This document shows positions 1 through 64,000 of a stretch of 64,000 bases of DNA, piece by piece. Positions within the stretch are counted from its first letter, which is position 1. Each line of letters begins with the position of its first letter. The notes under the pieces were generated by a model. That model searched no databases. It had not been told where the DNA came from and saw only the letters and a program-made list of their open reading frames with translations. A program made the position numbers and the translations under genes. Source of the stretch: Ruminococcus sp. (GTDB lineage: Bacteria > Bacillota > Clostridia > Oscillospirales > Ruminococcaceae); the NCBI GenBank assembly GCA_017470535.1, contig JAFUYP010000076.1, positions 24,564 to 88,563 of the forward strand, written 5' to 3'.

Positions 1-51
1 AATAAATATGCAGGGGGATTTTATCCCCGAATAACGGGGGAAGGAGGTACA

Positions 52-1674
52 ATGTATAGCAAGATAAAAGTTGCGGCGTACTGCCGTGTCAGTACAGATT
101 TTAGTGATCAATTGAATTCACTCGCAACTCAGAGAAATTATTTCAACGAGTATATTAACAACCATGACGAATGGGAGCTTGTGGAGATTTACTACGATGA
201 GGGTATCACGGGAACTTCAACGAAGCACCGTGAGGGCTTCAATCGCATGATAGCCGACTGCGAGGCCGGCAAGATTCAGCTTATCCTCACCAAAGAGGTC
301 AGCCGCTTTGCAAGGAACACTATCGACACTCTGACCTACACCCGTAAGCTGTCGGACTTGGGTATCGGCGTGATATTTATGAATGACGGCATTGATACGA
401 GAGATAAGGACGGCGAACTCCGACTTTCAATTATGGCGAGCATTGCGCAAGAGGAATCGCGTAAAATCTCCGAACGTGTCAAATGGGGTATGAAGCGCAG
501 AATGGAGAACGGCGTTGTTCTCGGTTGCGGACGAATTTATGGTTTCAAGGTCGTTGACGGCAAGCTGGAGATAGTCCCCGAAGAAGCCAAGATAGTCAAG
601 GAGATATTTCATCAGTATCTCTACGAGGGAAAAGGTTCGACAAGGATTGCTAAAGACCTTACCGAGCGTGGCATTCCTACGCTGAATAACAGAATATGGA
701 GCCCACAGCACGTTTTGAAAATTCTCGCTAATGACAAGTATGTCGGTGATCTGACTCAATGGAAATTCTATAAGCCGAACGTGCTTGCCGAAAGGCGCAT
801 ACCAAACAAAGGTGATTGTCCCGACTCTCCGCTGATTACTGTTAAGGATCATCATGAGGCTATTATTTCAAGAGAGGTTTGGGACGCTACTCAACAGGAA
901 CTGGAGCGCAGAGGAAAGCTCACCCGTGAGGGTCGCAAGCATTCAAAATCGTATTGGTTCAGCGGAAAGTGCAAATGCGGCAAGTGTGGATTCAGTTACA
1001 TCAATGCAAGCTCATCAAGCCACGATTACAGGTATCTCGGCTGCCGAAACAGACAGCTTAACGGTAAAGATGTCCGAACAGCACCTACGGGCGAGGTGAT
1101 CGGCTGCGATAATCATTCCGTTGATGAGCGTATCCTTTCGCTGGCTATGAAAACGCTGCTCGAATATGTCAAGGATTTACGAAAGCCTATCGAAGCCGAG
1201 ATGGTCGAGGAAATACAGCAAATGCAAACGTCTATTACTGCTGTTGACACGACTTCGATCAAAGCTGACATTGATAAGCTGAAAAGTAAAAGACTGAAAG
1301 CAGTTGACCTGATGCTTGAAGGGCTTATCTCAAAGGAAGCTCTCAAGGAACAGACAGATTTTTATGACAAAGAAATATCTGCGCTGACGGAAAAGCTGTC
1401 GATCTCGCAGGATATTTCATCAAAATTCAAGAAACAGACCCAAACGATACACAAAGCTATTGAAAAGATACGCAGCCTTTCGGATGGTGATCTTGAAAGC
1501 ACCGAACTGTATGGAGAGATGCTCCAGCAGGCTATATTTCCCGAATACGGACAAATGAAGGTATATCTTTGCGGAATGCCCTGTGCATTTGATATAGCTT
1601 ACAGTGTAAAGAAAGCGCCGAGAATCGGCATTTATGACATCACTATTGAAAAATGTGAAGCCGAAGGTTTATGA
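52..1674 (+). CDS. Large serine recombinase (site-specific integrase), 540 aa
   Basis: Catalyses integration and excision of a mobile element through a serine-linked intermediate. The N-terminal resolvase domain (about residues 5-150) has the catalytic motif YCRVSTD with Ser14, plus the conserved TKEVSRFARN segment. A Recombinase DNA-binding domain follows (about 160-275), then a zinc ribbon (about 305-350, CKCGKCG followed by later Cys residues) and a coiled-coil region (about 390-460), the order seen in large serine integrases. An excellent ribosome binding site, GAAGGAGGTACA, sits directly before the ATG. The stop overlaps the next ORF by four bases (ATGA). It appears intact and is probably the integrase of an element extending left of the window. 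Confidence 0.95.
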   Translation: MYSKIKVAAYCRVSTDFSDQLNSLATQRNYFNEYINNHDEWELVEIYYDEGITGTSTKHREGFNRMIADCEAGKIQLILTKEVSRFARNTIDTLTYTRKLSDLGIGVIFMNDGIDTRDKDGELRLSIMASIAQEESRKISERVKWGMKRRMENGVVLGCGRIYGFKVVDGKLEIVPEEAKIVKEIFHQYLYEGKGSTRIAKDLTERGIPTLNNRIWSPQHVLKILANDKYVGDLTQWKFYKPNVLAERRIPNKGDCPDSPLITVKDHHEAIISREVWDATQQELERRGKLTREGRKHSKSYWFSGKCKCGKCGFSYINASSSSHDYRYLGCRNRQLNGKDVRTAPTGEVIGCDNHSVDERILSLAMKTLLEYVKDLRKPIEAEMVEEIQQMQTSITAVDTTSIKADIDKLKSKRLKAVDLMLEGLISKEALKEQTDFYDKEISALTEKLSISQDISSKFKKQTQTIHKAIEKIRSLSDGDLESTELYGEMLQQAIFPEYGQMKVYLCGMPCAFDIAYSVKKAPRIGIYDITIEKCEAEGL

Positions 1675-2954
1675 CGGTTTTCGGCAATGATAGACACGCC
1701 GCAAACACCTCAAAGAAAATCCGTGCGGTCATGGTGTCCAATGCAAAACAGGGCAAGTATCACGCTCCCGTTGCACCTTTCGGCTATCTTGTGGGAGACA
1801 CTGAGGACAGATTGCCCGTAGTCGATGAAACGAACGCTCCCTACGTCCGTATGATGTACAAAATGCGTTCCGAGGGTGCAAGCTCTCCGCAGATTGCAAA
1901 GGCTCTGAACGCACAGGGAGTTATCACACCGTCCGATTACACTTACAAGCGTTTGGGCAAGCCGAACCCCTACATTTCCAATCATCTTTGGAACGCCGCA
2001 ATGGTGCGTGATATTCTCGAAAATCCGATTTACAAGGGCTGTGTTGTGAGCCAGAAATTCACTACCGTATCCTATAAGAATCACCAAAAGTATATCAGGG
2101 ATTCCGATGAATGGATCGTCATTGAAGATGCCTTTGAGCCTATCATTGACAAGGAGTTATGGGATAAGGTGCAGGAGGTCAACAAGTCGTGCAGTCACGG
2201 CAAGGTCACAAAAAGCGGAATTATACTTCCACTCGGCGGTCTGATGTACTGTGCCGACTGCGGGGCAAAGCTGAAAAATAATACCACGTTCCATGAATCA
2301 AAAAAGCGTGGCAAATATAAGCTCGTCACCTATATCTGCAACACCTACGCCAATCATGGCAAAAATGTATGCTCCTCACATTCGATTTTACAGCGTGTCA
2401 TTGAGGGGCTTGTGCTTGAGGATATTCGTGCAAGGGCAAAGCGTGTCATTGAGGACGAGGACGGCGAGAGAAAGCGTTACATTGCTATCAAGGCAAACGA
2501 ACGCAAACAGCAGGCCGAGGACGAGAGCCGACTTCTGAAACAGGCTGAGAGCCGTCTGGCGGAGCTTGACACGATCATCAGCAAGACCTACGAGGAAAGA
2601 ATGCTCGGCAAGCTGCCCGAAGATTTGAGTACCAAAATGCTCGAAAAGTATACTGCCGAACAGAGGGAGCTTTCCGAAAAGGCTGAACAGTGGCGTAGAT
2701 CGAGCCGACAGGCAGAGCAGGACATTCAGGACGTTGAGAGGTTCATTCAGCGTTTGAAAAAGTGGAGTGATGTGGAATGCCTTACCCGTGAGCTGTGCCT
2801 TGACCTGATCGAGTTCATTGTGGTCTATGCCCGTCCCGAAGAATACGGCGCACCTCGAAAGATCGACATCTACTACAAGTTCATCAGCAAGCCCCTCGCA
2901 GACAGCAGAAACCTTTTACTTCCGCAGAATTGCGTGGAAATTCATCAATCGTAA
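1671..2954 (+). pseudogene. Serine recombinase lacking its catalytic domain (TnpX/DUF4368 type)
   Basis: This 427-residue product starts at the very end of a resolvase domain (NDRHAANTSKKIRAV) and then carries a full Recombinase domain (about residues 20-165), a zinc ribbon (about 185-235, CADCGAKL and later Cys residues), a coiled coil (about 250-360) and a C-terminal DUF4368-like end (EFIVVYARPEEYG). The roughly 120 N-terminal residues with the catalytic serine are absent, so it cannot recombine DNA alone. It is in a different frame from the upstream recombinase and overlaps it by ATGA. The likely cause is insertion of the upstream element into this gene, leaving the 3' part on this side. 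A DNA-binding helper role is possible but less likely. Confidence 0.8.
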
Positions 2955-2983
2955 AATGGTTGTCCTTTTGGGTGGGTGATTAC

Positions 2984-3118
2984 TATCAGGGAGTTAAAAT
3001 AGTCGTCAATGCGTTTATCGACAAGCTTGCGCTCATCGGAGAATGTGTGCTGACAGACAGATTTCAAGACCGAGGGGGTAGACCAGCCGCCACGCTCCAT
3101 AGCGTATTTGTCGGGGAT
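2984..3118 (-). pseudogene. Remnant of a tyrosine recombinase C-terminus, active-site Tyr changed to Cys
   Basis: On the minus strand an open frame contains about 45 residues matching the end of phage/ICE-type tyrosine integrases: IPDKYAMERGGW, then SVLKSVCQHTFSDER, then DKRIDDYFNSLI. In the family the second block reads VYQHTF and that tyrosine is the nucleophile; here the codon at 3053-3055 is TGT (Cys). No upstream integrase sequence is attached. I read it as a decayed fragment left by an older element at the same site as the serine recombinases. Confidence 0.65.
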
Positions 3119-3208
3119 ACAGAGAAGAAACTCTATCGGCGGCACTAATGCAAGCCTTGAAGGCAAGACAACTAAGCCCAAGGTACCTGGAAAGTAATAC
3201 ATAACAAC

Positions 3209-3237
3209 AAAAGACCCGGGATCTCTCCGGGTCTTTT
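3209..3237. terminator. Bidirectional intrinsic terminator
   Basis: AAAAGACCCGG pairs with CCGGGTCTTTT around a short loop, with A/T runs on both sides. It ends the minus-strand operon that finishes at 3249 and separates it from the mobile-element scar. Confidence 0.85.
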
Positions 3238-3248
3238 ATAATGCTTTT

Positions 3249-4355
3249 TTACCACTGTATCTCTTTAACATCAAGTCCCTGTGTGTCGTCAAAATTCTCA
3301 ATATCTGCCATAAACAGCACCTGATCGTAGCTGTCAGCGTCTGCAAGCGAAGACAGCGTCATTCCGTCTGCGGCACGCTCGTCGATGACCGTTACCTTTG
3401 AGTAGTGGGATACTAAAAACGGTATCACCGGGTCGGCGCCAGGTGTTTTTATTATGAGCAGGGAGGGTGCGTCCTTGTTTATCGTTGTGATGTCTACCTT
3501 CTCGTAGTTACTGCCGTAGAGGAACACATCAAGCGGCTGTTCGCTTGAAAGGGCGCTGCGGTCAAATACCGATCTGTACGTTGTCTGTGTATCTGCGTGC
3601 GTGCATACAGCGCTTGTCACCGATGTGCCGTTTTTGGGAGTGTAAAGCTCTATGTTGTCGGGCGTTATCTGCTGCCTGATGCTCAGCTCTGAGCATAGCG
3701 AGCCTATAAATCCGCTCAGTGCGTGTTCGCTGTCGTAGTCTGACAGCGGACGGGGAGTAAAGCCCATTTTGCGTATCATGGAATAGTATACATCAAATGC
3801 CCCGGTAGTTGTGATACAGGGGGCTGTGCGGTAGAAGATGTAATTCTCTCTTGACGAATACAGCGTACTGTAAGCGTCAAGCGTCGCTACCGAGCTGTCG
3901 ATGCTGTTATAAAGCCTGTCGATAAAATGCCGCTGGTCAAACCCCGACCCGACCGACGGTATATCAGCTGAATATATACCCGATGCTGACGGTAACACGC
4001 AGGCGTATACTGAAACGTCCTTGTGCGACGCTGCAAATATGTTTATTCTGTCAGCATAGTCAAACATCTCATCGTCGTCGATAGTATCGGCAGGTCTTAT
4101 GGCTGAATCTTTTATCAGGTATGTGCCGTCAAGCTCAGTCTTGCCGACAGTGAGCAGCAGCCCCGAGCGCAGCGCCTTGAAGCTGTTTTGCAGCGGAAAA
4201 TCCTCATTTATGAGCTTCTCTGCATCACTGGTGCTTCTTATAGAGCTTTTGCTGCCGTTTTCCTTCGGAGGGTGGAAAAACAGCGTCGCTATCGCAAACA
4301 TAACGATGATAGTAAAAAACATTATTATCCCGATAAGATCAAGGATCTTTTTCAT
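3249..4355 (-). CDS. DHHW-family cell-surface protein with lost DHHW motif, 368 aa
   Basis: An N-terminal membrane anchor (about residues 8-27) is followed by an extracellular domain like the DHHW family, which is encoded beside MBOAT acyltransferases and is thought to assist O-acylation of surface polymers. The gene follows the MBOAT gene by 12 bases. The family hallmark normally reads RTDHHWT..GA; here the matching place reads RTAPCITTTGA (codons 3813-3824), so Asp-His-His-Trp is wholly replaced while flanking residues remain. The ORF is full length and clean, so it is not a simple pseudogene. Family assignment rests on context and flanking motif; the function is inferred. Confidence 0.7.
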   Translation of the reverse strand: MKKILDLIGIIMFFTIIVMFAIATLFFHPPKENGSKSSIRSTSDAEKLINEDFPLQNSFKALRSGLLLTVGKTELDGTYLIKDSAIRPADTIDDDEMFDYADRINIFAASHKDVSVYACVLPSASGIYSADIPSVGSGFDQRHFIDRLYNSIDSSVATLDAYSTLYSSRENYIFYRTAPCITTTGAFDVYYSMIRKMGFTPRPLSDYDSEHALSGFIGSLCSELSIRQQITPDNIELYTPKNGTSVTSAVCTHADTQTTYRSVFDRSALSSEQPLDVFLYGSNYEKVDITTINKDAPSLLIIKTPGADPVIPFLVSHYSKVTVIDERAADGMTLSSLADADSYDQVLFMADIENFDDTQGLDVKEIQW

Positions 4356-4367
4356 GTTCTGTCCTCC

Positions 4368-5747
4368 TTACAATGCCAGCAGACCGGAAAAGTCCTGTAC
4401 CCTGCCTGTCATGAACGCCGTCGATAGGATAAGCAGCATAAGCTGCCACAGCGGTCTTAAAAACGGTATAAAGCTGTGTCTTGATCTGCCGAGCCTTTTG
4501 TACGCAAGGTCAAACACGCCTGTGGTGATAAGCAAGCCTGTTATCATGATAACGGCGTAGTTTTCAAAGAAGTGAAGTGTAAGATTATCTATGAGCATAC
4601 CGTTCTTGCCGAACATCGCCAGGATGAACGAGAAAGCATAGCTGCAGTCCTCACTTACAAAGAATACCATTGCCAGATGTATGAGCAGCATATTTATTAC
4701 CATAGCCACGACATACGGCAGCTTTTTTAATATCCTGCCTGCAAACAGAAGCTCTGCTATGCAAAGAACAGCTATATACATACCGAACATAAGCCTTGAA
4801 AGCGATGTGCCGTACCATAATGACATAGCTGTACCTGTGAGTATTATGCCAAGCACCATGAACAGCCTGCCGCCAAGAGCATTCACCGGGTCGTAGATGT
4901 ACGATTTGAACCACGATGTCACCGACACGTTGAATTTGCCTATGAACTCGGTCGCAGATACGCTTTTGAAAGGGTGGTCGAAGTTTACAGGAAGCTCTAT
5001 GCCGAGCATAAGGCTCACACCTCTTGCCATGTGGGATATTGACGCAAACTCAAAGTACACATAAAGCCCTGCGCATATCACGCCGAACCATGCTGTGACT
5101 GCCGATACGCTGCCTATGTCGATCTTTGTGAGCTGACCCCACATTTCGCCCATAGTGCAGCTTATTATGCACTTTTCCGCAAGACCTTTAAGATAGAGTG
5201 ATATGCCGTCGTTTGTTTTTTCTATCGACATCTGAGGCGCTGAGAACTGCTGTGACACCTCGCCGTATCTCATGAGCGGTCCTGCCGTCAGACATGGGAA
5301 GAACCCCACAAATGCCGCCACCAGCGAGAACCTGTGGTCGCACCTGATGACACCCTTATAAATATCAAGATAGTATGACATAGCCGCTAATGTGTACACA
5401 AACACCCCGAGCGGAGGGAACAGCTTTGAGATAGTGCCTGCACCTTTGAAGCCGAGCATGGAATACACTGCAAGCCCCAGCATGGTAAGCTCTATCGTCA
5501 GCGCTATGACAAGCACTGCGCCCTGAGAGCGCTTTTTAAATCTTAGATTATCTATCGTCATACCGAGCAGATATGCAAGCAGCATAGACCCTGCAAACGG
5601 TATAAGCGCATAGAGGGAACGCCACCCGAGAAAGACACACTCCCCGAGAATGAGCATCTTTGCCTTATGCTTAGCCGGCACAAAAGCATACAGCCCTATA
5701 AACAAAGGCAGAAAGAAATATAAAAACAGCAGTGATGACATTATCAT
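4368..5747 (-). CDS. MBOAT-family membrane protein (AlgI/DltB-like), catalytic His replaced, 459 aa
   Basis: A polytopic membrane protein with about ten or more hydrophobic segments, related to membrane-bound O-acyltransferases that pass acyl groups across the membrane to cell-surface polymers. Typical blocks are present, such as FFPCLTAGPLMRYGE near residues 155-170 and the NVSVTSWFKSYIYDPV loop. The conserved LWHG histidine of the active site is tyrosine here (SLWYGTS, codon 4812-4814), and the WGLYHG block that usually follows reads FGMYIA. The gene lies 12 bases before its DHHW partner and 20 bases after rnmV in the same operon. The enzyme is probably catalytically altered or dead; the pair may have another structural role. 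Confidence 0.8.
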   Translation of the reverse strand: MIMSSLLFLYFFLPLFIGLYAFVPAKHKAKMLILGECVFLGWRSLYALIPFAGSMLLAYLLGMTIDNLRFKKRSQGAVLVIALTIELTMLGLAVYSMLGFKGAGTISKLFPPLGVFVYTLAAMSYYLDIYKGVIRCDHRFSLVAAFVGFFPCLTAGPLMRYGEVSQQFSAPQMSIEKTNDGISLYLKGLAEKCIISCTMGEMWGQLTKIDIGSVSAVTAWFGVICAGLYVYFEFASISHMARGVSLMLGIELPVNFDHPFKSVSATEFIGKFNVSVTSWFKSYIYDPVNALGGRLFMVLGIILTGTAMSLWYGTSLSRLMFGMYIAVLCIAELLFAGRILKKLPYVVAMVINMLLIHLAMVFFVSEDCSYAFSFILAMFGKNGMLIDNLTLHFFENYAVIMITGLLITTGVFDLAYKRLGRSRHSFIPFLRPLWQLMLLILSTAFMTGRVQDFSGLLAL

Positions 5748-5767
5748 TTTCTTTCCGTCCTTTCTTC

Positions 5768-6346
5768 TTATTCCTCCGTCAGCCTGTAAAGCTCCTCTTT
5801 GCTGATCGTGGCATTGAGTATCTCCAAAAGCCCGTTTGGCGTGGTGCGTGAGGGGAGGGAGAGCTTTTTGTAAAGCGCCTGCCGCCTTGCCTTTGAGTCG
5901 GGTCTGCCTGTAAGACCGGTAAGGTAGAGGTCAGTCTTGGTGATGCCGCCGCTTTTTTTATCGCTTTCAAAAACTCCTGCCTTTTCAAAGGCTTCTTTTA
6001 TTACTTTGATGCTCACACCCTCGACACCTAACTTGCCCTCCTTTGAAGGCTCTGCCTTGCGCTTTTCCTTGCCGAAGATGTCGGGGATATAGACATTGAT
6101 TATTCTCCCCACGGGGCAGATGCCCTTGATGTAGCCACGAATGCGAAACCCTGCACTGTCCGGGTCTGTGAGTATTATAACGCCCGTTTCCTTGGCGCAT
6201 TTTCGTATGTAGCCGCAAAGCTCCCTGTCGCCGTAAACGGAAAAGCCGTCGGTGACTATAATGTGTGCGTCCACAAACGAGCTTAGCTTTATCTTGTCGT
6301 ATTTGCCCTCTACTATTATGGGCATATCTATTCTGAGCTTTTTCAT
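5768..6346 (-). CDS. rnmV: Ribonuclease M5, 192 aa
   Basis: Matures the 5S rRNA precursor by cutting both strands near its ends, with ribosomal protein L18 as cofactor in known systems. The N-terminal Toprim domain shows the catalytic Glu in PIIVEGKYDK (about residues 9-18) and the DxD motif in LTDPDSAGFRIR (about residues 59-70). The length fits the family. It begins one base after holA ends (ATG at 6346), so it is co-transcribed and probably coupled. The gene is often found near ksgA in other Firmicutes; here its neighbours are holA and the MBOAT gene. Confidence 0.93.
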   Translation of the reverse strand: MKKLRIDMPIIVEGKYDKIKLSSFVDAHIIVTDGFSVYGDRELCGYIRKCAKETGVIILTDPDSAGFRIRGYIKGICPVGRIINVYIPDIFGKEKRKAEPSKEGKLGVEGVSIKVIKEAFEKAGVFESDKKSGGITKTDLYLTGLTGRPDSKARRQALYKKLSLPSRTTPNGLLEILNATISKEELYRLTEE

Positions 6347-6347
6347 G

Positions 6348-7409
6348 TCAGTCCTTTATCGCCATGCACTTGGCGGCACATTCTTCGAGTGCGAGTATGT
6401 CGCCGCCCTTTGCAAGCCCCTTTGTTTTGAGTAAAAGGTCAGTGTCAGAAAGCACACCTATGACCTTTCTTATCCTTTGAAGCCCTATCCTGCCGCAGTC
6501 AGAGAAAGCGTTCTCAACTGCGAATTTCTTAAACGGCGGATAGGAAAAATCCTTCATTATATCCGCCACCGTCTTGCCGGACGAGCGTGCGAGCTTTGCA
6601 CGGTATATGTCCATGATAGAATATGAGATAGTGCCGAGTATCTCTATGGCTTCATAGCGCTGTGCTGCAAGCTCATCTATCCTGTGAAAGACAAACTGTG
6701 CATTGCCCCTTAAAATATTGATCGCCAGCGCAAAGCCGTCGCTTTCGAGCTTGGGGGTGACGAGCAGGTCTATCATTTCTCTGGTTACAGGCTTGCCGTC
6801 TGCGTAGGCGATGAGCTTTTCAAGCTCGTTGTCAACAAGTGCCGTGTCGCTGCCGCACTGGTTGGCAAGATACTGTGCATCATATGAGGATATGCTAACG
6901 CCCTCGTCTTTGAGGCATGATACTATGTACTTTCCCATATCGCCTGCACGCCTGTATGCAAAATCGCACACCGTGCCGGTTTTGGCGCACATATCCGCAA
7001 ATTTCTTGTTTTTTTCAGTCAGCGCCTTATTTGACTTGAATACATTCTCACCGTCAGCATTTATTATAACTGTGGTAGTTTCGGGAATGTCCGAGAGTAT
7101 CAGCTTTAAAGCGTCTGTGTCCTCTTTGTTTATCTTGTCGGCGTTAAAGCCTGTTATGTGGGCGCACACTCTCTTTGAGAACAGCGGCAGCGAAGTCACC
7201 GCATCGGCAAACTGCCCTATGTCCATATCCTTAGCGTCAAACTTAAAGCTGCCGAGCGCACCCTCGCCCTCGGGTATCAGCTTTGAGAGCAGCTTTTTTG
7301 TAAACCCCTCCATATTGCCAATATCACGCCCGTAGAAAAAATACAGCTTGTCGGGCGAAGTTGCATAAGGGGTCTTTGCAAGCTCACTCGCTGAGATCAA
7401 AGCCATCAT
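6348..7409 (-). CDS. holA: DNA polymerase III subunit delta (clamp loader)
   Basis: The delta subunit opens the sliding clamp during DNA replication. The length, the N-terminal AAA-like region (LYFFYGRDIGNMEGFTKKL), the NADGENVF region and the C-terminal helical collar (near LARSSGKTVADIMKDF and LLKTKGLAKG) fit the HolA family. The classical Walker A is absent, as usual for delta. The ATG at 7409 or 7406 is chosen because AGGAGG lies 4-7 bases upstream; the TTG at 7412 is also possible. The start overlaps the end of comEC by about 26 bases, consistent with one operon. The holA-comEC adjacency is common in Firmicutes. Confidence 0.93.
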   Translation of the reverse strand: MMALISASELAKTPYATSPDKLYFFYGRDIGNMEGFTKKLLSKLIPEGEGALGSFKFDAKDMDIGQFADAVTSLPLFSKRVCAHITGFNADKINKEDTDALKLILSDIPETTTVIINADGENVFKSNKALTEKNKKFADMCAKTGTVCDFAYRRAGDMGKYIVSCLKDEGVSISSYDAQYLANQCGSDTALVDNELEKLIAYADGKPVTREMIDLLVTPKLESDGFALAINILRGNAQFVFHRIDELAAQRYEAIEILGTISYSIMDIYRAKLARSSGKTVADIMKDFSYPPFKKFAVENAFSDCGRIGLQRIRKVIGVLSDTDLLLKTKGLAKGGDILALEECAAKCMAIKD

Positions 7410-9324
7410 CAAGCCTCCTCACTGTAACAGTACCGTCACCCGTGTCAAGCTCTATCTCAACAGGGGAGAGGTCTGTAAAATATACATCATCTCTATTATA
7501 CACCTTTTTGCCGCAAATGACAACACCCTCGCCGTCACTTGTCAAAAAAGTTATCTTTTCTTTGTCTGCCGCCGCCTTACCCGAGCATATGCTCACATTC
7601 CCTGTGTACTTCAAAGCGCTGTTAAGGCTCACGCTGTCGGGTATATCATCAGATGTTATCACAGCATCTATCTGCTGTATGCCTTTTTTGAGTGCTAAGC
7701 AGTCGGTGAGATAAGCGTTTATCTTTCCCGACGGCTGGATGTACACGCTCTCGTCGTTTGTATTTATAAGCACGCAGTCTTTTCCGCTGCCGTTTACAAA
7801 GGCGGTAATGAATATCTTTCCCCTTGACAGATACCTGCCAAAAGCCGACACCACGATAAGCACCGCCGCCGATACTGCATAGCATAATACCAGTGTGCGC
7901 TTTTTGCAAACTAAAAGCATTACTATCACCGGCACACAGCAAAGCATAACGACCGCCGCCCTTACTTCGTCTGTGTGCATATCGAGCGAAGCAAACGGCA
8001 GCTGCGAGAGCTTTTGAGTGAGCGCAGTCACACCCTTCATCATAAGCCCCGACAGCCATATAAAATACTCCGACAGCACAGGTATCACAGGGGAAAGGCA
8101 CAGTCCCACGACCGCAAGCACCATTATGAAGCTGCAAACCGGTATTATCAGAAGATTTGTAAGAGGGGATATAATGGATATCTCCTCAAAGAGCAGGGCA
8201 CTGAGCGGCATTATAAGGAGCGACACGCATATCACCGATATGACAGAGTATTCTCTGCCCATCGGCGGATACTGCTTGTCACGGTTCATGCGCTCTCCGA
8301 TATAGGACGCAAACGCTGTGCAGCCGAGCGATCCTGTGAATGACAGCTGATACGAATACGCCCCCACGCAGTAGGGAGATATAACAGTTATCACAAACCC
8401 TGCGATCGCAAGTGATGTGAGCGCATCGCCCGGGCGCTTTGCAAGAGATGAGAGCAGCAGTACGCTCACCATGAACGCTGCCCTCACCGCCGATACCGAC
8501 AGCCCCGAGAAAACTGCGAGCAGCCATGCCAGCATTATCATTATAACGGCACTTATGCGCCTTTTGCTGACAAGCACCTGTATTACACCTGCCGCCGCTG
8601 AAAGGATAATAGCGATGTGCGTCCCCGAAAATGCAAATATATGCCCGATGCCTGCACGGTAGAGCGCCTCCTCGTCTGCATCCGAAACACCGCTGCGCTC
8701 ACCTGTGAGCATGGCTGCCAAGAATTTTCCGCCGTCGCCGCCCTGTGTAACGAGCCTGTCCTGCACATAGTCACGCAAGCCCCTGACACGGCGGAATATC
8801 ATATGCTTATCCCCTGAAATGACCGATATGCTCTGCGCCTTTTTGCCGTTTAGGAAAATGCCGTTTGCCTTGTTGTATTCTTCCCGGCTGTCGGTAAAGC
8901 GCACAGGCGTGCACAGCCCCTCCACCTCATCGCCGTAGTCAAGGCTTTGAAAGTCATCACCGCCCACGCTTACATTTATCCTGCTGCCCGAGATGCCGTT
9001 TATCTCACCGCTTACAGTTATCCTGCCGCCGCTCTGGTACGGCGTTTTATCAAAAACATAGCCCCTGACGGTGCATGGTACGCCGTCAAAGGCTGTGATG
9101 TCATCATATACAAAATGTGTGTAGGCGCTGCTGTAAACGCACCCTGCCACAAATGACACCGTGCAGAGTACGATATACTTTCTTATACCCCCGAAAAACG
9201 CAAAGGCTGCCGATGAAAGGGAAACCAAAAACAGCACCGCTGCCCACATATACGCCCCTGCATAAAAGCAGAGCAAAAGCCCTGCCTGAAACGGGATAAG
9301 AGAAAAGCACGCCTTTCTTACCAT
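7384..9324 (-). CDS. comEC: ComEC/Rec2 DNA-uptake channel, 646 aa, degenerate nuclease-like domain
   Basis: ComEC moves single-stranded DNA across the membrane during natural transformation. An N-terminal pair of membrane segments leads into a periplasmic OB-like domain (about residues 60-150), then a Competence domain with many membrane helices (about 195-500, including GIGHIFAFSGTHIAII and LSVSAVRAAFM). The C-terminal part resembles the metallo-beta-lactamase fold in outline, but its motifs are gone: the usual DVGQGD is replaced by FVNGSGKD and the THxHxDH metal site by TSDDIPDS (about 7633-7660). It starts seven bases after the HIT gene stop. Channel function seems likely; nuclease activity of this domain does not. 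Confidence 0.88.
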   Translation of the reverse strand: MVRKACFSLIPFQAGLLLCFYAGAYMWAAVLFLVSLSSAAFAFFGGIRKYIVLCTVSFVAGCVYSSAYTHFVYDDITAFDGVPCTVRGYVFDKTPYQSGGRITVSGEINGISGSRINVSVGGDDFQSLDYGDEVEGLCTPVRFTDSREEYNKANGIFLNGKKAQSISVISGDKHMIFRRVRGLRDYVQDRLVTQGGDGGKFLAAMLTGERSGVSDADEEALYRAGIGHIFAFSGTHIAIILSAAAGVIQVLVSKRRISAVIMIMLAWLLAVFSGLSVSAVRAAFMVSVLLLSSLAKRPGDALTSLAIAGFVITVISPYCVGAYSYQLSFTGSLGCTAFASYIGERMNRDKQYPPMGREYSVISVICVSLLIMPLSALLFEEISIISPLTNLLIIPVCSFIMVLAVVGLCLSPVIPVLSEYFIWLSGLMMKGVTALTQKLSQLPFASLDMHTDEVRAAVVMLCCVPVIVMLLVCKKRTLVLCYAVSAAVLIVVSAFGRYLSRGKIFITAFVNGSGKDCVLINTNDESVYIQPSGKINAYLTDCLALKKGIQQIDAVITSDDIPDSVSLNSALKYTGNVSICSGKAAADKEKITFLTSDGEGVVICGKKVYNRDDVYFTDLSPVEIELDTGDGTVTVRRLDDGFDLSE

Positions 9325-9331
9325 TTTACTG

Positions 9332-9673
9332 TCAGCCTGCCGGCCATGCGAGCGGTCTGCCTGCTAACAGGTGGAAGTGTATGTGGAACACGCTCTGACC
9401 TGCGCTCTCGCCGCAGTTTGAAACTACACGGAAGCCGTCATCAAGCCCCTTGTCCTTTGCTATCTTTGCTATGACCTCATAGATGTGCGAGATAACAGCG
9501 GAGTTAGTCTCATTAACTTCATCGAGCTTTGAGATATGCTCTTTGGGGATAACAAGGTAATGCACCGGTGCTGTGGGCTTTATGTCCTCAAACACATACA
9601 CCGTTTCGTCCTCGTATACCTTTGTCGAGGGTATCTCACCCTTTACTATCTTGCAGAAAAGACAATCATTCAT
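9332..9673 (-). CDS. HIT-family nucleotide hydrolase (HinT-like), 113 aa
   Basis: A small purine-nucleoside phosphoramidase or nucleotide hydrolase of the histidine-triad superfamily, acting in the cytoplasm. The histidine triad is seen as HIHFHLLAGR near the C-terminus, with Zn-type cysteines in DCLFCKIVKGEIPS at the N-terminus and the conserved PVHYLVIPKEHI block in the middle. AAGGAG lies eight bases before the ATG. It sits 17 bases after pyrB and seven bases before comEC. The physiological substrate cannot be told from the sequence. Confidence 0.93.
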   Translation of the reverse strand: MNDCLFCKIVKGEIPSTKVYEDETVYVFEDIKPTAPVHYLVIPKEHISKLDEVNETNSAVISHIYEVIAKIAKDKGLDDGFRVVSNCGESAGQSVFHIHFHLLAGRPLAWPAG

Positions 9674-9690
9674 TTTAAAAACTCCTTTAC

Positions 9691-10782
9691 TTATACAAGC
9701 CTTCTCTCGTCGCAGTATTCGCAGACGAGCAGGCTTTCATTTCCCTTGAAGTATTTCGGCAGATAAAGCTCGTGATTTGTCACGCACCCGGGGTTTGAGC
9801 ATTTTACCCCCTTATGCTCTCTGCCTATGATGAGCGGCAGGCTCTTGCCCTGCTCCTTTGATTCGAGTATCGTTAAGATCAGCGCCATTCTGACATACAT
9901 TCCGTATTTTGCCTGCTTGAAATACAAAGCTCTCTCGTCATCATCGACCTCCATTGCTATCTCGTCCACTCTCGGCAGAGGGTGGAGTATAACAAGGTCG
10001 TGTTTTGCGTTTTCGAGATTTTTGCGGTCAAGGATATAATAGCCTTTTTGCTGTAAATACTCTTCCTTTGTAGCAAATCTCTCCTGCTGTATCCTTGTCA
10101 TGTAAAGCACATCAAGCTCGGGCATAGCTTCGTCAAGGCTCCTTACCTCCTTGAAATCAAGCCCCGATGCGGAGAGGATATCCTTTATGTACACAGGCAG
10201 CGACAGCTCGTTTGTCGATATAAGCACAAAGCGGTTGTTTTTAAAGCAGCTCATAGCTTTTATCAGCGAGTGTACCGTCCTGCCGTTTTTAAGGTCGCCG
10301 CAAAGCCCTATCGTCAGCCCCTCGAGCGTGCCCTTTTCCTCTTTTAGCGTCAGAAGATCGGTAAGCGTCTGTGTCGGGTGCAGATGACCGCCGTCGCCTG
10401 CGTTTATCACAGGACACTCCGCCGTGAGCGCTGCTGCCTTTACAGAGCCTGCCATAGGGTGACGCATGACCATGATGTCAGCGTAGCCTGAAACTATCTT
10501 TGTTGTGTCCTTCAGGTTCTCGCCCTTTGCGACAGACGAGGTCGCCGGGTTGTCAAAGCCTATTATAGTGCCGCCGAGCCGCAGCATCGCCGTCTGGAAC
10601 GACATCTGCGTCCTTGTTGACGGCTCGTAGAAAAGCGTGCCCATTATCTTGCCCTTGCAGGCATCGGCATAATCAGAGGGAGCTTTTATTATCTCATGCG
10701 CCCGTTCAAGCAGCGAAAGCCACCAGTCAACAGGATAGTCATTCAGGTCTATAAGATTCAAGTAGTTATTAGTCTTAGGCAT
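9691..10782 (-). CDS. pyrB: Aspartate carbamoyltransferase with fused PyrI-like zinc domain, 363 aa
   Basis: Catalyses the first committed step of pyrimidine synthesis, joining carbamoyl phosphate and aspartate. Catalytic-chain motifs are clear: FYEPSTRTQMSF for carbamoyl-phosphate binding (about residues 52-63), GDGGHLHPTQTLTDLL (about 130-145) and ILHPLPRVDEI (about 268-278). The last 45 residues are extra: KCSNPGCVTNHE followed by LVCEYCDERRLV, a Cx4C...CxxC pattern like the zinc domain of the separate regulatory chain PyrI. The nucleotide-binding half of PyrI is absent. GGAGGG lies eight bases before the ATG, and the gene leads a seven-gene operon. Confidence 0.93.
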   Translation of the reverse strand: MPKTNNYLNLIDLNDYPVDWWLSLLERAHEIIKAPSDYADACKGKIMGTLFYEPSTRTQMSFQTAMLRLGGTIIGFDNPATSSVAKGENLKDTTKIVSGYADIMVMRHPMAGSVKAAALTAECPVINAGDGGHLHPTQTLTDLLTLKEEKGTLEGLTIGLCGDLKNGRTVHSLIKAMSCFKNNRFVLISTNELSLPVYIKDILSASGLDFKEVRSLDEAMPELDVLYMTRIQQERFATKEEYLQQKGYYILDRKNLENAKHDLVILHPLPRVDEIAMEVDDDERALYFKQAKYGMYVRMALILTILESKEQGKSLPLIIGREHKGVKCSNPGCVTNHELYLPKYFKGNESLLVCEYCDERRLV

Positions 10783-10804
10783 TGTTGATCCCTCCGTTAA
10801 TGGT

Positions 10805-10833
10805 ATTATACCATATTACAGGAAAAATTTCAA
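10805..10833 (-). promoter_or_regulatory. Sigma-A promoter of the pyrB operon
   Basis: On the minus strand TTGAAA (10828-10833) and TATAAT (10805-10810) are separated by 17 bases, 22 bases before the pyrB start codon. With such a short leader there is no room for a PyrR-type attenuator. Confidence 0.8.
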
Positions 10834-10835
10834 TA

Positions 10836-10862
10836 GGCGGCCTTAAATTTTTTAAGACCGCC
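10836..10862 (-). terminator. Probable terminator of the lipoprotein gene
   Basis: A stem of GGCGG/CCGCC extended by A/T pairs around a T-rich loop lies just downstream of the minus-strand lipoprotein gene; the following T-run on that strand is interrupted. Confidence 0.5.
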
Positions 10863-10896
10863 CATGGTTATGTTATTTTGTTATTATGCGATATGC

Positions 10897-11298
10897 TCAG
10901 ACGTTTGTACCTGCATCACTGCCCTCGACTTCTGTGATCTCCAGCATATCCTCATCAACGCCGAGCTTTTCAAGACTTTCCTTGAATTTATCAAGATAGC
11001 CTTTCTCGACTTTGATCTCAATAACATTCCTGCTTGCAACGATCGCTGCCTCAACAAGGTGTATTTCCTTGTGATTCTCTGACAGTTTCTCCTGTGCTTT
11101 TTCAAGTTCATCGGTAGAATACTTTGCCTGATCGTCAGCCTCATCTGAGCTTTCGGCGGTTGTTGAAACAGTATTTGCCTGAGTTGCCTTCACATCCTTG
11201 TCATCAGTTTCGGAACTGCCGCACCCTGCAAGCATCAAGACGCTTAATGCCGCTGAAAGAATAAGAGATTTTCTTTTCATATTCCAAATCACAATCAT
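10897..11298 (-). CDS. Small lipoprotein of unknown function
   Basis: The product has a lipoprotein signal peptide (KRKSLILSAALSVLMLAGCG, lipobox LAGC), an acidic linker rich in Ser, Thr, Asp and Glu, and a C-terminal alpha/beta segment of about 75 residues (ELEKAQEKLSENHKEIHLVEAAIV to EDMLEITEVEG). No catalytic motif or known domain is recognised. The start at 11298 is preferred because AAGGAG lies about nine bases upstream; ATG 11280 would give the shortest signal peptide. It is a single gene flanked by terminators and probably anchored on the outer face of the membrane. Confidence 0.75.
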   Translation of the reverse strand: MIVIWNMKRKSLILSAALSVLMLAGCGSSETDDKDVKATQANTVSTTAESSDEADDQAKYSTDELEKAQEKLSENHKEIHLVEAAIVASRNVIEIKVEKGYLDKFKESLEKLGVDEDMLEITEVEGSDAGTNV

Positions 11299-11527
11299 AA
11301 TAATCATCTCCTTGATCGTACTATACAACTTTACAAATGATCAAAATATAATGTGCCGCACTGTTCTATGTATTTATTATATTATAGGGTCTTGTTTTTT
11401 GTCAAGCAGATTTAACCAATTTCGTCGCCCTGTACCACACGCTTAGAAAAAGTTTGTACACCTTTTTTTGCACCCTTTGCAACAAAACCGTTTTCGTAAA
11501 AAACACAGCATTTTTTATGTCCGCTTA

Positions 11528-11556
11528 TTGCATTTTTTTGAATACTGTGCTATAAT
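11528..11556 (+). promoter_or_regulatory. Promoter of the murT-gatD operon
   Basis: TTGCAT (11528-11533), a 17-base spacer and TATAAT (11551-11556) lie 38 bases before the murT start. Confidence 0.7.
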
Positions 11557-11593
11557 AAATAAGTTAAAGATAAATACAAAGGACGGATATATA

Positions 11594-12988
11594 ATGGGAA
11601 TAAGATCGGCTTTTGCGGTCATGGCTGGAAAATTCACAGCAAAAATACTGCATATACTCGGCAGGGGCGCTACCTCACTTCCCGGGGTGGTAACGCTCAA
11701 GATATGCCCGGACGTTCTCGGCGCACTTGCAAAAAACATCAAGGTCATCTGCGTCACAGGCACCAACGGCAAGACCACTACCTGCCATGCTATCACCGAT
11801 ATGATCTCGGCAAACGGCTACACTTTTCTTACAAACGGCGCCGGCGCCAATATGCTAAACGGCGTTGTCGGCTGCTTTATGGACGCTGCCACTGTCACGG
11901 GCAAGGTCAGGCGTGATTACGCCGTGCTTGAATGTGACGAGGCGAGCCTTAAAAACATAACCAAGAGCTTTAAGGGGCTTGATGTTACGGTCGTGGTGAC
12001 AAATATCTTCCGTGACCAGCTCGACCGCTACGGCGAGGTGCTGACGACCCTTGACCTTATTCAGAAAGGTCTTGCATTTGTTCCTGATGCGACGCTGTGC
12101 CTTAATGCCGACTGCTCGCTGACCTCGTCACTTGCTGAGAGTGTAAAGCACAAAAAGCATTACTTCTTCGGTATCAACTGCGGCTTTGAGAATTCAAGCT
12201 CGACGGATATTTCAGATGCGGTCTACTGCATAAAGTGCAAGACCAAGTATAAATATCATTCAAGCACATTCGGTCACTTAGGCGACTTCTACTGCGAAAA
12301 CTGCGGCTACCACAGGCAAAAGCCGTATATTGCGATAGAGCAGGTAAAGGCCTTCAAGCCGGCATCTGCCGAGGTCACGATGTCGATAGACGGTAAAAGC
12401 TATGACACCGAGATAACGCTCCCCGGTGCGTATAATCTGTATAACGGTCTTGCGGCGGCGATAGTCGGCAAGACGATAGGGCTTGATGATGAGACTGTCA
12501 TAAGCTCAATGAAAAAGCTGACGACACCTTTCGGCAGAATGGAGCATATACCGCTCACCGACAAGGGTGTCGAGCTTATACTTGTAAAGAACCCGGCAGG
12601 CTTTAATGAAGTCATATCCTTCCTTACAGCGCACTGTACGGGCGAGGACGATATACTGTTCGGGCTGAATGACAACTCGGCGGACGGCACTGACGTTTCG
12701 TGGATATGGGACGTAGAGTTTGAAAAGCTAAGCGTCAGGATAGCTGAGATAACAAATGACAAGCAGACGTTTTTCTTCACCGGCAAGCGTGGTGAGGACT
12801 TGCAGGTAAGGCTCAAATACGCAGGCTTTGACACAGAGAAGTTCAGGCTCGACAAGGACTACCGCACACTGATACAGACGATAAAGTCTACCGGCAGACA
12901 CACATATATGGTGCTTTCCTACACGGTGATGCTTGCCTTCCGTGACAAGCTCGGCGAGGTAGTGGAGCTTAAAAAGTACGCAAGATAG
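11594..12988 (+). CDS. murT: Lipid II isoglutaminyl synthase, Mur-ligase subunit MurT, 464 aa
   Basis: Together with GatD, MurT amidates the alpha-carboxyl of D-glutamate in lipid II, giving D-isoglutamine in peptidoglycan. The P-loop GTNGKTTTC (about residues 54-62) and the Mur ligase central domain are present. A zinc ribbon inserted in that domain (CIKCKTKYKYH ... FYCENCGYH) is a known MurT hallmark, and the C-terminal DUF1727 region includes LILVKNPAGFNEV and DVSWIWDVEFE. The ATG at 11594 is chosen because AAAGGACG precedes it; longer upstream frames run through the promoter. gatD begins 12 bases after the stop, matching the normal murT-gatD pair. Confidence 0.95.
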   Translation: MGIRSAFAVMAGKFTAKILHILGRGATSLPGVVTLKICPDVLGALAKNIKVICVTGTNGKTTTCHAITDMISANGYTFLTNGAGANMLNGVVGCFMDAATVTGKVRRDYAVLECDEASLKNITKSFKGLDVTVVVTNIFRDQLDRYGEVLTTLDLIQKGLAFVPDATLCLNADCSLTSSLAESVKHKKHYFFGINCGFENSSSTDISDAVYCIKCKTKYKYHSSTFGHLGDFYCENCGYHRQKPYIAIEQVKAFKPASAEVTMSIDGKSYDTEITLPGAYNLYNGLAAAIVGKTIGLDDETVISSMKKLTTPFGRMEHIPLTDKGVELILVKNPAGFNEVISFLTAHCTGEDDILFGLNDNSADGTDVSWIWDVEFEKLSVRIAEITNDKQTFFFTGKRGEDLQVRLKYAGFDTEKFRLDKDYRTLIQTIKSTGRHTYMVLSYTVMLAFRDKLGEVVELKKYAR

Positions 12989-12999
12989 GGGGAATTGAT

Positions 13000-13725
13000 A
13001 TGGACAAAATAAAAATATGCCACCTCTACCATGATGTGCTGAACCTATACGGCGATACCGGCAACGTCATCACAATGAAAAAACGCCTTGAATGGCGTGG
13101 CTTTGAAACGGAGGTCACAGACCTCTCGTTCGGAGAATTTGACCTAAGCTCCAAGTATGATATTATCTTCATAGGAGGCGGTCAGGATTTTGAGCAGGGG
13201 ATACTTACAGAGGATCTTTTTAAGTATAAATCGGGCTGGCTCAAAGAGCAGATAGAAAATGGCACTGTTGTCCTTGCTATCTGCGGCGGCTATCAGATGC
13301 TCGGCAATTACTATATCACCGACAAGGGCGAGAATATAAAGTTCTTAGGCGCTGTGGATATTTATACAAAGGCGTCGAGTCCGAGAATGATAGGCAATAT
13401 AGTTTACTCCACAGAGCTTAACGGAAAAAGCCCTGTTGCGGCGTTTGAGAACCATTCCGGCAAGACATATCTCGGCAAGGGCGTCTCACCGCTCGGCAAG
13501 GTAGTCAAGGGCTTTGGCAACAACGGCGAGGATGGCACAGAGGGCGCAAGGTATAAAAACGTGTTCGCCACCTACGGTCACGGACCGCTGCTTCCCAAAA
13601 ACCCTGTGCTTTGTGACAGCATACTGCTAACAGCGCTTAAAGCTCATGGTGTAAGTGACCTCTCTGAGCTTGACGACAGGGTAGAGAACGCAGCACTCGA
13701 AAACGCACTCGGACTTTACGGATAA
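13000..13725 (+). CDS. gatD: Lipid II isoglutaminyl synthase, glutaminase subunit GatD, 241 aa
   Basis: A class I glutamine amidotransferase that releases ammonia from glutamine for MurT. The CobB/CobQ-like glutaminase domain shows the nucleophile in AICGGYQMLG (Cys about residue 94) and the catalytic His in TYGHGPLLPKNP (about residue 189). The start follows GGGGGAATTGAT. Peptidoglycan amidation by this pair is widespread in Gram-positive bacteria and affects cross-linking and lysozyme resistance; that physiological role is inferred from the family. Confidence 0.95.
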   Translation: MDKIKICHLYHDVLNLYGDTGNVITMKKRLEWRGFETEVTDLSFGEFDLSSKYDIIFIGGGQDFEQGILTEDLFKYKSGWLKEQIENGTVVLAICGGYQMLGNYYITDKGENIKFLGAVDIYTKASSPRMIGNIVYSTELNGKSPVAAFENHSGKTYLGKGVSPLGKVVKGFGNNGEDGTEGARYKNVFATYGHGPLLPKNPVLCDSILLTALKAHGVSDLSELDDRVENAALENALGLYG

Positions 13726-13739
13726 GGGGAGGCAGTCTT

Positions 13740-14036
13740 ATGATGCACGGTCTTTTTGATATGCCGACATTTACCTATTTTGATTTTAAGAATATCTGGA
13801 CGGGCAGCATTTACAGGGAGTTCAATTTCAAGATATTCCCGGTAAAAACTGATGAGCTCAAAGAGCTTAAAACGATAATATGGTTCGGCAAAAAGAGCTT
13901 TGACAATGTCACCGAGGAGGACTATTATAAAACGCTGCACCATGAGTTTTCTCCGGAGGGGTATGAAAAGCTGCTCGAAGAGCTTAATTTTGAAGCCAAA
14001 GAATTCGGCAAGACACACAGAACGATATTTTACTGA
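13740..14036 (+). CDS. Conserved-looking small protein, 98 aa, unknown function
   Basis: This 98-residue soluble, aromatic-rich protein (MPTFTYFDFKNIWTGS near the start, THRTIFY at the end) belongs to no family I recognise. GGGGAGG lies seven to eight bases before the ATG, and the gene follows gatD by 14 bases and precedes the operon terminator, so it is very likely translated with murT and gatD. No membrane segment, signal peptide or metal motif is seen. A link to cell-wall amidation is suggested only by the operon. Confidence 0.75.
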   Translation: MMHGLFDMPTFTYFDFKNIWTGSIYREFNFKIFPVKTDELKELKTIIWFGKKSFDNVTEEDYYKTLHHEFSPEGYEKLLEELNFEAKEFGKTHRTIFY

Positions 14037-14038
14037 TA

Positions 14039-14075
14039 AAAAAGCACTGCGGTCATTTTTGATCACAGTGCTTTT
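14039..14075. terminator. Bidirectional terminator between convergent genes
   Basis: AAAGCACTG pairs with CAGTGCTTT, with an A-run before and a T-run after; it serves both the murT operon and the minus-strand efflux adaptor gene ending at 14079. Confidence 0.85.
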
Positions 14076-14078
14076 GTG

Positions 14079-15068
14079 TTATTCGTTTATGATTATCTCC
14101 TCGCCGCCGGAAAGACCGTTGGTTATCTCGACCTTTTCGCCGTCGTCGATGCCAAGCTCTACGTCCTGTTCTATCTTGACGCCATCGACCAGCAGGTTTA
14201 CAAAGTTTCGCTCATTGATAGTCTTGATAGCTTTTTTGGGAACAGTCACCACATCGGTCTTGTCGTACACATCAAAGCATACTCTGTACTTGCCTGCGCC
14301 CGAGACCATAGGGTCATCGCACTTTATCTCGTAGGCGTACTGTATCATCTCGCCCTCGCCAAGCTCACGCATACCGGTGACTATGCCCTCGGCTTCGCCT
14401 GTCGTGCTTGTGATTATCGCCCTTGTGCCGTAGCCGACGCTTTCCATTTTCTGGAGCATCTTGCAGGAAAGCTCGTTCTGGCTCGAATCGCTTATCGAGC
14501 AGAATATCCCGGGATCTACGATAGTATTTACATTGAGCTGTCTGTCATGGTCGTTGATGTAGTTTATAGTACCGTCGCAGGGAGCTTTGATAGTATACTC
14601 TGCAAGGTCACGTTCAAGAGAGTCCATGTTTAGCTTTTGCAGCTCGTAGTCTATCCTTGCATACTCCAACTCGGAAGCAGAGGTCTTTGAGCTTTTGAGC
14701 AGCTTGTTATAAGTTTCCTCAGACTGGTCGAGCCACACCTGAGCCTCTTCTATCTGCTCTTCAATATCCTCACTCCTGAGAACGCACAGCACGTCGCCTT
14801 TCTTGACGGTCTTGTTTATCTCGACGTTTATCTCGGCTATCTGCCCGTTTTTCGGGAAATACACCACCGAATCGTGCGACACGCCGTAGGACGCTTCTCC
14901 GTAATACTTTTCAGAGATGTCGCCTATCTCTGCGGTAGTAGTATTATACACCGGCGTACTCGTTTCGAGGATAGGTATAGATATATCGGTTTCTTCGCTC
15001 TTTTCACCGCACCCGGCAAGCAAGCCTGCAAGCGTCAGCGCAAGAGCAGCGGTAAGTATTCTTTTCAT
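14079..15068 (-). CDS. HlyD/MacA-like periplasmic-adaptor lipoprotein, 329 aa
   Basis: Resembles membrane-fusion adaptors that work with ABC or RND exporters. A lipoprotein signal peptide (LAGLLAGCGEKS) is followed by a barrel/lipoyl half (VYFPKNGQIAEINVEINKTVKKGDVLCVLRSEDI), a helical hairpin of about 65 residues, the second lipoyl half (YTIKAPCDGTINYI) and a C-terminal beta domain ending in GLSGGEEIIINE, close to the usual NGLxxGDxVV end. The usual MacB-type ATPase/permease genes are not next to it, so the partner must be encoded elsewhere. It is a single gene ended by the shared terminator at 14039-14075. Confidence 0.82.
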   Translation of the reverse strand: MKRILTAALALTLAGLLAGCGEKSEETDISIPILETSTPVYNTTTAEIGDISEKYYGEASYGVSHDSVVYFPKNGQIAEINVEINKTVKKGDVLCVLRSEDIEEQIEEAQVWLDQSEETYNKLLKSSKTSASELEYARIDYELQKLNMDSLERDLAEYTIKAPCDGTINYINDHDRQLNVNTIVDPGIFCSISDSSQNELSCKMLQKMESVGYGTRAIITSTTGEAEGIVTGMRELGEGEMIQYAYEIKCDDPMVSGAGKYRVCFDVYDKTDVVTVPKKAIKTINERNFVNLLVDGVKIEQDVELGIDDGEKVEITNGLSGGEEIIINE

Positions 15069-15225
15069 AATTGACCTCGGAAAGCTTTCATTTACTTAAC
15101 AAATAACAGCCTTAACTATAAATGACTGTCTTGCTTTATGCCTATGTTTATTTTATCATTTTGGCGCTGCAATTACAACACCCGGCAAAAAGTTTGTAGC
15201 TTTTCACAACTCGAGCGCTGTGTTT

Positions 15226-16350
15226 TTAGCTATTGTGCATATCACATTCATACTGTAACTGCGTAATTATGCCGTTTGATACAAGACACCCCGATGCTGT
15301 CAGGCTTATGCTGTCGCCGTTTATCACGCAAAGACCGTTTTTCTCAAAGATCTGCGCTTTTGCATAAACACTGTCGGCGGCGGCATTGCCGTAAAGCTCA
15401 CATATGCGAGAGATGCTGATACCGCTCTTGACTCTCAGGTGAAGCATTATGTATTCCTGCTTCTCATCATACGGCAGCGGCTCGGGGTCCTCGCTTTGCA
15501 AGGGGTCTGTGATATATCTGCCTATATCGGGCGGTACGCTGTAACGCTCACCAGCGTACAGAGAATGCGCCGATGCCCCGAAGCCTATATATTCCTCTCC
15601 CAGCCAGTATTTGAGGTTGTGCCTGCTCTCAAAGCCTTTTTGTGAGAAATTTGATATTTCGTACTGACAAAAGCCCTTTTCTTCAAGGCGCTGCGCCATT
15701 GCAAGATAAAGCTCGCTCATCTTGTCATCATCAGCTGTCTGCGCCCTTATGTCATCATTATCAAACGGCGTGCCGCTCTCGATACTTAGCATATACGCCG
15801 AGATATGTTTAAGCGGCAGTGAGCAGAGCCTGTCTATGCTTTTCAGAAGGCTTTCCCTGTCCTGCCCGGGTGTGCCTGCCATAATATCGCCGGAGATATT
15901 GTCAAAGCCTGCCCTGTGCGCTGCAAGGACTGCCTTTTCTGCCATATCATAATCATGCAGCCTGCCTAAGAGCGCAAGCTCTCTGTCGTCTGCCGACTGT
16001 ATTCCGAACGACACCCTGCCGATCCCCGACGCAAGGTATGCACGCAGCTTGTCCTCACTGACAGAGCAGGGGTTTGCTTCTATCGTTATCTCGGCATTCT
16101 TGTCTATTTTAAAATTATCAAACACCCCACACAGAAGCCTGTCAAGGAGCTTTTCATCAAGTGATGAGGGCGTACCTCCCCCTATATAGACAGTATCGGC
16201 ACAAAGCCCCTTGTACCTGCCGCTTTTGAAATTCCTGATAAGCGCATCAACGTATTTTTCGGCGAGCGCATCATCATACCTCACCGAATAAAAATCGCAG
16301 TAAGGACATTTTCTCAGGCACAGGGGTATATGGATATATATTCCCCTCAT
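15226..16350 (-). CDS. hemW: HemW-like radical SAM protein, 374 aa
   Basis: Belongs to the oxygen-independent coproporphyrinogen oxidase-like family now regarded as HemW, a haem chaperone rather than a true oxidase. The radical SAM cluster motif CLRKCPYCDFYS lies at residues 11-22, with GGGTPSSLD and RVSFGIQSADDRELALLGRLHD downstream as in the family, and a C-terminal HemN-type region including RHNLKYWLGEEYIGFGASAHS. It overlaps the upstream membrane-protein gene by four bases. The lepA-hemW linkage, here with two membrane-protein genes between, is a common Firmicute arrangement. Confidence 0.92.
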   Translation of the reverse strand: MRGIYIHIPLCLRKCPYCDFYSVRYDDALAEKYVDALIRNFKSGRYKGLCADTVYIGGGTPSSLDEKLLDRLLCGVFDNFKIDKNAEITIEANPCSVSEDKLRAYLASGIGRVSFGIQSADDRELALLGRLHDYDMAEKAVLAAHRAGFDNISGDIMAGTPGQDRESLLKSIDRLCSLPLKHISAYMLSIESGTPFDNDDIRAQTADDDKMSELYLAMAQRLEEKGFCQYEISNFSQKGFESRHNLKYWLGEEYIGFGASAHSLYAGERYSVPPDIGRYITDPLQSEDPEPLPYDEKQEYIMLHLRVKSGISISRICELYGNAAADSVYAKAQIFEKNGLCVINGDSISLTASGCLVSNGIITQLQYECDMHNS

Positions 16351-16820
16351 TTCCCACCGTCCTCACTGCTGTCAAAGGCGTTGTCTATATACTCTCCTGC
16401 TTTTTCGCTGTTTTCTCTGAGCTTCGGCAGGGCTTTGATAAAAATGAACTTTATAAAGAACAGAATATATCCAAGTGCGAAAAACTCTGCCGTTGTTTTT
16501 AAAAAGTCAACATCCTCCCTGATAGTAAGATAGTAGTAGCGTGACTTATCCGTCAGAAAGCTCTCAGCCGCCGGGTGTATCACAAGATACATCACTATCC
16601 CGATACCTGCGGTATAGACTACCATGCAGGTGTTTCCGAGCAGCCCCTCCTTTATCGGGAAGCGCAGAAATCTCACCGCACACACAAGCACCCAGATACC
16701 TAACAGTATCAGTGCAAATACCTTTGATATATTGGCATACGCCTCATAAAACAAGGGTATCAGTACACTTCCGGCAAGCCCGAGTATTATTGAATATTTC
16801 ATAGGCTCTTTAAGCTCCAT
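16347..16820 (-). CDS. Four-helix membrane protein, 157 aa, unknown function
   Basis: Four hydrophobic segments are seen (about residues 8-24, 32-50, 62-82 and 112-132), with a charged loop before the last and an acidic hydrophilic tail (GEYIDNAFDSSEDGG). No domain is recognised. The stop overlaps the start of hemW by four bases, so it is translationally coupled and part of the lepA-hemW operon. Confidence 0.75.
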   Translation of the reverse strand: MELKEPMKYSIILGLAGSVLIPLFYEAYANISKVFALILLGIWVLVCAVRFLRFPIKEGLLGNTCMVVYTAGIGIVMYLVIHPAAESFLTDKSRYYYLTIREDVDFLKTTAEFFALGYILFFIKFIFIKALPKLRENSEKAGEYIDNAFDSSEDGGK

Positions 16821-16863
16821 TTGCTGACACTCCTTTTTTAGCTGATAGTTAAACTTGATACAG

Positions 16864-17322
16864 CTATGCTGCCGTGATATTTATAAAATCTATCACCATT
16901 ACCATAAGCATTGTGCTTGCTATCGACAGCATAAGCCCGGCGATTATAGTTATCCTGGCATTTATATCATACACGCCGCCTTTTTTATCGACATACAGCT
17001 CGCACTCACGCCCGGGCTTGTAAAACAGCTTTATATCGAGCGGAAAGACATTAAAATGCTTTTCACCCTCTATCTCGTAGACTGCACGCTTGTATTTCAT
17101 TCTGCCCTTTTGTATCTCCTCAGCGCCTGTGTAAACGCCCACGGCTTTTTTGCAAAGCAAGAGCTTTGCCATGAAGATCACAAAGAATATCACCATAGCT
17201 ATACACATCGCCATACATAAGTATACTATTATAAATGCCGAGATATTCGCTATCATCTGCGTACTTACCCCCAGAAGGACAAGCAGCACGAGTATTATCA
17301 CTATCGTTATTACTGCCGGCAA
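16864..17322 (-). CDS. Membrane protein with a central soluble domain, 152 aa
   Basis: Two or three N-terminal hydrophobic segments (residues 3-55) are followed by a beta-rich soluble part (GRMKYKRAVYEIEGEKHF to ECELYVDKKGGVYD) and a C-terminal membrane helix. The middle part resembles DUF3592-like domains by its pattern of a Gly-rich strand, YKPG turn and DKKG turn, but I hold that only as a suggestion. It lies 56 bases after lepA and 43 bases before the next membrane-protein gene, all minus strand, so it is probably co-transcribed with them. Confidence 0.75.
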   Translation of the reverse strand: MPAVITIVIILVLLVLLGVSTQMIANISAFIIVYLCMAMCIAMVIFFVIFMAKLLLCKKAVGVYTGAEEIQKGRMKYKRAVYEIEGEKHFNVFPLDIKLFYKPGRECELYVDKKGGVYDINARITIIAGLMLSIASTMLMVMVIDFINITAA

Positions 17323-17378
17323 TATACCACCCCGCCTTTTAAGGTAATAGTCAACTTTATTCGGGTCTGTTCTTTTCT

Positions 17379-19190
17379 TTATTCATCGAGCTTGAGCACG
17401 CTCATAAACGCTTCCTGCGGCACCTCTACCGTGCCTAACTGGCGCATACGCTTCTTGCCCTCTTTCTGCTTTTCAAGCAGCTTTTTCTTTCGGGTTATGT
17501 CGCCGCCGTAGCATTTTGCAAGTACGTCCTTGCGCATAGCCTTGACAGTCTCTCTGGCGATTATCTTGCCGCCGATAGATGCCTGGATAGGTATTTCAAA
17601 AAGCTGTCTCGGGATATTCTCCTTGAGCCTTTCGGCTATCTTTCTGCCACGCTGGTAGGCTTTGTCTGTGTGTACTATGAATGACAGAGCATCGACCACC
17701 TCGCCGTTTAGCAGTATGTCGAGCTTTACGAGCTTTGACGGCATATAGCCCTTCATCTCGTAGTCAAAGGACGCATAGCCCCTTGTGCGTGATTTGAGCG
17801 CATCAAAGAAATCATACACTATCTCACCGAGCGGCAGCTCGTAGTGCAGGTCTACCCTTGTGTCGTCAAGGTATTTCATGTCTATATAATTTCCACGCCT
17901 GTCCTGGCACAGCTCCATAATATTTCCCACAAACTCCTGCGGAGTGAAGATATGTGCCGTCACCATAGGCTCTTCTGCTGATGCGATAAGTCCGGGGTCG
18001 GGGTAGTTGCTCGGGTTGTCTATCATGATCGTCTCGCCGCTTGTGAGGTTTACTTTATATATAACAGACGGCGCAGTCGTGATAAGGTCAAGATTGTATT
18101 CCCTTTCAAGGCGCTCCTGTATTATCTCCATGTGCAGAAGCCCTAAGAATCCGCACCTGAACCCGAAGCCCAGTGCCGCTGATGTTTCCGGCTCGAAGGT
18201 CAGTGACGCATCGTTGAGTGCGAGCTTGTCAAGCGCATCTCTCAGATCGGGGTACTTAGCCCCGTCTGCCGGGTAAACGCCCGAAAACACCATAGACTGC
18301 ACCTTCTTATACCCCGGGAGCGCTTCATCGCAGGGGGCATCCGCACGGGTAACGGTATCGCCGACACGGGTATCTCCTATATACTTTATAGATGCTGTGA
18401 TATAGCCGACCTCGCCGGCTTTGAGCTCACCTACGGGCACTAAGTCCTTAGCGCCCATGTAGCCTATCTCGACCGTCTGGAACTCTGCCCCTGTCGCCAT
18501 GAGCTTTATGCTCTGACCTGCCTTTATAGAGCCGTCCATTACTCTTACATAGATTATAACGCCCTTGTACATATCATACACACTGTCAAATATAAGCGCC
18601 TTGAATGGGGCGTTTATATCGCCTGACGGCGCAGGTATGTCGGTTATGACACGTTCAAGCACCTCTCTGATGTTGAGCCCTGTCTTTGCGGATATTCTCG
18701 GTGCATCGAGTGCCGGCAGACCTATGACGTTCTCTATTTCGTTACACACCCTCTCAGGCTCTGCGGAGGGGAGGTCTATCTTGTTTATGACCGGAACGAC
18801 TTCAAGGTCATGCTCTATCGCTAAATAAGTATTGCCCAGAGTCTGCGCTTCTATACCCTGCGACGCATCTACGACCAGCACTGCACCCTCGCACGCCGCA
18901 AGAGAACGTGACACCTCATAGTTAAAGTCAACGTGTCCGGGGGTGTCTATAAGATTGAAGATATAGTTCTCGCCGTTATCGGCTTTATAGTCTAAGCGCA
19001 CCGCCCTTGCCTTGATAGTGATACCACGCTCACGCTCGATGTCCATATTATCGAGCAGCTGGTCTTCCATTTCACGAAGCTCCACCGAAGATGTAAGCTC
19101 AAGTATCCTGTCGGCAAGGGTAGACTTGCCGTGGTCGATATGTGCTATTATACAGAAATTTCTTATATTCGACTGATTATGCTCACTCAT
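17379..19190 (-). CDS. lepA: Elongation factor 4 (LepA), 603 aa
   Basis: A ribosome-bound translational GTPase that acts on stalled or misassembled ribosomes. The G1 motif [11 protein letters not shown]2 [10 protein letters not shown]3 DTPGHVDF and G4 NKIDLP are intact in the N-terminal 180 residues. The family-specific C-terminal region includes [14 protein letters not shown] and the end [16 protein letters not shown]. Length matches the usual 600 residues. It has its own promoter 39-68 bases upstream and heads the lepA-hemW gene group. Confidence 0.97.
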
Positions 19191-19228
19191 AGTTTTATAC
19201 CTTTCTTAAATTAAATCGGTCAACTTAC

Positions 19229-19258
19229 ATTATAGCATATATTGTGGGCGCTTGTCAA
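19229..19258 (-). promoter_or_regulatory. Sigma-A promoter of lepA
   Basis: On the minus strand TTGACA (19253-19258) and TATAAT (19229-19234) are 18 bases apart, upstream of the lepA start. Confidence 0.8.
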
Positions 19259-19288
19259 ATGCCGATGATCGTTTTGCAAAAGACAGCA

Positions 19289-19316
19289 AAGACCGCCCCC
19301 ATACACGGGAGCGGTC
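19289..19316 (-). terminator. Terminator of the leucine-rich-repeat gene
   Basis: GACCGC/GCGGTC with an inner CCC/GGG pairing, lying 10 bases downstream of the minus-strand gene; the T-run after it is short. Confidence 0.6.
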
Positions 19317-19326
19317 AGATGTTTTA

Positions 19327-20367
19327 TCAGATGTATTTTACTTTTATGTTATTTTTCTTTGCGTACTTGGCAGCGGCTGAGCCTTTTTGGGTTTTTATGG
19401 TTAGGTTTTTGTGGCAGTATGCAAATGCGTCTTTTCCAATGGTCGTTACACTTTTCGGGATAGTTACGGTTTTGAGGTTTGCGCAGTCGGAAAATGCATA
19501 TTTGCCGATAGTTTTTACACTGCTTGGTATTGTAATGGATTTAAGGCTTGCGCAGCCGGAAAATGCCAAATCGCTAATAGTTTTTACGCTGCTTGGTATT
19601 TTAATGGTTTTAAGATTGGTGCAGACGGAAAAAGCATTTACGCCGATAGTTTTTACACCATTCGGGATAGTTACTGATTTAAGGCTTGTGCAATAAACAA
19701 ATGCATGATCCCCTATCTTAGTAACGCCCTTCGGTATCGTTACTTTTCCTTTGCTTGTTTTGCCGTCAATAAGAATGCCATTTACTATAACAAGAGGATT
19801 CTTTTTCTGCTTATTTTCAAGCCATTTGGTGCCGGAAAATGCATCTGCGCCGATAGTTTTTACGCTGCTTGGTATTTTAATTGTTTTAAGATTTTTGCAG
19901 TCTGAAAATGCACATCCGCCGATATTTTTTACACTGCTTGGTATTTTGATCGTTTTAAGATTTTTGCAGCAGTGAAATGCAAATGAGCCGATAGTTTTTA
20001 CACTATTTGGGATAGTTACTGATTTAAGGCTTTTGCAATCAGCAAATGCATAATCCCCTATCTTAGTAACGCCCTTTGGGATAGTTACATTTTTGATCGT
20101 TTCATTTACACTAAACGCATTTTTTGCGATCATCGTGACCTTTTTCCCGTCTATCTTGGACGGTATCTTCACATCAGTATCTTTGCCCTTGTACTTTACT
20201 ATCTTTGCCGTCCCGTCTTTGAGCAGGCTGTACTTGTAGTCGCCGCTGCGTATGCTCTTAGCCTGTGCAACTATACTGCTCTGAGGTGCAAAGCTCTCCG
20301 GCAGGGCTGCTGCGCCGCCGAAAATAAGGCTTAAAGCCAGTGCCGATGAAATTAGCTGTCTTTTCAT
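19327..20367 (-). CDS. Secreted BspA-type leucine-rich-repeat protein, 346 aa
   Basis: A cleavable signal peptide (LISSALALSLIFGGAAALP...AQA) precedes a short N-terminal region and about ten LRR_5 repeats of roughly 23 residues with the pattern IG.YAFADCKSLKSVTIPNSVKT. The repeats interlock at DNA level too, so internal 69-base similarity is visible (KNLKTIKIPSSVKTIG occurs in near-identical copies). The basic C-terminus ends GSAAAKYAKKNNIKVKYI. Such proteins sit on or outside the cell and often mediate adhesion or protein binding. The ligand cannot be told. No LPXTG, SLH or dockerin anchor is visible. Confidence 0.9.
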   Translation of the reverse strand: MKRQLISSALALSLIFGGAAALPESFAPQSSIVAQAKSIRSGDYKYSLLKDGTAKIVKYKGKDTDVKIPSKIDGKKVTMIAKNAFSVNETIKNVTIPKGVTKIGDYAFADCKSLKSVTIPNSVKTIGSFAFHCCKNLKTIKIPSSVKNIGGCAFSDCKNLKTIKIPSSVKTIGADAFSGTKWLENKQKKNPLVIVNGILIDGKTSKGKVTIPKGVTKIGDHAFVYCTSLKSVTIPNGVKTIGVNAFSVCTNLKTIKIPSSVKTISDLAFSGCASLKSITIPSSVKTIGKYAFSDCANLKTVTIPKSVTTIGKDAFAYCHKNLTIKTQKGSAAAKYAKKNNIKVKYI

Positions 20368-20485
20368 TTTTCTTTCTCCATTTTGATATAAGTATTAGAT
20401 TTTAGCCAAATCTTTAACAATTGTAGCATATATAAATATATATACATAGGATATTGTATGAATAATGTGTAAATTGCGACGGTGC

Positions 20486-20514
20486 AAAAAAAGCCGCCCC
20501 CTGCGGAGCGGCTC
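20486..20514 (-). terminator. Terminator of the aquaporin gene
   Basis: On the minus strand AGCCGC pairs with GCGGCT, extended inwards by CC/GG pairs, and is followed by seven T residues, 20 bases after the aquaporin stop. Confidence 0.85.
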
Positions 20515-20533
20515 ACAATTATTTATTTACTTA

Positions 20534-21208
20534 TCAAGCCTCTTTAAAGAGCTTCTTATAGCAGAGAGCTGCGAGTGCGCCGCCGACTGCCGGTCCTACT
20601 ATGAATACCCATACCTGTGCGAGAGCGTCTGTGCTTGTGAAGATAGCAGCGCTCAGAGATCTTGCAGGGTTTACAGATGTGCCTGTGAAGTTAAAGCCCA
20701 CAAGGTGAACAAGTGCAAGTCCAAGACCTATAAGAACCGGTGCGAAGAGCGACAGGCTCTGATCGTTTGCGATCCTTAATACGATAAGCACAAATATGCA
20801 GGTGAGAACTATCTCGATAAGCAGAGCGCCGAAGAAGTTAAGACCTAAAAGCGTATCCTCGCCGAAGCCGTTTGCTGCAACTGCTGTGCCTCTGTAATCT
20901 GTTACCTTATCGTCTGCAAGGCAAAGGATTATCTTCAGGATACCGCTGCCTGCGAGTGCGCCGAATATCTGCGACATGATATATGCGCCCAGATCACCTG
21001 CTTCGAGCTGACCGTCCAAAAAGAATGCAATGGATACAGCCGGATTTACATGAGCGCCCGAAACGTTACCGAACAGGTACGCTATAAAGCAAAGCGATAC
21101 GCCGAATGCCAGCGATGTACCTACAAGACCTGCCCCAGCCGCCGCTGCACCGCAGCCGCAGATAACGAGCAGACAAGTGCCTATAAATTCTGCTAAATAT
21201 TTCTTCAT
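20534..21208 (-). CDS. aqpZ: Aquaporin Z-type water channel, 224 aa
   Basis: A member of the MIP channel family with six membrane segments and two half-helices. Both NPA boxes are intact: GAHVNPAVS (about residue 54) and TSVNPARS (about residue 182). The region before the second box, HLVGFNFTGTSVNPARS, keeps the His, Thr and Arg that form the narrow water-selective filter in AqpZ, which argues for water rather than glycerol transport. The small acidic protein encoded upstream on the same strand may share its transcript. Confidence 0.92.
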   Translation of the reverse strand: MKKYLAEFIGTCLLVICGCGAAAAGAGLVGTSLAFGVSLCFIAYLFGNVSGAHVNPAVSIAFFLDGQLEAGDLGAYIMSQIFGALAGSGILKIILCLADDKVTDYRGTAVAANGFGEDTLLGLNFFGALLIEIVLTCIFVLIVLRIANDQSLSLFAPVLIGLGLALVHLVGFNFTGTSVNPARSLSAAIFTSTDALAQVWVFIVGPAVGGALAALCYKKLFKEA

Positions 21209-21271
21209 ATGATACCACGACCTTTCATAAAATTACAGCCCCGGAAAAGTGCCGGGGCTAATCATCAGATA

Positions 21272-21517
21272 TTACTCGTCAACTTCCTCAACAGCGTCTT
21301 CTACTTTGTCAAGGTCAGCCTCAACATCGTCTGTGGTATCTGCTGTTTCCTCAGCTGCCTCTGCATCGTCCTCGTCCTCAAGGCAATCATCGAAGTCCTC
21401 ATCTAACTCTTCATAATCGTAATCCTCAAGCTCCTTACGCTTTTTAAGAGCAAGAACTGCTGCTGTGCCTGCTGCTGCAACGCCGATTATTGCTGCTGCT
21501 TTTAATACCTTTCCCAT
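21272..21517 (-). CDS. Small membrane-anchored acidic protein, 81 aa
   Basis: A single N-terminal hydrophobic segment (VLKAAAIIGVAAAGTAAVLAL) is followed by a basic stop-transfer KKRK and then a tail in which over half the residues are Asp or Glu. No known domain is recognised. The short gene has AGGAG shortly before its ATG and precedes aqpZ on the same strand. A hairpin (GCCCCGG/CCGGGGC, 21237-21259) lies between the two genes. The acidic tail could bind cations or basic partners, which is only a suggestion. Confidence 0.75.
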   Translation of the reverse strand: MGKVLKAAAIIGVAAAGTAAVLALKKRKELEDYDYEELDEDFDDCLEDEDDAEAAEETADTTDDVEADLDKVEDAVEEVDE

Positions 21518-21730
21518 GTTAAAAACATCTCCTAACTTTTAAAATATTTACACAAAAACCTTGACCCGGATATTACCTCCGGTCGTTTTTACGATAGATA
21601 TATTATAACACATAAGCGTGAATTTTTCAAGTCCTCACCAAATAAAATCTATTATTGGGGTCATTTTTGTCATTTTTCACAAAAATGTTTATACTTTTTT
21701 TACAAAAGAAAAATCTTCATTTTAATACCA

Positions 21731-21803
21731 GTGGGCGAAGCCCACCACATAAATTGTGCATTGTGCATTGTGCATTGTGAATTGAAAAAGCATTGTGCAT
21801 TGC
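21731..21803. repeat. Intergenic repeat: GC hairpin plus GTGCATTG units
   Basis: A short hairpin (GTGGGCGAAGCCCAC, 21731-21745) is followed by tandem and scattered TTGTGCATTG units. The same hairpin, in reverse orientation, and the same units recur at 62131-62330, and the units at 28631 and 37000. Confidence 0.8.
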
Positions 21804-21805
21804 TC

Positions 21806-22525
21806 TCACATTTCCCCGCAGATATTCATTATAATGCTTATCGCCGCAAGGGGGGCTGTTTCGCACCTGAGGATACGGCTGCCAAGGCTTGCGATATATG
21901 CGCCTGACTGTGATGCTTTGTCGGCTTCCTGCTGCTCAAAGCCGCCCTCGCTGCCTATTATGAGTGCGATGCTGCTGCCCTTTTCAAGCCCGGCACTGCC
22001 AAGAGGTGCGCCGCTTTTTTCATAGCACATTATCACCTTGTCAAAGTCTGCAAAACGCCCGAGCATCTCGTCATATGTTATTATTCCGCTTACCTTCGGT
22101 ACTATACCCCTGCCCGACTGCTTTGCGGCACCGAGGGCGACCTTGTTGAGCCTTTCAAGGCGCTTTGCAAAGCTCTTTTTATCCGGCTTTGAGATACACC
22201 TTGCCGTATCAGTCAGCACTATCTCATAAACGCCCAGCTCGACTGCCTTCTGAACTATAAGCTCCGCCTTGTCGCTCTTTGGCATCGCCTGGAACAGTGT
22301 AAGGCGTGTCGCCGGCTCGCTTGCGTTGTCAGATATGCTCAAAACATCGCAGAATACTTCGCTGTCGGTGAAATCAGCTATCCGGCACTCGTAGTCCTTA
22401 CCGTCACAGCACACAGTAAGGCTCTCGCCTTTTTTCATTCTGAGACTTCTGCCTATATGTCTTGCGTTCTCGCCGGTGATAGTTATTCTGTCGCCGGGCA
22501 CGCTTTCTACAAAAAATCTCGGCAT
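21806..22525 (-). CDS. rsmE: 16S rRNA m3U1498 methyltransferase, 239 aa
   Basis: Methylates U1498 of 16S rRNA using SAM. The N-terminal PUA-like domain contains ARHIGRSLRMKKGESLTVC (about residues 21-39). The C-terminal SPOUT knot contains KSDKAELIVQKAVELGV, ALGAAKQSGRGIVPK, IIGSEGGFEQQEAD and SLGSRILRCETAPLAAI, all typical. Length matches the family. It appears to be a single gene; the intergenic repeat with GTGCATTG units begins at its 3' end. Confidence 0.96.
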   Translation of the reverse strand: MPRFFVESVPGDRITITGENARHIGRSLRMKKGESLTVCCDGKDYECRIADFTDSEVFCDVLSISDNASEPATRLTLFQAMPKSDKAELIVQKAVELGVYEIVLTDTARCISKPDKKSFAKRLERLNKVALGAAKQSGRGIVPKVSGIITYDEMLGRFADFDKVIMCYEKSGAPLGSAGLEKGSSIALIIGSEGGFEQQEADKASQSGAYIASLGSRILRCETAPLAAISIIMNICGEM

Positions 22526-22650
22526 TTTATGTATCCTCTCTTTTTATTTTAATATATTTAAAATTACATATTTGTATTTTATATTTTTTTACCCCTTGGA
22601 CAAATTTCTTTCACTAAGTTTTCACCTGGATAGGGTACTATATATATAAG

Positions 22651-22786
22651 CCAAATTTGTTTTTCATATTTTGGTATGAAGACTATCAATCCCGGTCTTC
22701 ATATTTCGGCGGTCGAAAGACTGCCGACTTCTCCCCTATAATTTTTTCTTTTGGTTTCCGCAGTTTATTGCTGCGGAAATTTTTTT
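22651..22786 (+). ncRNA. Candidate structured small RNA with intrinsic terminator
   Basis: No plausible gene is present on the plus strand between 22526 and the strong plus-oriented terminator at 22755-22786, so a non-coding transcript probably ends there. The stretch folds locally: TATGAAGAC (22675-22683) pairs perfectly with GTCTTCATA (22695-22703); CGGCGGTC (22707-22714) pairs with GACTGCCG around a GAAA tetraloop; then the terminator follows. An AT-rich TACTATATATATAAG at 22636-22650 could hold the -10 element, but no good -35 is seen. I recognise no known RNA family, and the 5' end is approximate. Confidence 0.5.
22755..22786 (+). terminator. Strong intrinsic terminator, plus orientation
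   Basis: TTTCCGCAG pairs with CTGCGGAAA around TTTATTG and is followed by seven T residues on the plus strand only. The convergent minus-strand gene ending at 22789 gains no T-run from it. Confidence 0.85.
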
Positions 22787-22788
22787 CT

Positions 22789-23904
22789 TTATACGCAGAT
22801 ATAGTCTTTGATAGAGTTATAAAGCTCGTCAGTGAAGCGCTTGTCAAGCACCTCTATATTCAGAAGCTCTATGATATTCTGGTATTTGCCTATCCTCTCA
22901 CGGAAGTCAACTATAAGCTGTGCGATCTCGTTATCTATGAGCAGTGCGTCTGATAATTCTCCGGCGTCGGCTGTGTTGATATTGACCATGCGCTGCACCC
23001 TTGCAGAGGTAGTTTCAGATGAAGAGACGCTCGTTTCTTTACAGGCCGTGGTTCCGGCAGCGGTCGTGGTTCCGGCAGCGGTCGTGGTCGTCTTGGACGA
23101 GCTTGCAGCCGCCAATGAAGAAACAGTCGTCTGCGTCTTGCTCTCAGTCGTGGTCGTAATGGGAGAATAGTCGCCCTCTGCCACATAAAGATACTCACAC
23201 AAAAGCTGATATGTAGCATCACCTATGCCGCCGATCTCAAGCAGTTGCTGCATATCTGTTATCTTACCTGTCCTTTCCCTGTATGCGATGATATTTTCAG
23301 CCGTCACCTGACCGATACCGTTTATCATCATAAGTTCATCTGTCGTTACCTTATTTATATCTATCGGGAAGCTTACCTGCCGTGTGGTGGCAGTGGTCTT
23401 TTCGGCAGTTGCTGTGGTAGTCGTCGTGGTCTTTTTGGTCCCTGCTTCTGATGCCTTTGAGGTCTTTTTGACCGATGACGCTTTTGCAGTGGTCGTGAGC
23501 TTTGAAAAGTCCTTGTCTGACACATAGAAATACTTTTCCAGTACGCCGGCGGTCTCCTCGCCGATGCCGTCTATTTCGAGCAGCTGAGCCATATCGGTTA
23601 TCTTACCGACACGCTCTCTGTATGCGAGCAGATCATCAGCCGTGACCTTGCCGATACCCTTTACAGAGGTAAGATCTGATAATGTGGCTTTATTGATGTC
23701 GATAGGGTAGGAGACAGCCGTATGCGCCTCAATAGCCTCATAGTCAGCGCTGACAGCGGTATATGAGCCTTTGTCGTCGGGCGCTGCTTTACTGTTTTCC
23801 CGGGCGGAGCGCAGACTTAGATAATAGACAAACCCAGCCGCCATAAAAGCCGCACCGACTGCGAGAGCTATTATTTTCGTCCTTGCTTCACGGCTGATAC
23901 GCAA
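22789..23904 (-). CDS. ComEA-like DNA receptor with three helix-hairpin-helix domains, 371 aa
   Basis: An N-terminal membrane anchor (about residues 11-30) is followed by HhH domains joined by Thr/Ser/Lys-rich linkers. The first (DINKATLSDLTSVKGIGKVTADDLLAYRERVGKI, about 65-130) and second (DINKVTTDELMMINGIGQVTAENIIAYRERTGKI, about 180-245) are canonical. The third (NINTADAGELSDALLIDNEIAQLIVDFRERIGKY) keeps the frame but lacks the GIG hairpin. ComEA binds incoming double-stranded DNA and hands it to ComEC, which is also encoded in this window. Ordinary ComEA has one HhH domain pair, so the triplication is unusual. Confidence 0.85.
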   Translation of the reverse strand: MRISREARTKIIALAVGAAFMAAGFVYYLSLRSARENSKAAPDDKGSYTAVSADYEAIEAHTAVSYPIDINKATLSDLTSVKGIGKVTADDLLAYRERVGKITDMAQLLEIDGIGEETAGVLEKYFYVSDKDFSKLTTTAKASSVKKTSKASEAGTKKTTTTTTATAEKTTATTRQVSFPIDINKVTTDELMMINGIGQVTAENIIAYRERTGKITDMQQLLEIGGIGDATYQLLCEYLYVAEGDYSPITTTTESKTQTTVSSLAAASSSKTTTTAAGTTTAAGTTACKETSVSSSETTSARVQRMVNINTADAGELSDALLIDNEIAQLIVDFRERIGKYQNIIELLNIEVLDKRFTDELYNSIKDYICV

Positions 23905-23938
23905 CGCCCACGCCCCCTTGATGAGTGATTTTTATATA

Positions 23939-24110
23939 GGCAACACCGCACGACCCGCGGCTAACGCCTCTGCACATCATCTGCTTGCCAGATTTCCGTC
24001 AGATTACCCAAATTCTCCTTGACTTGCGTCAGCAAGCCTGCGTCGAATTTAGGCAATCTGACGAAAATCTGGACGGCGCATCTGATGCACAGGGGTCGTG
24101 CGGTGTTGCC
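23939..24110. repeat. Palindromic MITE-like element, copy 1 (172 bp)
   Basis: Perfect 17-base inverted ends (GGCAACACCGCACGACC and its complement) bracket a second inverted pair (CGTCAGATT...AATCTGACG), so most of the element can fold on itself. No ORF of note lies inside. The same ends and inner arms occur at 42971 and 46248. Confidence 0.85.
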
Positions 24111-24193
24111 ATAAAAATCATAACATTTACAGGGTCGGTCAATCAAGCGGCAAAATCAATAAATTTAGGTGGAGCATTTTGGATATTTTCACG

Positions 24194-24230
24194 AAAAAAG
24201 GCTGCCGGGTGAAAAAACGGCAGCCTTTTT
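24194..24230. terminator. Bidirectional intrinsic terminator
   Basis: GGCTGCCG (24200-24207) pairs with CGGCAGCC (24218-24225), flanked by A- and T-runs. It follows the minus-strand coding remnant at 24232. Confidence 0.8.
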
Positions 24231-24231
24231 T

Positions 24232-24336
24232 CTACATTTCATCTATTTTTTCGGCGAGTATCTGCACAACGTTGAGAAATTTTTCCACTTGTTCCGGGGT
24301 ATGATTGCAAAGATCGGCTAATATAGCGTCAAGCAC
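24232..24336 (-). pseudogene. Short coding remnant ahead of a terminator
   Basis: A minus-strand frame reads VLDAILADLCNHTPEQVEKFLNVV and ends EKIDEM before TAG, immediately upstream of a good terminator. Only a GTG can start it and no ribosome binding site precedes it. The helical sequence looks like the tail of a small regulator, but this is not enough for a family call. It is most likely a truncated gene beside the palindromic element. Confidence 0.3.
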
Positions 24337-24410
24337 AGGGATATTATCTTTATATAAGTAATATATAAATAGTTAAGTGATCGACGCAGAAATGCTTGCC
24401 ATAAACCAAC

Positions 24411-24447
24411 AAGGGCTGTTGCAAAAATGCAACAGCCCCTTTTTTTA
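24411..24447. terminator. Intrinsic terminator downstream of glgA
   Basis: GGGCTGTTGC pairs with GCAACAGCCC around AAAAAT, with a seven-T run on the plus side. It lies 10 bases beyond the glgA stop. Confidence 0.75.
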
Positions 24448-24456
24448 TGCTGATAT

Positions 24457-25905
24457 TCACTTATCCCCGATCATCCAGTCGTACATTTCCTTATACTTCT
24501 CGGCACTTGTCTGCCAGGAGAAATCCTGCTCCATGCCACGGTATACTATACCGTTCCAGTCCTCACGCTTGTCCTCGTAGATGTATTTTGCATACATAAG
24601 AGTATTATACATCTCGTGGGCGTTGTAGTTTGCAAAGCTGAAGCCTGTACCTGTATTGTCAAAGATATTATACGGATATACCGTATCTTTAAGTCCGCCT
24701 GTCTCCCTTACTACCGGGACAGTTCCGTATCTGAGCGCCATGAGCTGTGACAGACCGCACGGCTCAAACAGCGACGGCATAAGGAAAGCATCACAGCTTG
24801 CATATATCTTGTGCGCCATTTCCTCACTGTAATAGATGTTCGCAGATACCTTGTTCGGGTACTTGCCTGCAAAGTAGCGGAACATATCCTCATACTTATA
24901 ATCGCCTGTACCGAGAACGACTACCTGTATATTCTGCTGGCAGATGTTCTCCATCATATATGCGATAAGGTCAAAGCCCTTCTGGTCGGTAAGTCTGCTG
25001 ACGATACCCACTAAGAACACATTGTCATCAAGTTCGAGCCCCAGCTCTGTCTGCAATGCACGCTTGTTGTTTATCTTCTTTTTGAACACCGACTTCTTGT
25101 CGTACTTCTGATTTATCATCATATCCTTTGCCGGGTCAAATTCCTTATAGTCGATGCCGTTTACGATACCACGAAGGTCGTGCTTTCTTGCACGCATAAG
25201 ACCGTCAAGGCGCTCGCCGTAGAAAGGCGTCTGTATCTCGTTTGAATATGTAGATGACACTGTCGTGATAGCATCAGCATACACAAGACCGCCCTTTAAC
25301 ATATTGCCGTCCTGCTCGGTCCTGAGCTTATCTATCGAGAAGTAGTAGTCCGAAAGCCCCGAGAGCCACTTGAATCTCGGCACGCCGTCGTTGCCCTGGA
25401 ACTTTAAGTTATGTATCGTCATAACAGTCTTGATGCCCCTGAAAAACTCACCGCCTGCAAAGCTGTCGTGCAGGTAAACGGGGATAAGACCTGTCTGCCA
25501 GTCATGGCAGTGTATAAGGTCGGGACGGAAGCCTATAACGGGAAGTGCTGACAGCACAGCCCTGTCAAAGTACATGAATTTCTCTATATCCCAGTGATGC
25601 TCTACATATGGGCGGTCGCCCGAAAAATAATGCTCGTTGTCAAGGAAGTAGAATTTAACACCGTCGTATTCAGCTTCAAGCACGCCGACATACTGGCTCT
25701 TTCCTGCGAAATCCATATAGAAATGAGTGACGTATGTCATCATATTCTTGAACTGATCCTTCATGCAGGCATACTTTGGCAGGAAAACCCTGACGTCATA
25801 TTCCTTCTTGTCAAAGCACTTTGGCAGCGAGCCGACAACATCGGCAAGACCGCCTGTTTTTATAAACGGCACACATTCGCTTGCTACAAAGAGTATATTT
25901 TTCAT
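24457..25905 (-). CDS. glgA: Glycogen synthase (ADP-glucose type), 482 aa
   Basis: Adds glucose from ADP-glucose to growing alpha-1,4-glucan in the cytoplasm (GT5 family, GT-B fold). The N-terminal KTGGLADVVGSLPK motif (residues 16-29) binds ADP-glucose; VSSTYSNEIQTP, GIVNGIDYKEFDP and PSLFEPCGLSQLMALRYGTVPVVRETGGLKDTV follow in the usual order. Length is standard. It stands alone rather than in a glgBCDA operon, with its own promoter and terminator. Together with the GH13 enzyme at 44897 it points to storage-glucan metabolism. Confidence 0.96.
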   Translation of the reverse strand: MKNILFVASECVPFIKTGGLADVVGSLPKCFDKKEYDVRVFLPKYACMKDQFKNMMTYVTHFYMDFAGKSQYVGVLEAEYDGVKFYFLDNEHYFSGDRPYVEHHWDIEKFMYFDRAVLSALPVIGFRPDLIHCHDWQTGLIPVYLHDSFAGGEFFRGIKTVMTIHNLKFQGNDGVPRFKWLSGLSDYYFSIDKLRTEQDGNMLKGGLVYADAITTVSSTYSNEIQTPFYGERLDGLMRARKHDLRGIVNGIDYKEFDPAKDMMINQKYDKKSVFKKKINNKRALQTELGLELDDNVFLVGIVSRLTDQKGFDLIAYMMENICQQNIQVVVLGTGDYKYEDMFRYFAGKYPNKVSANIYYSEEMAHKIYASCDAFLMPSLFEPCGLSQLMALRYGTVPVVRETGGLKDTVYPYNIFDNTGTGFSFANYNAHEMYNTLMYAKYIYEDKREDWNGIVYRGMEQDFSWQTSAEKYKEMYDWMIGDK

Positions 25906-25962
25906 ATATAGTCATCCTCCGTTTCACGGCATTGATTTATAGGGGCAATAATTCCCCACAAC

Positions 25963-25992
25963 ATTATAACATACATTTATTTATAAAGTCAA
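25963..25992 (-). promoter_or_regulatory. Promoter of glgA
   Basis: On the minus strand TTGACT (25987-25992) and TATAAT (25963-25968) are 18 bases apart, about 60 bases before the glgA start. The remaining divergent region up to 26141 shows nothing else I can name. Confidence 0.7.
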
Positions 25993-26141
25993 TCGTGATA
26001 ATAACGATTTTCGGCGATTTTTTTCTACAACTAAACAAAATGTTAATATTTGTGCATATCATGGCTGACGGGAAAACTCCACTGCCCGACAGATGATCTT
26101 CACGCCCTGACACATTATTTGTAAAAAATCTATCATAGCAC

Positions 26142-26170
26142 TTGATTTTTTTGAAATAATGTTATATAAT
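26142..26170 (+). promoter_or_regulatory. Promoter of the 26209 membrane-protein gene
   Basis: TTGATT (26142-26147), a 17-base spacer and TATAAT (26165-26170) lie 39 bases before the start codon. Confidence 0.7.
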
Positions 26171-26208
26171 ATAGTTTGGATTATATTTAATTATGGAGGA
26201 ATACAGTT

Positions 26209-27057
26209 ATGATGGATTTTTTATCCAATGTTTGGGTAAAAAGGACCGTTGCGGTTTTTAATATCATGTATGTCGGCATCGTTGTCATGCTCACATACGC
26301 AACATTTCTTTATACGCTTGAGATAAATGAGAGCAGTGAAAAGGCTTTTTACGCTATCTATATCGTAGCGAGCATCGTTTTCATGCTGCTCATGCTCTTT
26401 TCAAGGGATCAGGTGGTCACGGGCATATCGTCGCTGGTGCTGCTGACGTCGGTGTTCTGTCTGCTGTTGTTTAACATGGGCAACTGGCTGCTCATAATAC
26501 CGCCGTTCATAGTGGGGCTCGTGGTGTTCTTTGCCTGCGGACTGGGCGATACGACCAAGGTGGTCATGGGCACTATCTTCCTGCTCATGTATGTGCTGGG
26601 CGTTGTGGCGTATATCGTTATGAATATGCTTATGACAGGAAACTCGACAGAAACGCTCATCGACATAAACTTAGAGCCGGGCACAGAGGTGTATGACCTT
26701 TACAAATCCTCGGCTGAGAAGATAAATGTCATGACAAACTACGAGAATACTGTATCCCCGAACGGCAAGTACAGGTTCTATATAGCAGACGTGCAGAACA
26801 GCTTCAAGGGCTCTGTGAACATCTATGTAGTGCCTTACGGTGAGGACAAGGATCTGAAATTCTTCAAGCTCAGACAGAAGGGTATCAAGAAGACCATATC
26901 CAGCCAGGGCAAGAGGGGCTATGTTCCCGATGTGGGCTGGCTCGATGATACACATATCTTCTACCGTCTGGTAGACGGCGGCGAGGAGCACGTTTCGGAA
27001 GTAAACGACGCTATCATGCCGGATAAGCAGTATCTGGGATTCTTAGGGCTCAGCTGA
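26209..27057 (+). CDS. Membrane protein with extracytoplasmic C-terminal domain, 282 aa
   Basis: Five hydrophobic segments occupy about residues 10-150, followed by a soluble domain of about 120 residues that reads like a beta-propeller or six-bladed fragment (NTVSPNGKYRFYIADVQNSFKGSVNIYVVPYG, then GYVPDVGWLDDTHIFYRL). The pattern SPNGKYRFY...W.DD.HIFYRL is common in DUF5412-like proteins, a tentative comparison. TATGGAGGAATACAGTT precedes the ATG. It is a single gene with its own promoter and terminator. Function unknown. Confidence 0.8.
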   Translation: MMDFLSNVWVKRTVAVFNIMYVGIVVMLTYATFLYTLEINESSEKAFYAIYIVASIVFMLLMLFSRDQVVTGISSLVLLTSVFCLLLFNMGNWLLIIPPFIVGLVVFFACGLGDTTKVVMGTIFLLMYVLGVVAYIVMNMLMTGNSTETLIDINLEPGTEVYDLYKSSAEKINVMTNYENTVSPNGKYRFYIADVQNSFKGSVNIYVVPYGEDKDLKFFKLRQKGIKKTISSQGKRGYVPDVGWLDDTHIFYRLVDGGEEHVSEVNDAIMPDKQYLGFLGLS

Positions 27058-27070
27058 TATTTACAAATAA

Positions 27071-27099
27071 GGCTCTGTGCATCTGCGCAGAGCCGTTTT
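27071..27099 (+). terminator. Terminator of the 26209 gene
   Basis: GGCTCTGTGC pairs with GCGCAGAGCC, followed by GTTTTG, 13 bases after the stop codon. Confidence 0.8.
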
Positions 27100-27116
27100 G
27101 GCATAATAAAGCCCCC

Positions 27117-27145
27117 TTGACAAATAAGGGGGAGTGTGGTATAAT
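27117..27145 (+). promoter_or_regulatory. Perfect consensus promoter of a non-coding RNA
   Basis: TTGACA (27117-27122), a 17-base spacer and TATAAT (27140-27145). Both boxes match the sigma-A consensus exactly, yet no protein gene follows on this strand. Confidence 0.9.
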
Positions 27146-27151
27146 TTGTTT

Positions 27152-27275
27152 AAGGAAATAGCCCGAGCTTCGGGGGAGCGACTAAACAACCCCCGATATT
27201 AGGCGCTTTCCTGTTAAGAGTATTTTTGGTATAGAACACCGCCAATACCTTTTTAGGTTTCGGCGGTGTTTTCCT
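27152..27275 (+). ncRNA. Pseudoknot-forming small RNA, candidate type I antitoxin
   Basis: Between a perfect promoter and a strong terminator there is about 124 bases with no ORF. The 5' half is closed by AGGAAA/TTTCCT (27153-27158 with 27207-27212). Inside, GGGGG (27172-27176) can pair with CCCCC (27190-27194), and AGCGaCTAA (27177-27185) with TTAGgCGCT (27199-27207), interleaved as an H-type pseudoknot. A hairpin CCCGA/TCGGG could compete. The RNA points at a convergent small hydrophobic peptide gene, and segments CCCCGATA and GGGGAGC recur within that gene's 3' region, so the two transcripts can pair. I know no named RNA family that matches. Confidence 0.65.
27235..27274. terminator. Terminator shared by the convergent RNA and peptide transcripts
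   Basis: AACACCGCC (27235-27243) pairs with GGCGGTGTT (27262-27270); inside it ACCT pairs with AGGT around TTTT. A T-run follows on the plus strand; on the minus strand the T-run is short. Confidence 0.8.
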
Positions 27276-27307
27276 TAATTGCCCCGATAAGGGGAGCTAA
27301 GTACTCG

Positions 27308-27406
27308 CTATTTCTTCTTGTGGAAGATCAGATAGCAAAGCGTGACAAGCGAAACAATTATGCTTGTAAAGAAAAAGAGGTTATCATATGTAACGTATTC
27401 CTGCAT
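27308..27406 (-). CDS. 32-residue hydrophobic peptide, putative holin-like type I toxin
   Basis: The predicted peptide starts MQEYVTYDNLFFF, has one membrane helix (FFFTSIIVSLVTLCYLIF) and ends HKKK, the form of the putative holin-like toxin family and of other type I toxins. ATG 27406 is chosen because GGAGG lies eight bases upstream; ATG 27412 is too close. The Shine-Dalgarno can be hidden by pairing with CCTCC just upstream, a usual toxin-mRNA feature. A consensus promoter drives it. The 3' end converges on the small RNA at 27152-27275. It is too short for similarity alone to be decisive. Confidence 0.65.
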   Translation of the reverse strand: MQEYVTYDNLFFFTSIIVSLVTLCYLIFHKKK

Positions 27407-27472
27407 TGCCATCACCTCCTTGACCTCAGGAGGAAACCGCCGTATCCCGTATCCGGGACTCGAACCGATATT

Positions 27473-27502
27473 ATTATACCACATTTCACCGAAAAATGTC
27501 AA
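27473..27502 (-). promoter_or_regulatory. Consensus promoter of the small peptide gene
   Basis: On the minus strand TTGACA (27497-27502), an 18-base spacer and TATAAT (27473-27478). The bases before the -10 (TGTGG) match those before the -10 of the convergent RNA promoter. Confidence 0.85.
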
Positions 27503-27576
27503 TACAAAGGGGTACTCTGCTCACAGGATAGGTTAATATTTTTGCAGTAAACGTTTACATTTTTGCTCTCCAGCTA

Positions 27577-27605
27577 TTGACAAAACGGCTCAGATGTAGT
27601 ACAAT
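27577..27605 (+). promoter_or_regulatory. Promoter of the 27653 gene
   Basis: TTGACA (27577-27582), a 17-base spacer and TACAAT (27600-27605) lie 47 bases before the start codon. Confidence 0.75.
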
Positions 27606-27652
27606 AATAGATAGACTATTTTTCAGAGCTTAGAAAGGACAGTGTTAGTTTA

Positions 27653-28621
27653 ATGCTATTCAGAAGGGTACTTAGTTTCGGTGCGGCTGTTATGACTGCT
27701 CTTAGCTGCGGATTCAGCGTAATGGCAGAGGAGGAAGAGGAAGAGCCGATAAAATTCAAATATGATAAAAGCATGGTGGTAAGCGACAAGGACAAGGTGG
27801 GGTATACCTTCAGCTTCGATAAGGACGACTGGCAGAAGTATATAAAGCTCACTCCCGACTCAAAGAAGGCAGGGCTTTCGATAGAGTCCACTACAAAGGC
27901 GGCTTATCAGGGTGCTACGCTCAAAGTGTATGCAGACAACTCGTCAGATATTGGCGACGCTCAGAACCAGTGCTGGATGGCGACCGATGCGACGGGGGCT
28001 AATCTTTATCCCGATGCGACTGAGGACGATAAGGTCATCACTATGGGGCTTGAGATAGATGCAAAGGATCTCGGCGTAACTACATTTGACGGCGCTATGG
28101 TGGTGTTCACATACCGATTTGACGAGGACGGTGTCAACAGTCTTATGGGCAACTCGGTGTACGCATTCACTGCAAAGGACGACTATTCCGATGCGAGCGA
28201 CTGCAAGGTGATAAAGAAAAACACCACGACCGACGACAACATAAAGCAGTTCCGTGACGCTATGATAAACGCACCTTTAAAGGGCAACACCACAAAGATC
28301 ATCATCGAGATACCTGTGCAGAAGTCCTATTCGGGCGAGATAATGAGCATTGATAACCTTGATATATGCTTGCAGGGCGATGCAGGGTATATAAAGAACC
28401 TTGACGGCTACAACGAGAGCGCAACGCCCAAAGAAACTGTCGAGGAGCTTGAAATAACAGGCAAGGGCGGCAGCAATGCGGCTGCCGGTGATGAAAGCAC
28501 GGCAGACAGCGAAGACAAAAAGCCCTCTACTGCGGTAATTATCATCGTGGTCGTAGCAGGCTCGCTCGTGTTTGCAGGCATCGTTGTTTTCTTTGTTGTA
28601 AAGAAGAATAAATTCCTGTAA
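27653..28621 (+). CDS. Membrane-anchored extracellular protein, 322 aa, unknown function
   Basis: A signal peptide (LSFGAAVMTALSCGFSVMA) is followed by a run of glutamates, an extracellular domain of about 230 residues that looks beta-rich (YTFSFDKDDWQKYIKL, GMVVFTYRF-like strands), a low-complexity linker with DESTADSEDKKPST, and a C-terminal membrane helix (VIIIVVVAGSLVFAGIVVFFV) with KKNK stop. The layout is that of a single-pass surface protein. Several Ruminococcus surface and carbohydrate-binding proteins have similar form, but no CBM, cohesin or dockerin is recognised. AAAGGA lies 13 bases before the ATG. Confidence 0.8.
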   Translation: MLFRRVLSFGAAVMTALSCGFSVMAEEEEEEPIKFKYDKSMVVSDKDKVGYTFSFDKDDWQKYIKLTPDSKKAGLSIESTTKAAYQGATLKVYADNSSDIGDAQNQCWMATDATGANLYPDATEDDKVITMGLEIDAKDLGVTTFDGAMVVFTYRFDEDGVNSLMGNSVYAFTAKDDYSDASDCKVIKKNTTTDDNIKQFRDAMINAPLKGNTTKIIIEIPVQKSYSGEIMSIDNLDICLQGDAGYIKNLDGYNESATPKETVEELEITGKGGSNAAAGDESTADSEDKKPSTAVIIIVVVAGSLVFAGIVVFFVVKKNKFL

Positions 28622-28630
28622 AGGCTTTTT

Positions 28631-28700
28631 CAATGCACAATGCACAATTCACAATGCACAATTAAGGTGTGCGCCTGCGGCTTGCCCGAATGGGTATAAG
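28631..28700. repeat. Intergenic repeat with CAATGCACAA units
   Basis: CAATGCACAA occurs in tandem and near-tandem form and runs into AAGGTGTGCGCC, which also appears at 36930 before another copy of the same units. It separates the 27653 and 28814 genes; the rest of the gap to 28800 shows no ORF. Confidence 0.75.
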
Positions 28701-28813
28701 TCGCCGCAGCTGACACAATAACTGTGCATTGTGGATTTTTTTGCAACCTTTTTCTGGTGTTGGGGGTATTACTATCGGAAACCCAAAAATAATGCAACCG
28801 GGAGGAACAGACA

Positions 28814-31291
28814 ATGACAGTAAATGAAAAATTACAGCAGCTGCGTGAGCAGATAGCAAACACACCTGATAAGAATGATAAGAAGCCGCTCTTTATCGAG
28901 CTTCTGGCGTACAATGAATATGCACGTTCAAATGACGGCTATGAGAAGGACATCACTGCCGTTAACGATCTTGAAGGCAACTGGAAGAAAACTATAACCA
29001 GAAACGGTATATTTGACAAGCTGTATGAAGATCTGACTGACGATAAGATCATAGAGCACGCTAATGACCCGGAGAAGTTCAGATCATCGATCAACATGGC
29101 GAACGCCAAGTATTTAGAAGACCTCCAAAAAGCTGAAGAGGATAAGTTCTTCAGCACACATGAAAAGATCAGTAAAGAAGAATTTGATCTCAGAACAAAG
29201 AAAAACGGCTGGGTCATAAAAAAAGACTCACAAATGACAAGATGCCTGTATAGTGTGGCGACAAGATCAAATGATGCAAAGTATGTTGCACTTTATGAAA
29301 AGTTTCTTACTACGGATGTAAGGGATCCTGCTGTGCGCAGGCAGATGCTTACCGAGCTTAAAGATGCGTATGCCACGATACCTAAAAAGCCGTATTCTCT
29401 TGGGGCACTTTATATCACGGCCAAAGATCTTGATAAAAAGATCAAGAGTAACCCGTCCCGTGAGGAGATAGACAAGGCTTACAAGAACTACGAAGAAAAA
29501 GAAAAAGGGGAACTTGAGGAGGCTAAGAAAAAAGCCGAAGAGAAAGCATTGCGGCAGCGTGAGGCTAAGGAAAAGGCAGAGCTTGGCGATATACTTTCCA
29601 AAAACGGCTGGCCGAAGGCAAAAACAGTCGCCGACAAGTTCTACACTATCCTTATAATGCCTATCCACGGTAAGAATGAAGTTATCAAGACCGACGGCGT
29701 TAAGGAATTCTTTGACAAGCTCAAAAGCACCAAGCTCGAAAAGGGCGCCGAGCATAAGCAGATGAACGCCTTTATTGATGAGGGTATCAGATTATATGAA
29801 GAAAACACAGATGAATTATTCAAGACGTATGAAAACAAATTGGCTATAAAATATCTTACCGATAATGTCCGCAGCTATGATAAGGAAAAAATACAGCTCT
29901 TAAACAGGCTCGTTAAAAACGGCTGGAAAAGCAGCAGCATCGACGTGATCACTGATGATCTTTACGACGCAACGCATTTAAAGGATAAATATGTAAAGGA
30001 TAAAAAGCCCCTGCTTGCATTTTATGACAAGCTGTGGGAGAAACCGCTCGATAAAAAGTTCCCGGCAACAAACATGAATGCTTTGTATAAGGAGCTTTCG
30101 GATACATACAAGACCGTACAGGCAGATGAAGAAGTCCCGGCTGCTGTCAGAAGCGTGGAAGAGCGGATAAATGTCAGGGCTGAAAAGAAGGAGCAGCAGG
30201 ATTACTATGGCTTTAAAAAGATAGCGCCCGAGAATATAAAGGGCAGAAAGTCCAAGGAAGAGGTCATCAGAAGAAAAGCGCCGGGCTTTGAAGAGCTTGT
30301 TGCAAAAGATGATGCCGAGAGAGCTAATAAGCAGCTGCACGAAGAACAGCAGATCATAGATGTAAGAAAAGACATAACCGGCAAGCTCAGAACCTATTCA
30401 AGAGAGATAGCAACAGCACCTTCGCTCTTTCAGCGTGGGCACAGGGATTCGGGCGAGATAACGGCTCTTAAAGACAGGGCTGCCGAGATCATAGACACAG
30501 TGAACGGCGCTCAGGGCGATCTCAGAGAGAACGAGCAGTTTAAAAAACAGCTTTTTGAAGCATACAAGGCTGCTGACAAATACAAGATGACAAAGCGCAT
30601 CGAAGCTAAGAAGGATCCTTACGACAAGACCTATACCCCCGGTTCGGATATGGGCAAGGCAAGGTGGAGAGCTGCCGATATCATTATTGATCTTGCAAAG
30701 AAATACATAGGCGATACTGTTTCAGAGTATGAGAATTTCAGGGAAGAGATGAATGTGACCCACGAGGTCACACCCGTAGATGCTGTTGTACAGAAAAACA
30801 TCGACGCAGAATACGAAAAGGTGAAGAAAGATCTCCTGAAGATCAATGTTAGTAAAAACAATGTATTGCGCATAGACTTTGATTTTGAAAAAGCAAGCGA
30901 TAACAAGACTCTGGTCGACAAAACAGCAAGGATACTGAGTCTGCATATGGTAAACAGCCTGTATCAGACCAATGCGCAGGCAGGGGTCAAGAATGGTTTT
31001 GATAAGGACGAGTTCTTAGCTGATGTGGTATTCGCAAAGGGTGAGATTGAAAACCGTGAAGACTTTAAGCGTATGATGGATACGAACTCCCCCGAGGATA
31101 TTGTTGCAGCAGCAACAGCAAACGGCGGCAAGCTGCTTATCGACAAGCTCGCAGCTGCCAAAAAGGCGATCGAAGCAGAGGCACAGTTTGCACAAGCTGA
31201 TGCAAATGCGCTCGGTAAAGACCTTGAAAATGCAAACGAGATAAACAACGCCGGTATCATCAAAAACCGGGGACCTGTAAAGAGCAATTAA
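28814..31291 (+). CDS. Large charged helical protein, 825 aa, unknown function
   Basis: No signal peptide, membrane segment or known domain is seen. The protein is about one third Lys/Glu/Asp and almost wholly predicted helical by eye, with a clear coiled coil near residues 215-260 (KNYEEKEKGELEEAKKKAEE) and Ala-rich helices at the C-terminus (KKAIEAEAQFAQADANALGK). Two diverged repeats around a KNGW(PK/KS) core, preceded by ILSKNGWPKAKTVADKFY and NRLVKNGWKSSSIDVITDDLYD, suggest internal duplication. GGGAGGAACAGACA precedes the ATG. It could be a cytoplasmic scaffold or an intracellular structural protein; nothing decides this. Confidence 0.8.
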   Translation: MTVNEKLQQLREQIANTPDKNDKKPLFIELLAYNEYARSNDGYEKDITAVNDLEGNWKKTITRNGIFDKLYEDLTDDKIIEHANDPEKFRSSINMANAKYLEDLQKAEEDKFFSTHEKISKEEFDLRTKKNGWVIKKDSQMTRCLYSVATRSNDAKYVALYEKFLTTDVRDPAVRRQMLTELKDAYATIPKKPYSLGALYITAKDLDKKIKSNPSREEIDKAYKNYEEKEKGELEEAKKKAEEKALRQREAKEKAELGDILSKNGWPKAKTVADKFYTILIMPIHGKNEVIKTDGVKEFFDKLKSTKLEKGAEHKQMNAFIDEGIRLYEENTDELFKTYENKLAIKYLTDNVRSYDKEKIQLLNRLVKNGWKSSSIDVITDDLYDATHLKDKYVKDKKPLLAFYDKLWEKPLDKKFPATNMNALYKELSDTYKTVQADEEVPAAVRSVEERINVRAEKKEQQDYYGFKKIAPENIKGRKSKEEVIRRKAPGFEELVAKDDAERANKQLHEEQQIIDVRKDITGKLRTYSREIATAPSLFQRGHRDSGEITALKDRAAEIIDTVNGAQGDLRENEQFKKQLFEAYKAADKYKMTKRIEAKKDPYDKTYTPGSDMGKARWRAADIIIDLAKKYIGDTVSEYENFREEMNVTHEVTPVDAVVQKNIDAEYEKVKKDLLKINVSKNNVLRIDFDFEKASDNKTLVDKTARILSLHMVNSLYQTNAQAGVKNGFDKDEFLADVVFAKGEIENREDFKRMMDTNSPEDIVAAATANGGKLLIDKLAAAKKAIEAEAQFAQADANALGKDLENANEINNAGIIKNRGPVKSN

Positions 31292-31307
31292 ATATGTAAA
31301 GCAAAGA

Positions 31308-31334
31308 GGCTGATGTGTGTGCATCAGCCCCTTT
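31308..31334. terminator. Bidirectional terminator between convergent genes
   Basis: GGCTGATG pairs with CATCAGCC around a TG-rich loop, flanked by an A-run and a T-run; it serves the 28814 gene and the small lipoprotein gene. Confidence 0.75.
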
Positions 31335-31338
31335 ATGC

Positions 31339-31569
31339 TTATTTGAGAACGTCGTCTACTACGCTCTCGGTCTTGTTAAGACCGTCGTTGATGCCGTCGG
31401 CTACCTTGTCGGAAAGCTCCTCCGTGGTGGAGGTAGTCACTCTGCTGCTGTCATCTCTGCCGGCAGATGTGCCGTTACCGTTGTCAACGTCGCCGTCGGA
31501 CGCTGAACAGCCTGTGGTGATGGCTGCTGCCGCCGCAAGGCTCATAAACAGTGCAAGAAACTTTTTCAT
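31339..31569 (-). CDS. Small lipoprotein, about 76 aa
   Basis: The product has a signal peptide with lipobox (FMSLAAAAAITTGCSAS), a low-complexity hydrophilic segment (GDVDNGNGTSAGRDD) and a short amphipathic helix (EELSDKVADGINDGLNKTESVVDDVL) at the end. No domain is recognised. ATG 31569 gives a standard signal peptide; ATG 31581 would overlap the AAAGGA. Many Firmicutes encode such single-helix lipoproteins of unknown role. Confidence 0.7.
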   Translation of the reverse strand: MKKFLALFMSLAAAAAITTGCSASDGDVDNGNGTSAGRDDSSRVTTSTTEELSDKVADGINDGLNKTESVVDDVLK

Positions 31570-31714
31570 AGTTGTACTCATTCCTTTGTAGTTGTTTTTT
31601 GGTATTTACTGACCGCTTTTATTATTTGCAGTTAATTTGCGGTTATTCATACTGCTTTAAATTGTTAATTTATGGAATAATTGTAAATAAAATGTATATA
31701 TTTTTCATCTCCAC

Positions 31715-31743
31715 TTTAAAAATGACTGGATATGTGTTATAAT
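31715..31743 (+). promoter_or_regulatory. Probable promoter of the ATP synthase operon
   Basis: TATAAT (31738-31743) is preceded at 17 bases by TTTAAA (31715-31720), a weak -35. The predicted leader before the first gene is about 80 bases. Confidence 0.55.
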
Positions 31744-31828
31744 GGAGAAGTAATTATGTAGATATTGACGACTGACAGGCGTCAGTATCAAAGCGGCGTA
31801 ACATCTGATGCTGTGGGGGCGTGGCGTG

Positions 31829-32251
31829 ATGCTTTTAAAAAAACTGCTTGTGCGCTGGCTCGGTTCACGGGAGCTTGAGGAAAACGGCATTGCAAAGATA
31901 GTTTATGAGCTGATACCGAAAATGGCAGCGGTGAGCGCTGTGTGCCTGATAATAAGCCTGTTGATAAGCAGGGATATTCGTGATATACCGGGGTTTGTGA
32001 CAGGCTTTTTGTATGCGGTGTTTTCGCTTGTGTACCTTGCACGCACCTGCACTGATGCGGCACTTTGCAAGGACACGAAGAAGGCAAAGGATAAAATGAT
32101 GCGCTGCTATATTTTAAGATTTGCAGGGCTTTTTGCGCTGGGGGCTGTGTCTTTGTACACGGGGCTTTTCAGCTTTGCGGGGGTGCTTATACCCCAGCTT
32201 TTACCTAAAATATTACTGTCCGCCGGGCAGTTTTCAAGAAAGAAGGATTGA
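31829..32251 (+). CDS. AtpI-like membrane protein of the ATP synthase operon, about 140 aa
   Basis: Four membrane helices (about residues 25-43, 50-68, 95-113 and 117-136) and position directly before atpB fit the AtpI/Uncl role, which in other bacteria helps assemble the c-ring. Sequence similarity to AtpI is weak, so the call rests on topology and context. ATG 31829 is preferred over ATG 31808 because GTGGGGGC lies ten bases upstream. The stop is three bases before atpB. Confidence 0.65.
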   Translation: MLLKKLLVRWLGSRELEENGIAKIVYELIPKMAAVSAVCLIISLLISRDIRDIPGFVTGFLYAVFSLVYLARTCTDAALCKDTKKAKDKMMRCYILRFAGLFALGAVSLYTGLFSFAGVLIPQLLPKILLSAGQFSRKKD

Positions 32252-32254
32252 GCT

Positions 32255-32977
32255 ATGGACGGAGTAGGTCAGGGACCAAGAGTCGTATTTGAGATATTTG
32301 GCTGGAAGGTCACCGAGACTGTCGTTATGGGCTGGCTTGTCATACTTATAGTTTTCGTACTGTGCAGGTTCCTGACAAGGAACCTCAAAAAAGTGCCCGA
32401 GTCAAAGCGTCAGGTCGTAGCCGAGATGATGGTGAACTTTGTCAATAACCTTGTAAAGAGCAATATGGGCGAGAATATGATGGTGTATGCACCATACATA
32501 GGGGCGCTGCTTCTGTATGCGCTGTTAGGCTCGCTGATAAGCCTTGTGGGGCTGAGATCCGTTACGGCTGATTTCAATACCACGCTGTCAATGGCACTCA
32601 TAACATTTGCCATGATAACATACACAAAGATAAAGTACCACGGCGTAGGCGGCTATTTAAAGGGCTTCTGCTCGCCGATAGGCTTCATGCTTCCGCTCAA
32701 TCTTATCAGTGAGGTCGCGACCCCTGCATCTATGGCGTTCCGTCTTTTCGGTAATATCGCAGGCGGCATGGTAATAACATCGCTGCTCTATGGTGCGCTG
32801 GGTGCATTGTCATCGGCGCTGGGGCTTGTGTTCGAGGCAGGCTCATGGGGCTTCTCGGTGTTCCAGGTGGGTATACCGGCAGTGCTTTCGGTGTACTTTG
32901 ACCTGTTCTCGGGGTGTATACAGGCGTATATCTTCTCGATGCTGACTATGGTAAACGTAGCGGCAGGCAAGGACTAA
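32255..32977 (+). CDS. atpB: ATP synthase Fo subunit a, 240 aa
   Basis: Subunit a forms the stator half-channels that feed ions to the c-ring. The conserved helix with the essential arginine is present as ASMAFRLFGNIAGGMV (about residues 164-179), as are NLISEVATP and the C-terminal SVYFDLFSGCIQAYIFSMLTMV. Five to six membrane helices are seen. Its last nine codons and the stop are duplicated downstream as part of a 43-base tandem repeat; the first copy keeps the reading frame intact. Confidence 0.95.
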   Translation: MDGVGQGPRVVFEIFGWKVTETVVMGWLVILIVFVLCRFLTRNLKKVPESKRQVVAEMMVNFVNNLVKSNMGENMMVYAPYIGALLLYALLGSLISLVGLRSVTADFNTTLSMALITFAMITYTKIKYHGVGGYLKGFCSPIGFMLPLNLISEVATPASMAFRLFGNIAGGMVITSLLYGALGALSSALGLVFEAGSWGFSVFQVGIPAVLSVYFDLFSGCIQAYIFSMLTMVNVAAGKD

Positions 32978-33036
32978 GGCTTTATTTGCTAAGGTAAACG
33001 TAGCGGCAGGCAAGGACTAAGGCTTTATTTGCTAAG
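32951..33036 (+). repeat. Perfect 43-base tandem duplication at the atpB 3' end
   Basis: Two identical 43-base units (32951-32993 and 32994-33036) each carry GTAAACGTAGCGGCAGG... through the stop codon and into TTTATTTGCTAAG. The second unit is non-coding and lengthens the atpB-atpE gap. Identity of the copies points to a recent event. Confidence 0.95.
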
Positions 33037-33049
33037 GCAATTATTATAA

Positions 33050-33349
<300 letters not shown>

Positions 33350-33382
33350 TAACAAATAACTCTATGACCGGGAGGGAAATAA

Positions 33383-33898
33383 ATGCATTTTGCAGCAGGT
33401 GATATAACCGATTTTCTGAGCATAGATCTTTCGACTATTATCGCTACCTGGTGCAACCTGCTCATACTTTTCCTTGTTTTGAAGCATTTTCTTTTCAAGC
33501 CTGTCAACAAGGTGCTTGACAGCAGGAAAGAAGAGGTCGCCAAGACCTATAAGGAGGCTGACGATGCCAAGGAGAATGCAAAGGCTATGGAGGCTGAGTA
33601 TTCGACAAAGCTCGCAAAGGCAAAGGAAGAGGGCGCCCAGATAGTCAAAGAGGCTACCAAAAAGGCGCAGCAGAGGTCTGACGAGATAATCGTGGACGCT
33701 AAGCAGGAAGCAAAGGCGATAGTTGATAATGCACACGACCAGATCGAACGTGAGAAGAAGATCGCTATAAACGAGATAAAAGACGAGATCACGGATATTG
33801 CCCTCGGCGCAGCAGCTGCTGTTGTTGAAAAGGAAGTAAGCACTAAGGACAATGAAAGGCTCATTGAGAGCTTTATTGATAGTGTAGGTGATCTGTAA
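33383..33898 (+). CDS. atpF: ATP synthase Fo subunit b, 171 aa
   Basis: Peripheral stalk subunit: one N-terminal membrane helix (TIIATWCNLLILFLVLKHFLF) followed by FKPVNKVLDSRKEEV and a long charged coiled coil that runs through residues 50-150. GGGAGG precedes the ATG. Its TAA overlaps the atpH ATG by one base (TAATG), which implies coupled translation. Confidence 0.95.
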   Translation: MHFAAGDITDFLSIDLSTIIATWCNLLILFLVLKHFLFKPVNKVLDSRKEEVAKTYKEADDAKENAKAMEAEYSTKLAKAKEEGAQIVKEATKKAQQRSDEIIVDAKQEAKAIVDNAHDQIEREKKIAINEIKDEITDIALGAAAAVVEKEVSTKDNERLIESFIDSVGDL

Positions 33899-34440
33899 TG
33901 GCGCAGGCAGTCGAGAATATTTACGCCGAGGCTGTATATGAGCTCGGCACGGAAAGTGATTCTCTCGATGAGCTGTATGAGGAGATAAGTGCGCTCAGAG
34001 GTATCTTTGAAGAAAATGATGACCTTGTGAAGCTGCTCTCGTCACCGTCGGTGGGCGAGGAGGAAAAGCACGACATCATACAAAGTATATTCGGGGGGAG
34101 GGTAAGCGAGCTTACCTTTAATTTCCTCTGCGTGCTTGCCGATAAGGGGAGAGTAGGGTTCTTTCCCAAGATACATGACGTTTTGCATAAGCTCTATAAT
34201 GAACAGAAGGGCATTATGGAGGCTGAGGTGGTAACGAGCGAGCCTTTGTCGCAGGCGCTTGAAGAGAAGCTCAGAGCTAAGCTCGCAGCGCAGTCGGGCA
34301 AGGAGGTCGTTATCAACAAGAAGGTGGATAAGTCGATGATCGGCGGCATCATCGTGAGATTTGATGACCGTGAGATAGATGCATCGCTCAGAAAGCGTCT
34401 TGATGATCTTAGGAAGAGCATCGACTCTACCATAGCATAG
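33898..34440 (+). CDS. atpH: ATP synthase F1 subunit delta, 180 aa
   Basis: Links the peripheral stalk to the top of F1. An N-terminal six-helix domain (NIYAEAVYELGTESDSL to LCVLADKGRVGFFPKI) and the C-terminal KEVVINKKVDKSMIGGIIVRFDDREIDASLRKRLDDL block are typical. It starts at the overlap with atpF and ends 45 bases before atpA. Confidence 0.95.
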   Translation: MAQAVENIYAEAVYELGTESDSLDELYEEISALRGIFEENDDLVKLLSSPSVGEEEKHDIIQSIFGGRVSELTFNFLCVLADKGRVGFFPKIHDVLHKLYNEQKGIMEAEVVTSEPLSQALEEKLRAKLAAQSGKEVVINKKVDKSMIGGIIVRFDDREIDASLRKRLDDLRKSIDSTIA

Positions 34441-34482
34441 GTGCGTGTAAGAGGAAAAAATAATACGAAAGGCATGGAATAG

Positions 34483-36000
<1,518 letters not shown>

Positions 36001-36029
36001 GATCATCCCTATGAAGGAGGATATTTTAT

Positions 36030-36896
36030 ATGGCAACGGCAAATATGAAGGACGTTAAGCGCCGTATAAAAAGTGTTGAGAGTACAAGGCAGATAACCAA
36101 GGCTATGGAGCTTGTGGCTTCGTCAAAGCTAAGACGTGCCAAGGAAAGGGCGCTCGCAGCGCAGCCTTTCTTTGCGGCGGTCTATGATACTATGGCGGAC
36201 GTTTCAAGGGATCATGTGTTCAGCTCTATCTACACCAAGAAGGAAGTCTTAAAGACTGTGCTTATGGTGGTCATCGCAGGTGACAGGGGGCTTGCAGGCG
36301 GCTTTAACAGCAACATCCTAAAGCTCGCACTTGAAAAGGCGAACGAGCATAAGGCAAACGGCTACAAGGTCAAGCTGATGACGATAGGCAAGAAGGCTGT
36401 CGAGTACTTTAAAAAGCGTGATTTCGAGGTACTCGATGAGTACCCGGGGATAGCTGAGAGCCTTAATGTGTATGATTCGCTCGACATAGCGGAGAATGTG
36501 ATCGCAAGGTTCAGGCTCGGTGAGTTTGACAGGGTGGAGCTTGTGTATACCACCTTCGTGTCAGCGCTTACACAGGAGCCGGTGTTCCTGCCGGTACTGC
36601 CTGTCAAGGAAATGATAAGCGGCAGCGGTGAGAAAAAATCGCTGATGATATATGACCCCTCGCCGGAGGAGGTATTCAACGGCCTTATACCGCAGTATAT
36701 CTCGGGCATACTCTATGCGGCGATAGTTGATTCGTTTGCATCTGAGCAGGCAGCAAGAAGAACGGCTATGGAGTCCGCAAGCGACAACGCAGACGAGATG
36801 ATCGCAAACCTGTCGCTTATGTACAACCGTGCAAGACAGGGTCAGATAACTCAGGAGCTGACGGAGATAGCGTCAGGCTCTCTGAGAGATGAATAA
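36030..36896 (+). CDS. atpG: ATP synthase F1 subunit gamma, 288 aa
   Basis: Central rotor shaft. N-terminal helix MKDVKRRIKSVESTRQITKAMELVASSKLRRA and C-terminal helix RRTAMESASDNADEMIANLSLMYNRARQGQITQELTEI form the coiled coil; VVIAGDRGLAGGFNSNI in the middle is typical. AAGGAGG precedes the ATG. A 142-base gap with repeats separates it from atpD, longer than other gaps in the operon. Confidence 0.97.
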   Translation: MATANMKDVKRRIKSVESTRQITKAMELVASSKLRRAKERALAAQPFFAAVYDTMADVSRDHVFSSIYTKKEVLKTVLMVVIAGDRGLAGGFNSNILKLALEKANEHKANGYKVKLMTIGKKAVEYFKKRDFEVLDEYPGIAESLNVYDSLDIAENVIARFRLGEFDRVELVYTTFVSALTQEPVFLPVLPVKEMISGSGEKKSLMIYDPSPEEVFNGLIPQYISGILYAAIVDSFASEQAARRTAMESASDNADEMIANLSLMYNRARQGQITQELTEIASGSLRDE

Positions 36897-36924
36897 ACAA
36901 GTCGGCTGCAAGTTTACAGGTAAC

Positions 36925-37020
36925 AGTTAAGGTGTGCGCCTTGCGGCGCATGGATCTAAAAAGGCGGCTTCGCCGCCGTGATCGTAATTTATAAATTGAT
37001 AATTGTGCATTGTGCATTGA
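36925..37020. repeat. Intergenic repeat inside the ATP synthase operon
   Basis: AAGGTGTGCGCC, a GC hairpin (GGCGGCTTCGCCGCC, 36963-36977) and ATTGTGCATTGTGCATTG units lie between atpG and atpD. The same modules occur at 21731, 28631 and 62131. Confidence 0.75.
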
Positions 37021-38436
<1,416 letters not shown>

Positions 38437-38455
38437 GCGTAAAGGGGAATGAGCA

Positions 38456-38860
38456 ATGACACCTTTTAAGCTAAAAATAATCACCCCCGAAAAGACGTTT
38501 TTCGACGGCGAAACGCAGCAGCTCATAGCAAGGACTACCGCAGGCAATGTTGGTATACTTGCAGGGCATACGCCGTATGCGGCAAACCTCACAGCGTCGC
38601 CGCTCAAGGTGATGCAGGAGGACGGGTCCTTCCGTGTGGCGGCGGTATCTGCCGGCATGGTGAAGGTAAGAGCCAACGAGTGCGTGGTCGTGGCGTCTGC
38701 GATAGAATGGGCGGACGAGATAGACATCGAGCGTGCAAAGCGCTCCAAGGAGGACGCAGAGCGCAGGCTCAAAGCTCAGGCAAGTCAGAAGGAATTCGAG
38801 CGTGCCGAGCATAAGCTCAAACGTGCCCTCAACAGACTGACCGTTTCGGGCGGGATGTAA
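38456..38860 (+). CDS. atpC: ATP synthase F1 subunit epsilon, 134 aa
   Basis: Rotor and regulatory subunit. The N-terminal beta-sandwich (FKLKIITPEKTFFDGETQQLIARTTAGNVGILAGHTPYAANL) and the C-terminal two-helix hairpin (ERAKRSKEDAERRLKAQAS to KLKRALNRLTVSGG) match the family. It is the last gene of the operon, followed by a strong terminator. Confidence 0.96.
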   Translation: MTPFKLKIITPEKTFFDGETQQLIARTTAGNVGILAGHTPYAANLTASPLKVMQEDGSFRVAAVSAGMVKVRANECVVVASAIEWADEIDIERAKRSKEDAERRLKAQASQKEFERAEHKLKRALNRLTVSGGM

Positions 38861-38866
38861 GACATA

Positions 38867-38903
38867 AAAATTCCGGAGTATCGTGAATGGTACTCCGGTT
38901 TTT
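38867..38903 (+). terminator. Terminator of the ATP synthase operon
   Basis: CCGGAGTA pairs with TACTCCGG, preceded by an A-run and followed by five T residues. Confidence 0.88.
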
Positions 38904-38910
38904 GTTATGT

Positions 38911-38986
38911 ACTTCGGCGAGCGAAGCGAGCCGTACCGCCGCAGCGCAGCGGAGGCGGTGCAGCAGCCCGTAAGGGCTGCGAAGCC
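38911..38986. repeat. REP-like cluster of GC-rich hairpins
   Basis: Three short palindromes follow one another: CTTCGGCGAGCGAAG, an ACCGCC/GGCGGT arm pair around GCAGCGCAGCGG, and GCAGCCCGTAAGGGCTGC. No ORF of note uses the stretch. Confidence 0.6.
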
Positions 38987-39013
38987 CCATTGCAGTATGA
39001 TACATTTTAGGTA

Positions 39014-41458
39014 TCATTTTCCGATAAGGCGCTCTACCAGCCTTACGCAGTCGGCAGCATCGCCGGAATAGCCGTCAGCGCCTATCTCGGCAGCAAAGCT
39101 CTCTGTCACGGCAGCACCGCCGACTATTATCTTAGCCGTACAGCCCTTGTCACGGGCAATGCCTATGACCTTTTTCATGTTCATCATCGTTGTGGTCATA
39201 AGCGCCGACAGTGCTATGACAGCGGCGTTTTCCTTAATGGCTGTGTCAACGATCAGCTCGCTGTCAACGTTCTTGCCGAGGTCAATGACACGGTAGCCGT
39301 AGTTTTTGAGCATCAGGGCGACAAGGTTCTTGCCTATGTCGTGAACGTCCCCCTCAACTGTCGCTATCACGACAACGGCGGCGCTGTCGTCTGCGGCATT
39401 TCCGCCTAACAGCGGCTCTAAGTATGCTATCGACATCTCCATGGTGTTTGCCGATGCTATCAGCTGCGGCAGGAAGTACCTCTTTTGCTCAAAGAGCTTG
39501 CCCACCTTGTTTATCGCCGGGATAAGCAGGGTGTTTATTATGTCAGAGGGCTTTTCGCCGCTGTCAACACGCTCCTTAGTGAGAGCGACTATGCTGTCCT
39601 TTTCGCCGCCCAGTACAGCCTTGAAGATAGGGTCGTCCTCATTTTTGTCTTTGGGAGCGTCGTCTGCTTTCGGGGCAGGCGCTGAGGTCTTTTGTACAGT
39701 CGGCTGTGATGCCTGCTTTTCGGTGTAGTAGTTTATGCGCTCTATGTAACGAATGTCGCTGCCCTCACGGTTGAGGAGCATATCGCCTGCGGCAGCAGTG
39801 TTCATAAGCAGATCCTGAGAGGGGTTGGCTATCGCCATGGTAAGCCCCGACGCTATGCTCATAGCAAGGAACGCCGTGTTCACAAAGCTCCTCTCGGGCA
39901 GCCCGAAGGATATGTTTGACAGTCCGCACACGGTAGCAAGCCCCTTGCTCCTGCAATAGTCAAAGGTCGAGAAGCAGCTGAGCGCCGCACCCTTGTCAGC
40001 ACCGACTGTGCCTACAAGTGCATCTACGACTATGTCCTCTTTTACAAACCCTGCACCGAGCGCACGGCTTATGGCTTCGTCAACTATTTCGTGCTTTCTT
40101 TCGATATTTCCGGGTATGCCCTCATCATCTATCGGCAGGAAGATAAACATTGCCCCGTACTTCTTGGCAGTTTTGAGCATAGGCTCAAATTTTGCCGATT
40201 CGTAGTTTATGGAGTTTATAAGCGCACGCCCGGGGTATATGCGAAGGGCAGCCTCTATGACCTCGGGGTAGCTTGAATCTATGCAAAGCGGCAGATCGCT
40301 TATCTGTGAAAGCTCTGTCACTACGTTTATCATAGTCTGCCTCTCGTCAATGCCATTCGTTCCGCAGTTTACGTCAAGGATAGATGCACCTGCCCTTTCC
40401 TGCTCACGGGCAAATTTTCTTACTATCTCGAGCTTGCCCTCACGCAGCTCCGCCTGCAAAGCCTTTTTGCCGGTGGGATTTATACGTTCGCCTATAACTA
40501 AGAACCTTTCCCCCGGGACTATCTTCACAGCCTTTCGCTCGGAGCAGATGATACGCTCTTTTGTGGTGTTCACTTCCTTTTTTGTAATGCCCGAAAGTGC
40601 CGCTTTGAGTGCCTTTATATGCTCGGGTGTCGTGCCGCAGCAGCCCCCGAGAACAGATGCGCCGATCCTTGCAAGCTCCGCACTTGCTGATGCAAATTCC
40701 TCCGGCTGCATCTTGTATACCGTCACACCGTTTTCAAGCTCGGGCAAGCCTGCATTGGGCTTTACTATCACCGGAACGGTCGAATACTCCACGAATGTCT
40801 TAACTATCTCTGCCATAGTGTCAGGACCAGCGCCGCAGTTGATACCTACTGCGTCAGCGCCCAGCGACTGCAAAACAGTCGGCACGCATTCAGCCGGAGT
40901 TCCGAAAAGTGTCCGCCCGTCCGCCTCAAAGGTAAGTGTCGCCATTATAGGCAGGTCGCACACCTCTCTTATCGCAATGACAGCCGCCCTTGTTTCCTGC
41001 AAGCTCATCATAGTTTCAATTACGAACAGATCAGCTCCTGCATCGGCAATAACGCTCGCCTGCTCCTTGTAGACCTCTACCAGCTCGTCAAAGGTAAGCG
41101 TCCCCAGCGGATAAAGCTGCCGCCCTGTCATGGTAAGGTCGCCTGCGACATAAGCCTTGCCGTCTGCGGCTTTTTTTGAAAGTGCGACAAGCTCTGTGTT
41201 CATTTCTCTTAGCTTGTCCTCAAGACCGTACTCTGCGAGCTTTATGCGGTTTCCGGTAAAGGTCGGCGCATAGACGATGTCAGCACCTGCCGAGATAAAC
41301 TCACGCTGCAAATTTATAAGCACATCGGGGTTTTTAAGTATCCATTCCTCGGGGCATACGCCTACCGGCATACCGGCGTTTTGCAGATTTGTCCCCGTGC
41401 CGCCGTCAAGTATCACAAAGCCCTTGCCGCAAAGCTCTTTAAATTCCTGTCTTGTCAT
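39014..41458 (-). CDS. metH: Cobalamin-dependent methionine synthase without activation domain, 814 aa
   Basis: Transfers a methyl group from methyl-tetrahydrofolate to homocysteine through cobalamin. Domains in order: homocysteine-binding barrel (residues 1-290, zinc ligands in GINCGAG and LGGCCGTTPEH), pterin-binding barrel (about 310-570, GERINPTGKK), B12 cap (about 610-690) and B12 domain with the cobalt-ligand motif GDVHDIGKN (about 700-710). The roughly 330-residue SAM-binding activation domain of E. coli MetH is missing. The gene lies 12 bases after a RACo-type reactivase, which probably replaces that function. Confidence 0.95.
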   Translation of the reverse strand: MTRQEFKELCGKGFVILDGGTGTNLQNAGMPVGVCPEEWILKNPDVLINLQREFISAGADIVYAPTFTGNRIKLAEYGLEDKLREMNTELVALSKKAADGKAYVAGDLTMTGRQLYPLGTLTFDELVEVYKEQASVIADAGADLFVIETMMSLQETRAAVIAIREVCDLPIMATLTFEADGRTLFGTPAECVPTVLQSLGADAVGINCGAGPDTMAEIVKTFVEYSTVPVIVKPNAGLPELENGVTVYKMQPEEFASASAELARIGASVLGGCCGTTPEHIKALKAALSGITKKEVNTTKERIICSERKAVKIVPGERFLVIGERINPTGKKALQAELREGKLEIVRKFAREQERAGASILDVNCGTNGIDERQTMINVVTELSQISDLPLCIDSSYPEVIEAALRIYPGRALINSINYESAKFEPMLKTAKKYGAMFIFLPIDDEGIPGNIERKHEIVDEAISRALGAGFVKEDIVVDALVGTVGADKGAALSCFSTFDYCRSKGLATVCGLSNISFGLPERSFVNTAFLAMSIASGLTMAIANPSQDLLMNTAAAGDMLLNREGSDIRYIERINYYTEKQASQPTVQKTSAPAPKADDAPKDKNEDDPIFKAVLGGEKDSIVALTKERVDSGEKPSDIINTLLIPAINKVGKLFEQKRYFLPQLIASANTMEMSIAYLEPLLGGNAADDSAAVVVIATVEGDVHDIGKNLVALMLKNYGYRVIDLGKNVDSELIVDTAIKENAAVIALSALMTTTMMNMKKVIGIARDKGCTAKIIVGGAAVTESFAAEIGADGYSGDAADCVRLVERLIGK

Positions 41459-41470
41459 GGTGTTCCTCCG

Positions 41471-42940
41471 TTATATGTTAAGATTGTTTATAAAGTCTTT
41501 TTTAAACTCCTCACTGTCGGTAAGCGTGAGCGTTTTTGCCCTTTTTATTATGCTGCTCACCCTTTTGTCAAACCCCTCATCGTAAAGCGACATCTGCGCC
41601 CCACGCAGAGATGTGTTGCCGAGGGCTTTGGCATACTTTAAAAGCTCACCCGGTATAAGCCCCGTCACGGCGGCGCTTTCAAGGTCAAGAAAATACCCGA
41701 AGCCGCCTGCTATGATAAGCGTTTTTATGTCCTCATAGCCCTTGCCTGCGGTCTTTAACAGCACCTCCATGCAGGAGCGTATGGCGGACTTTGCAAGCTG
41801 TAACTGCCGCACATCGTCCTGCGTGAGCATGACCCCGTCGGTGATGACAAAGCCGCTCTCACGGTGTATCTCATCAAATGCGCCGGTGCGGTCGATAATG
41901 CCGTGCCTGACACAGAAAGCGAGCGCATCTGCTGCACCGCTGCCGCATAGACCCTTTGCAGGGGGGCTGCCGATAATGTCATACTTTATAGCGCCGCCGT
42001 CGTCATATATGCGGCTGACTGCACCGTCAATGCCGCCCATGCCGCAGCTTAGCTCACCGCCCTCAAATGCAGGGCCTGCCGCTGCCGAGGCGCAGAGGAT
42101 ACTGTCCTTGTCCGCAAGCACTATCTCGCCGTTTGTGCCTATGTCTGCAAAGAGAAACGGCTCATCGGCGTTCACACTTGCTATCCCCGATACTATATCA
42201 CCGCCGATAAATGCGCTTATCCCGGGGATAAGGCTGACTGAAATATCGGGGAAGGCTTGATCAAAGCTATCTCCTAAAAGCGTGCTTAAAAGCATAATCT
42301 GTCCGCCGAGCGTGACCGTGTAAAACGGCGCTTTGGTAAGCCCCCGGCAGTCAAGCCCGAGCAGCAGATGATACATAGCAGTGTTTGCGGCAACTGCCAT
42401 TTTTGTGACCAAAAGGTCTTTTAAACAAAGCCGTGACAAAAGCGCCGATATATCACGCCTGATAAGCTCTTGCAGCTGTGCGGAGCTTTCCTGTGCTGCC
42501 GAGAGCCTTGTTATGACATCGGCGCCGTATGCCGCCTGTGAATTGGCAGTGGTAAGCGTCCTGACAGCTGTTTTGCCGGTAATATCCACAAGCGACGCTG
42601 CAATAGTTGTCGTGCCAATATCGACAGCGATGCCGAAGCTGTGCGAGGGGTCGATGTCCGCATTGTCATTCTCGCTTTTCTGATAGCTAAGCGTCTGCTC
42701 CGGCAGCTCTATGCGGACAGGCGAGGAAGTCACAGCCTTGCAGGCAAGGCGGAAGCCCTGTGCGAGCTTGTCAGATGATAATAAAAATCTGTCCTCCTGC
42801 GTAACAGGGAGAGTGCCTGCCATGAGCCTTACCAAACACTTGCCGCAAACGCCGCTGCCGCCGCAGTATGCAGGTATGAAAACGCCCTTTGAGCGCAGAA
42901 ACTGCAATATATTCACGCCGCCCGGAATGACCAGCTGCAC
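41471..42940 (-). CDS. RACo-like ATP-dependent cobalamin reactivase, 489 aa
   Basis: A [2Fe-2S] ferredoxin domain (PAYCGGSGVCGKCLV with a later Cys in RLACKAV) is fused to an ASKHA-type ATPase core (AVDIGTTTIAASLVD for phosphate binding, FADIGTNGEIVL, AAAGPAFEGGELSCGMGG), the layout of reductive activators of corrinoid proteins. Such proteins reduce Co(II) to Co(I) in an ATP-driven step. Being directly upstream of a metH lacking its activation domain makes MetH the likely client. GTG 42940 is chosen as start because GGAGG lies eight bases upstream; a longer frame to 42985 would enter the palindromic element. Confidence 0.9.
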   Translation of the reverse strand: MQLVIPGGVNILQFLRSKGVFIPAYCGGSGVCGKCLVRLMAGTLPVTQEDRFLLSSDKLAQGFRLACKAVTSSPVRIELPEQTLSYQKSENDNADIDPSHSFGIAVDIGTTTIAASLVDITGKTAVRTLTTANSQAAYGADVITRLSAAQESSAQLQELIRRDISALLSRLCLKDLLVTKMAVAANTAMYHLLLGLDCRGLTKAPFYTVTLGGQIMLLSTLLGDSFDQAFPDISVSLIPGISAFIGGDIVSGIASVNADEPFLFADIGTNGEIVLADKDSILCASAAAGPAFEGGELSCGMGGIDGAVSRIYDDGGAIKYDIIGSPPAKGLCGSGAADALAFCVRHGIIDRTGAFDEIHRESGFVITDGVMLTQDDVRQLQLAKSAIRSCMEVLLKTAGKGYEDIKTLIIAGGFGYFLDLESAAVTGLIPGELLKYAKALGNTSLRGAQMSLYDEGFDKRVSSIIKRAKTLTLTDSEEFKKDFINNLNI

Positions 42941-42970
42941 GGCTTTCACCTCCACGAAAATATTCTTATA

Positions 42971-43142
42971 GGCAATACCGCACAATGATTGTGTGTAAGA
43001 TACGCTGTCAGAATTTTCGTCAGATTACCCAAATTTGCCGAAGGAATACTAACGTATTTCAAGGCAAATATGGGTGATATGACGGAAATTCTGCAAGTAG
43101 ATTGCACACAAAGCCACCAGGCGGTCTTTGTGCGGTGTTGCC
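42971..43142. repeat. Palindromic MITE-like element, copy 2 (172 bp)
   Basis: Ends GGCAATACCGCACAA and TTTGTGCGGTGTTGCC and inner arms CGTCAGATTACCC...GGGTGATATGACG match copies 1 and 3, with more divergence. It lies about 30 bases upstream of the reactivase start, so the promoter of that operon must be inside or beyond it. Confidence 0.8.
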
Positions 43143-43285
43143 TATAATATTGTAACATATTATAAAATATATTTCAAGTGCTGTTTGCTGTGAGATATTG
43201 TTTGTCTCGGCTTGAAGTTTTCTGTTTAATTTGCTAAATTATTCATACCGTTATTTGTGCATGGTAACAAAAGGCGTTTTGCTTA

Positions 43286-43314
43286 TTGACAAGAAATTAT
43301 TAATAGTGTATAAT
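43286..43314 (+). promoter_or_regulatory. Consensus promoter of the 43364 ATPase gene
   Basis: TTGACA (43286-43291), a 17-base spacer and TATAAT (43309-43314), both exact. Confidence 0.85.
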
Positions 43315-43363
43315 AAATGTTAGGAGTTTATTTCCAAAATCTATAATGTGAGGAGCATTTTGT

Positions 43364-44836
43364 ATGAACATAAAAGCCGCAAAGGATCAGATCGAGAACG
43401 CCATAAAGTCTTACCTTATGAAGGACGAATACGGCGAGTATCTTATCAGTATAGAAAAGCAGCGCCCGGTATTCCTGCTCGGTGCGCCGGGTCTGGGTAA
43501 GACCGCTATCATGGAGCAGGTAGCTCAGGATATGCAGATAAACCTTGTATCCTACGCTATGACACACCAGACAAGAGAAACAGCGATAGGTAAGTCTATA
43601 ACTCTCGAGCGTAACTTCATAGGTAAGGACGTTACAGTTTCTGAAACTACCATGTCCGAGATCATTTCAAATATCTATCAGACTATGGAGGAGACAGGTA
43701 TCCGTGAGGGCATACTCTTCCTCGATGAGATCAACTGCGTGGATCGTGGTATAGCACCTATGATGCTCCAGTTCCTGCAGTACAAGATCTTCGGTAAGGA
43801 TCAGATCCCCGAGGGCTGGGTCGTTACCACCGCAGGTAACCCGCCTGAGTACAATGACGCCGTTACAGAGTTCGACATAGCTACTCTTGACCGTCTTAAA
43901 AAGGTCGAGATCGAGCCTGACTACCCGATCTGGAAGGAGTACGCATACTCGCACGGCATACATACATCTATCACTACATACCTTGACTTCTATCCGGAGT
44001 ATTTCTATGTAGTACCTACCGACAAGAGCGACAGACAGTTCGTTACCGGACGTGGCTGGGAGGATATGTCGGAAATGATGCAGCTGTATGAAAAGAACGG
44101 CACACCGGTAGACCTCTTCCTTATTTCGCAGTACGTTCAGAAGCACGACATCAACCAGTCGTTCTATGAGCATTATTGCAGATACAACGAGATAATGAAC
44201 AAGTACAGAGTACAGGATATTTTAAGCGGCAACACCACCACTCAGATAATGGAAGCTGCAAGAATGGCAGGGGAATACGAAAAGCATATCCTTATCAACC
44301 AGCTTGCAAGCGTTACCGCAGAGATGATAGTAAACTCCCTTATGACAGAGAAGATGTCAAACATCATCATGCCTATGCTTCAGGATATAGTTACAAAGAT
44401 AAACGCAGGCTTCTCCAACCGTCAGGTGCTTTCTGAGCATATCATGGAGCTGAGAAAGAAGGTAGACAAGGCTGTAAAGGCTCGTATCATCTCGGTAAAG
44501 GACAAGAGGATACAGCACTGGATACTTGCATCCCTTTCAAGATATATGGACAGGACGACCAACGAAGCAAGGGACAAGAACGAGCAGATAGCTATTATCC
44601 AGTCGGAATTCGATGCTATAATCAACAAGGTGAATATGTACACAAATCAGGGCAGCCAGATGCTTGGAAATATGTTTGCATTTGTATCCCAGGTTTACGG
44701 CGAGGGCAGTGAGATGCAGCTGCTCGTCCACGAGCTGTCGCTCAACTCAAACGTTACAAAGTTCATCGGCAAATACGGCTGCGACGATTACACAAACAGA
44801 GCAAACGCATATATGCAGGCTCAGCAGCAGTACTGA
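43364..44836 (+). CDS. MoxR-like AAA+ ATPase, 490 aa
   Basis: An AAA_5-type ATPase with Walker A GAPGLGKT (residues 40-47), Walker B ILFLDEIN (about 120-127), sensor 1 TTAGNPPEYN and an arginine region at DIATLDRLKKVEIE. The C-terminal 240 residues are helical and family-specific. MoxR-type ATPases usually act with a VWA-domain protein to insert metals or remodel complexes, and that partner gene usually follows. Here the next gene is a convergent amylase after a terminator, so the partner is absent or elsewhere. GTGAGGAGC precedes the ATG, and expression from a perfect promoter is expected to be strong. Confidence 0.88.
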   Translation: MNIKAAKDQIENAIKSYLMKDEYGEYLISIEKQRPVFLLGAPGLGKTAIMEQVAQDMQINLVSYAMTHQTRETAIGKSITLERNFIGKDVTVSETTMSEIISNIYQTMEETGIREGILFLDEINCVDRGIAPMMLQFLQYKIFGKDQIPEGWVVTTAGNPPEYNDAVTEFDIATLDRLKKVEIEPDYPIWKEYAYSHGIHTSITTYLDFYPEYFYVVPTDKSDRQFVTGRGWEDMSEMMQLYEKNGTPVDLFLISQYVQKHDINQSFYEHYCRYNEIMNKYRVQDILSGNTTTQIMEAARMAGEYEKHILINQLASVTAEMIVNSLMTEKMSNIIMPMLQDIVTKINAGFSNRQVLSEHIMELRKKVDKAVKARIISVKDKRIQHWILASLSRYMDRTTNEARDKNEQIAIIQSEFDAIINKVNMYTNQGSQMLGNMFAFVSQVYGEGSEMQLLVHELSLNSNVTKFIGKYGCDDYTNRANAYMQAQQQY

Positions 44837-44848
44837 TAAAAAAGGATC

Positions 44849-44879
44849 ACCCCGGAGCGGAATTGCTCCGGGGTGTTTT
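44849..44879 (+). terminator. Terminator of the ATPase gene
   Basis: CACCCCGGAGC pairs with GCTCCGGGGTG, followed by TTTTA. Confidence 0.88.
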
Positions 44880-44896
44880 ACTGTATATCGCCGCTG

Positions 44897-46207
44897 TTAT
44901 TTTTCCATTTTCCATATCTCAGCACTGTACGGTGCAAGCTCGCTGCCGCCGCCGAAATCGTGAGAAGTCCCTGTGATAAGCTCATCAGCCATACCGCAGC
45001 CTGCGTCAAAATGCGCCACAAACGGCTCGCTGTCGGCGTTTATCGCTATAAGCACTCTCTCGTCTTCAAACTTGCGCTCTATGATGCACTGCTTGTTTGT
45101 AAGCACGGGAACGCTTATGCTGCCGTAGCAAAGAGCCTTGCTCTCGTGGTGTATCTTTGCGAGCTTTGATATGAACTTACTAAGCTCATTATCCACAGGC
45201 TCGTCAAATGATACTCTGAGAGCCGGGTCGCCGTCCTTCTTGTCGCCCTCTGCGCCCCATTCGCTGCCGTAGTATATGCACGGTATGCCCGGCATACCGA
45301 ACAGTATCGCATAGATGAGCGGCAGGTGCTTTTTGTTCGTAAGGATAGTCGCCACCCTTGAAACATCATGATTGTCAACAAAGCTCAACAGGTGCATACC
45401 CCTGTACTGACACCACTGCTCAGGACCGAACTGGTTTTTGAGTGAGTGGCAAATCTCAAACATATTCATGCTGTTGAAGCTCGAATACAGCCCCTTGTAG
45501 CACTGGTAATTGGTAGCGGAGTGCAGCATCTCGTCATTTACGAACTGCGAGTAGTCGCCGTGCAGCAGCTCGCCTATCAGCACGAGATCCTCCTTGAGCG
45601 TGCCTGTATAGCTTCTCAGGCGCTTTATAAATTCCTTGTCAAGGCAGTACGCCACATCGAGCCGCAGACCGTCTATGTCAAATTCGTCCACCCAGCCCTT
45701 TATGCAGGAGAAGATATGCTCGACCACCTCGTTGTTTCTGAGATTGAGCTTTACAAGGTCAAAGTGACCCTCCCAGCCCTCGTACCACAAGCCGTCATTG
45801 TAGTTTGAGTTGCCGCCGAAGTTGATAAAGAACCAGTCCTTGTAGCGTGAGCTCTCACGGTTTTTGAGTACGTCCTGAAACGCCCAGAACCCCCTGCCCA
45901 CATGATTGAACACGCCGTCAAGCACGACTCTTATCCCACGCTCATGCAGCGCCTTGCAGACCTTTGCAAAGTCCTCGTTCGTACCTAAGCGGCAGTCGAT
46001 CTTTGTGAAGTCTCTTGTGTTGTAGCCGTGAGTGTCCGACTCAAACACAGGCGAGAAATACACTGCATCGCAGTTAAGCTCCTTTATATGATCTGCCCAG
46101 TCTATCACCTTTAAAATGCGTGACTGTTCTATACCGTCATTCTCAAACGGTGCGCCGCAGAACCCCAGCGGATAGATCTGATAGAATACACTTTCATATG
46201 CCCACAT
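44897..46207 (-). CDS. GH13 alpha-amylase-family enzyme, cytoplasmic, 436 aa
   Basis: A retaining alpha-glucan hydrolase or transferase with a (beta/alpha)8 barrel. Conserved GH13 regions: VVLDGVFNHVG (region I, about residue 100), DGLRLDVAYC with the nucleophile Asp (region II, about 180), IGELLHGDY with the acid/base Glu (region III, about 210) and FVDNHDVSR (region IV, about 275). No signal peptide, so it acts on internal glucans such as glycogen or imported maltodextrins. The missing N- and C-domains of neopullulanases make it short. Exact substrate is not decided by sequence. Confidence 0.92.
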   Translation of the reverse strand: MWAYESVFYQIYPLGFCGAPFENDGIEQSRILKVIDWADHIKELNCDAVYFSPVFESDTHGYNTRDFTKIDCRLGTNEDFAKVCKALHERGIRVVLDGVFNHVGRGFWAFQDVLKNRESSRYKDWFFINFGGNSNYNDGLWYEGWEGHFDLVKLNLRNNEVVEHIFSCIKGWVDEFDIDGLRLDVAYCLDKEFIKRLRSYTGTLKEDLVLIGELLHGDYSQFVNDEMLHSATNYQCYKGLYSSFNSMNMFEICHSLKNQFGPEQWCQYRGMHLLSFVDNHDVSRVATILTNKKHLPLIYAILFGMPGIPCIYYGSEWGAEGDKKDGDPALRVSFDEPVDNELSKFISKLAKIHHESKALCYGSISVPVLTNKQCIIERKFEDERVLIAINADSEPFVAHFDAGCGMADELITGTSHDFGGGSELAPYSAEIWKMEK

Positions 46208-46247
46208 AGTTTGTTTACCTCCGATTATTGTTATAGCATTGCTTTAA

Positions 46248-46439
46248 GGCAACACCGCACGACCACCGGCTCACGCCTTTGTGTGCCATCTGCTTGCCGG
46301 ATCTCCGTCATAATACCCAATTTCACCTTGTCTTACGCCAGGTAAACTTTGGCAAAAATGGGCATTCTGACGAAAATTCGGCGTGTTCAGCAAAGCTGAA
46401 CAACTGCATACTGACACACAATGGTCGTGCGGTGTTGCC
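46248..46439. repeat. Palindromic MITE-like element, copy 3 (192 bp)
   Basis: Ends GGCAACACCGCACGACC and its exact complement, flanked by TTAA on both sides, so the palindrome extends outwards. Compared with copies 1 and 2 it has about 20 extra bases on the right, including TTCAGCAAAGCTGAA. It fills most of the 46208-46619 intergenic region; the rest holds the next promoter. Confidence 0.85.
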
Positions 46440-46556
46440 TTAAGTTACCTGTTTACTTGAAAAGCGTCATATACTATTATATCAAGAACTGTCAATTTTT
46501 TCAAGGATAATAATAAATCAAAATTTTCGGGATTTTTTGTGCAGAGTGCATAAATC

Positions 46557-46585
46557 TTGACATTTGAGATATATTATGTTATGAT
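46557..46585 (+). promoter_or_regulatory. Promoter of the asparaginase gene
   Basis: TTGACA (46557-46562), a 17-base spacer and TATGAT (46580-46585). Confidence 0.75.
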
Positions 46586-46619
46586 GATTATTAACAAATA
46601 ATTATGAACGGAGACTGAA

Positions 46620-47588
46620 ATGAAAAAGATACTGCTTATTTTTACCGGTGGTACTATTATGTGCACAACTGAAAACGGTATTATGTCAATAGATGAAAAT
46701 ATGGGGGCGTACCTTGTCGATGCCTATAAAAAGACCAGCGGCGACGACAGCACGGAGTTTGAGATGATGACGCCGTTTGTGATGCTAAGCGAGAATATGT
46801 CGCTTGCTCTCTGGAACAGGCTCGTTAAAATGCTTGCGGGTGTAGACTTTGAAAAGTACGAGGGCGTTATCATCACCCACGGCAGCGATACGCTTGCGTA
46901 TACATCGGCGCTTGTGGGTATGCTCTATCGCCATACGAAAGTGCCGATCATCATAACAGCCGCAAACAAGCCTGTAAACGAAAAAGGCTCAAACGGGCTT
47001 TTTAATTTCAGGAGCGCTGTAAAGCTTATAAAGGAAAAGCGATACCCCGGTGTATTCACGGTGTACGAGCAGGTGTACCTCTCGACCAGACTTATCCCGG
47101 CGGACACTTATCTTGACAGGTTTTCAAGCTACGGCGGCGAGCCGTTTGAGGGCGTGAGCGAAAACAGGCTCAAAAAGCCCCGTGAAAGGCTCATAGACCC
47201 CGATATAACGCTTGAAAAGAGCATAACCGTTGTAAACCCGTACCCGGGGTTTGACTATACGTCGGTAAATCTTTCCTCACGCCCGGCGGCGGTGCTGCAC
47301 ACCCTCTACCACAGCGGCACAGCCTGCACCGACGGCGAGGGGAAGAATTCGCTCATATCCTTTATCGACAAATGCAAGGCGCTTGACATTCCGCTCTACC
47401 TCTGCGGCACAAAGGGCAGGGGAGCAGGGATTTACGAAAGTGCATCACGCTACATTGACAAGGGTGTAAGCACGATAGACCGCATATCCGATGTGGCGGC
47501 GTATGTAAAGCTGCTTATCGCCTACAATCAGAAAGAGATAAACCCTGCAAGATATATCTATTCAAACGTTTTCTTTGAAATGCTTTAG
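46620..47588 (+). CDS. ansA: Type I L-asparaginase, 322 aa
   Basis: Hydrolyses asparagine to aspartate and ammonia in the cytoplasm. The first catalytic motif is IFTGGTIM with Thr12 as likely nucleophile; the second is IITHGSDTLAYTSALVG (about residues 83-99). NEKGSNGLFNFRSAVKLI and LYHSGTACT fit the family. No signal peptide, which favours the type I (cytosolic) form. The next gene follows after eight bases, suggesting a two-gene operon. A GatD/tRNA-transamidase role is not supported. Confidence 0.92.
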   Translation: MKKILLIFTGGTIMCTTENGIMSIDENMGAYLVDAYKKTSGDDSTEFEMMTPFVMLSENMSLALWNRLVKMLAGVDFEKYEGVIITHGSDTLAYTSALVGMLYRHTKVPIIITAANKPVNEKGSNGLFNFRSAVKLIKEKRYPGVFTVYEQVYLSTRLIPADTYLDRFSSYGGEPFEGVSENRLKKPRERLIDPDITLEKSITVVNPYPGFDYTSVNLSSRPAAVLHTLYHSGTACTDGEGKNSLISFIDKCKALDIPLYLCGTKGRGAGIYESASRYIDKGVSTIDRISDVAAYVKLLIAYNQKEINPARYIYSNVFFEML

Positions 47589-47596
47589 GAGGGACT

Positions 47597-48430
47597 ATGG
47601 ACAAACTGATAAAGTATGCCGAAAATCAGGCAAAGGATCTGCACTCACTCATTATAAACATAGACGGCAGGCGTGTGTACAGCTTTGGTGATACAGATGA
47701 GCGCCGTGATATTTATTCGGCGACAAAGAGTATACTAAGCATCGCAGTCGGTGAGCTTTATGAGAGCGACAGGCTCGACATAGACTCACCGCTGCATGAG
47801 TATCTGACAGACGCACAGCGAAGGCTTATCCCCGAAAACAAAAGAGCTGACTTTGAGTGCCTGCCCGTGACAAGGTTTCTTACAATGTCGGTAGGCGGCT
47901 ACCCGTTCCGCCCGGAGGGTGAGAGCGGCTGGCTGTCGCAGGCGCTTGGCGCTGATGCAGACTATAAAAACGCCCAGTTTAGCTATTCAAATTTCCCGGC
48001 GCTGCTCGTGGGGGCAGTATGCGAGAACATAACAGGCGGACTGGCAGGCTACATAAAAGATATGCTTTACCGCACCGCCGACATTAAGAACGCTGATGTC
48101 AAGCTGACCCCCGAGGGGTATTTCTACGGTGCGAGCGGCATGAAGCTCTCCTGCGCCGAGCTTGAAAGGACAGGGCTTTATCTGCTTCGCCATGCTGACG
48201 AAAAAAGCGGATATTACGCCCATGCATTCTCGCCGCAGATAAAGACTGACAGCGGCAGCTACGGTTATTATTTCTGGCTTGAAAACGGCTGCATCTGCAT
48301 AAGCGGCAAGTGGGGGCAGAAGTGCATCATCTCACCGGAAGATAACAGAGTGATATGTTATCTCTCCACCGGACAGAAGGCAGACGAAAAGCTGTATCAG
48401 TTGGCAGTTGAGGTGTCGTTTGCGCCGTAA
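47597..48430 (+). CDS. Serine hydrolase of the beta-lactamase/DD-peptidase fold, 277 aa
   Basis: A class C beta-lactamase-like hydrolase. The SxxK motif is YSATKSIL (Ser41, Lys44) and the YxN motif is FSYSNFPALL (about residues 132-141). A third motif is not clear; GKWGQKCII near the C-terminus stands where HxG or KTG would be. No signal peptide or membrane anchor is seen, so it would act inside the cell on an ester or amide substrate. AGGAGG precedes the ATG, and it is co-transcribed with the asparaginase gene. Substrate unknown. Confidence 0.85.
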   Translation: MDKLIKYAENQAKDLHSLIINIDGRRVYSFGDTDERRDIYSATKSILSIAVGELYESDRLDIDSPLHEYLTDAQRRLIPENKRADFECLPVTRFLTMSVGGYPFRPEGESGWLSQALGADADYKNAQFSYSNFPALLVGAVCENITGGLAGYIKDMLYRTADIKNADVKLTPEGYFYGASGMKLSCAELERTGLYLLRHADEKSGYYAHAFSPQIKTDSGSYGYYFWLENGCICISGKWGQKCIISPEDNRVICYLSTGQKADEKLYQLAVEVSFAP

Positions 48431-48517
48431 GGCAACCTTTCCTGTCCTTCTTTCCGGTTCTCCCCCAAGCACGCCGCCAAAGGCGGCGAACCCCCGGAAA
48501 ACCAATGCACAAAAACA

Positions 48518-48558
48518 ACAACTCCGCCCCCATTTTCCGGGAGCGGAGTTGATCTTTT
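48518..48558. terminator. Bidirectional terminator between convergent genes
   Basis: AACTCCGC (48520-48527) pairs with GCGGAGTT (48543-48550) with an inner CCC/GGG stack, flanked by A-rich and T-rich runs. Confidence 0.75.
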
Positions 48559-49139
48559 TACATAAATACATTCGTCACTACTATCTCAATGCCTATGCCT
48601 ATCAATATAATGCCGCCGATCACCGTAGCCTTGCCGGAGATCTTTGTGCCTACCGTCCTGCCGATCTTCAAACCGACGGAGCTTATGATAAAAGTCACCA
48701 CAGCAATTATGCACGAGCATATGAGAGCTTTTATAAAGCCGTAATCTGAGATAGTGAACCCTACGCTCAAAGCGTCGATAGATGTGGCGACCGCCTGCAT
48801 CAGCAGTATCATCGGTGTGAGCCTTACACCCTCGCCTGCGCCGTCGCCGCCCTTGAAGCCCTCGTATATCATGCTGCCGCCTATGTATGCAAGAAGTAAG
48901 AGCGCTATCCACGGAACTGCACGGTCGAGCTTTGTAAAATAGCTGACTATCGTTCTTACGAGCAGCCACCCGGTCATCGGCATGAGCGCCTGGAAAAATG
49001 CAAACGCCCCCGAAATGCCGAGTATCTTGCGGCTCCTCATCTCAGGCTCACCAAGCCCGTTTGCAAGTGATACGGTAAATGCGTCCATTGCAAGCCCGAC
49101 ACCTAACAGCATACTGTTCAAGAAAAAGAAAATATCCAT
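48558..49139 (-). CDS. mntP: Manganese efflux pump MntP, 193 aa
   Basis: Exports Mn2+ across the membrane. Six helices are seen; the conserved acidic motifs are GLAMDAFTVSLANGL in helix 1 (Asp about residue 19) and ATSIDALSVGFTI in the second half, as in the duplicated MntP fold. Length matches. I looked for the Mn-sensing yybP-ykoY riboswitch upstream (49140-49220) and see none. It is a single gene. Confidence 0.94.
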   Translation of the reverse strand: MDIFFFLNSMLLGVGLAMDAFTVSLANGLGEPEMRSRKILGISGAFAFFQALMPMTGWLLVRTIVSYFTKLDRAVPWIALLLLAYIGGSMIYEGFKGGDGAGEGVRLTPMILLMQAVATSIDALSVGFTISDYGFIKALICSCIIAVVTFIISSVGLKIGRTVGTKISGKATVIGGIILIGIGIEIVVTNVFM

Positions 49140-49219
49140 ATCGGTGATCCTTTACATAGTTAGTGTATTCACATAGTATTTTAGCATATTAGGTGGCAGT
49201 TGTCAAGCATAGGATAGAT

Positions 49220-49720
49220 TTATTTTTTCCCTTTGCAAAGGTTAGCTTTCGCTAATATCCCGGCTGCGGCTGTGAATATCATACTGCCGCCCGAATCGGG
49301 AGAGAAGAATGCACTGTATGTGATCATAGCCGCTAATGACAATACCGATAAGGCAAGCCATACCTTTGTTAAGCTCTCGGCAAAGCAGGATCTTTTTATG
49401 CGTGAGATGTTGTCACAGAATATGAGCACGAATGCCTGCATCGCTGTCATGTAGCACCCTGCCGCCGTAAATGACCCCGTCCCCGATAAAATGAGCGATG
49501 CCACCCTGATGATAAAAGCATATATCACTGCCGCCGTTATCAGTACAGCTGCCGCCGCTAAGATGTTGAGCGCCAGCTCCTTTTTCTGCTCACGGCGTTT
49601 TAAGTATTCCTTCCTGCCGCTGCTTACTGTTATTATAGTATGCTCGGTCGCTGACTGAAAAGCGTCCTGCTCGTATGCGAGTGATGTCCTGTTTGTAAAG
49701 TATATGTTTTTGGTCTGCAT
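49220..49720 (-). CDS. Four-helix membrane protein, 166 aa, unknown function
   Basis: A hydrophilic N-terminus of about 45 residues with a basic stretch (SGRKEYLKRREQKKE) is followed by four hydrophobic helices (about residues 48-72, 78-100, 115-135 and 140-155). No domain recognised. The layout (DUF6442-like proteins have similar form) suggests a small inner-membrane protein of Clostridia. It appears as a single gene divergent from typA. Confidence 0.7.
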   Translation of the reverse strand: MQTKNIYFTNRTSLAYEQDAFQSATEHTIITVSSGRKEYLKRREQKKELALNILAAAAVLITAAVIYAFIIRVASLILSGTGSFTAAGCYMTAMQAFVLIFCDNISRIKRSCFAESLTKVWLALSVLSLAAMITYSAFFSPDSGGSMIFTAAAGILAKANLCKGKK

Positions 49721-49863
49721 ATTATCACACTTCTTTCGTTTGAGTCTGTGGATATTATAACACGGAACGACGATTTGTCAATACATTTTTTTGGACAGTT
49801 GACGAATGCCGCAGCTATTTGTTGAAAATATATTAACTTTGTGAAAAATGAATAAATTTTACC

Positions 49864-49892
49864 TTGACATTTTGGTGATTTGGCGGTATAAT
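49864..49892 (+). promoter_or_regulatory. Promoter of typA
   Basis: TTGACA (49864-49869), a 17-base spacer and TATAAT (49887-49892), both exact. A leader of about 90 bases follows, with an ATTGTGCATTG repeat unit near the start codon. Confidence 0.85.
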
Positions 49893-49986
49893 ATTTTTCG
49901 GTGTTTATTTAGAAGAAAGAACGGTTGTTGACTGCACTTTGAGCATTGACATTGCCGATTGTGCATTGTAAACGGAGGAATGACAA

Positions 49987-51804
49987 ATGGTAAGAGAAGA
50001 CCTGAGAAATGTTGCTATCATCGCTCACGTCGATCACGGCAAGACTACGCTCGTAGATGAGATGTTAAAGCAGAGCGGTACATTCAGAGAGAATCAGGTA
50101 GTAAATGACAGAGTAATGGACTCAAACGACATAGAGCGTGAAAGAGGTATAACGATCCTTGCGAAGAATACGTCTATATTCTATAAAGATGTAAAGATAA
50201 ATGTCATCGACACTCCCGGACACGCAGACTTCGGCGGCGAGGTAGAGCGTGTGCTCAAAATGGTAAACGGCGTTATACTGCTCGTTGATGCAGCGGAGGG
50301 CCCTATGCCGCAGACAAGGTTCGTGCTGCAAAAGGCTCTCGAGCTGGGTCATAAGATAATAGTAGTTGTAAATAAGATAGACCGCCCCGATGCAAGGCTT
50401 GACGAGGTAGGCGACGAGGTGCTCGAGCTTCTTCTTGACCTTGATGCGTCCGAGGAGCAGCTTGAATCGCCTGTGCTTTACTGCTCGGGCAGAGACGGTA
50501 CGGCATCGCTCTCACCCGACGAGCCGGGTACCGATATGATACCGCTCTTTGAGAAGATACTCTCATATATCCCTGCGCCCGAGGTCGATACGGAGGGCTC
50601 TATGCAGATGCTCGTATCCTCTATCGACTACAACGAGTATGTCGGCAGGATAGCTATCGGCAGAGTCGAGAGGGGCGAGATAAAGGTAAATCAGGAGGTC
50701 ACCGTAGGCGACTACCACGAGACTAAAAAGCAGTACAGGGGCAAGGTCGTTACTATCTATCAGATAGAGGGGCTAAAGCGTGTCCCCTGCGACAGCGCAA
50801 AGGCAGGCGACATCGTCTGCATAAGCGGTATAGAGAATATCACTATCGGTGATACTATCTGCAATTTCGGCGAGTTCGAGGCAGTACCGTTTGTCAAGAT
50901 ATCCGAGCCGACAGTCGAGATGACCTTCTCGGTAAACGATTCTCCGTTTGCAGGCAGAGAGGGCAAGTTCGTAACATCACGCCACCTGCGTGACAGACTG
51001 TTCAGGGAGCTTTTGAAGGACGTGTCGCTGCGTGTATCTGAGACCGACACGACAGATTCTTTCAGAGTTGCCGGCAGAGGTGAGATGCACCTTTCGATAC
51101 TTATTGAGAATATGAGAAGAGAGGGCTATGAGCTGGGCGTTTCCACCCCGAGAGTTCTCTACCGTGAGATAGAGGGCAAGCTAAACGAGCCTATTGAGCG
51201 ACTTGTTATAGATGTTCCCGAGGACTGCGTAGGCTCTGTTATGGAAAAGCTCGGCGCAAGAAAGGGCGAGCTTACACAAATGGCACCTGTCGGCAGCAGG
51301 ATGAGACTGGAATTCCTGATCCCGGCAAGAGGTCTGTTCGGCTATAAGAGCGAATTTCTGACCGACACCAAGGGCGAGGGCATCATGTCGAGCGTGTTCG
51401 ACAGCTACCAGCCGTACAAGGGCGAGATACCCAAGCGTGCCACAGGCTCTCTTGTGGCGTTTGAAACAGGCGAGGCTGTAACATACGGTCTTTATAACGC
51501 TCAGGAGCGTGGTGAGCTGTTCATCAAGGCCGGTACGCCTGTCTACGAGGGCATGGTAGTGGGTGCTTCCCCCAAGCAGGAGGATCTGGTAGTAAACGTG
51601 TGCAAGAAAAAGCACCTTACCAACACCCGTGCAAGCGGCAGCGACGACGCTCTCAGACTTACTCCGCCGAGAGTGCTGAGCTTAGAGGACAGCCTTGAAT
51701 TCTTAGCAGACGACGAGCTGCTCGAGGTAACTCCCAAGAATATAAGGATAAGAAAAAAGACCCTGAGCAACACCCAGCGTGCCAAGGACAGGGCTAAGAT
51801 GTGA
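49987..51804 (+). CDS. typA: Ribosome-associated GTPase TypA/BipA, 605 aa
   Basis: A translational GTPase involved in ribosome assembly and stress adaptation. G1 [11 protein letters not shown]2 [12 protein letters not shown]3 [12 protein letters not shown] and G4 NKIDRP are intact. The C-terminal half includes [19 protein letters not shown] and the BipA-specific [22 protein letters not shown] and [16 protein letters not shown]. Length is normal. GGAGGAATGACAA precedes the ATG. Confidence 0.97.
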
Positions 51805-51814
51805 TAATGATAAC

Positions 51815-51846
51815 ACCGCAGGTGAACGCCTGCGGTCATTTTTTTG
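51815..51846 (+). terminator. Terminator of typA
   Basis: ACCGCAGG pairs with CCTGCGGT around TGAACG, followed by a seven-T run. Confidence 0.88.
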
Positions 51847-51875
51847 CATTTTGCAAAATCCACCCCCGGACACTA

Positions 51876-51904
51876 TTGATTTTTATTAGCAAATGTGATA
51901 TAAT
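51876..51904 (+). promoter_or_regulatory. Promoter of the GlpA/GlpB-like operon
   Basis: TTGATT (51876-51881), a 17-base spacer and TATAAT (51899-51904), 70 bases before the first gene. Confidence 0.75.
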
Positions 51905-51973
51905 AATTAGTGGCGAGTAAAAATTTTTGTATAAAATCACTATTTGACAAATATATTATGATGGGGTGATAAA

Positions 51974-53368
51974 ATGATAGATGTAGCTATAATAGGTGCA
52001 GGGGCTGTCGGGTGTGCGGCGGCTATGGAGCTTTCAAAGTATAAGCTCAGTGTATGCGTCATAGACCGTGAGAGCGATGTGGGCGAGGGTACCACAAAGG
52101 CTAACTCTGCGATAGTCCACGCAGGCTTTGATGCAGTGCCGGGCACGCTCAAAGCACGCTTCAACGTCCGTGGCAGCGAGATGATGGAGGAGCTTTCAAA
52201 AAGGCTCGACTTTGCGTATAAGAGAAACGGCGCTATGGTGCTTTGCTTTGATAAGAACGACGAGGGAAAGCTCACAGAGCTTAAAGAGCGTGCCGACAAA
52301 AACGGTGTAAAGGGTGTGAGCATCATCTCGGGCGACAGGGCAAGGGAATTAGAGCCGTCACTTACCGACGAGGTCACGGCGGCGCTGCTTGCCGAAAGCT
52401 CGGCGATAGTCTGCCCGTTTGAGATGACGATAGCATTTGCGGAAAACGCTTATGCAAACGGGGTCGAGTTTAAGCTCTCCACTCTTGTGACAGGGGTGGA
52501 AAAAACTGACGCAGGCTTTGTGGTAAAGACAGATGACGGCGATATCGAAGCTAAGGTCGTGATAAACGCCGCAGGTGTGTATGCTGATACAGTGCATTCA
52601 TTCGTGTCAGACAAGCCGCTTGCGATAACGCCGAGAAAGGGCGAGTATATACTTATGGACCGCTCGGCAGGGGGAACGGTGAGCAGGACTATATTCCAGC
52701 TGCCGACTAAAATGGGCAAGGGCATACTTGTGACACCCACTGTCCACGGCAACCTGCTCGCAGGGCCTACCGCCGAAAACATCGACGACAAGGAAAACAC
52801 CGCCACCACGACAGACGGTCTTGCATCGGTAAAGGCAAAGGGCGCATTAAGTGTTAAAAATATCCCATGGGGGAGCATGATAACAAGCTTTACGGGGCTG
52901 CGTGCAGTCGGTGACAGAGGGGATTTCATAATTGAGGAATCCGATGTGCCGGGCTTTATTGATGCAGCAGGCATCGAGTCGCCGGGGCTTACTTCTGCGC
53001 CTGCGATAGGGGAGTATCTGTGTGAGCTTGCAGGCAGGCGGCTGGATATGCAGATAAATACCGATTATATCGCCGCAAGGAGCGGTGTTATCCACCTGTC
53101 TGCACTTGATGACGAGCATAAAAACGCCCTTATAAAAAAAGACCCTGCATACGGCAGGATAGTCTGCCGCTGCGAGAGCATAACCGAGGGCGAGATAAGA
53201 GATGCGATAAACAGACCTCTCGGGGCGACTACGCTTGACGGCGTAAAAAGGCGCACCAGAGCAGGCATGGGCAGATGTCAGGGCGGCTTTTGCAGCCCGA
53301 CTGTTATAAAGCTGTTATCCGAAAAGCTCGGCATAGCTATGCGTGACGTAAAGAAAAACGGTAAGTAA
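51974..53368 (+). CDS. GlpA-like FAD oxidoreductase with BFD-type iron-sulfur domain, 464 aa
   Basis: Related to the catalytic subunit of anaerobic glycerol-3-phosphate dehydrogenase. The N-terminal Rossmann motif for FAD is AIIGAGAVGCAAAMELSKY (residues 5-23), with NSAIVHAGFDA, NAAGVYAD and LAGPTAENIDDKE typical of the DAO fold. The C-terminal BFD-like domain carries four cysteines in VCRCESIT and MGRCQGGFCSP for a [2Fe-2S] cluster. It is first in a three-gene operon with a GlpB-like flavoprotein and a DUF1667 protein. Whether the substrate is glycerol 3-phosphate or another hydroxyacid is not decided; no glpK lies nearby. Confidence 0.9.
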   Translation: MIDVAIIGAGAVGCAAAMELSKYKLSVCVIDRESDVGEGTTKANSAIVHAGFDAVPGTLKARFNVRGSEMMEELSKRLDFAYKRNGAMVLCFDKNDEGKLTELKERADKNGVKGVSIISGDRARELEPSLTDEVTAALLAESSAIVCPFEMTIAFAENAYANGVEFKLSTLVTGVEKTDAGFVVKTDDGDIEAKVVINAAGVYADTVHSFVSDKPLAITPRKGEYILMDRSAGGTVSRTIFQLPTKMGKGILVTPTVHGNLLAGPTAENIDDKENTATTTDGLASVKAKGALSVKNIPWGSMITSFTGLRAVGDRGDFIIEESDVPGFIDAAGIESPGLTSAPAIGEYLCELAGRRLDMQINTDYIAARSGVIHLSALDDEHKNALIKKDPAYGRIVCRCESITEGEIRDAINRPLGATTLDGVKRRTRAGMGRCQGGFCSPTVIKLLSEKLGIAMRDVKKNGK

Positions 53369-53382
53369 GGGGGCGGCTTTAT

Positions 53383-54651
53383 ATGGAAAACTTTGATATT
53401 ATCATCATAGGCGGCGGCCCTGCGGGTATGGCGGCGGCTGTAAGCGCCAAAAAAGCAGGCGCTGAGAATATAGTCATACTTGAACGTGACAAGGTGTTGG
53501 GCGGCATACTTAACCAGTGTATACACGGCGGCTTCGGTCTGCATACCTTCGGCGAGGAGCTTACAGGCCCGGAATACGCTGAGAGGTACGCCGACATGGT
53601 AAGGGATATGGATATCCCCTATGAGCTTGAAACTATGGTGCTTGATGTTGCACCTAAGCCCGACGGCTGCAAGGCGGTAACTGTCATAAGCCCGACAAGG
53701 GGCGTGTGTGAGCTTTCGGCAAAGGCGGTCGTGCTTGCAATGGGGTGCCGTGAGCGTCCGAGGGGGGCGCTGGGCATAGCAGGCTTTCGTCCGAAGGGCG
53801 TGTACACCGCAGGTACTGCACAGAAGCTCGTCAACCTGGAGGGCGTGCATATCGGCAGGGAGGTCGTTATCTTAGGCTCGGGCGATATAGGGCTTATCAT
53901 GGCAAGACGAATGACGCTTGAGGGGGCGCACGTTGCGGCGGTAGCGGAGCTTATGCCGTATTCGAGCGGACTAAAACGAAACATAGTGCAGTGCCTTGAT
54001 GACTACGGCATACCGCTGCTTCTGAGCCACACTGTCATTGACATAAAGGGCAAGGATAAGCTCGAGGGCGTCGTCATCGCACAGGTAGATGAGAACCGTG
54101 TGCCGATAAAAGAAACTGCAAAGCTCTACCCATGCGACACGCTGCTGCTCTCCTGCGGTCTGATACCCGAGAATGAGCTTACCTCTGCTGCCGGCATAAG
54201 GATAGACAGGCGCACGAACGGTGCAATGGTCAACGAGTCGCTTGAAACGAGCATAGAGGGGGTATTCTCCTGCGGTAACGTGCTGCACGTCCACGACCTT
54301 GTTGACTTTGTATCGGAGGAATCCGCAAGGGCAGGCGAAAATGCTGCAAAATATGCACTCGGCGCAAAGAGAGAAAAGTGTGAGAGCTTTGACATCGAAA
54401 CAGGCAACGGAGTGCGCTATACAGTGCCCGTGAGCATTTCGCCCGGGAATGCAGACGAGCTTACACATATAAGATTCAGGGTAGGCGATGTTTATAAAAA
54501 CGTATCTGTCGTTGTAAAGTCGGGGGAGACGGAGCTTGTGCGCCGTAAGTCAAGGATACTTGTCCCGAGTGAAATGGTAGACCTGCTCATAAAGAAGGAT
54601 AAGCTGCAAGGCATCAGCGAAAACATAAAAGTATATCTGGAGGAGGCGTGA
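53383..54651 (+). CDS. NAD(P)/FAD-dependent oxidoreductase, GlpB-like partner, 422 aa
   Basis: Two dinucleotide-binding folds are seen: IIIGGGPAGMAAAVSAKKAG (residues 5-24) and REVVILGSGDIGLIMARRM (about 166-184), with VLAMGCRERPRG and GVFSCGNVLHVHDLVDFV between and after. This is the pyridine nucleotide-disulfide oxidoreductase type without the CxxxxC disulfide. It probably passes electrons between the GlpA-like subunit and NAD(P) or a quinone-side partner. It starts 14 bases after the first gene and overlaps the region of the third. Confidence 0.9.
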   Translation: MENFDIIIIGGGPAGMAAAVSAKKAGAENIVILERDKVLGGILNQCIHGGFGLHTFGEELTGPEYAERYADMVRDMDIPYELETMVLDVAPKPDGCKAVTVISPTRGVCELSAKAVVLAMGCRERPRGALGIAGFRPKGVYTAGTAQKLVNLEGVHIGREVVILGSGDIGLIMARRMTLEGAHVAAVAELMPYSSGLKRNIVQCLDDYGIPLLLSHTVIDIKGKDKLEGVVIAQVDENRVPIKETAKLYPCDTLLLSCGLIPENELTSAAGIRIDRRTNGAMVNESLETSIEGVFSCGNVLHVHDLVDFVSEESARAGENAAKYALGAKREKCESFDIETGNGVRYTVPVSISPGNADELTHIRFRVGDVYKNVSVVVKSGETELVRRKSRILVPSEMVDLLIKKDKLQGISENIKVYLEEA

Positions 54652-54653
54652 GC

Positions 54654-55010
54654 ATGACAAAGGAGCTTACTTGTATATGCTGCCCTATGGGATGTGCGCT
54701 CACAGCGGAGCTTGAGGACGGCAAGGTCACAAATGTTACCGGCAACACCTGCCCACGGGGAAAGGGATATGCCGAAACGGAGCTTACCGCCCCTGTCAGG
54801 AGCGTGACCACCACGGTGATAACACAGCAGGGGATACCCGTACCCGTAAAGACAAAGACCCCTGTCCCGAAGGACAAGATCTTCGATGTGGTAAGGGCGA
54901 TAAAGGCATTGCCTGTGTCTTTGCCTGTTAAAATGGGCGATGTGCTGTTAGTTGACGTATGCGGCAGCGGCAGCGATATCGTGGCTGCAAGAACGGTGGA
55001 GAACAGTTGA
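54654..55010 (+). CDS. DUF1667 protein, small cysteine-motif partner, 118 aa
   Basis: A DUF1667 protein, the usual third member of the GlpA/GlpB/DUF1667 set in Clostridia. The N-terminus has CICCPMGC and a fourth cysteine in TCPRGKGYAE, a likely metal or iron-sulfur site resembling the N-terminal cluster of molybdopterin enzymes. The C-terminal part has the conserved VPKDKIFDVVRAI. ATG 54654 is preferred, with GGAGGAGG ten bases upstream; GTG 54648 is possible. It overlaps the previous stop region, which implies coupled translation. Confidence 0.88.
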   Translation: MTKELTCICCPMGCALTAELEDGKVTNVTGNTCPRGKGYAETELTAPVRSVTTTVITQQGIPVPVKTKTPVPKDKIFDVVRAIKALPVSLPVKMGDVLLVDVCGSGSDIVAARTVENS

Positions 55011-55049
55011 TAGTCAAGGTGTCCTCCGCAGGCGGACGGATCTTAGGTG

Positions 55050-55077
55050 AAGCCTCCCCGTTTGGGGAGGCGTTTTG
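55050..55077 (+). terminator. Terminator of the GlpA/GlpB-like operon
   Basis: GCCTCCCC pairs with GGGGAGGC around GTTT, followed by GTTTTG; it also lies at the end of the convergent deacetylase gene. Confidence 0.8.
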
Positions 55078-55079
55078 CC

Positions 55080-55931
55080 TTAATCAAGCACCCTCTCAAA
55101 AAACTCCTCGCTCGATTCGCCGCAGGGTCTGTTAAAGCGCCCGAGTCTGTAAAGGTCGGTGTCATCGTCGATGATATTCACCCTTTCCTCGCAGGTGAGC
55201 GCTGCTTCAAAGCCTGCGCTTTTTATCACCTTTTCACTGGCGCTGTCGTAAAACCCATACGGGTAGCAGAATATATTTGCCTTGAAATCGCAGCTGCTTT
55301 CCAGACCCTTCTGAGCTTTGAGTATATCACGAAGAAACACCTCACGGTAGCTCTCAAAGCTCTCGCTGTCAAGCCTTAGTACGCCTTTTCTTTCATCAAG
55401 AGAGTGCATATCATAGCTGTGACAGGCTATCTCGCATATGCCGCTCTTACGCAGGGCGGCTATGTCTTTGTAGTCGCAGTAGTCTGTGTTCTCATCAGGC
55501 TCTGCCTGCTCGCCTGCGGCTTCGGCAAATGAACCGACAACACTTACTGTCATTTTGAAGCCGTGCCGTCTGATTATCGGCAGCGCCTGTGTAAGTGCGT
55601 TCAGATGTCCGTCATCAAGTGTTATTATCACGGGCTTTTTCGGAAGCTGCGTGCCGCAGCGCCTGCTGAGTATCAGCTCGTTTACCGTTATCGGCTCATA
55701 GCCATTGTTTTTGAGATACAAGATGTCCTCCTCAAATACCTGCGGCGTTACCACATATTCACCTGACCTGCTCTCGTCACGGCTTATGCTGTGATACATT
55801 ATTATCGGCACTCTTGTTCCGACTGAGCTTTCCTCTGCTCTGCTGCTGCCTGCAAACGCTGCTGCGGCAATTATCAGCGAGGTGACAGCGGCAAACACAG
55901 GCAGCTTTTTTATCCTTATTATCCTAAACAT
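55080..55931 (-). CDS. Secreted polysaccharide deacetylase, 283 aa
   Basis: A NodB-fold carbohydrate esterase (CE4 type). After an N-terminal membrane/signal segment (LPVFAAVTSLIIAAAAFAGSSRAE) the catalytic motifs are PIIMYHSIS, ITLDDGHLNAL (motif 1, with the first catalytic Asp pair) and CEIACHSYDMHSL (motif 2, with the metal His), then FCYPYGFYDSA (motif 3). It likely removes acetyl groups from peptidoglycan or another surface glycan. ATG 55931 is chosen because AAGGGG lies eight bases upstream; the longer frame to 55991 has no ribosome binding site. Confidence 0.9.
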   Translation of the reverse strand: MFRIIRIKKLPVFAAVTSLIIAAAAFAGSSRAEESSVGTRVPIIMYHSISRDESRSGEYVVTPQVFEEDILYLKNNGYEPITVNELILSRRCGTQLPKKPVIITLDDGHLNALTQALPIIRRHGFKMTVSVVGSFAEAAGEQAEPDENTDYCDYKDIAALRKSGICEIACHSYDMHSLDERKGVLRLDSESFESYREVFLRDILKAQKGLESSCDFKANIFCYPYGFYDSASEKVIKSAGFEAALTCEERVNIIDDDTDLYRLGRFNRPCGESSEEFFERVLD

Positions 55932-56016
55932 AATATCGCCCCTTAAAATATTCGTTATATTATACATTATATTAGCTTTAATGTTGTGCAATTACAAGAA
56001 AATATAAGTTTAGGGC

Positions 56017-56045
56017 TTGAAATATTTGTGCAATTGTGATATAAT
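56017..56045 (+). promoter_or_regulatory. Promoter of the chemoreceptor gene
   Basis: TTGAAA (56017-56022), a 17-base spacer and TATAAT (56040-56045). Confidence 0.75.
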
Positions 56046-56084
56046 AACAATGAGTAAATATTTCTGTTTGCGGAGGGAACTATC

Positions 56085-58367
56085 GTGAAATCATTAAGAT
56101 CTAAAATTATGGTGGCAATGCTTGCTGTAACAATCATTACCTCTATTATCATAATACTTATATTCATGGTGTATGTAAAGATGTCGGGCAAGACTGCTGT
56201 TGAGAGCTTTGTGCCGGCGGTGGCATTCGATATGTCACGAAGTATCGAAAAGACGGTCGATGGCTATGGCTATAATGTTGCAAAGATAGCCGGCAGATTA
56301 GGCTCAAACACCACCCCTGCAAAGGTAAAGCCTGAGTTTGACAATAATGTTTACAGGAGTATCGCAGTATACTCCGCCGCCGGTGTTTTGAAAGAAAACT
56401 CCGAAGAGGTCGCATCTAAGATAATAGATGAGAAAACGCTTCAGCTCGCACTTCAGGGAGAGCCGGGCGTGCATAACGGCTCTGTCACAGAGTATCAGGG
56501 CAAGTATTATATCCCGTATGTGTGCAAGATAGGCAACGCATCTACCTATAATTCCGACGTTATCGGCGTGGCTGTCTGCCTTGATGAAGTGCAGGACGAG
56601 ATGAACAAGGTGTCAAGCGTCGCAAAGACAGACATCTCGCTGCTTATTGACAACAAGAATGTCATCCTTACATCGGATAATGCACTTATTGAGACCGGTA
56701 CTGATATATCATCAGACGGCAAGCTCGAAGAGTTCAATGATACCTTTACCAAGCTCGTCGGTGATGATGATGACCATGCAGAGAGCTGCCTTATAGACGG
56801 CAAGCAGAAGATACTTGCTGCCGAAAGCATCTCCGCTATATCGGCGCAGCTTATATGTTACAGCAGTACCGATGTGTTCATGGGTATACAAAGATCCACA
56901 TACTTTATCATATTAGGGACGGCAGTAATTCTTTTAGCAGGTACTGTAATAACAGCAGTGCGCTTTTCAAAGAGCATATCGAAGCCTATCGCATCTACTA
57001 CCGACCGTATCAGAAAGCTCGCACAGGGCAACCTTACCGAGCCTGTTGATGTGTGGTATTCAAAGGACGAGCTGGGAATCCTTACCAACTCGCTTGAAGA
57101 AACTATCTTCTCGCTAAGACAGTATATCACTATTATAACCACATCGCTGACCCAGATCTCTGAGGGCGATATGTCAAACAGAATGGAAGGCAACTTCAAG
57201 GGCGATTTCGTAAAGATAAAGGATACCTTCAATCATATCTTAGAAGCGCTGTCTGATACATTTATGTCTATCAATACCGCTGCCGAGCAGGTAAACTCGG
57301 GCGCTACATCGGTGTCAAATTCCGCACAGGTGCTGTCGCAGGGCTCTACCCGTCAGGCAAGCTCGGTAGAGGAGCTGTCCGCAACGCTCAACGGCGTTTC
57401 CAAGCAGATAAGACAGAACTCCGACGACGCTAAGAACGCATATAATATAGTTTCCGATAATACATCGGCTATCAATAACTGCAACGACGATATGACCAAT
57501 ATGCTCTCGGCTATGGATCAGATCACCGAGGCAACAGACGAGATCTCCAAGATCATCAAGGTCATAGACGAGATCTCCTTCCAGACGAATATCTTAGCGC
57601 TCAACGCAGCGGTCGAGGCGGCAAGAGAGGGCTCCAAGGGCTTCGGCGTCGTAGCAGACGAAGTAAGACGACTCGCATCACGTTCCGCAGAGGCTGCAAA
57701 GCAGACCTCACAGCTTATCGAAAACTCAACAAATGCTGTAAACAGGGGCTCTGAGATAGCTAAGGAGACCGCAAGATCGCTCGAAGAGATAGTTGAAGGC
57801 TCCGATACGATACAGGGTCTTGTCAAGAACATCACAGACGCATCGGAAGCACAGGCTGAGGCTATCGTGCAGATCAATACCGGCGTTGACCAGATCAGTG
57901 CCGTTGTTGCGAATAACACCGCAGCCGCAGTCGGCATAGCGTCCGCAAGTGAGGAGCTTTCGGGTCAGTCGCTGGTACTCAAGAACATGATAGCAAGATT
58001 CAGGCTTTCAGGCAACGCAGGCGGCGGTGAGTCTGTCCTGACAAGGAGCAAGTTTGACTACGGCGACCATGATGACGATATGGAAGCGCCTGTACACGCA
58101 TCATCTATATCCAGGTTCGACTACCCCGATGATGACGAGGACGAGCCGGCAGCACCGGCACAGGGCACATCGAAATTTGACTACCCTGATGATGACGATG
58201 GACCGGCAGCAGCACCCTCCGGCGTGTCGAAGTTTGACTACCCGGACGATGATGACGATGTTCCTCCTCCGCCGCCCTCGAAATTCGTGTATCCCGACGA
58301 CGAGGATTTTGGCTCGGAAGAGGACGACATAACTATCGACCTTGACGACGAGGACGACAAATACTGA
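56085..58367 (+). CDS. Methyl-accepting chemotaxis protein with acidic repeat tail, 760 aa
   Basis: An N-terminal membrane helix, an extracellular Cache-like sensor domain (about residues 40-260), a second membrane helix (about 272-290), HAMP (about 292-345) and the signalling domain with the hairpin tip KVIDEISFQTNILALNAAVE (about 485-505). The final 110 residues are unusual: four or five copies of a (S)KFDYPDDDD unit separated by Ala/Pro linkers, ending in DDITIDLDDEDDKY. GTG 56085 with GGAGGG eight bases upstream is the start. No che genes are adjacent. The tail may recruit a partner; this is inference. Confidence 0.92.
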   Translation: MKSLRSKIMVAMLAVTIITSIIIILIFMVYVKMSGKTAVESFVPAVAFDMSRSIEKTVDGYGYNVAKIAGRLGSNTTPAKVKPEFDNNVYRSIAVYSAAGVLKENSEEVASKIIDEKTLQLALQGEPGVHNGSVTEYQGKYYIPYVCKIGNASTYNSDVIGVAVCLDEVQDEMNKVSSVAKTDISLLIDNKNVILTSDNALIETGTDISSDGKLEEFNDTFTKLVGDDDDHAESCLIDGKQKILAAESISAISAQLICYSSTDVFMGIQRSTYFIILGTAVILLAGTVITAVRFSKSISKPIASTTDRIRKLAQGNLTEPVDVWYSKDELGILTNSLEETIFSLRQYITIITTSLTQISEGDMSNRMEGNFKGDFVKIKDTFNHILEALSDTFMSINTAAEQVNSGATSVSNSAQVLSQGSTRQASSVEELSATLNGVSKQIRQNSDDAKNAYNIVSDNTSAINNCNDDMTNMLSAMDQITEATDEISKIIKVIDEISFQTNILALNAAVEAAREGSKGFGVVADEVRRLASRSAEAAKQTSQLIENSTNAVNRGSEIAKETARSLEEIVEGSDTIQGLVKNITDASEAQAEAIVQINTGVDQISAVVANNTAAAVGIASASEELSGQSLVLKNMIARFRLSGNAGGGESVLTRSKFDYGDHDDDMEAPVHASSISRFDYPDDDEDEPAAPAQGTSKFDYPDDDDGPAAAPSGVSKFDYPDDDDDVPPPPPSKFVYPDDEDFGSEEDDITIDLDDEDDKY

Positions 58368-58423
58368 TGATAAGAGGTGAGAGGTAGGTGCCTCTTGCCT
58401 CTTTTTGGGTAAGGAGTGGTGGA

Positions 58424-58684
58424 ATGGATAATGTAGCTTACCTGTCAAACGACAGCCGCTTTACATCATTTAAGTGCAAAGGGGAAACAATACGCTTCAA
58501 AACATCACCAAGCCTTGAATGCTATACCGACAGCAAGGAATGGGATAACGGATAAATCGTAGTAAACGCTGTGTATAACGGCGTCGAAACAGAAGAATAT
58601 ATCGACCTGTGCCCGATACTTCAGGATCTGTGTATAGACCCGGACGAGTTCCTGCATGGCGTGGAAAGGGTGAAGATAGTGTGA
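58424..58684 (+). pseudogene. Small gene interrupted by one in-frame TAA
   Basis: From ATG 58424 an 87-codon frame reads MDNVAYLSNDSRF ... KGETIRFKTSPSLECYTDSK ... NG, then TAA (58553-58555), then IVVNAVYNGVETEEYIDLCPILQDLCIDPDEFLHGVERVKIV and TGA. Both halves have protein-like composition and continue in the same frame, so a single base change probably broke the gene. AAGGAGTGGTGGA precedes the ATG. The stop overlaps the GTG start of the next gene. The family is not recognised, though small proteins of this form are common in Ruminococcus-like genomes by my recollection. Confidence 0.65.
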
Positions 58685-59481
58685 ATATCAAACAGATCAT
58701 TCCGTTTTTGGATGAGAATAAAAAAGACATAAAAGTCCATTGTGGAATTGGTACTAAGAAGCTTAATGAACCTGTAGAGGTTTTTATGAAAGGTGAATTT
58801 GAGGAGTGGCAGGCGCACCAGACCAAAAAGAATTTTGGCAGAAAATATATACTGTCATTAGCTTATATGTCCAAAGATGAATGGTTATTTGTTGGCTTGT
58901 ATGAAAGTTTGTCTGTTAAAGAATGTACTGATGGAAGAAATGGTTTTTTATATGAAACAAAGCTGTCTGAAATTGGTAGGGAATTTATTGGTAAGCTTAT
59001 TATAAGATTTGAAAAGAAATTCAGGGCATCATATCTGTGCCTTGAAAAATATATTGATAGTTTGCAGGTCGTTGAAATAAAAAGAGAAGTTTTGAAACCG
59101 AGTTTCCCCGGTTATGATAAGGTCAATGTCACATGGGAGGAACTAAGCACGAGAATTGACACCGAATCGTGGAAAACAGCTCTTGAAAACCTTAAAGGCG
59201 TGTATCTTATCACGGATACAAAGACCGGAAAGAGGTATGTAGGTTCAGCAAGCGGAGAAAAGATGTTATGGGGGCGTTGGAAAGACTATATAAATTTCGG
59301 TCACGGCGGAAATGTTGAATTAAAAGATCTAAAATTTGAATATATCAAAGAGAATTTCACATACTCCATACTGGAAATATTCAAAGCAACAACAGATGTT
59401 GATACCATAATCAAAAGAGAAACATGGTGGAAAGATGTTCTGCTGACAAGAGAAAAGAAATTTGGATATAACAATAATTAG
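58681..59481 (+). CDS. GIY-YIG nuclease-domain protein, 266 aa
   Basis: An N-terminal domain of about 165 residues of unknown type (RKYILSLAYMSKDEWLFVGLYE, GREFIGKLIIRFEKKFRAS) is joined to a C-terminal GIY-YIG-like nuclease core: GVYLITDTKTGKRYVGSAS, the following Arg/Trp helix GRWKDYINFGH, and the catalytic Glu candidate in IIKRETWWKDVL. GTG 58681 is chosen because it overlaps the preceding stop (GTGA) and follows AAAGGGTGAAG; the longer frame reads through the interrupted gene. The gene is clearly more AT-rich than its neighbours, which suggests recent transfer. It could be a restriction-type or homing nuclease. Confidence 0.8.
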   Translation: MNIKQIIPFLDENKKDIKVHCGIGTKKLNEPVEVFMKGEFEEWQAHQTKKNFGRKYILSLAYMSKDEWLFVGLYESLSVKECTDGRNGFLYETKLSEIGREFIGKLIIRFEKKFRASYLCLEKYIDSLQVVEIKREVLKPSFPGYDKVNVTWEELSTRIDTESWKTALENLKGVYLITDTKTGKRYVGSASGEKMLWGRWKDYINFGHGGNVELKDLKFEYIKENFTYSILEIFKATTDVDTIIKRETWWKDVLLTREKKFGYNNN

Positions 59482-59496
59482 AAAGGACTTGATAAA

Positions 59497-60576
59497 ATGA
59501 AAAGACGTATAGGTATTCTCACCAGCGGCGGCGACTGCCCGGGACTTAATGCTACCATAAGGGGCGTTGCAAAGGCAGTCTATCACCAGTTCGGCGACGA
59601 TGCACAGATAGTCGGCATCAATGACGGCTACTTCGGGCTTATCAATAATATGTGCAAGGAGATGCAGCCCTCCGATTTCTCGGGTATACTCACCACGGGC
59701 GGCACTATCTTCGGCACAAAAAGAACGCCCTTTAAAATGATGCAGGTCGTTGAGGACGATAAGGTGGATAAGGTCAAGGAGATGAAGGCTACCTATAAAA
59801 AGCAGAAGCTCGACTGCCTGCTCACCCTCGGCGGCAACGGCACGCATAAGACCGCAAACCTGCTCTCCGAGGAGGGTCTTAACGTTATAGGCCTGCCAAA
59901 GACTATTGATAACGATATATGGGGCACATCAGTTACGTTCGGATTCCATACGGCAGTCGATATTGCAACGGACGTTATCGACAGACTGCATACCACTGCT
60001 AACTCCCACGGGCGTATACTCTGCGCCGAGATAATGGGCAACAAGGCAGGCTGGCTCACACTTTATGCAGGCGTTGCAGGCGGCGCTGATATAATCGTAC
60101 TGCCTGAGATACCTTACGACATAGAAAAGCTCGCACAGACCTGTGTAAAGAGAAACGAGGAGGGCAAGAAGTTCTCTATCATCGCAGTCGCAGAGGGGGC
60201 TTTTGATAAGAAGGAAGCCAAGATGAAGAAAAAAGAGCGTGCTGCAAAGCGTGCTGAGGAGGGTATCACGACAGCCACCACAAGGATAGCTGCGAATATT
60301 CAGAATATGACAGGCTACGAAACAAGAGTCTGCGTGCCCGGACATATGCTCAGAGGCGGCAGCCCGTCGGCTTACGACAGAGTGCTTGCAACGCAGTTCG
60401 GTACATATGCAGCAAAGCTGATAGCCGATGAAAACTACGGCAGAGCAGTTGCTATGATAGAATCAAGGGTAGGCTCGAATCTGCTCAGAGATGTAGCAGG
60501 CAAGACAAAGTTCGTTCCTGCCGATGACCAGATGGTAATGGCTGCAAGAGCGCTCGGAATATCCTTCGGAGATTAA
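59497..60576 (+). CDS. pfkA: 6-phosphofructokinase, 359 aa
   Basis: Phosphorylates fructose 6-phosphate in glycolysis. The N-terminal GGDCPGLNATIRG (residues 10-22), catalytic PKTIDNDI with the base Asp and FGFHTAVDIATDVIDRLH, and the C-terminal GYETRVCVPGHMLRGGSPSAYDR are typical. The phosphoryl-donor loop reads LGGNGTHKTA rather than GGDGS (ATP enzymes) or GGDD (PPi enzymes); the glycine favours ATP, while Asn in place of Asp is unusual. AGAAAGGAC precedes the ATG. Donor specificity needs assay. Confidence 0.93.
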   Translation: MKRRIGILTSGGDCPGLNATIRGVAKAVYHQFGDDAQIVGINDGYFGLINNMCKEMQPSDFSGILTTGGTIFGTKRTPFKMMQVVEDDKVDKVKEMKATYKKQKLDCLLTLGGNGTHKTANLLSEEGLNVIGLPKTIDNDIWGTSVTFGFHTAVDIATDVIDRLHTTANSHGRILCAEIMGNKAGWLTLYAGVAGGADIIVLPEIPYDIEKLAQTCVKRNEEGKKFSIIAVAEGAFDKKEAKMKKKERAAKRAEEGITTATTRIAANIQNMTGYETRVCVPGHMLRGGSPSAYDRVLATQFGTYAAKLIADENYGRAVAMIESRVGSNLLRDVAGKTKFVPADDQMVMAARALGISFGD

Positions 60577-60584
60577 GGCAACAC

Positions 60585-60621
60585 AAAGGGGTATCGTGTA
60601 AAAGCGATACCCCTTTTCTTT
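60585..60621. terminator. Bidirectional terminator between pfkA and dpaB
   Basis: AAAGGGGTATCG pairs with CGATACCCCTTT, followed by a T-rich run; the minus-strand dpaB stop touches its edge. Confidence 0.85.
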
Positions 60622-61193
60622 TATATCATCGGCTGTATCTGCCTGCGCTCAAGCGCACACATCACCGTGTCGTAGAGCTTTGTCATGTCAGCGACTGCCG
60701 AGAAAGGCTTTTTGTCCGCATCGTCCTGCCTGTACGGAACGAAATAGTAATTCCTCATATTCTGCAACTGCCCGATATTTTTGGCACACGCCGCAAGCGC
60801 ATCGTTGGTCGATATTGCTATCACGACGGGACGCTGATTTCTTACATGGCTTTTTACCGCCATAGTCACCGGCGTGTCAGTTATCCCGAGTGCGAGCTTG
60901 GCAGCGGTGTTCGCTGTACACGGCGCAACGATCAGTATATCGAACATCTTCTTAGGTCCTATCGGCTCGGCGTCCTCTATCGTTTTTATGACTTTTTTGC
61001 CGCATATATCTTCAAGCCGTTTTATGTGGTCAGCTGCCTTGCCGAAGCGTGTATCCGTGCCTGCCGCATTGAAGCTCATCACAGGCGTTGTGTCTATGCC
61101 CTTATGTGTAAGCTCTTCAAGGGCTGAAAACGCTTTTTCAAACGTGCAGAACGACCCTGTCATCGCAAAGCCTGCTTTTATCCTTTCATTCAC
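60621..61193 (-). CDS. dpaB: Dipicolinate synthase subunit B, 190 aa
   Basis: Flavoprotein-fold subunit that with DpaA makes dipicolinic acid in the mother cell during sporulation. The N-terminal GFAMTGSFCTFEKA (residues 8-21), VAPCTANTAAKLALGITDTPVTMAVKSHVRN (about 86-117) and VIAISTNDALAACAKNIGQLQN are family hallmarks. It overlaps dpaA by four bases. Its presence is strong evidence for a spore-forming lineage. Confidence 0.95.
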   Translation of the reverse strand: MNERIKAGFAMTGSFCTFEKAFSALEELTHKGIDTTPVMSFNAAGTDTRFGKAADHIKRLEDICGKKVIKTIEDAEPIGPKKMFDILIVAPCTANTAAKLALGITDTPVTMAVKSHVRNQRPVVIAISTNDALAACAKNIGQLQNMRNYYFVPYRQDDADKKPFSAVADMTKLYDTVMCALERRQIQPMI

Positions 61194-61987
61194 CGTTCAC
61201 CCTCCTTATCATTCAAGAGTATCTCCTTAACTGTGTCTGCTATATATTCTCCGCTTGTTATCGGGGCGCATTTTCCGGGTAAGCCCGGGGCGTGGACGAA
61301 TCTCCTTTGCAGCTCAGCCGCTGCCTGCCTGTCTATACCGAATGGGAAAGACGCTATCTCGATAAACAGAGCATCGGGCTTTGACCTTTCTATCTCCCTT
61401 TTGCCTATTATCTGCGACGGCACTGTGTTGACGACAATGTCAGCGTTTTGTATGACATCGCCTATGTGACCGATGTCCACAGCGCCGCAGCCGGAGGCTT
61501 TCGCACTCTCACGCTGTAAGGGGGCTCTTGCGGCGATGACAGCTTTAGCCCCCAGCAAAGAGAACAGCCTTGCGCACTGGCTCGCACAGCAGCCGTAGCC
61601 TGTTATCAGGACATTGCTGCCGCTTATCACTCTGTCGGTGTCACGAATGGCTATCCCGATGACGCCCTCGGCGGTCGGTAAGGCATTTCGGACTTTAAGG
61701 GCATCATCATCGGCGTAATCCTTTACTCTGTAACCACGGCTCTCAAAAAATGCCCTGACGCTCTCGGGTATCCTGCCGCCTAAGACAAGTGCGCCGTCTT
61801 TGAGCGTGCGGCAGACCGTTTCAAAGCTGCCCTCGTTTGCAAGCATAGGAATAAACAGCACATCGCACCCGGCAGCCCCGGACGAGGGAAACTCAAATTC
61901 TTTTACTGTAAAATATCTTTTAAGGGCATTTATAGCCGCACTCTGCCGCCTGTCGCCCTTAACAGCTGAAATAGTTATATCACTCAT
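61190..61987 (-). CDS. dpaA: Dipicolinate synthase subunit A, 265 aa
   Basis: Rossmann-fold oxidoreductase subunit of dipicolinate synthase. The NAD(P)-binding loop is VLITGYGCCASQCARLFSLLGAKA (about residues 126-149), and the conserved C-terminal APGLPGKCAPITSGEYIADT is intact. The N-terminal third is more variable than usual (GAAGCDVLFIPMLANEG). It is the first gene of the pair, with dpaB coupled by ATGA. A sporulation-specific promoter is expected upstream (61988-62060), but I cannot recognise one with confidence. Confidence 0.93.
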   Translation of the reverse strand: MSDITISAVKGDRRQSAAINALKRYFTVKEFEFPSSGAAGCDVLFIPMLANEGSFETVCRTLKDGALVLGGRIPESVRAFFESRGYRVKDYADDDALKVRNALPTAEGVIGIAIRDTDRVISGSNVLITGYGCCASQCARLFSLLGAKAVIAARAPLQRESAKASGCGAVDIGHIGDVIQNADIVVNTVPSQIIGKREIERSKPDALFIEIASFPFGIDRQAAAELQRRFVHAPGLPGKCAPITSGEYIADTVKEILLNDKEGER

Positions 61988-62078
61988 AGTCTGTATCCTT
62001 TCTTTTTTATATAACTATGCATAGCAGCAGGGAAGTGTTATTTTGCATCGTTTGCAGTATTTTGTAATATAATAGTCA

Positions 62079-62108
62079 TTGACAACAGCCCCCTTTTTGG
62101 ATTATAAT
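62079..62108 (+). promoter_or_regulatory. Promoter upstream of the 62356 gene
   Basis: TTGACA (62079-62084), an 18-base spacer and TATAAT (62103-62108). The predicted leader is about 240 bases and holds repeats rather than a recognisable riboswitch. Confidence 0.65.
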
Positions 62109-62130
62109 ATTAATATAACCTTGCTTTTTC

Positions 62131-62330
62131 AATGCACAATTCACAATGCACAATTGATGTGGTGGGCTTCGCCCACTGCTTTTAAAAGCGGCTGCACCGC
62201 TTGAATTGACAATTAGCAGTCTGTAATTGTGATTTGTCATAGCACATATTGTATTATGTATTGATAATTGTTGATTGATAAATCAGCCGCCTTCGGCGGT
62301 TCGCCCGATATGGCAAGCATTGTGCATTAA
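62131..62330. repeat. Intergenic repeat: CAATGCACAA units and GC hairpins
   Basis: CAATGCACAA units, the hairpin GTGGGCTTCGCCCAC (62162-62176), a GCGGCTGCACCGC stem, and GCCGCCTTCGGCGG lie in one stretch, mirroring 21731-21803. No ORF is supported in the 61988-62355 gap. Confidence 0.8.
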
Positions 62331-62355
62331 ATAATCATACAAAGGGGGAGATCAT

Positions 62356-62958
62356 ATGAGCAGGATAAAGGCGGTATGTATAGGCAGACAGTATGCCTCG
62401 GGCGGGAGCGAGATAGGCAGGATAGTTGCAAGAAAGCTCCAGGCTAAGTGCTATGACCATGAGATAGTCAATATGGCGATAGAGCGCAGCGGTATCAGCA
62501 AGGAAGACTTTGAAAAGTATGAGGAATCTGTCATCAGTCCGCTGCACGCACCTATATCATTCAGAATGGGCGCTAACAGACACCTTGATATATCCGAGAG
62601 GATATTCCGTGCAGAGGGCGATATTATCTGTGAGATAGCAGATAAAGAGCCGATCGTCGTGTTTGTCGGCAGGTGTGCGGATTTTGTACTTAGAAACCGT
62701 GTCAGGACACTTGATGTGTATATATACTCAGATATGGAAAAGCGTATGGATAAGGCTATCACCAAGTACGGCGTATCTCAGGACGAGGTGGAGCAGGTCA
62801 TAAAGCGCTTTGACAAAAAGAGAGCGTATTTCTATGATACCAATACCAACAAGCACTGGGGCGACAAGTCCTGCTATGATCTTTGTATAGACAGCGGCAA
62901 GCTCGGCTACGAAACTACTGCCAGCATAATCGCCGCAATAGTCAGGGCAAGCGAATGA
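62356..62958 (+). CDS. Cytidylate kinase-like P-loop protein, 200 aa
   Basis: A cytidylate-kinase-like family member (PF13189 type). The N-terminal phosphate-binding region reads [20 protein letters not shown] (residues 9-28), a variant P-loop typical of this family, followed by [14 protein letters not shown] (about 98-111) and the lid region [11 protein letters not shown] with conserved basic residues; [29 protein letters not shown] near the C-terminus is the family's strongest block. True CMP kinase activity is uncertain. GGGGGAG precedes the ATG. Confidence 0.88.
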
Positions 62959-62986
62959 CAATTTAACTCAGAAAGCAGTGATGAAG

Positions 62987-63949
62987 ATGTGCGATGAAAC
63001 TATCTCGCAGAGGGTGTCGGAGATAACCGACAAGATACTCTCGGATTATTCGGGCGAGCGGACGATAGACGGCTCATGCCCTTTCGACCAGCCGGATAAG
63101 AAGATAATAATAGATATGCTCGGAAAGCTCCAGATAATAGTTTTTCCGGGGCATTTCAAGAACTATAACTATAAGGTGTATACGCAGCGCTCGGGGCTGT
63201 CTATGCTGCTCGAGGACGTTATGTTCAACCTCAAAAAGCAGATAAGCCTTGTCATAGGCTTTGATGAAAGATATGCGCCCTTTGACAACGAAGCAAAAAA
63301 CGACGTTGCAGCGGAGCTTGCGCTTGAATTTTTAGACAAGATACCGAGTATCCGTGAATATATCGAAACTGACGTTCAGGCGGCATTTGACGGCGACCCG
63401 GCGGCATTCAACAAGGACGAGATAATCTATTCCTACCCGGGGCTGTATGCGATATTCGTAAACCGTATAGCGCACGAGCTGTGGCTTTTAGGTGTTCCGA
63501 TGCTGCCGAGGATAATGACAGAGCACGCCCACAGCCTGACAGGTATAGATATACACCCGGGGGCTACAATAGGGAAGTATTTCTTTATCGACCACGGCAC
63601 AGGCATAGTTATCGGTGAAACGACTGAGATAGGCGACAATGTCAAGATATATCAGGGCGTTACGCTGGGCGCACTTTCGACAAGAGGCGGTCAGAGCCTT
63701 AGAAACAAAAAGCGTCACCCGACTATCATGGACAATGTAACGATATATTCGGGAGCGTCTATCCTGGGCGGTGATACTGTGATAGGCAGAGATGTGGTAA
63801 TCGGCGGTAATGCGTTCATAACAAAGAGCATAGCAGCCGGTGCAAAGGTAAGCATCAAGAATCAGGAGCTGAGATACAATTACGACTCAGCTCATCCGGT
63901 AGAGCAGTGCGAGGTCGGCGACGGCAACGACTGGTTCTATGTGATATAG
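62987..63949 (+). CDS. cysE: Serine O-acetyltransferase, about 320 aa
   Basis: Transfers acetyl from acetyl-CoA to serine, the first step of cysteine synthesis. The C-terminal left-handed beta-helix shows hexapeptide repeats: [50 protein letters not shown], with the catalytic His pair, then [29 protein letters not shown]. The N-terminal 150 residues are helical and longer than in short SATs, like the EpsC/plant-type form. Candidate starts are 62981 and 62987; neither has a strong ribosome binding site. It lies 19-28 bases after the kinase-like gene. Confidence 0.94.
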
Positions 63950-63956
63950 TAAAAAT

Positions 63957-63980
63957 GCCTTCCCCGGGGAAGGCTTTTTT
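63957..63980 (+). terminator. Terminator of cysE
   Basis: GCCTTCCCC pairs with GGGGAAGGC and is followed by six T residues. Confidence 0.85.
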
Positions 63981-64000
63981 ATTTGGCTGATATTTCCTTA

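Follow-up and report, generated by a model that had tools for sequence, protein, structure and literature searches.

The locus lies in a 64-kb stretch of Ruminococcus DNA, the whole of which is called the window here. It consists of two promoters that face each other, a predicted plus-strand RNA and a minus-strand frame for a small peptide. The following features were annotated:

27117..27145, plus strand: promoter of the antitoxin RNA, TTGACA-17-TATAAT (12/12 match)
27152..27275, plus strand: antitoxin RNA of about 124 nt, 5' start and 3' end predicted
27153..27212, plus strand: nested hairpin domain P1/P2/P3, from the minimum-energy fold and the centroid
27235..27270, both RNAs: terminator hairpin CACCGCC..GGCGGTG, inverted repeat 27235-27250/27255-27270
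27282..27294, 3' region of the toxin mRNA: small inverted repeat CCCC-GATAA-GGGG, which the original prediction took for repeated pseudoknot strands
27308..27406, minus strand: frame of the toxin peptide, 32 residues, with a good Shine-Dalgarno (SD) box upstream
27415..27433, minus strand: SD hairpin predicted to sequester the ribosome-binding site (leader fold z -3.2)
27437..27441, minus strand: leader GGCGG box adjoining the anti-SD arm, found in 17/17 complete genus leaders
27446..27457, minus strand: 5' leader hairpin CCCGGATACGGG of the predicted leader fold
27502..27473, minus strand: promoter of the toxin mRNA, TTGACA-18-TATAAT (12/12 match)

The two facing promoters had been predicted as such, and both are perfect 12/12 matches of the sigma-70 type in which TG precedes the -10 element (spacers of 17 on the plus and 18 on the minus strand). 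A search of both strands of the window found eight perfect 12/12 promoters with spacers of 16-18. Apart from the facing pair, two perfect promoters at 49781 (-) and 49864 (+) are divergent and stand back to back, 83 bases apart. The genes on either side of the locus (26209-27057 and 27653-28621) were without a match in a Pfam search. Judged from sequence comparison, the promoters, the RNA of about 124 nt and the 32-residue putative membrane peptide are a conserved unit. We infer that both strands are transcribed and that the peptide is toxic.

The peptide, MQEYVTYDNLFFFTSIIVSLVTLCYLIFHKKK, has one hydrophobic segment (best 19-mer hydropathy 2.45) and a KKK end, and an upstream ATG at 27412 would give a 34-residue form. 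The 32-residue frame was confirmed, and its SD sequence can be sequestered by CCTCC as described before. Conservation of the frame had been named beforehand as a test. Among 19 copies, 70.7% of the single-change codon differences were synonymous compared with 21.5% expected, so the peptide frame is under strong selection. Against Hol_Tox (PF16935) the window peptide scored 15.6 bits in its 32-residue and 15.4 bits in its 34-residue form, with a cut-off of 23.3, whereas a sibling that is 67% identical to it (G001:C20) passed with 24.2 bits. One distant member from the order also passed (23.5 bits), and the other scanned peptides stayed below the cut-off or had no match. At E <= 0.1, Hol_Tox matched 8 of the 16 aligned genus peptides, and PF16935 was found in three of 14 named control genomes, namely B. 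subtilis, L. lactis and T. maritima. Moreover, one distant relative of the peptide matched PepG1 (E 3.4e-4, 20.1 bits, cut-off 70), while the window peptide had no PepG1 match at E <= 1. The NCBIfam model small_EYxxD (NF045534) gave 18.4 bits for the window peptide with a cut-off of 29. By sequence, its kin are Hol_Tox/TxpA-like peptides and, remotely, PepG1.

The predicted fold of the antitoxin RNA had a z of -5.0 against shuffled sequences. A nested hairpin of three stems (P1 27153-27158/27207-27212, P2 27161-27163/27202-27204, P3 27170-27176/27190-27196) is followed by the terminator. Minimum-energy folds of 17 of the 19 genus copies, judged by eye, follow the same P1-P2-P3 plan; chimeric folding detected no covariation of P1 and P2 inside the genus (p 0.56). 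By layout, the two predicted RNAs would share at least 36 nt, the terminator, in reverse-complementary form at their 3' ends. The shared hairpin of the original prediction is present as an inverted repeat, but its U-rich tail lies on the antitoxin side and the U-tract in the toxin direction is weak (mean of 6.1 vs 3.8 T in nine positions, 19 copies). Some other copies carry a CCCCTTTTAAAAGG-type sequence at the position of the 27282-27294 repeat. No Rfam 15 family reached its gathering score in the window, and in eight loci searched at E <= 1 no match of the antitoxin RNA did so. The matches in these eight loci comprised RNase P in L065 and an rnk-leader of 27.7 bits (gathering score 50); a PyrR match of 32.2 bits (gathering score 54) overlaps the antitoxin region of the copy on contig C51 on the opposite strand. 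A known Rfam RNA was rejected as identity of the antitoxin RNA, as no match of the RNA reached a gathering score in the window or in the eight loci.

Among the named genome collection, the relatives were Ruminococcus MAGs, some of them from sheep and deer rumen. The source genome holds four peptide copies and five RNA matches, with three modules on contig C51. In seven genus genomes the peptide profile matched six and the RNA model R1 all seven. R1 produced 36 matches at E <= 1e-5; it was built from 14 of the 19 copies, the window copy included, so that 14 of the 36 were found by construction. An intact peptide gene adjoins 31 of the 36 matches. The strict automatic rule, which asks for a small hydrophobic SD-led frame beside the RNA match, accounts for 25 of them, and six that it missed were recognized by eye (G001:C83, G001:C110, G003:C39, G005:C2:2595176, G005:C2:3429747 and G004:C31:25836). 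Two further matches adjoin a peptide gene with an in-frame stop and three have no findable peptide (G000:C28, G003:C72 and G005:C2:3429365). As 19 of the 36 matches had been collected through the peptide, the other 17 give the fair figure for linkage: 12 intact, two broken and three without peptide. Homologous RNAs without any peptide, raised in advance as a point against the module, do exist but are few (3/36, or 3/17 of those not collected through the peptide). The antitoxin promoter is present in all 19 aligned genus copies. In this comparison the linkage, both promoters, the selected frame and the SD hairpin together lend good support to a type I module of a convergent RNA and a holin-like peptide, as had been proposed.

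Several further observations concern the genus copies. The source genome contains an orphan antitoxin-like RNA gene with a terminator and without a recognisable peptide gene (L219, G000:C28:71717-71837). At L216, L217, L220 and L221 the same antitoxin RNA family stands beside a different peptide type of similar size (MYLTLSDFILLMELLLRVVEIQIMCYLFFRNKKRK and similar), and RNA and toxin types therefore seem to be shuffled. Modules also occur in arrays (L009, L083), two tandem and one inverted on contig C51 and three tandem on G004:C26, one of the latter being broken by a stop codon. Nothing pointed to a phage origin: one query pattern confirmed no relatives in viral_contigs, and the peptide of one relative had 0 matches in 50,697 phage records at E <= 0.1.

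RNA and leader were compared across the toxin gene in the 17 of 19 copies used for the Mantel, duplex-energy and helix analyses, two leaders being cut by contig ends. Divergence of the RNA correlated with that of the leader on the other side of the CDS (partial Mantel r 0.415 given the CDS, p 2e-4), and in the genus RNA and leader form two sequence classes that coincide across it. Given the leader, a correlation between the RNA and the CDS was seen too (partial r 0.32, p 0.003, 17 copies). In the genus the 3' half of the antitoxin showed a modest preference for the SD region of its cognate leader (19 loci), with an uncorrected p of 0.023 from one of five half-against-half pairings of which the other four were null. 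Outside the genus the same preference was found (p 0.007, 78 loci); three of the other four pairings favoured the cognate partner as well (p 2e-4, 0.005 and 2e-4), as similar or cis-paired halves would, and therefore the SD preference is not exclusive. Whole-domain duplex energies did not discriminate between cognate and other partners (-33.9 vs -34.2, 17 genus loci), and no cognate preference was found between the antitoxin 5' arm and the leader anti-SD arm (p 0.65, 73 loci). By our own count, 14 of 17 genus copies have, among their five best helices, one between a CUCC-type strand of the RNA and the SD box, for example CUCCUUAU/AUAAGGAG with -13.7 kcal/mol. The window copy is outside those 14; for it, the top-ranking helices fall on other sites, one of them joining UUCCUGU to GCAGGAA where the frame begins. 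Besides, the leader GGCGG box could pair with ACCGCC of the terminator. At the site of the 5' leader hairpin other copies have different arms, e.g. TTCCA..TGGAA.

We consider the window locus to be, probably, a chromosomal type I toxin-antitoxin module that would act through a 3' duplex and pairing at the SD region. The minus-strand mRNA would encode a Hol_Tox/TxpA-like membrane peptide of 32 residues with a single helix, and would have its SD sequence locked in the leader hairpin, and the convergent plus-strand RNA would be the antitoxin. In step (a) a duplex would form over the shared 3' end, comprising at least the 36-nt terminator and a longer stretch in the case of read-through by the toxin transcript. 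In step (b) a CUCC-type strand would pair with the SD region of the mRNA; the proposed SD-binding strand is the 3' strand of P1, TTTCCT (27207-27212), together with the bases that follow.

Relatives of the peptide are found well beyond the genus. With a profile of 20 peptides, matches were obtained in 52 of the 394 genomes sampled in the order and in 16 of the 291 sampled in the class, six of these 16 being from the window's order; an earlier profile of 16 genus peptides had given hits in 29 of 297 genomes from the family. All three genome sets are samples and no census. Altogether 161 peptide ORFs were found, 148 of them with full flanks and 97 with both promoters recognised. Facing promoters (at least 10/12, within 330 nt) were present at 139 of the 148 ORFs and at 35 in a wrong-strand control, and the toxin promoter was recognised for 100 of 148, with 28 in the corresponding control.

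An alignment of the antitoxin RNA's first 70 nt with the toxin leader showed that the two resemble each other in the same sense. Across the 97 loci, genus included, the mean z of this likeness was 4.8 with 74% over 2, compared with a mean z of 0.32 and 10% over 2 for antisense likeness at the same loci. The same RNAs aligned to their own toxin CDS gave a z of 0.1. The likeness begins soon after both promoters. Of 31 genus groups outside the window's genus, which come almost entirely from its order, 28 had a same-sense mean z above 2; these groups rest on a hand-entered map of loci to genera with three MAGs as groups of their own and 17 of the 31 represented by a single locus, and on plain shuffles. 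In the window's genus mimicry did not exceed chance (mean z 0.7, 22 loci), with a same-sense z of 1.0 for the copy in the window. Outside the genus the cognate leader aligned with a score of 15.3 vs 8.9 for others (75 loci), ranking first in 30 of the 75 and among the top five in 60. For 14 paralogs of one genus the scores were 17.6 for the cognate leader vs 14.8. The 97 loci were split into 75 outside and 22 inside the genus for the mimicry ranks and into 78 and 19 for the half pairings, and 74 served for arm covariation.

The shared 5' element is a hairpin, for instance GGAGCAUACC..ACGGUUGCUCC, and between lineages its two arms vary jointly. The hairpin arms of the antitoxin covary (p 4e-4, 74 loci outside the genus). 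In one lineage (L099, L101, L120, L127, L135, L141) the two RNAs have another 5' element in common, GGAACUGCCGCUU..GGCGGCUCAGUC, and the shared element thus appears to change as a pair. Outside the order, the facing promoter was recognised for eight of 17 peptide ORFs and not for the other nine; seven of these eight class loci had a same-sense z above 2. This class test comprised 19 rows, two of them second starts, and used plain instead of dinucleotide shuffles; for ORFs lacking a recognised toxin promoter, the 110 nt directly upstream were taken. A good test bed would be two genomes from a single genus (L053, L054, L163-L172, L182) that have ten peptide matches each and well preserved same-sense leader copies.

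Modules of related design have been described before. TxpA/RatA and other Hol_Tox modules share the small single-helix peptide, the convergent RNA and the 3' overlap. However, the overlap in TxpA/RatA is 100-140 bp according to PMC6562991, compared with a predicted minimum of 36 nt here; moreover, SD-region pairing is proposed for the present locus and leader mimicry is seen in its relatives. TxpA-like sequences in C. bolteae are mentioned in PMC6563280 from an earlier in silico search. SprG/SprF is alike in that the antitoxin RNA overlaps the toxin RNA and has a purine-rich 5' end (PMC8158120). The par locus of pAD1 (Fst/RNA II) has convergent promoters, an intergenic hairpin and a 5' stem-loop on the toxin SD (PMC7472228). 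The par-like layout of the original prediction holds in this respect, but membership in par/Fst does not. In par/Fst direct repeats make the two RNAs complementary, whereas the wider family here has same-sense copies (antisense z 0.32 vs same-sense 4.8, 97 loci) and, of par-like repeats, only a short match at the SD region. None of the 16 aligned genus peptides contains proline and they therefore lack the Fst-type PXXXG motif (PMC7472228). The par/Fst terminator is bidirectional; here the tail in the toxin direction is weak (3.8 T in nine vs 6.1 on the antitoxin side). We rejected par/Fst membership as the toxin motif and the direct repeats that create complementarity are absent. The C. difficile modules (RCd8, RCd9, RCd10 and kin) are likewise convergent, from Clostridia and with small toxin genes, but by their description in PMC6563280 the toxins have no homology to known type I toxins and the complementary region is long. 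A literature search limited to open-licence papers found no description of this peptide/RNA family or of leader mimicry.

On these sequence comparisons, we regard the locus studied here as a divergent representative of a type I toxin-antitoxin family that is widespread. Among its wider relatives the 5' domain of the antitoxin is a same-sense copy of the toxin leader, with the other arm of the hairpin often SD-like. Given the same-sense likeness, the antitoxin carries the anti-SD arm of the leader, and since this arm and the SD are complementary, the RNA could supply an anti-SD in trans and so lock the SD, while its 3' end would pair with that of the mRNA. We tentatively propose, at somewhat less than even confidence, that in this large Clostridia family the antitoxin RNA reproduces the leader of its target in the same sense but lacks the ribosome-binding site. 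It may repress by delivering the anti-SD arm of the leader, by exchange of hairpin strands or by titration of a factor that binds the leader, not by classical antisense pairing with the leader; the window copy would have diverged and kept only the hairpin plan and the SD-binding strand. We infer this role of the mimicry, and the biological role of the module, from the comparisons above.

A competing explanation, which we regard as less likely, is that the 3' overlap alone acts, as in TxpA/RatA, with RNase III cutting the duplex. The 5' likeness would then be the relic of an inverted duplication of promoter and leader, kept by conversion of palindromic arms. The 3' ends of the RNAs do overlap by layout, and the B. 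subtilis systems reviewed in PMC6562991 act at the 3' end. The onset of the likeness soon after both promoters, the cognate preference in the 14 paralogs (17.6 vs 14.8), which conversion would also produce, and the loss of mimicry in the window's genus fit a relic too. Nevertheless, neither the covariation of the hairpin arms nor the preference of the 3' half for its own SD would be expected of a relic, and the likeness persists in 28 of 31 genus groups.

Returning to the toxin-antitoxin reading, it is quite improbable that the peptide is instead a small, harmless membrane protein whose expression is regulated by an RNA encoded in cis. The loci are chromosomal and multi-copy and the toxicity is putative, which would suit such a pair. 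However, the layout, the SD lock, the single helix with its KKK end and the tandem multiplication are traits of type I toxins, and the 67% identical sibling passes the Hol_Tox cut-off (24.2 vs 23.3 bits). We give a small chance to a dual antitoxin like SprF1, whose purine-rich, SD-like 5' end would also bind ribosomes and damp translation. SD-like 5' ends are present, AAGGAAA in the window and e.g. AAAAAGGAG in L056, and SprF1 is a precedent (PMC8158120), but in the predicted hairpin these purines at the 5' end are paired to the CUCC-type strand of the same RNA.

The original prediction had the antitoxin RNA switch between an H-type pseudoknot and a duplex with dispersed repeats of the mRNA, a mechanism we now find highly improbable. 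Its strands, GGGGG/CCCCC and AGCGACTAA (27177-27185)/TTAGGCGCT (27199-27207), are present in the window, where the second stem has -7.5 kcal/mol, and one further lineage (L038a, L028) reaches -8.4 and -8.6. However, the second stem is not conserved: in the 11 of 19 copies tested (class-A-like), it was no stronger with the cognate than with another copy's partner (-4.6 vs -4.1 kcal/mol, p = 0.16) or than with shuffled loops (mean z -0.15). It also competes with the nested fold because both need the same bases, and pseudoknot formation would require two stems of that fold to open. The dispersed repeats at 27191/27282 and of CCGATATTA at 27193/27465 exist, but in the window copy alone (1/19 copies for the former at 8 or more bases, 1/17 copies with a promoter region for the latter), and the second CCGATATTA copy (27465-27473) reaches into the -10 region, so that no more than a part of it would be transcribed. 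Both the pseudoknot, taken as a conserved element, and the repeats as pairing sites were rejected on these grounds. Pairing of a CUCC-type strand with the SD region together with the 3' overlap has better support than the pseudoknot mechanism, though still modest.

The common view of type I antitoxins is that they are antisense RNAs. Were target and antitoxin to share one 5' sequence in the same sense across a family from many genera of Clostridia, this would be a distinct design of mRNA silencing. The multi-copy small peptide genes of Ruminococcus and its relatives, most of which are below every family cut-off tried, would also gain a name.
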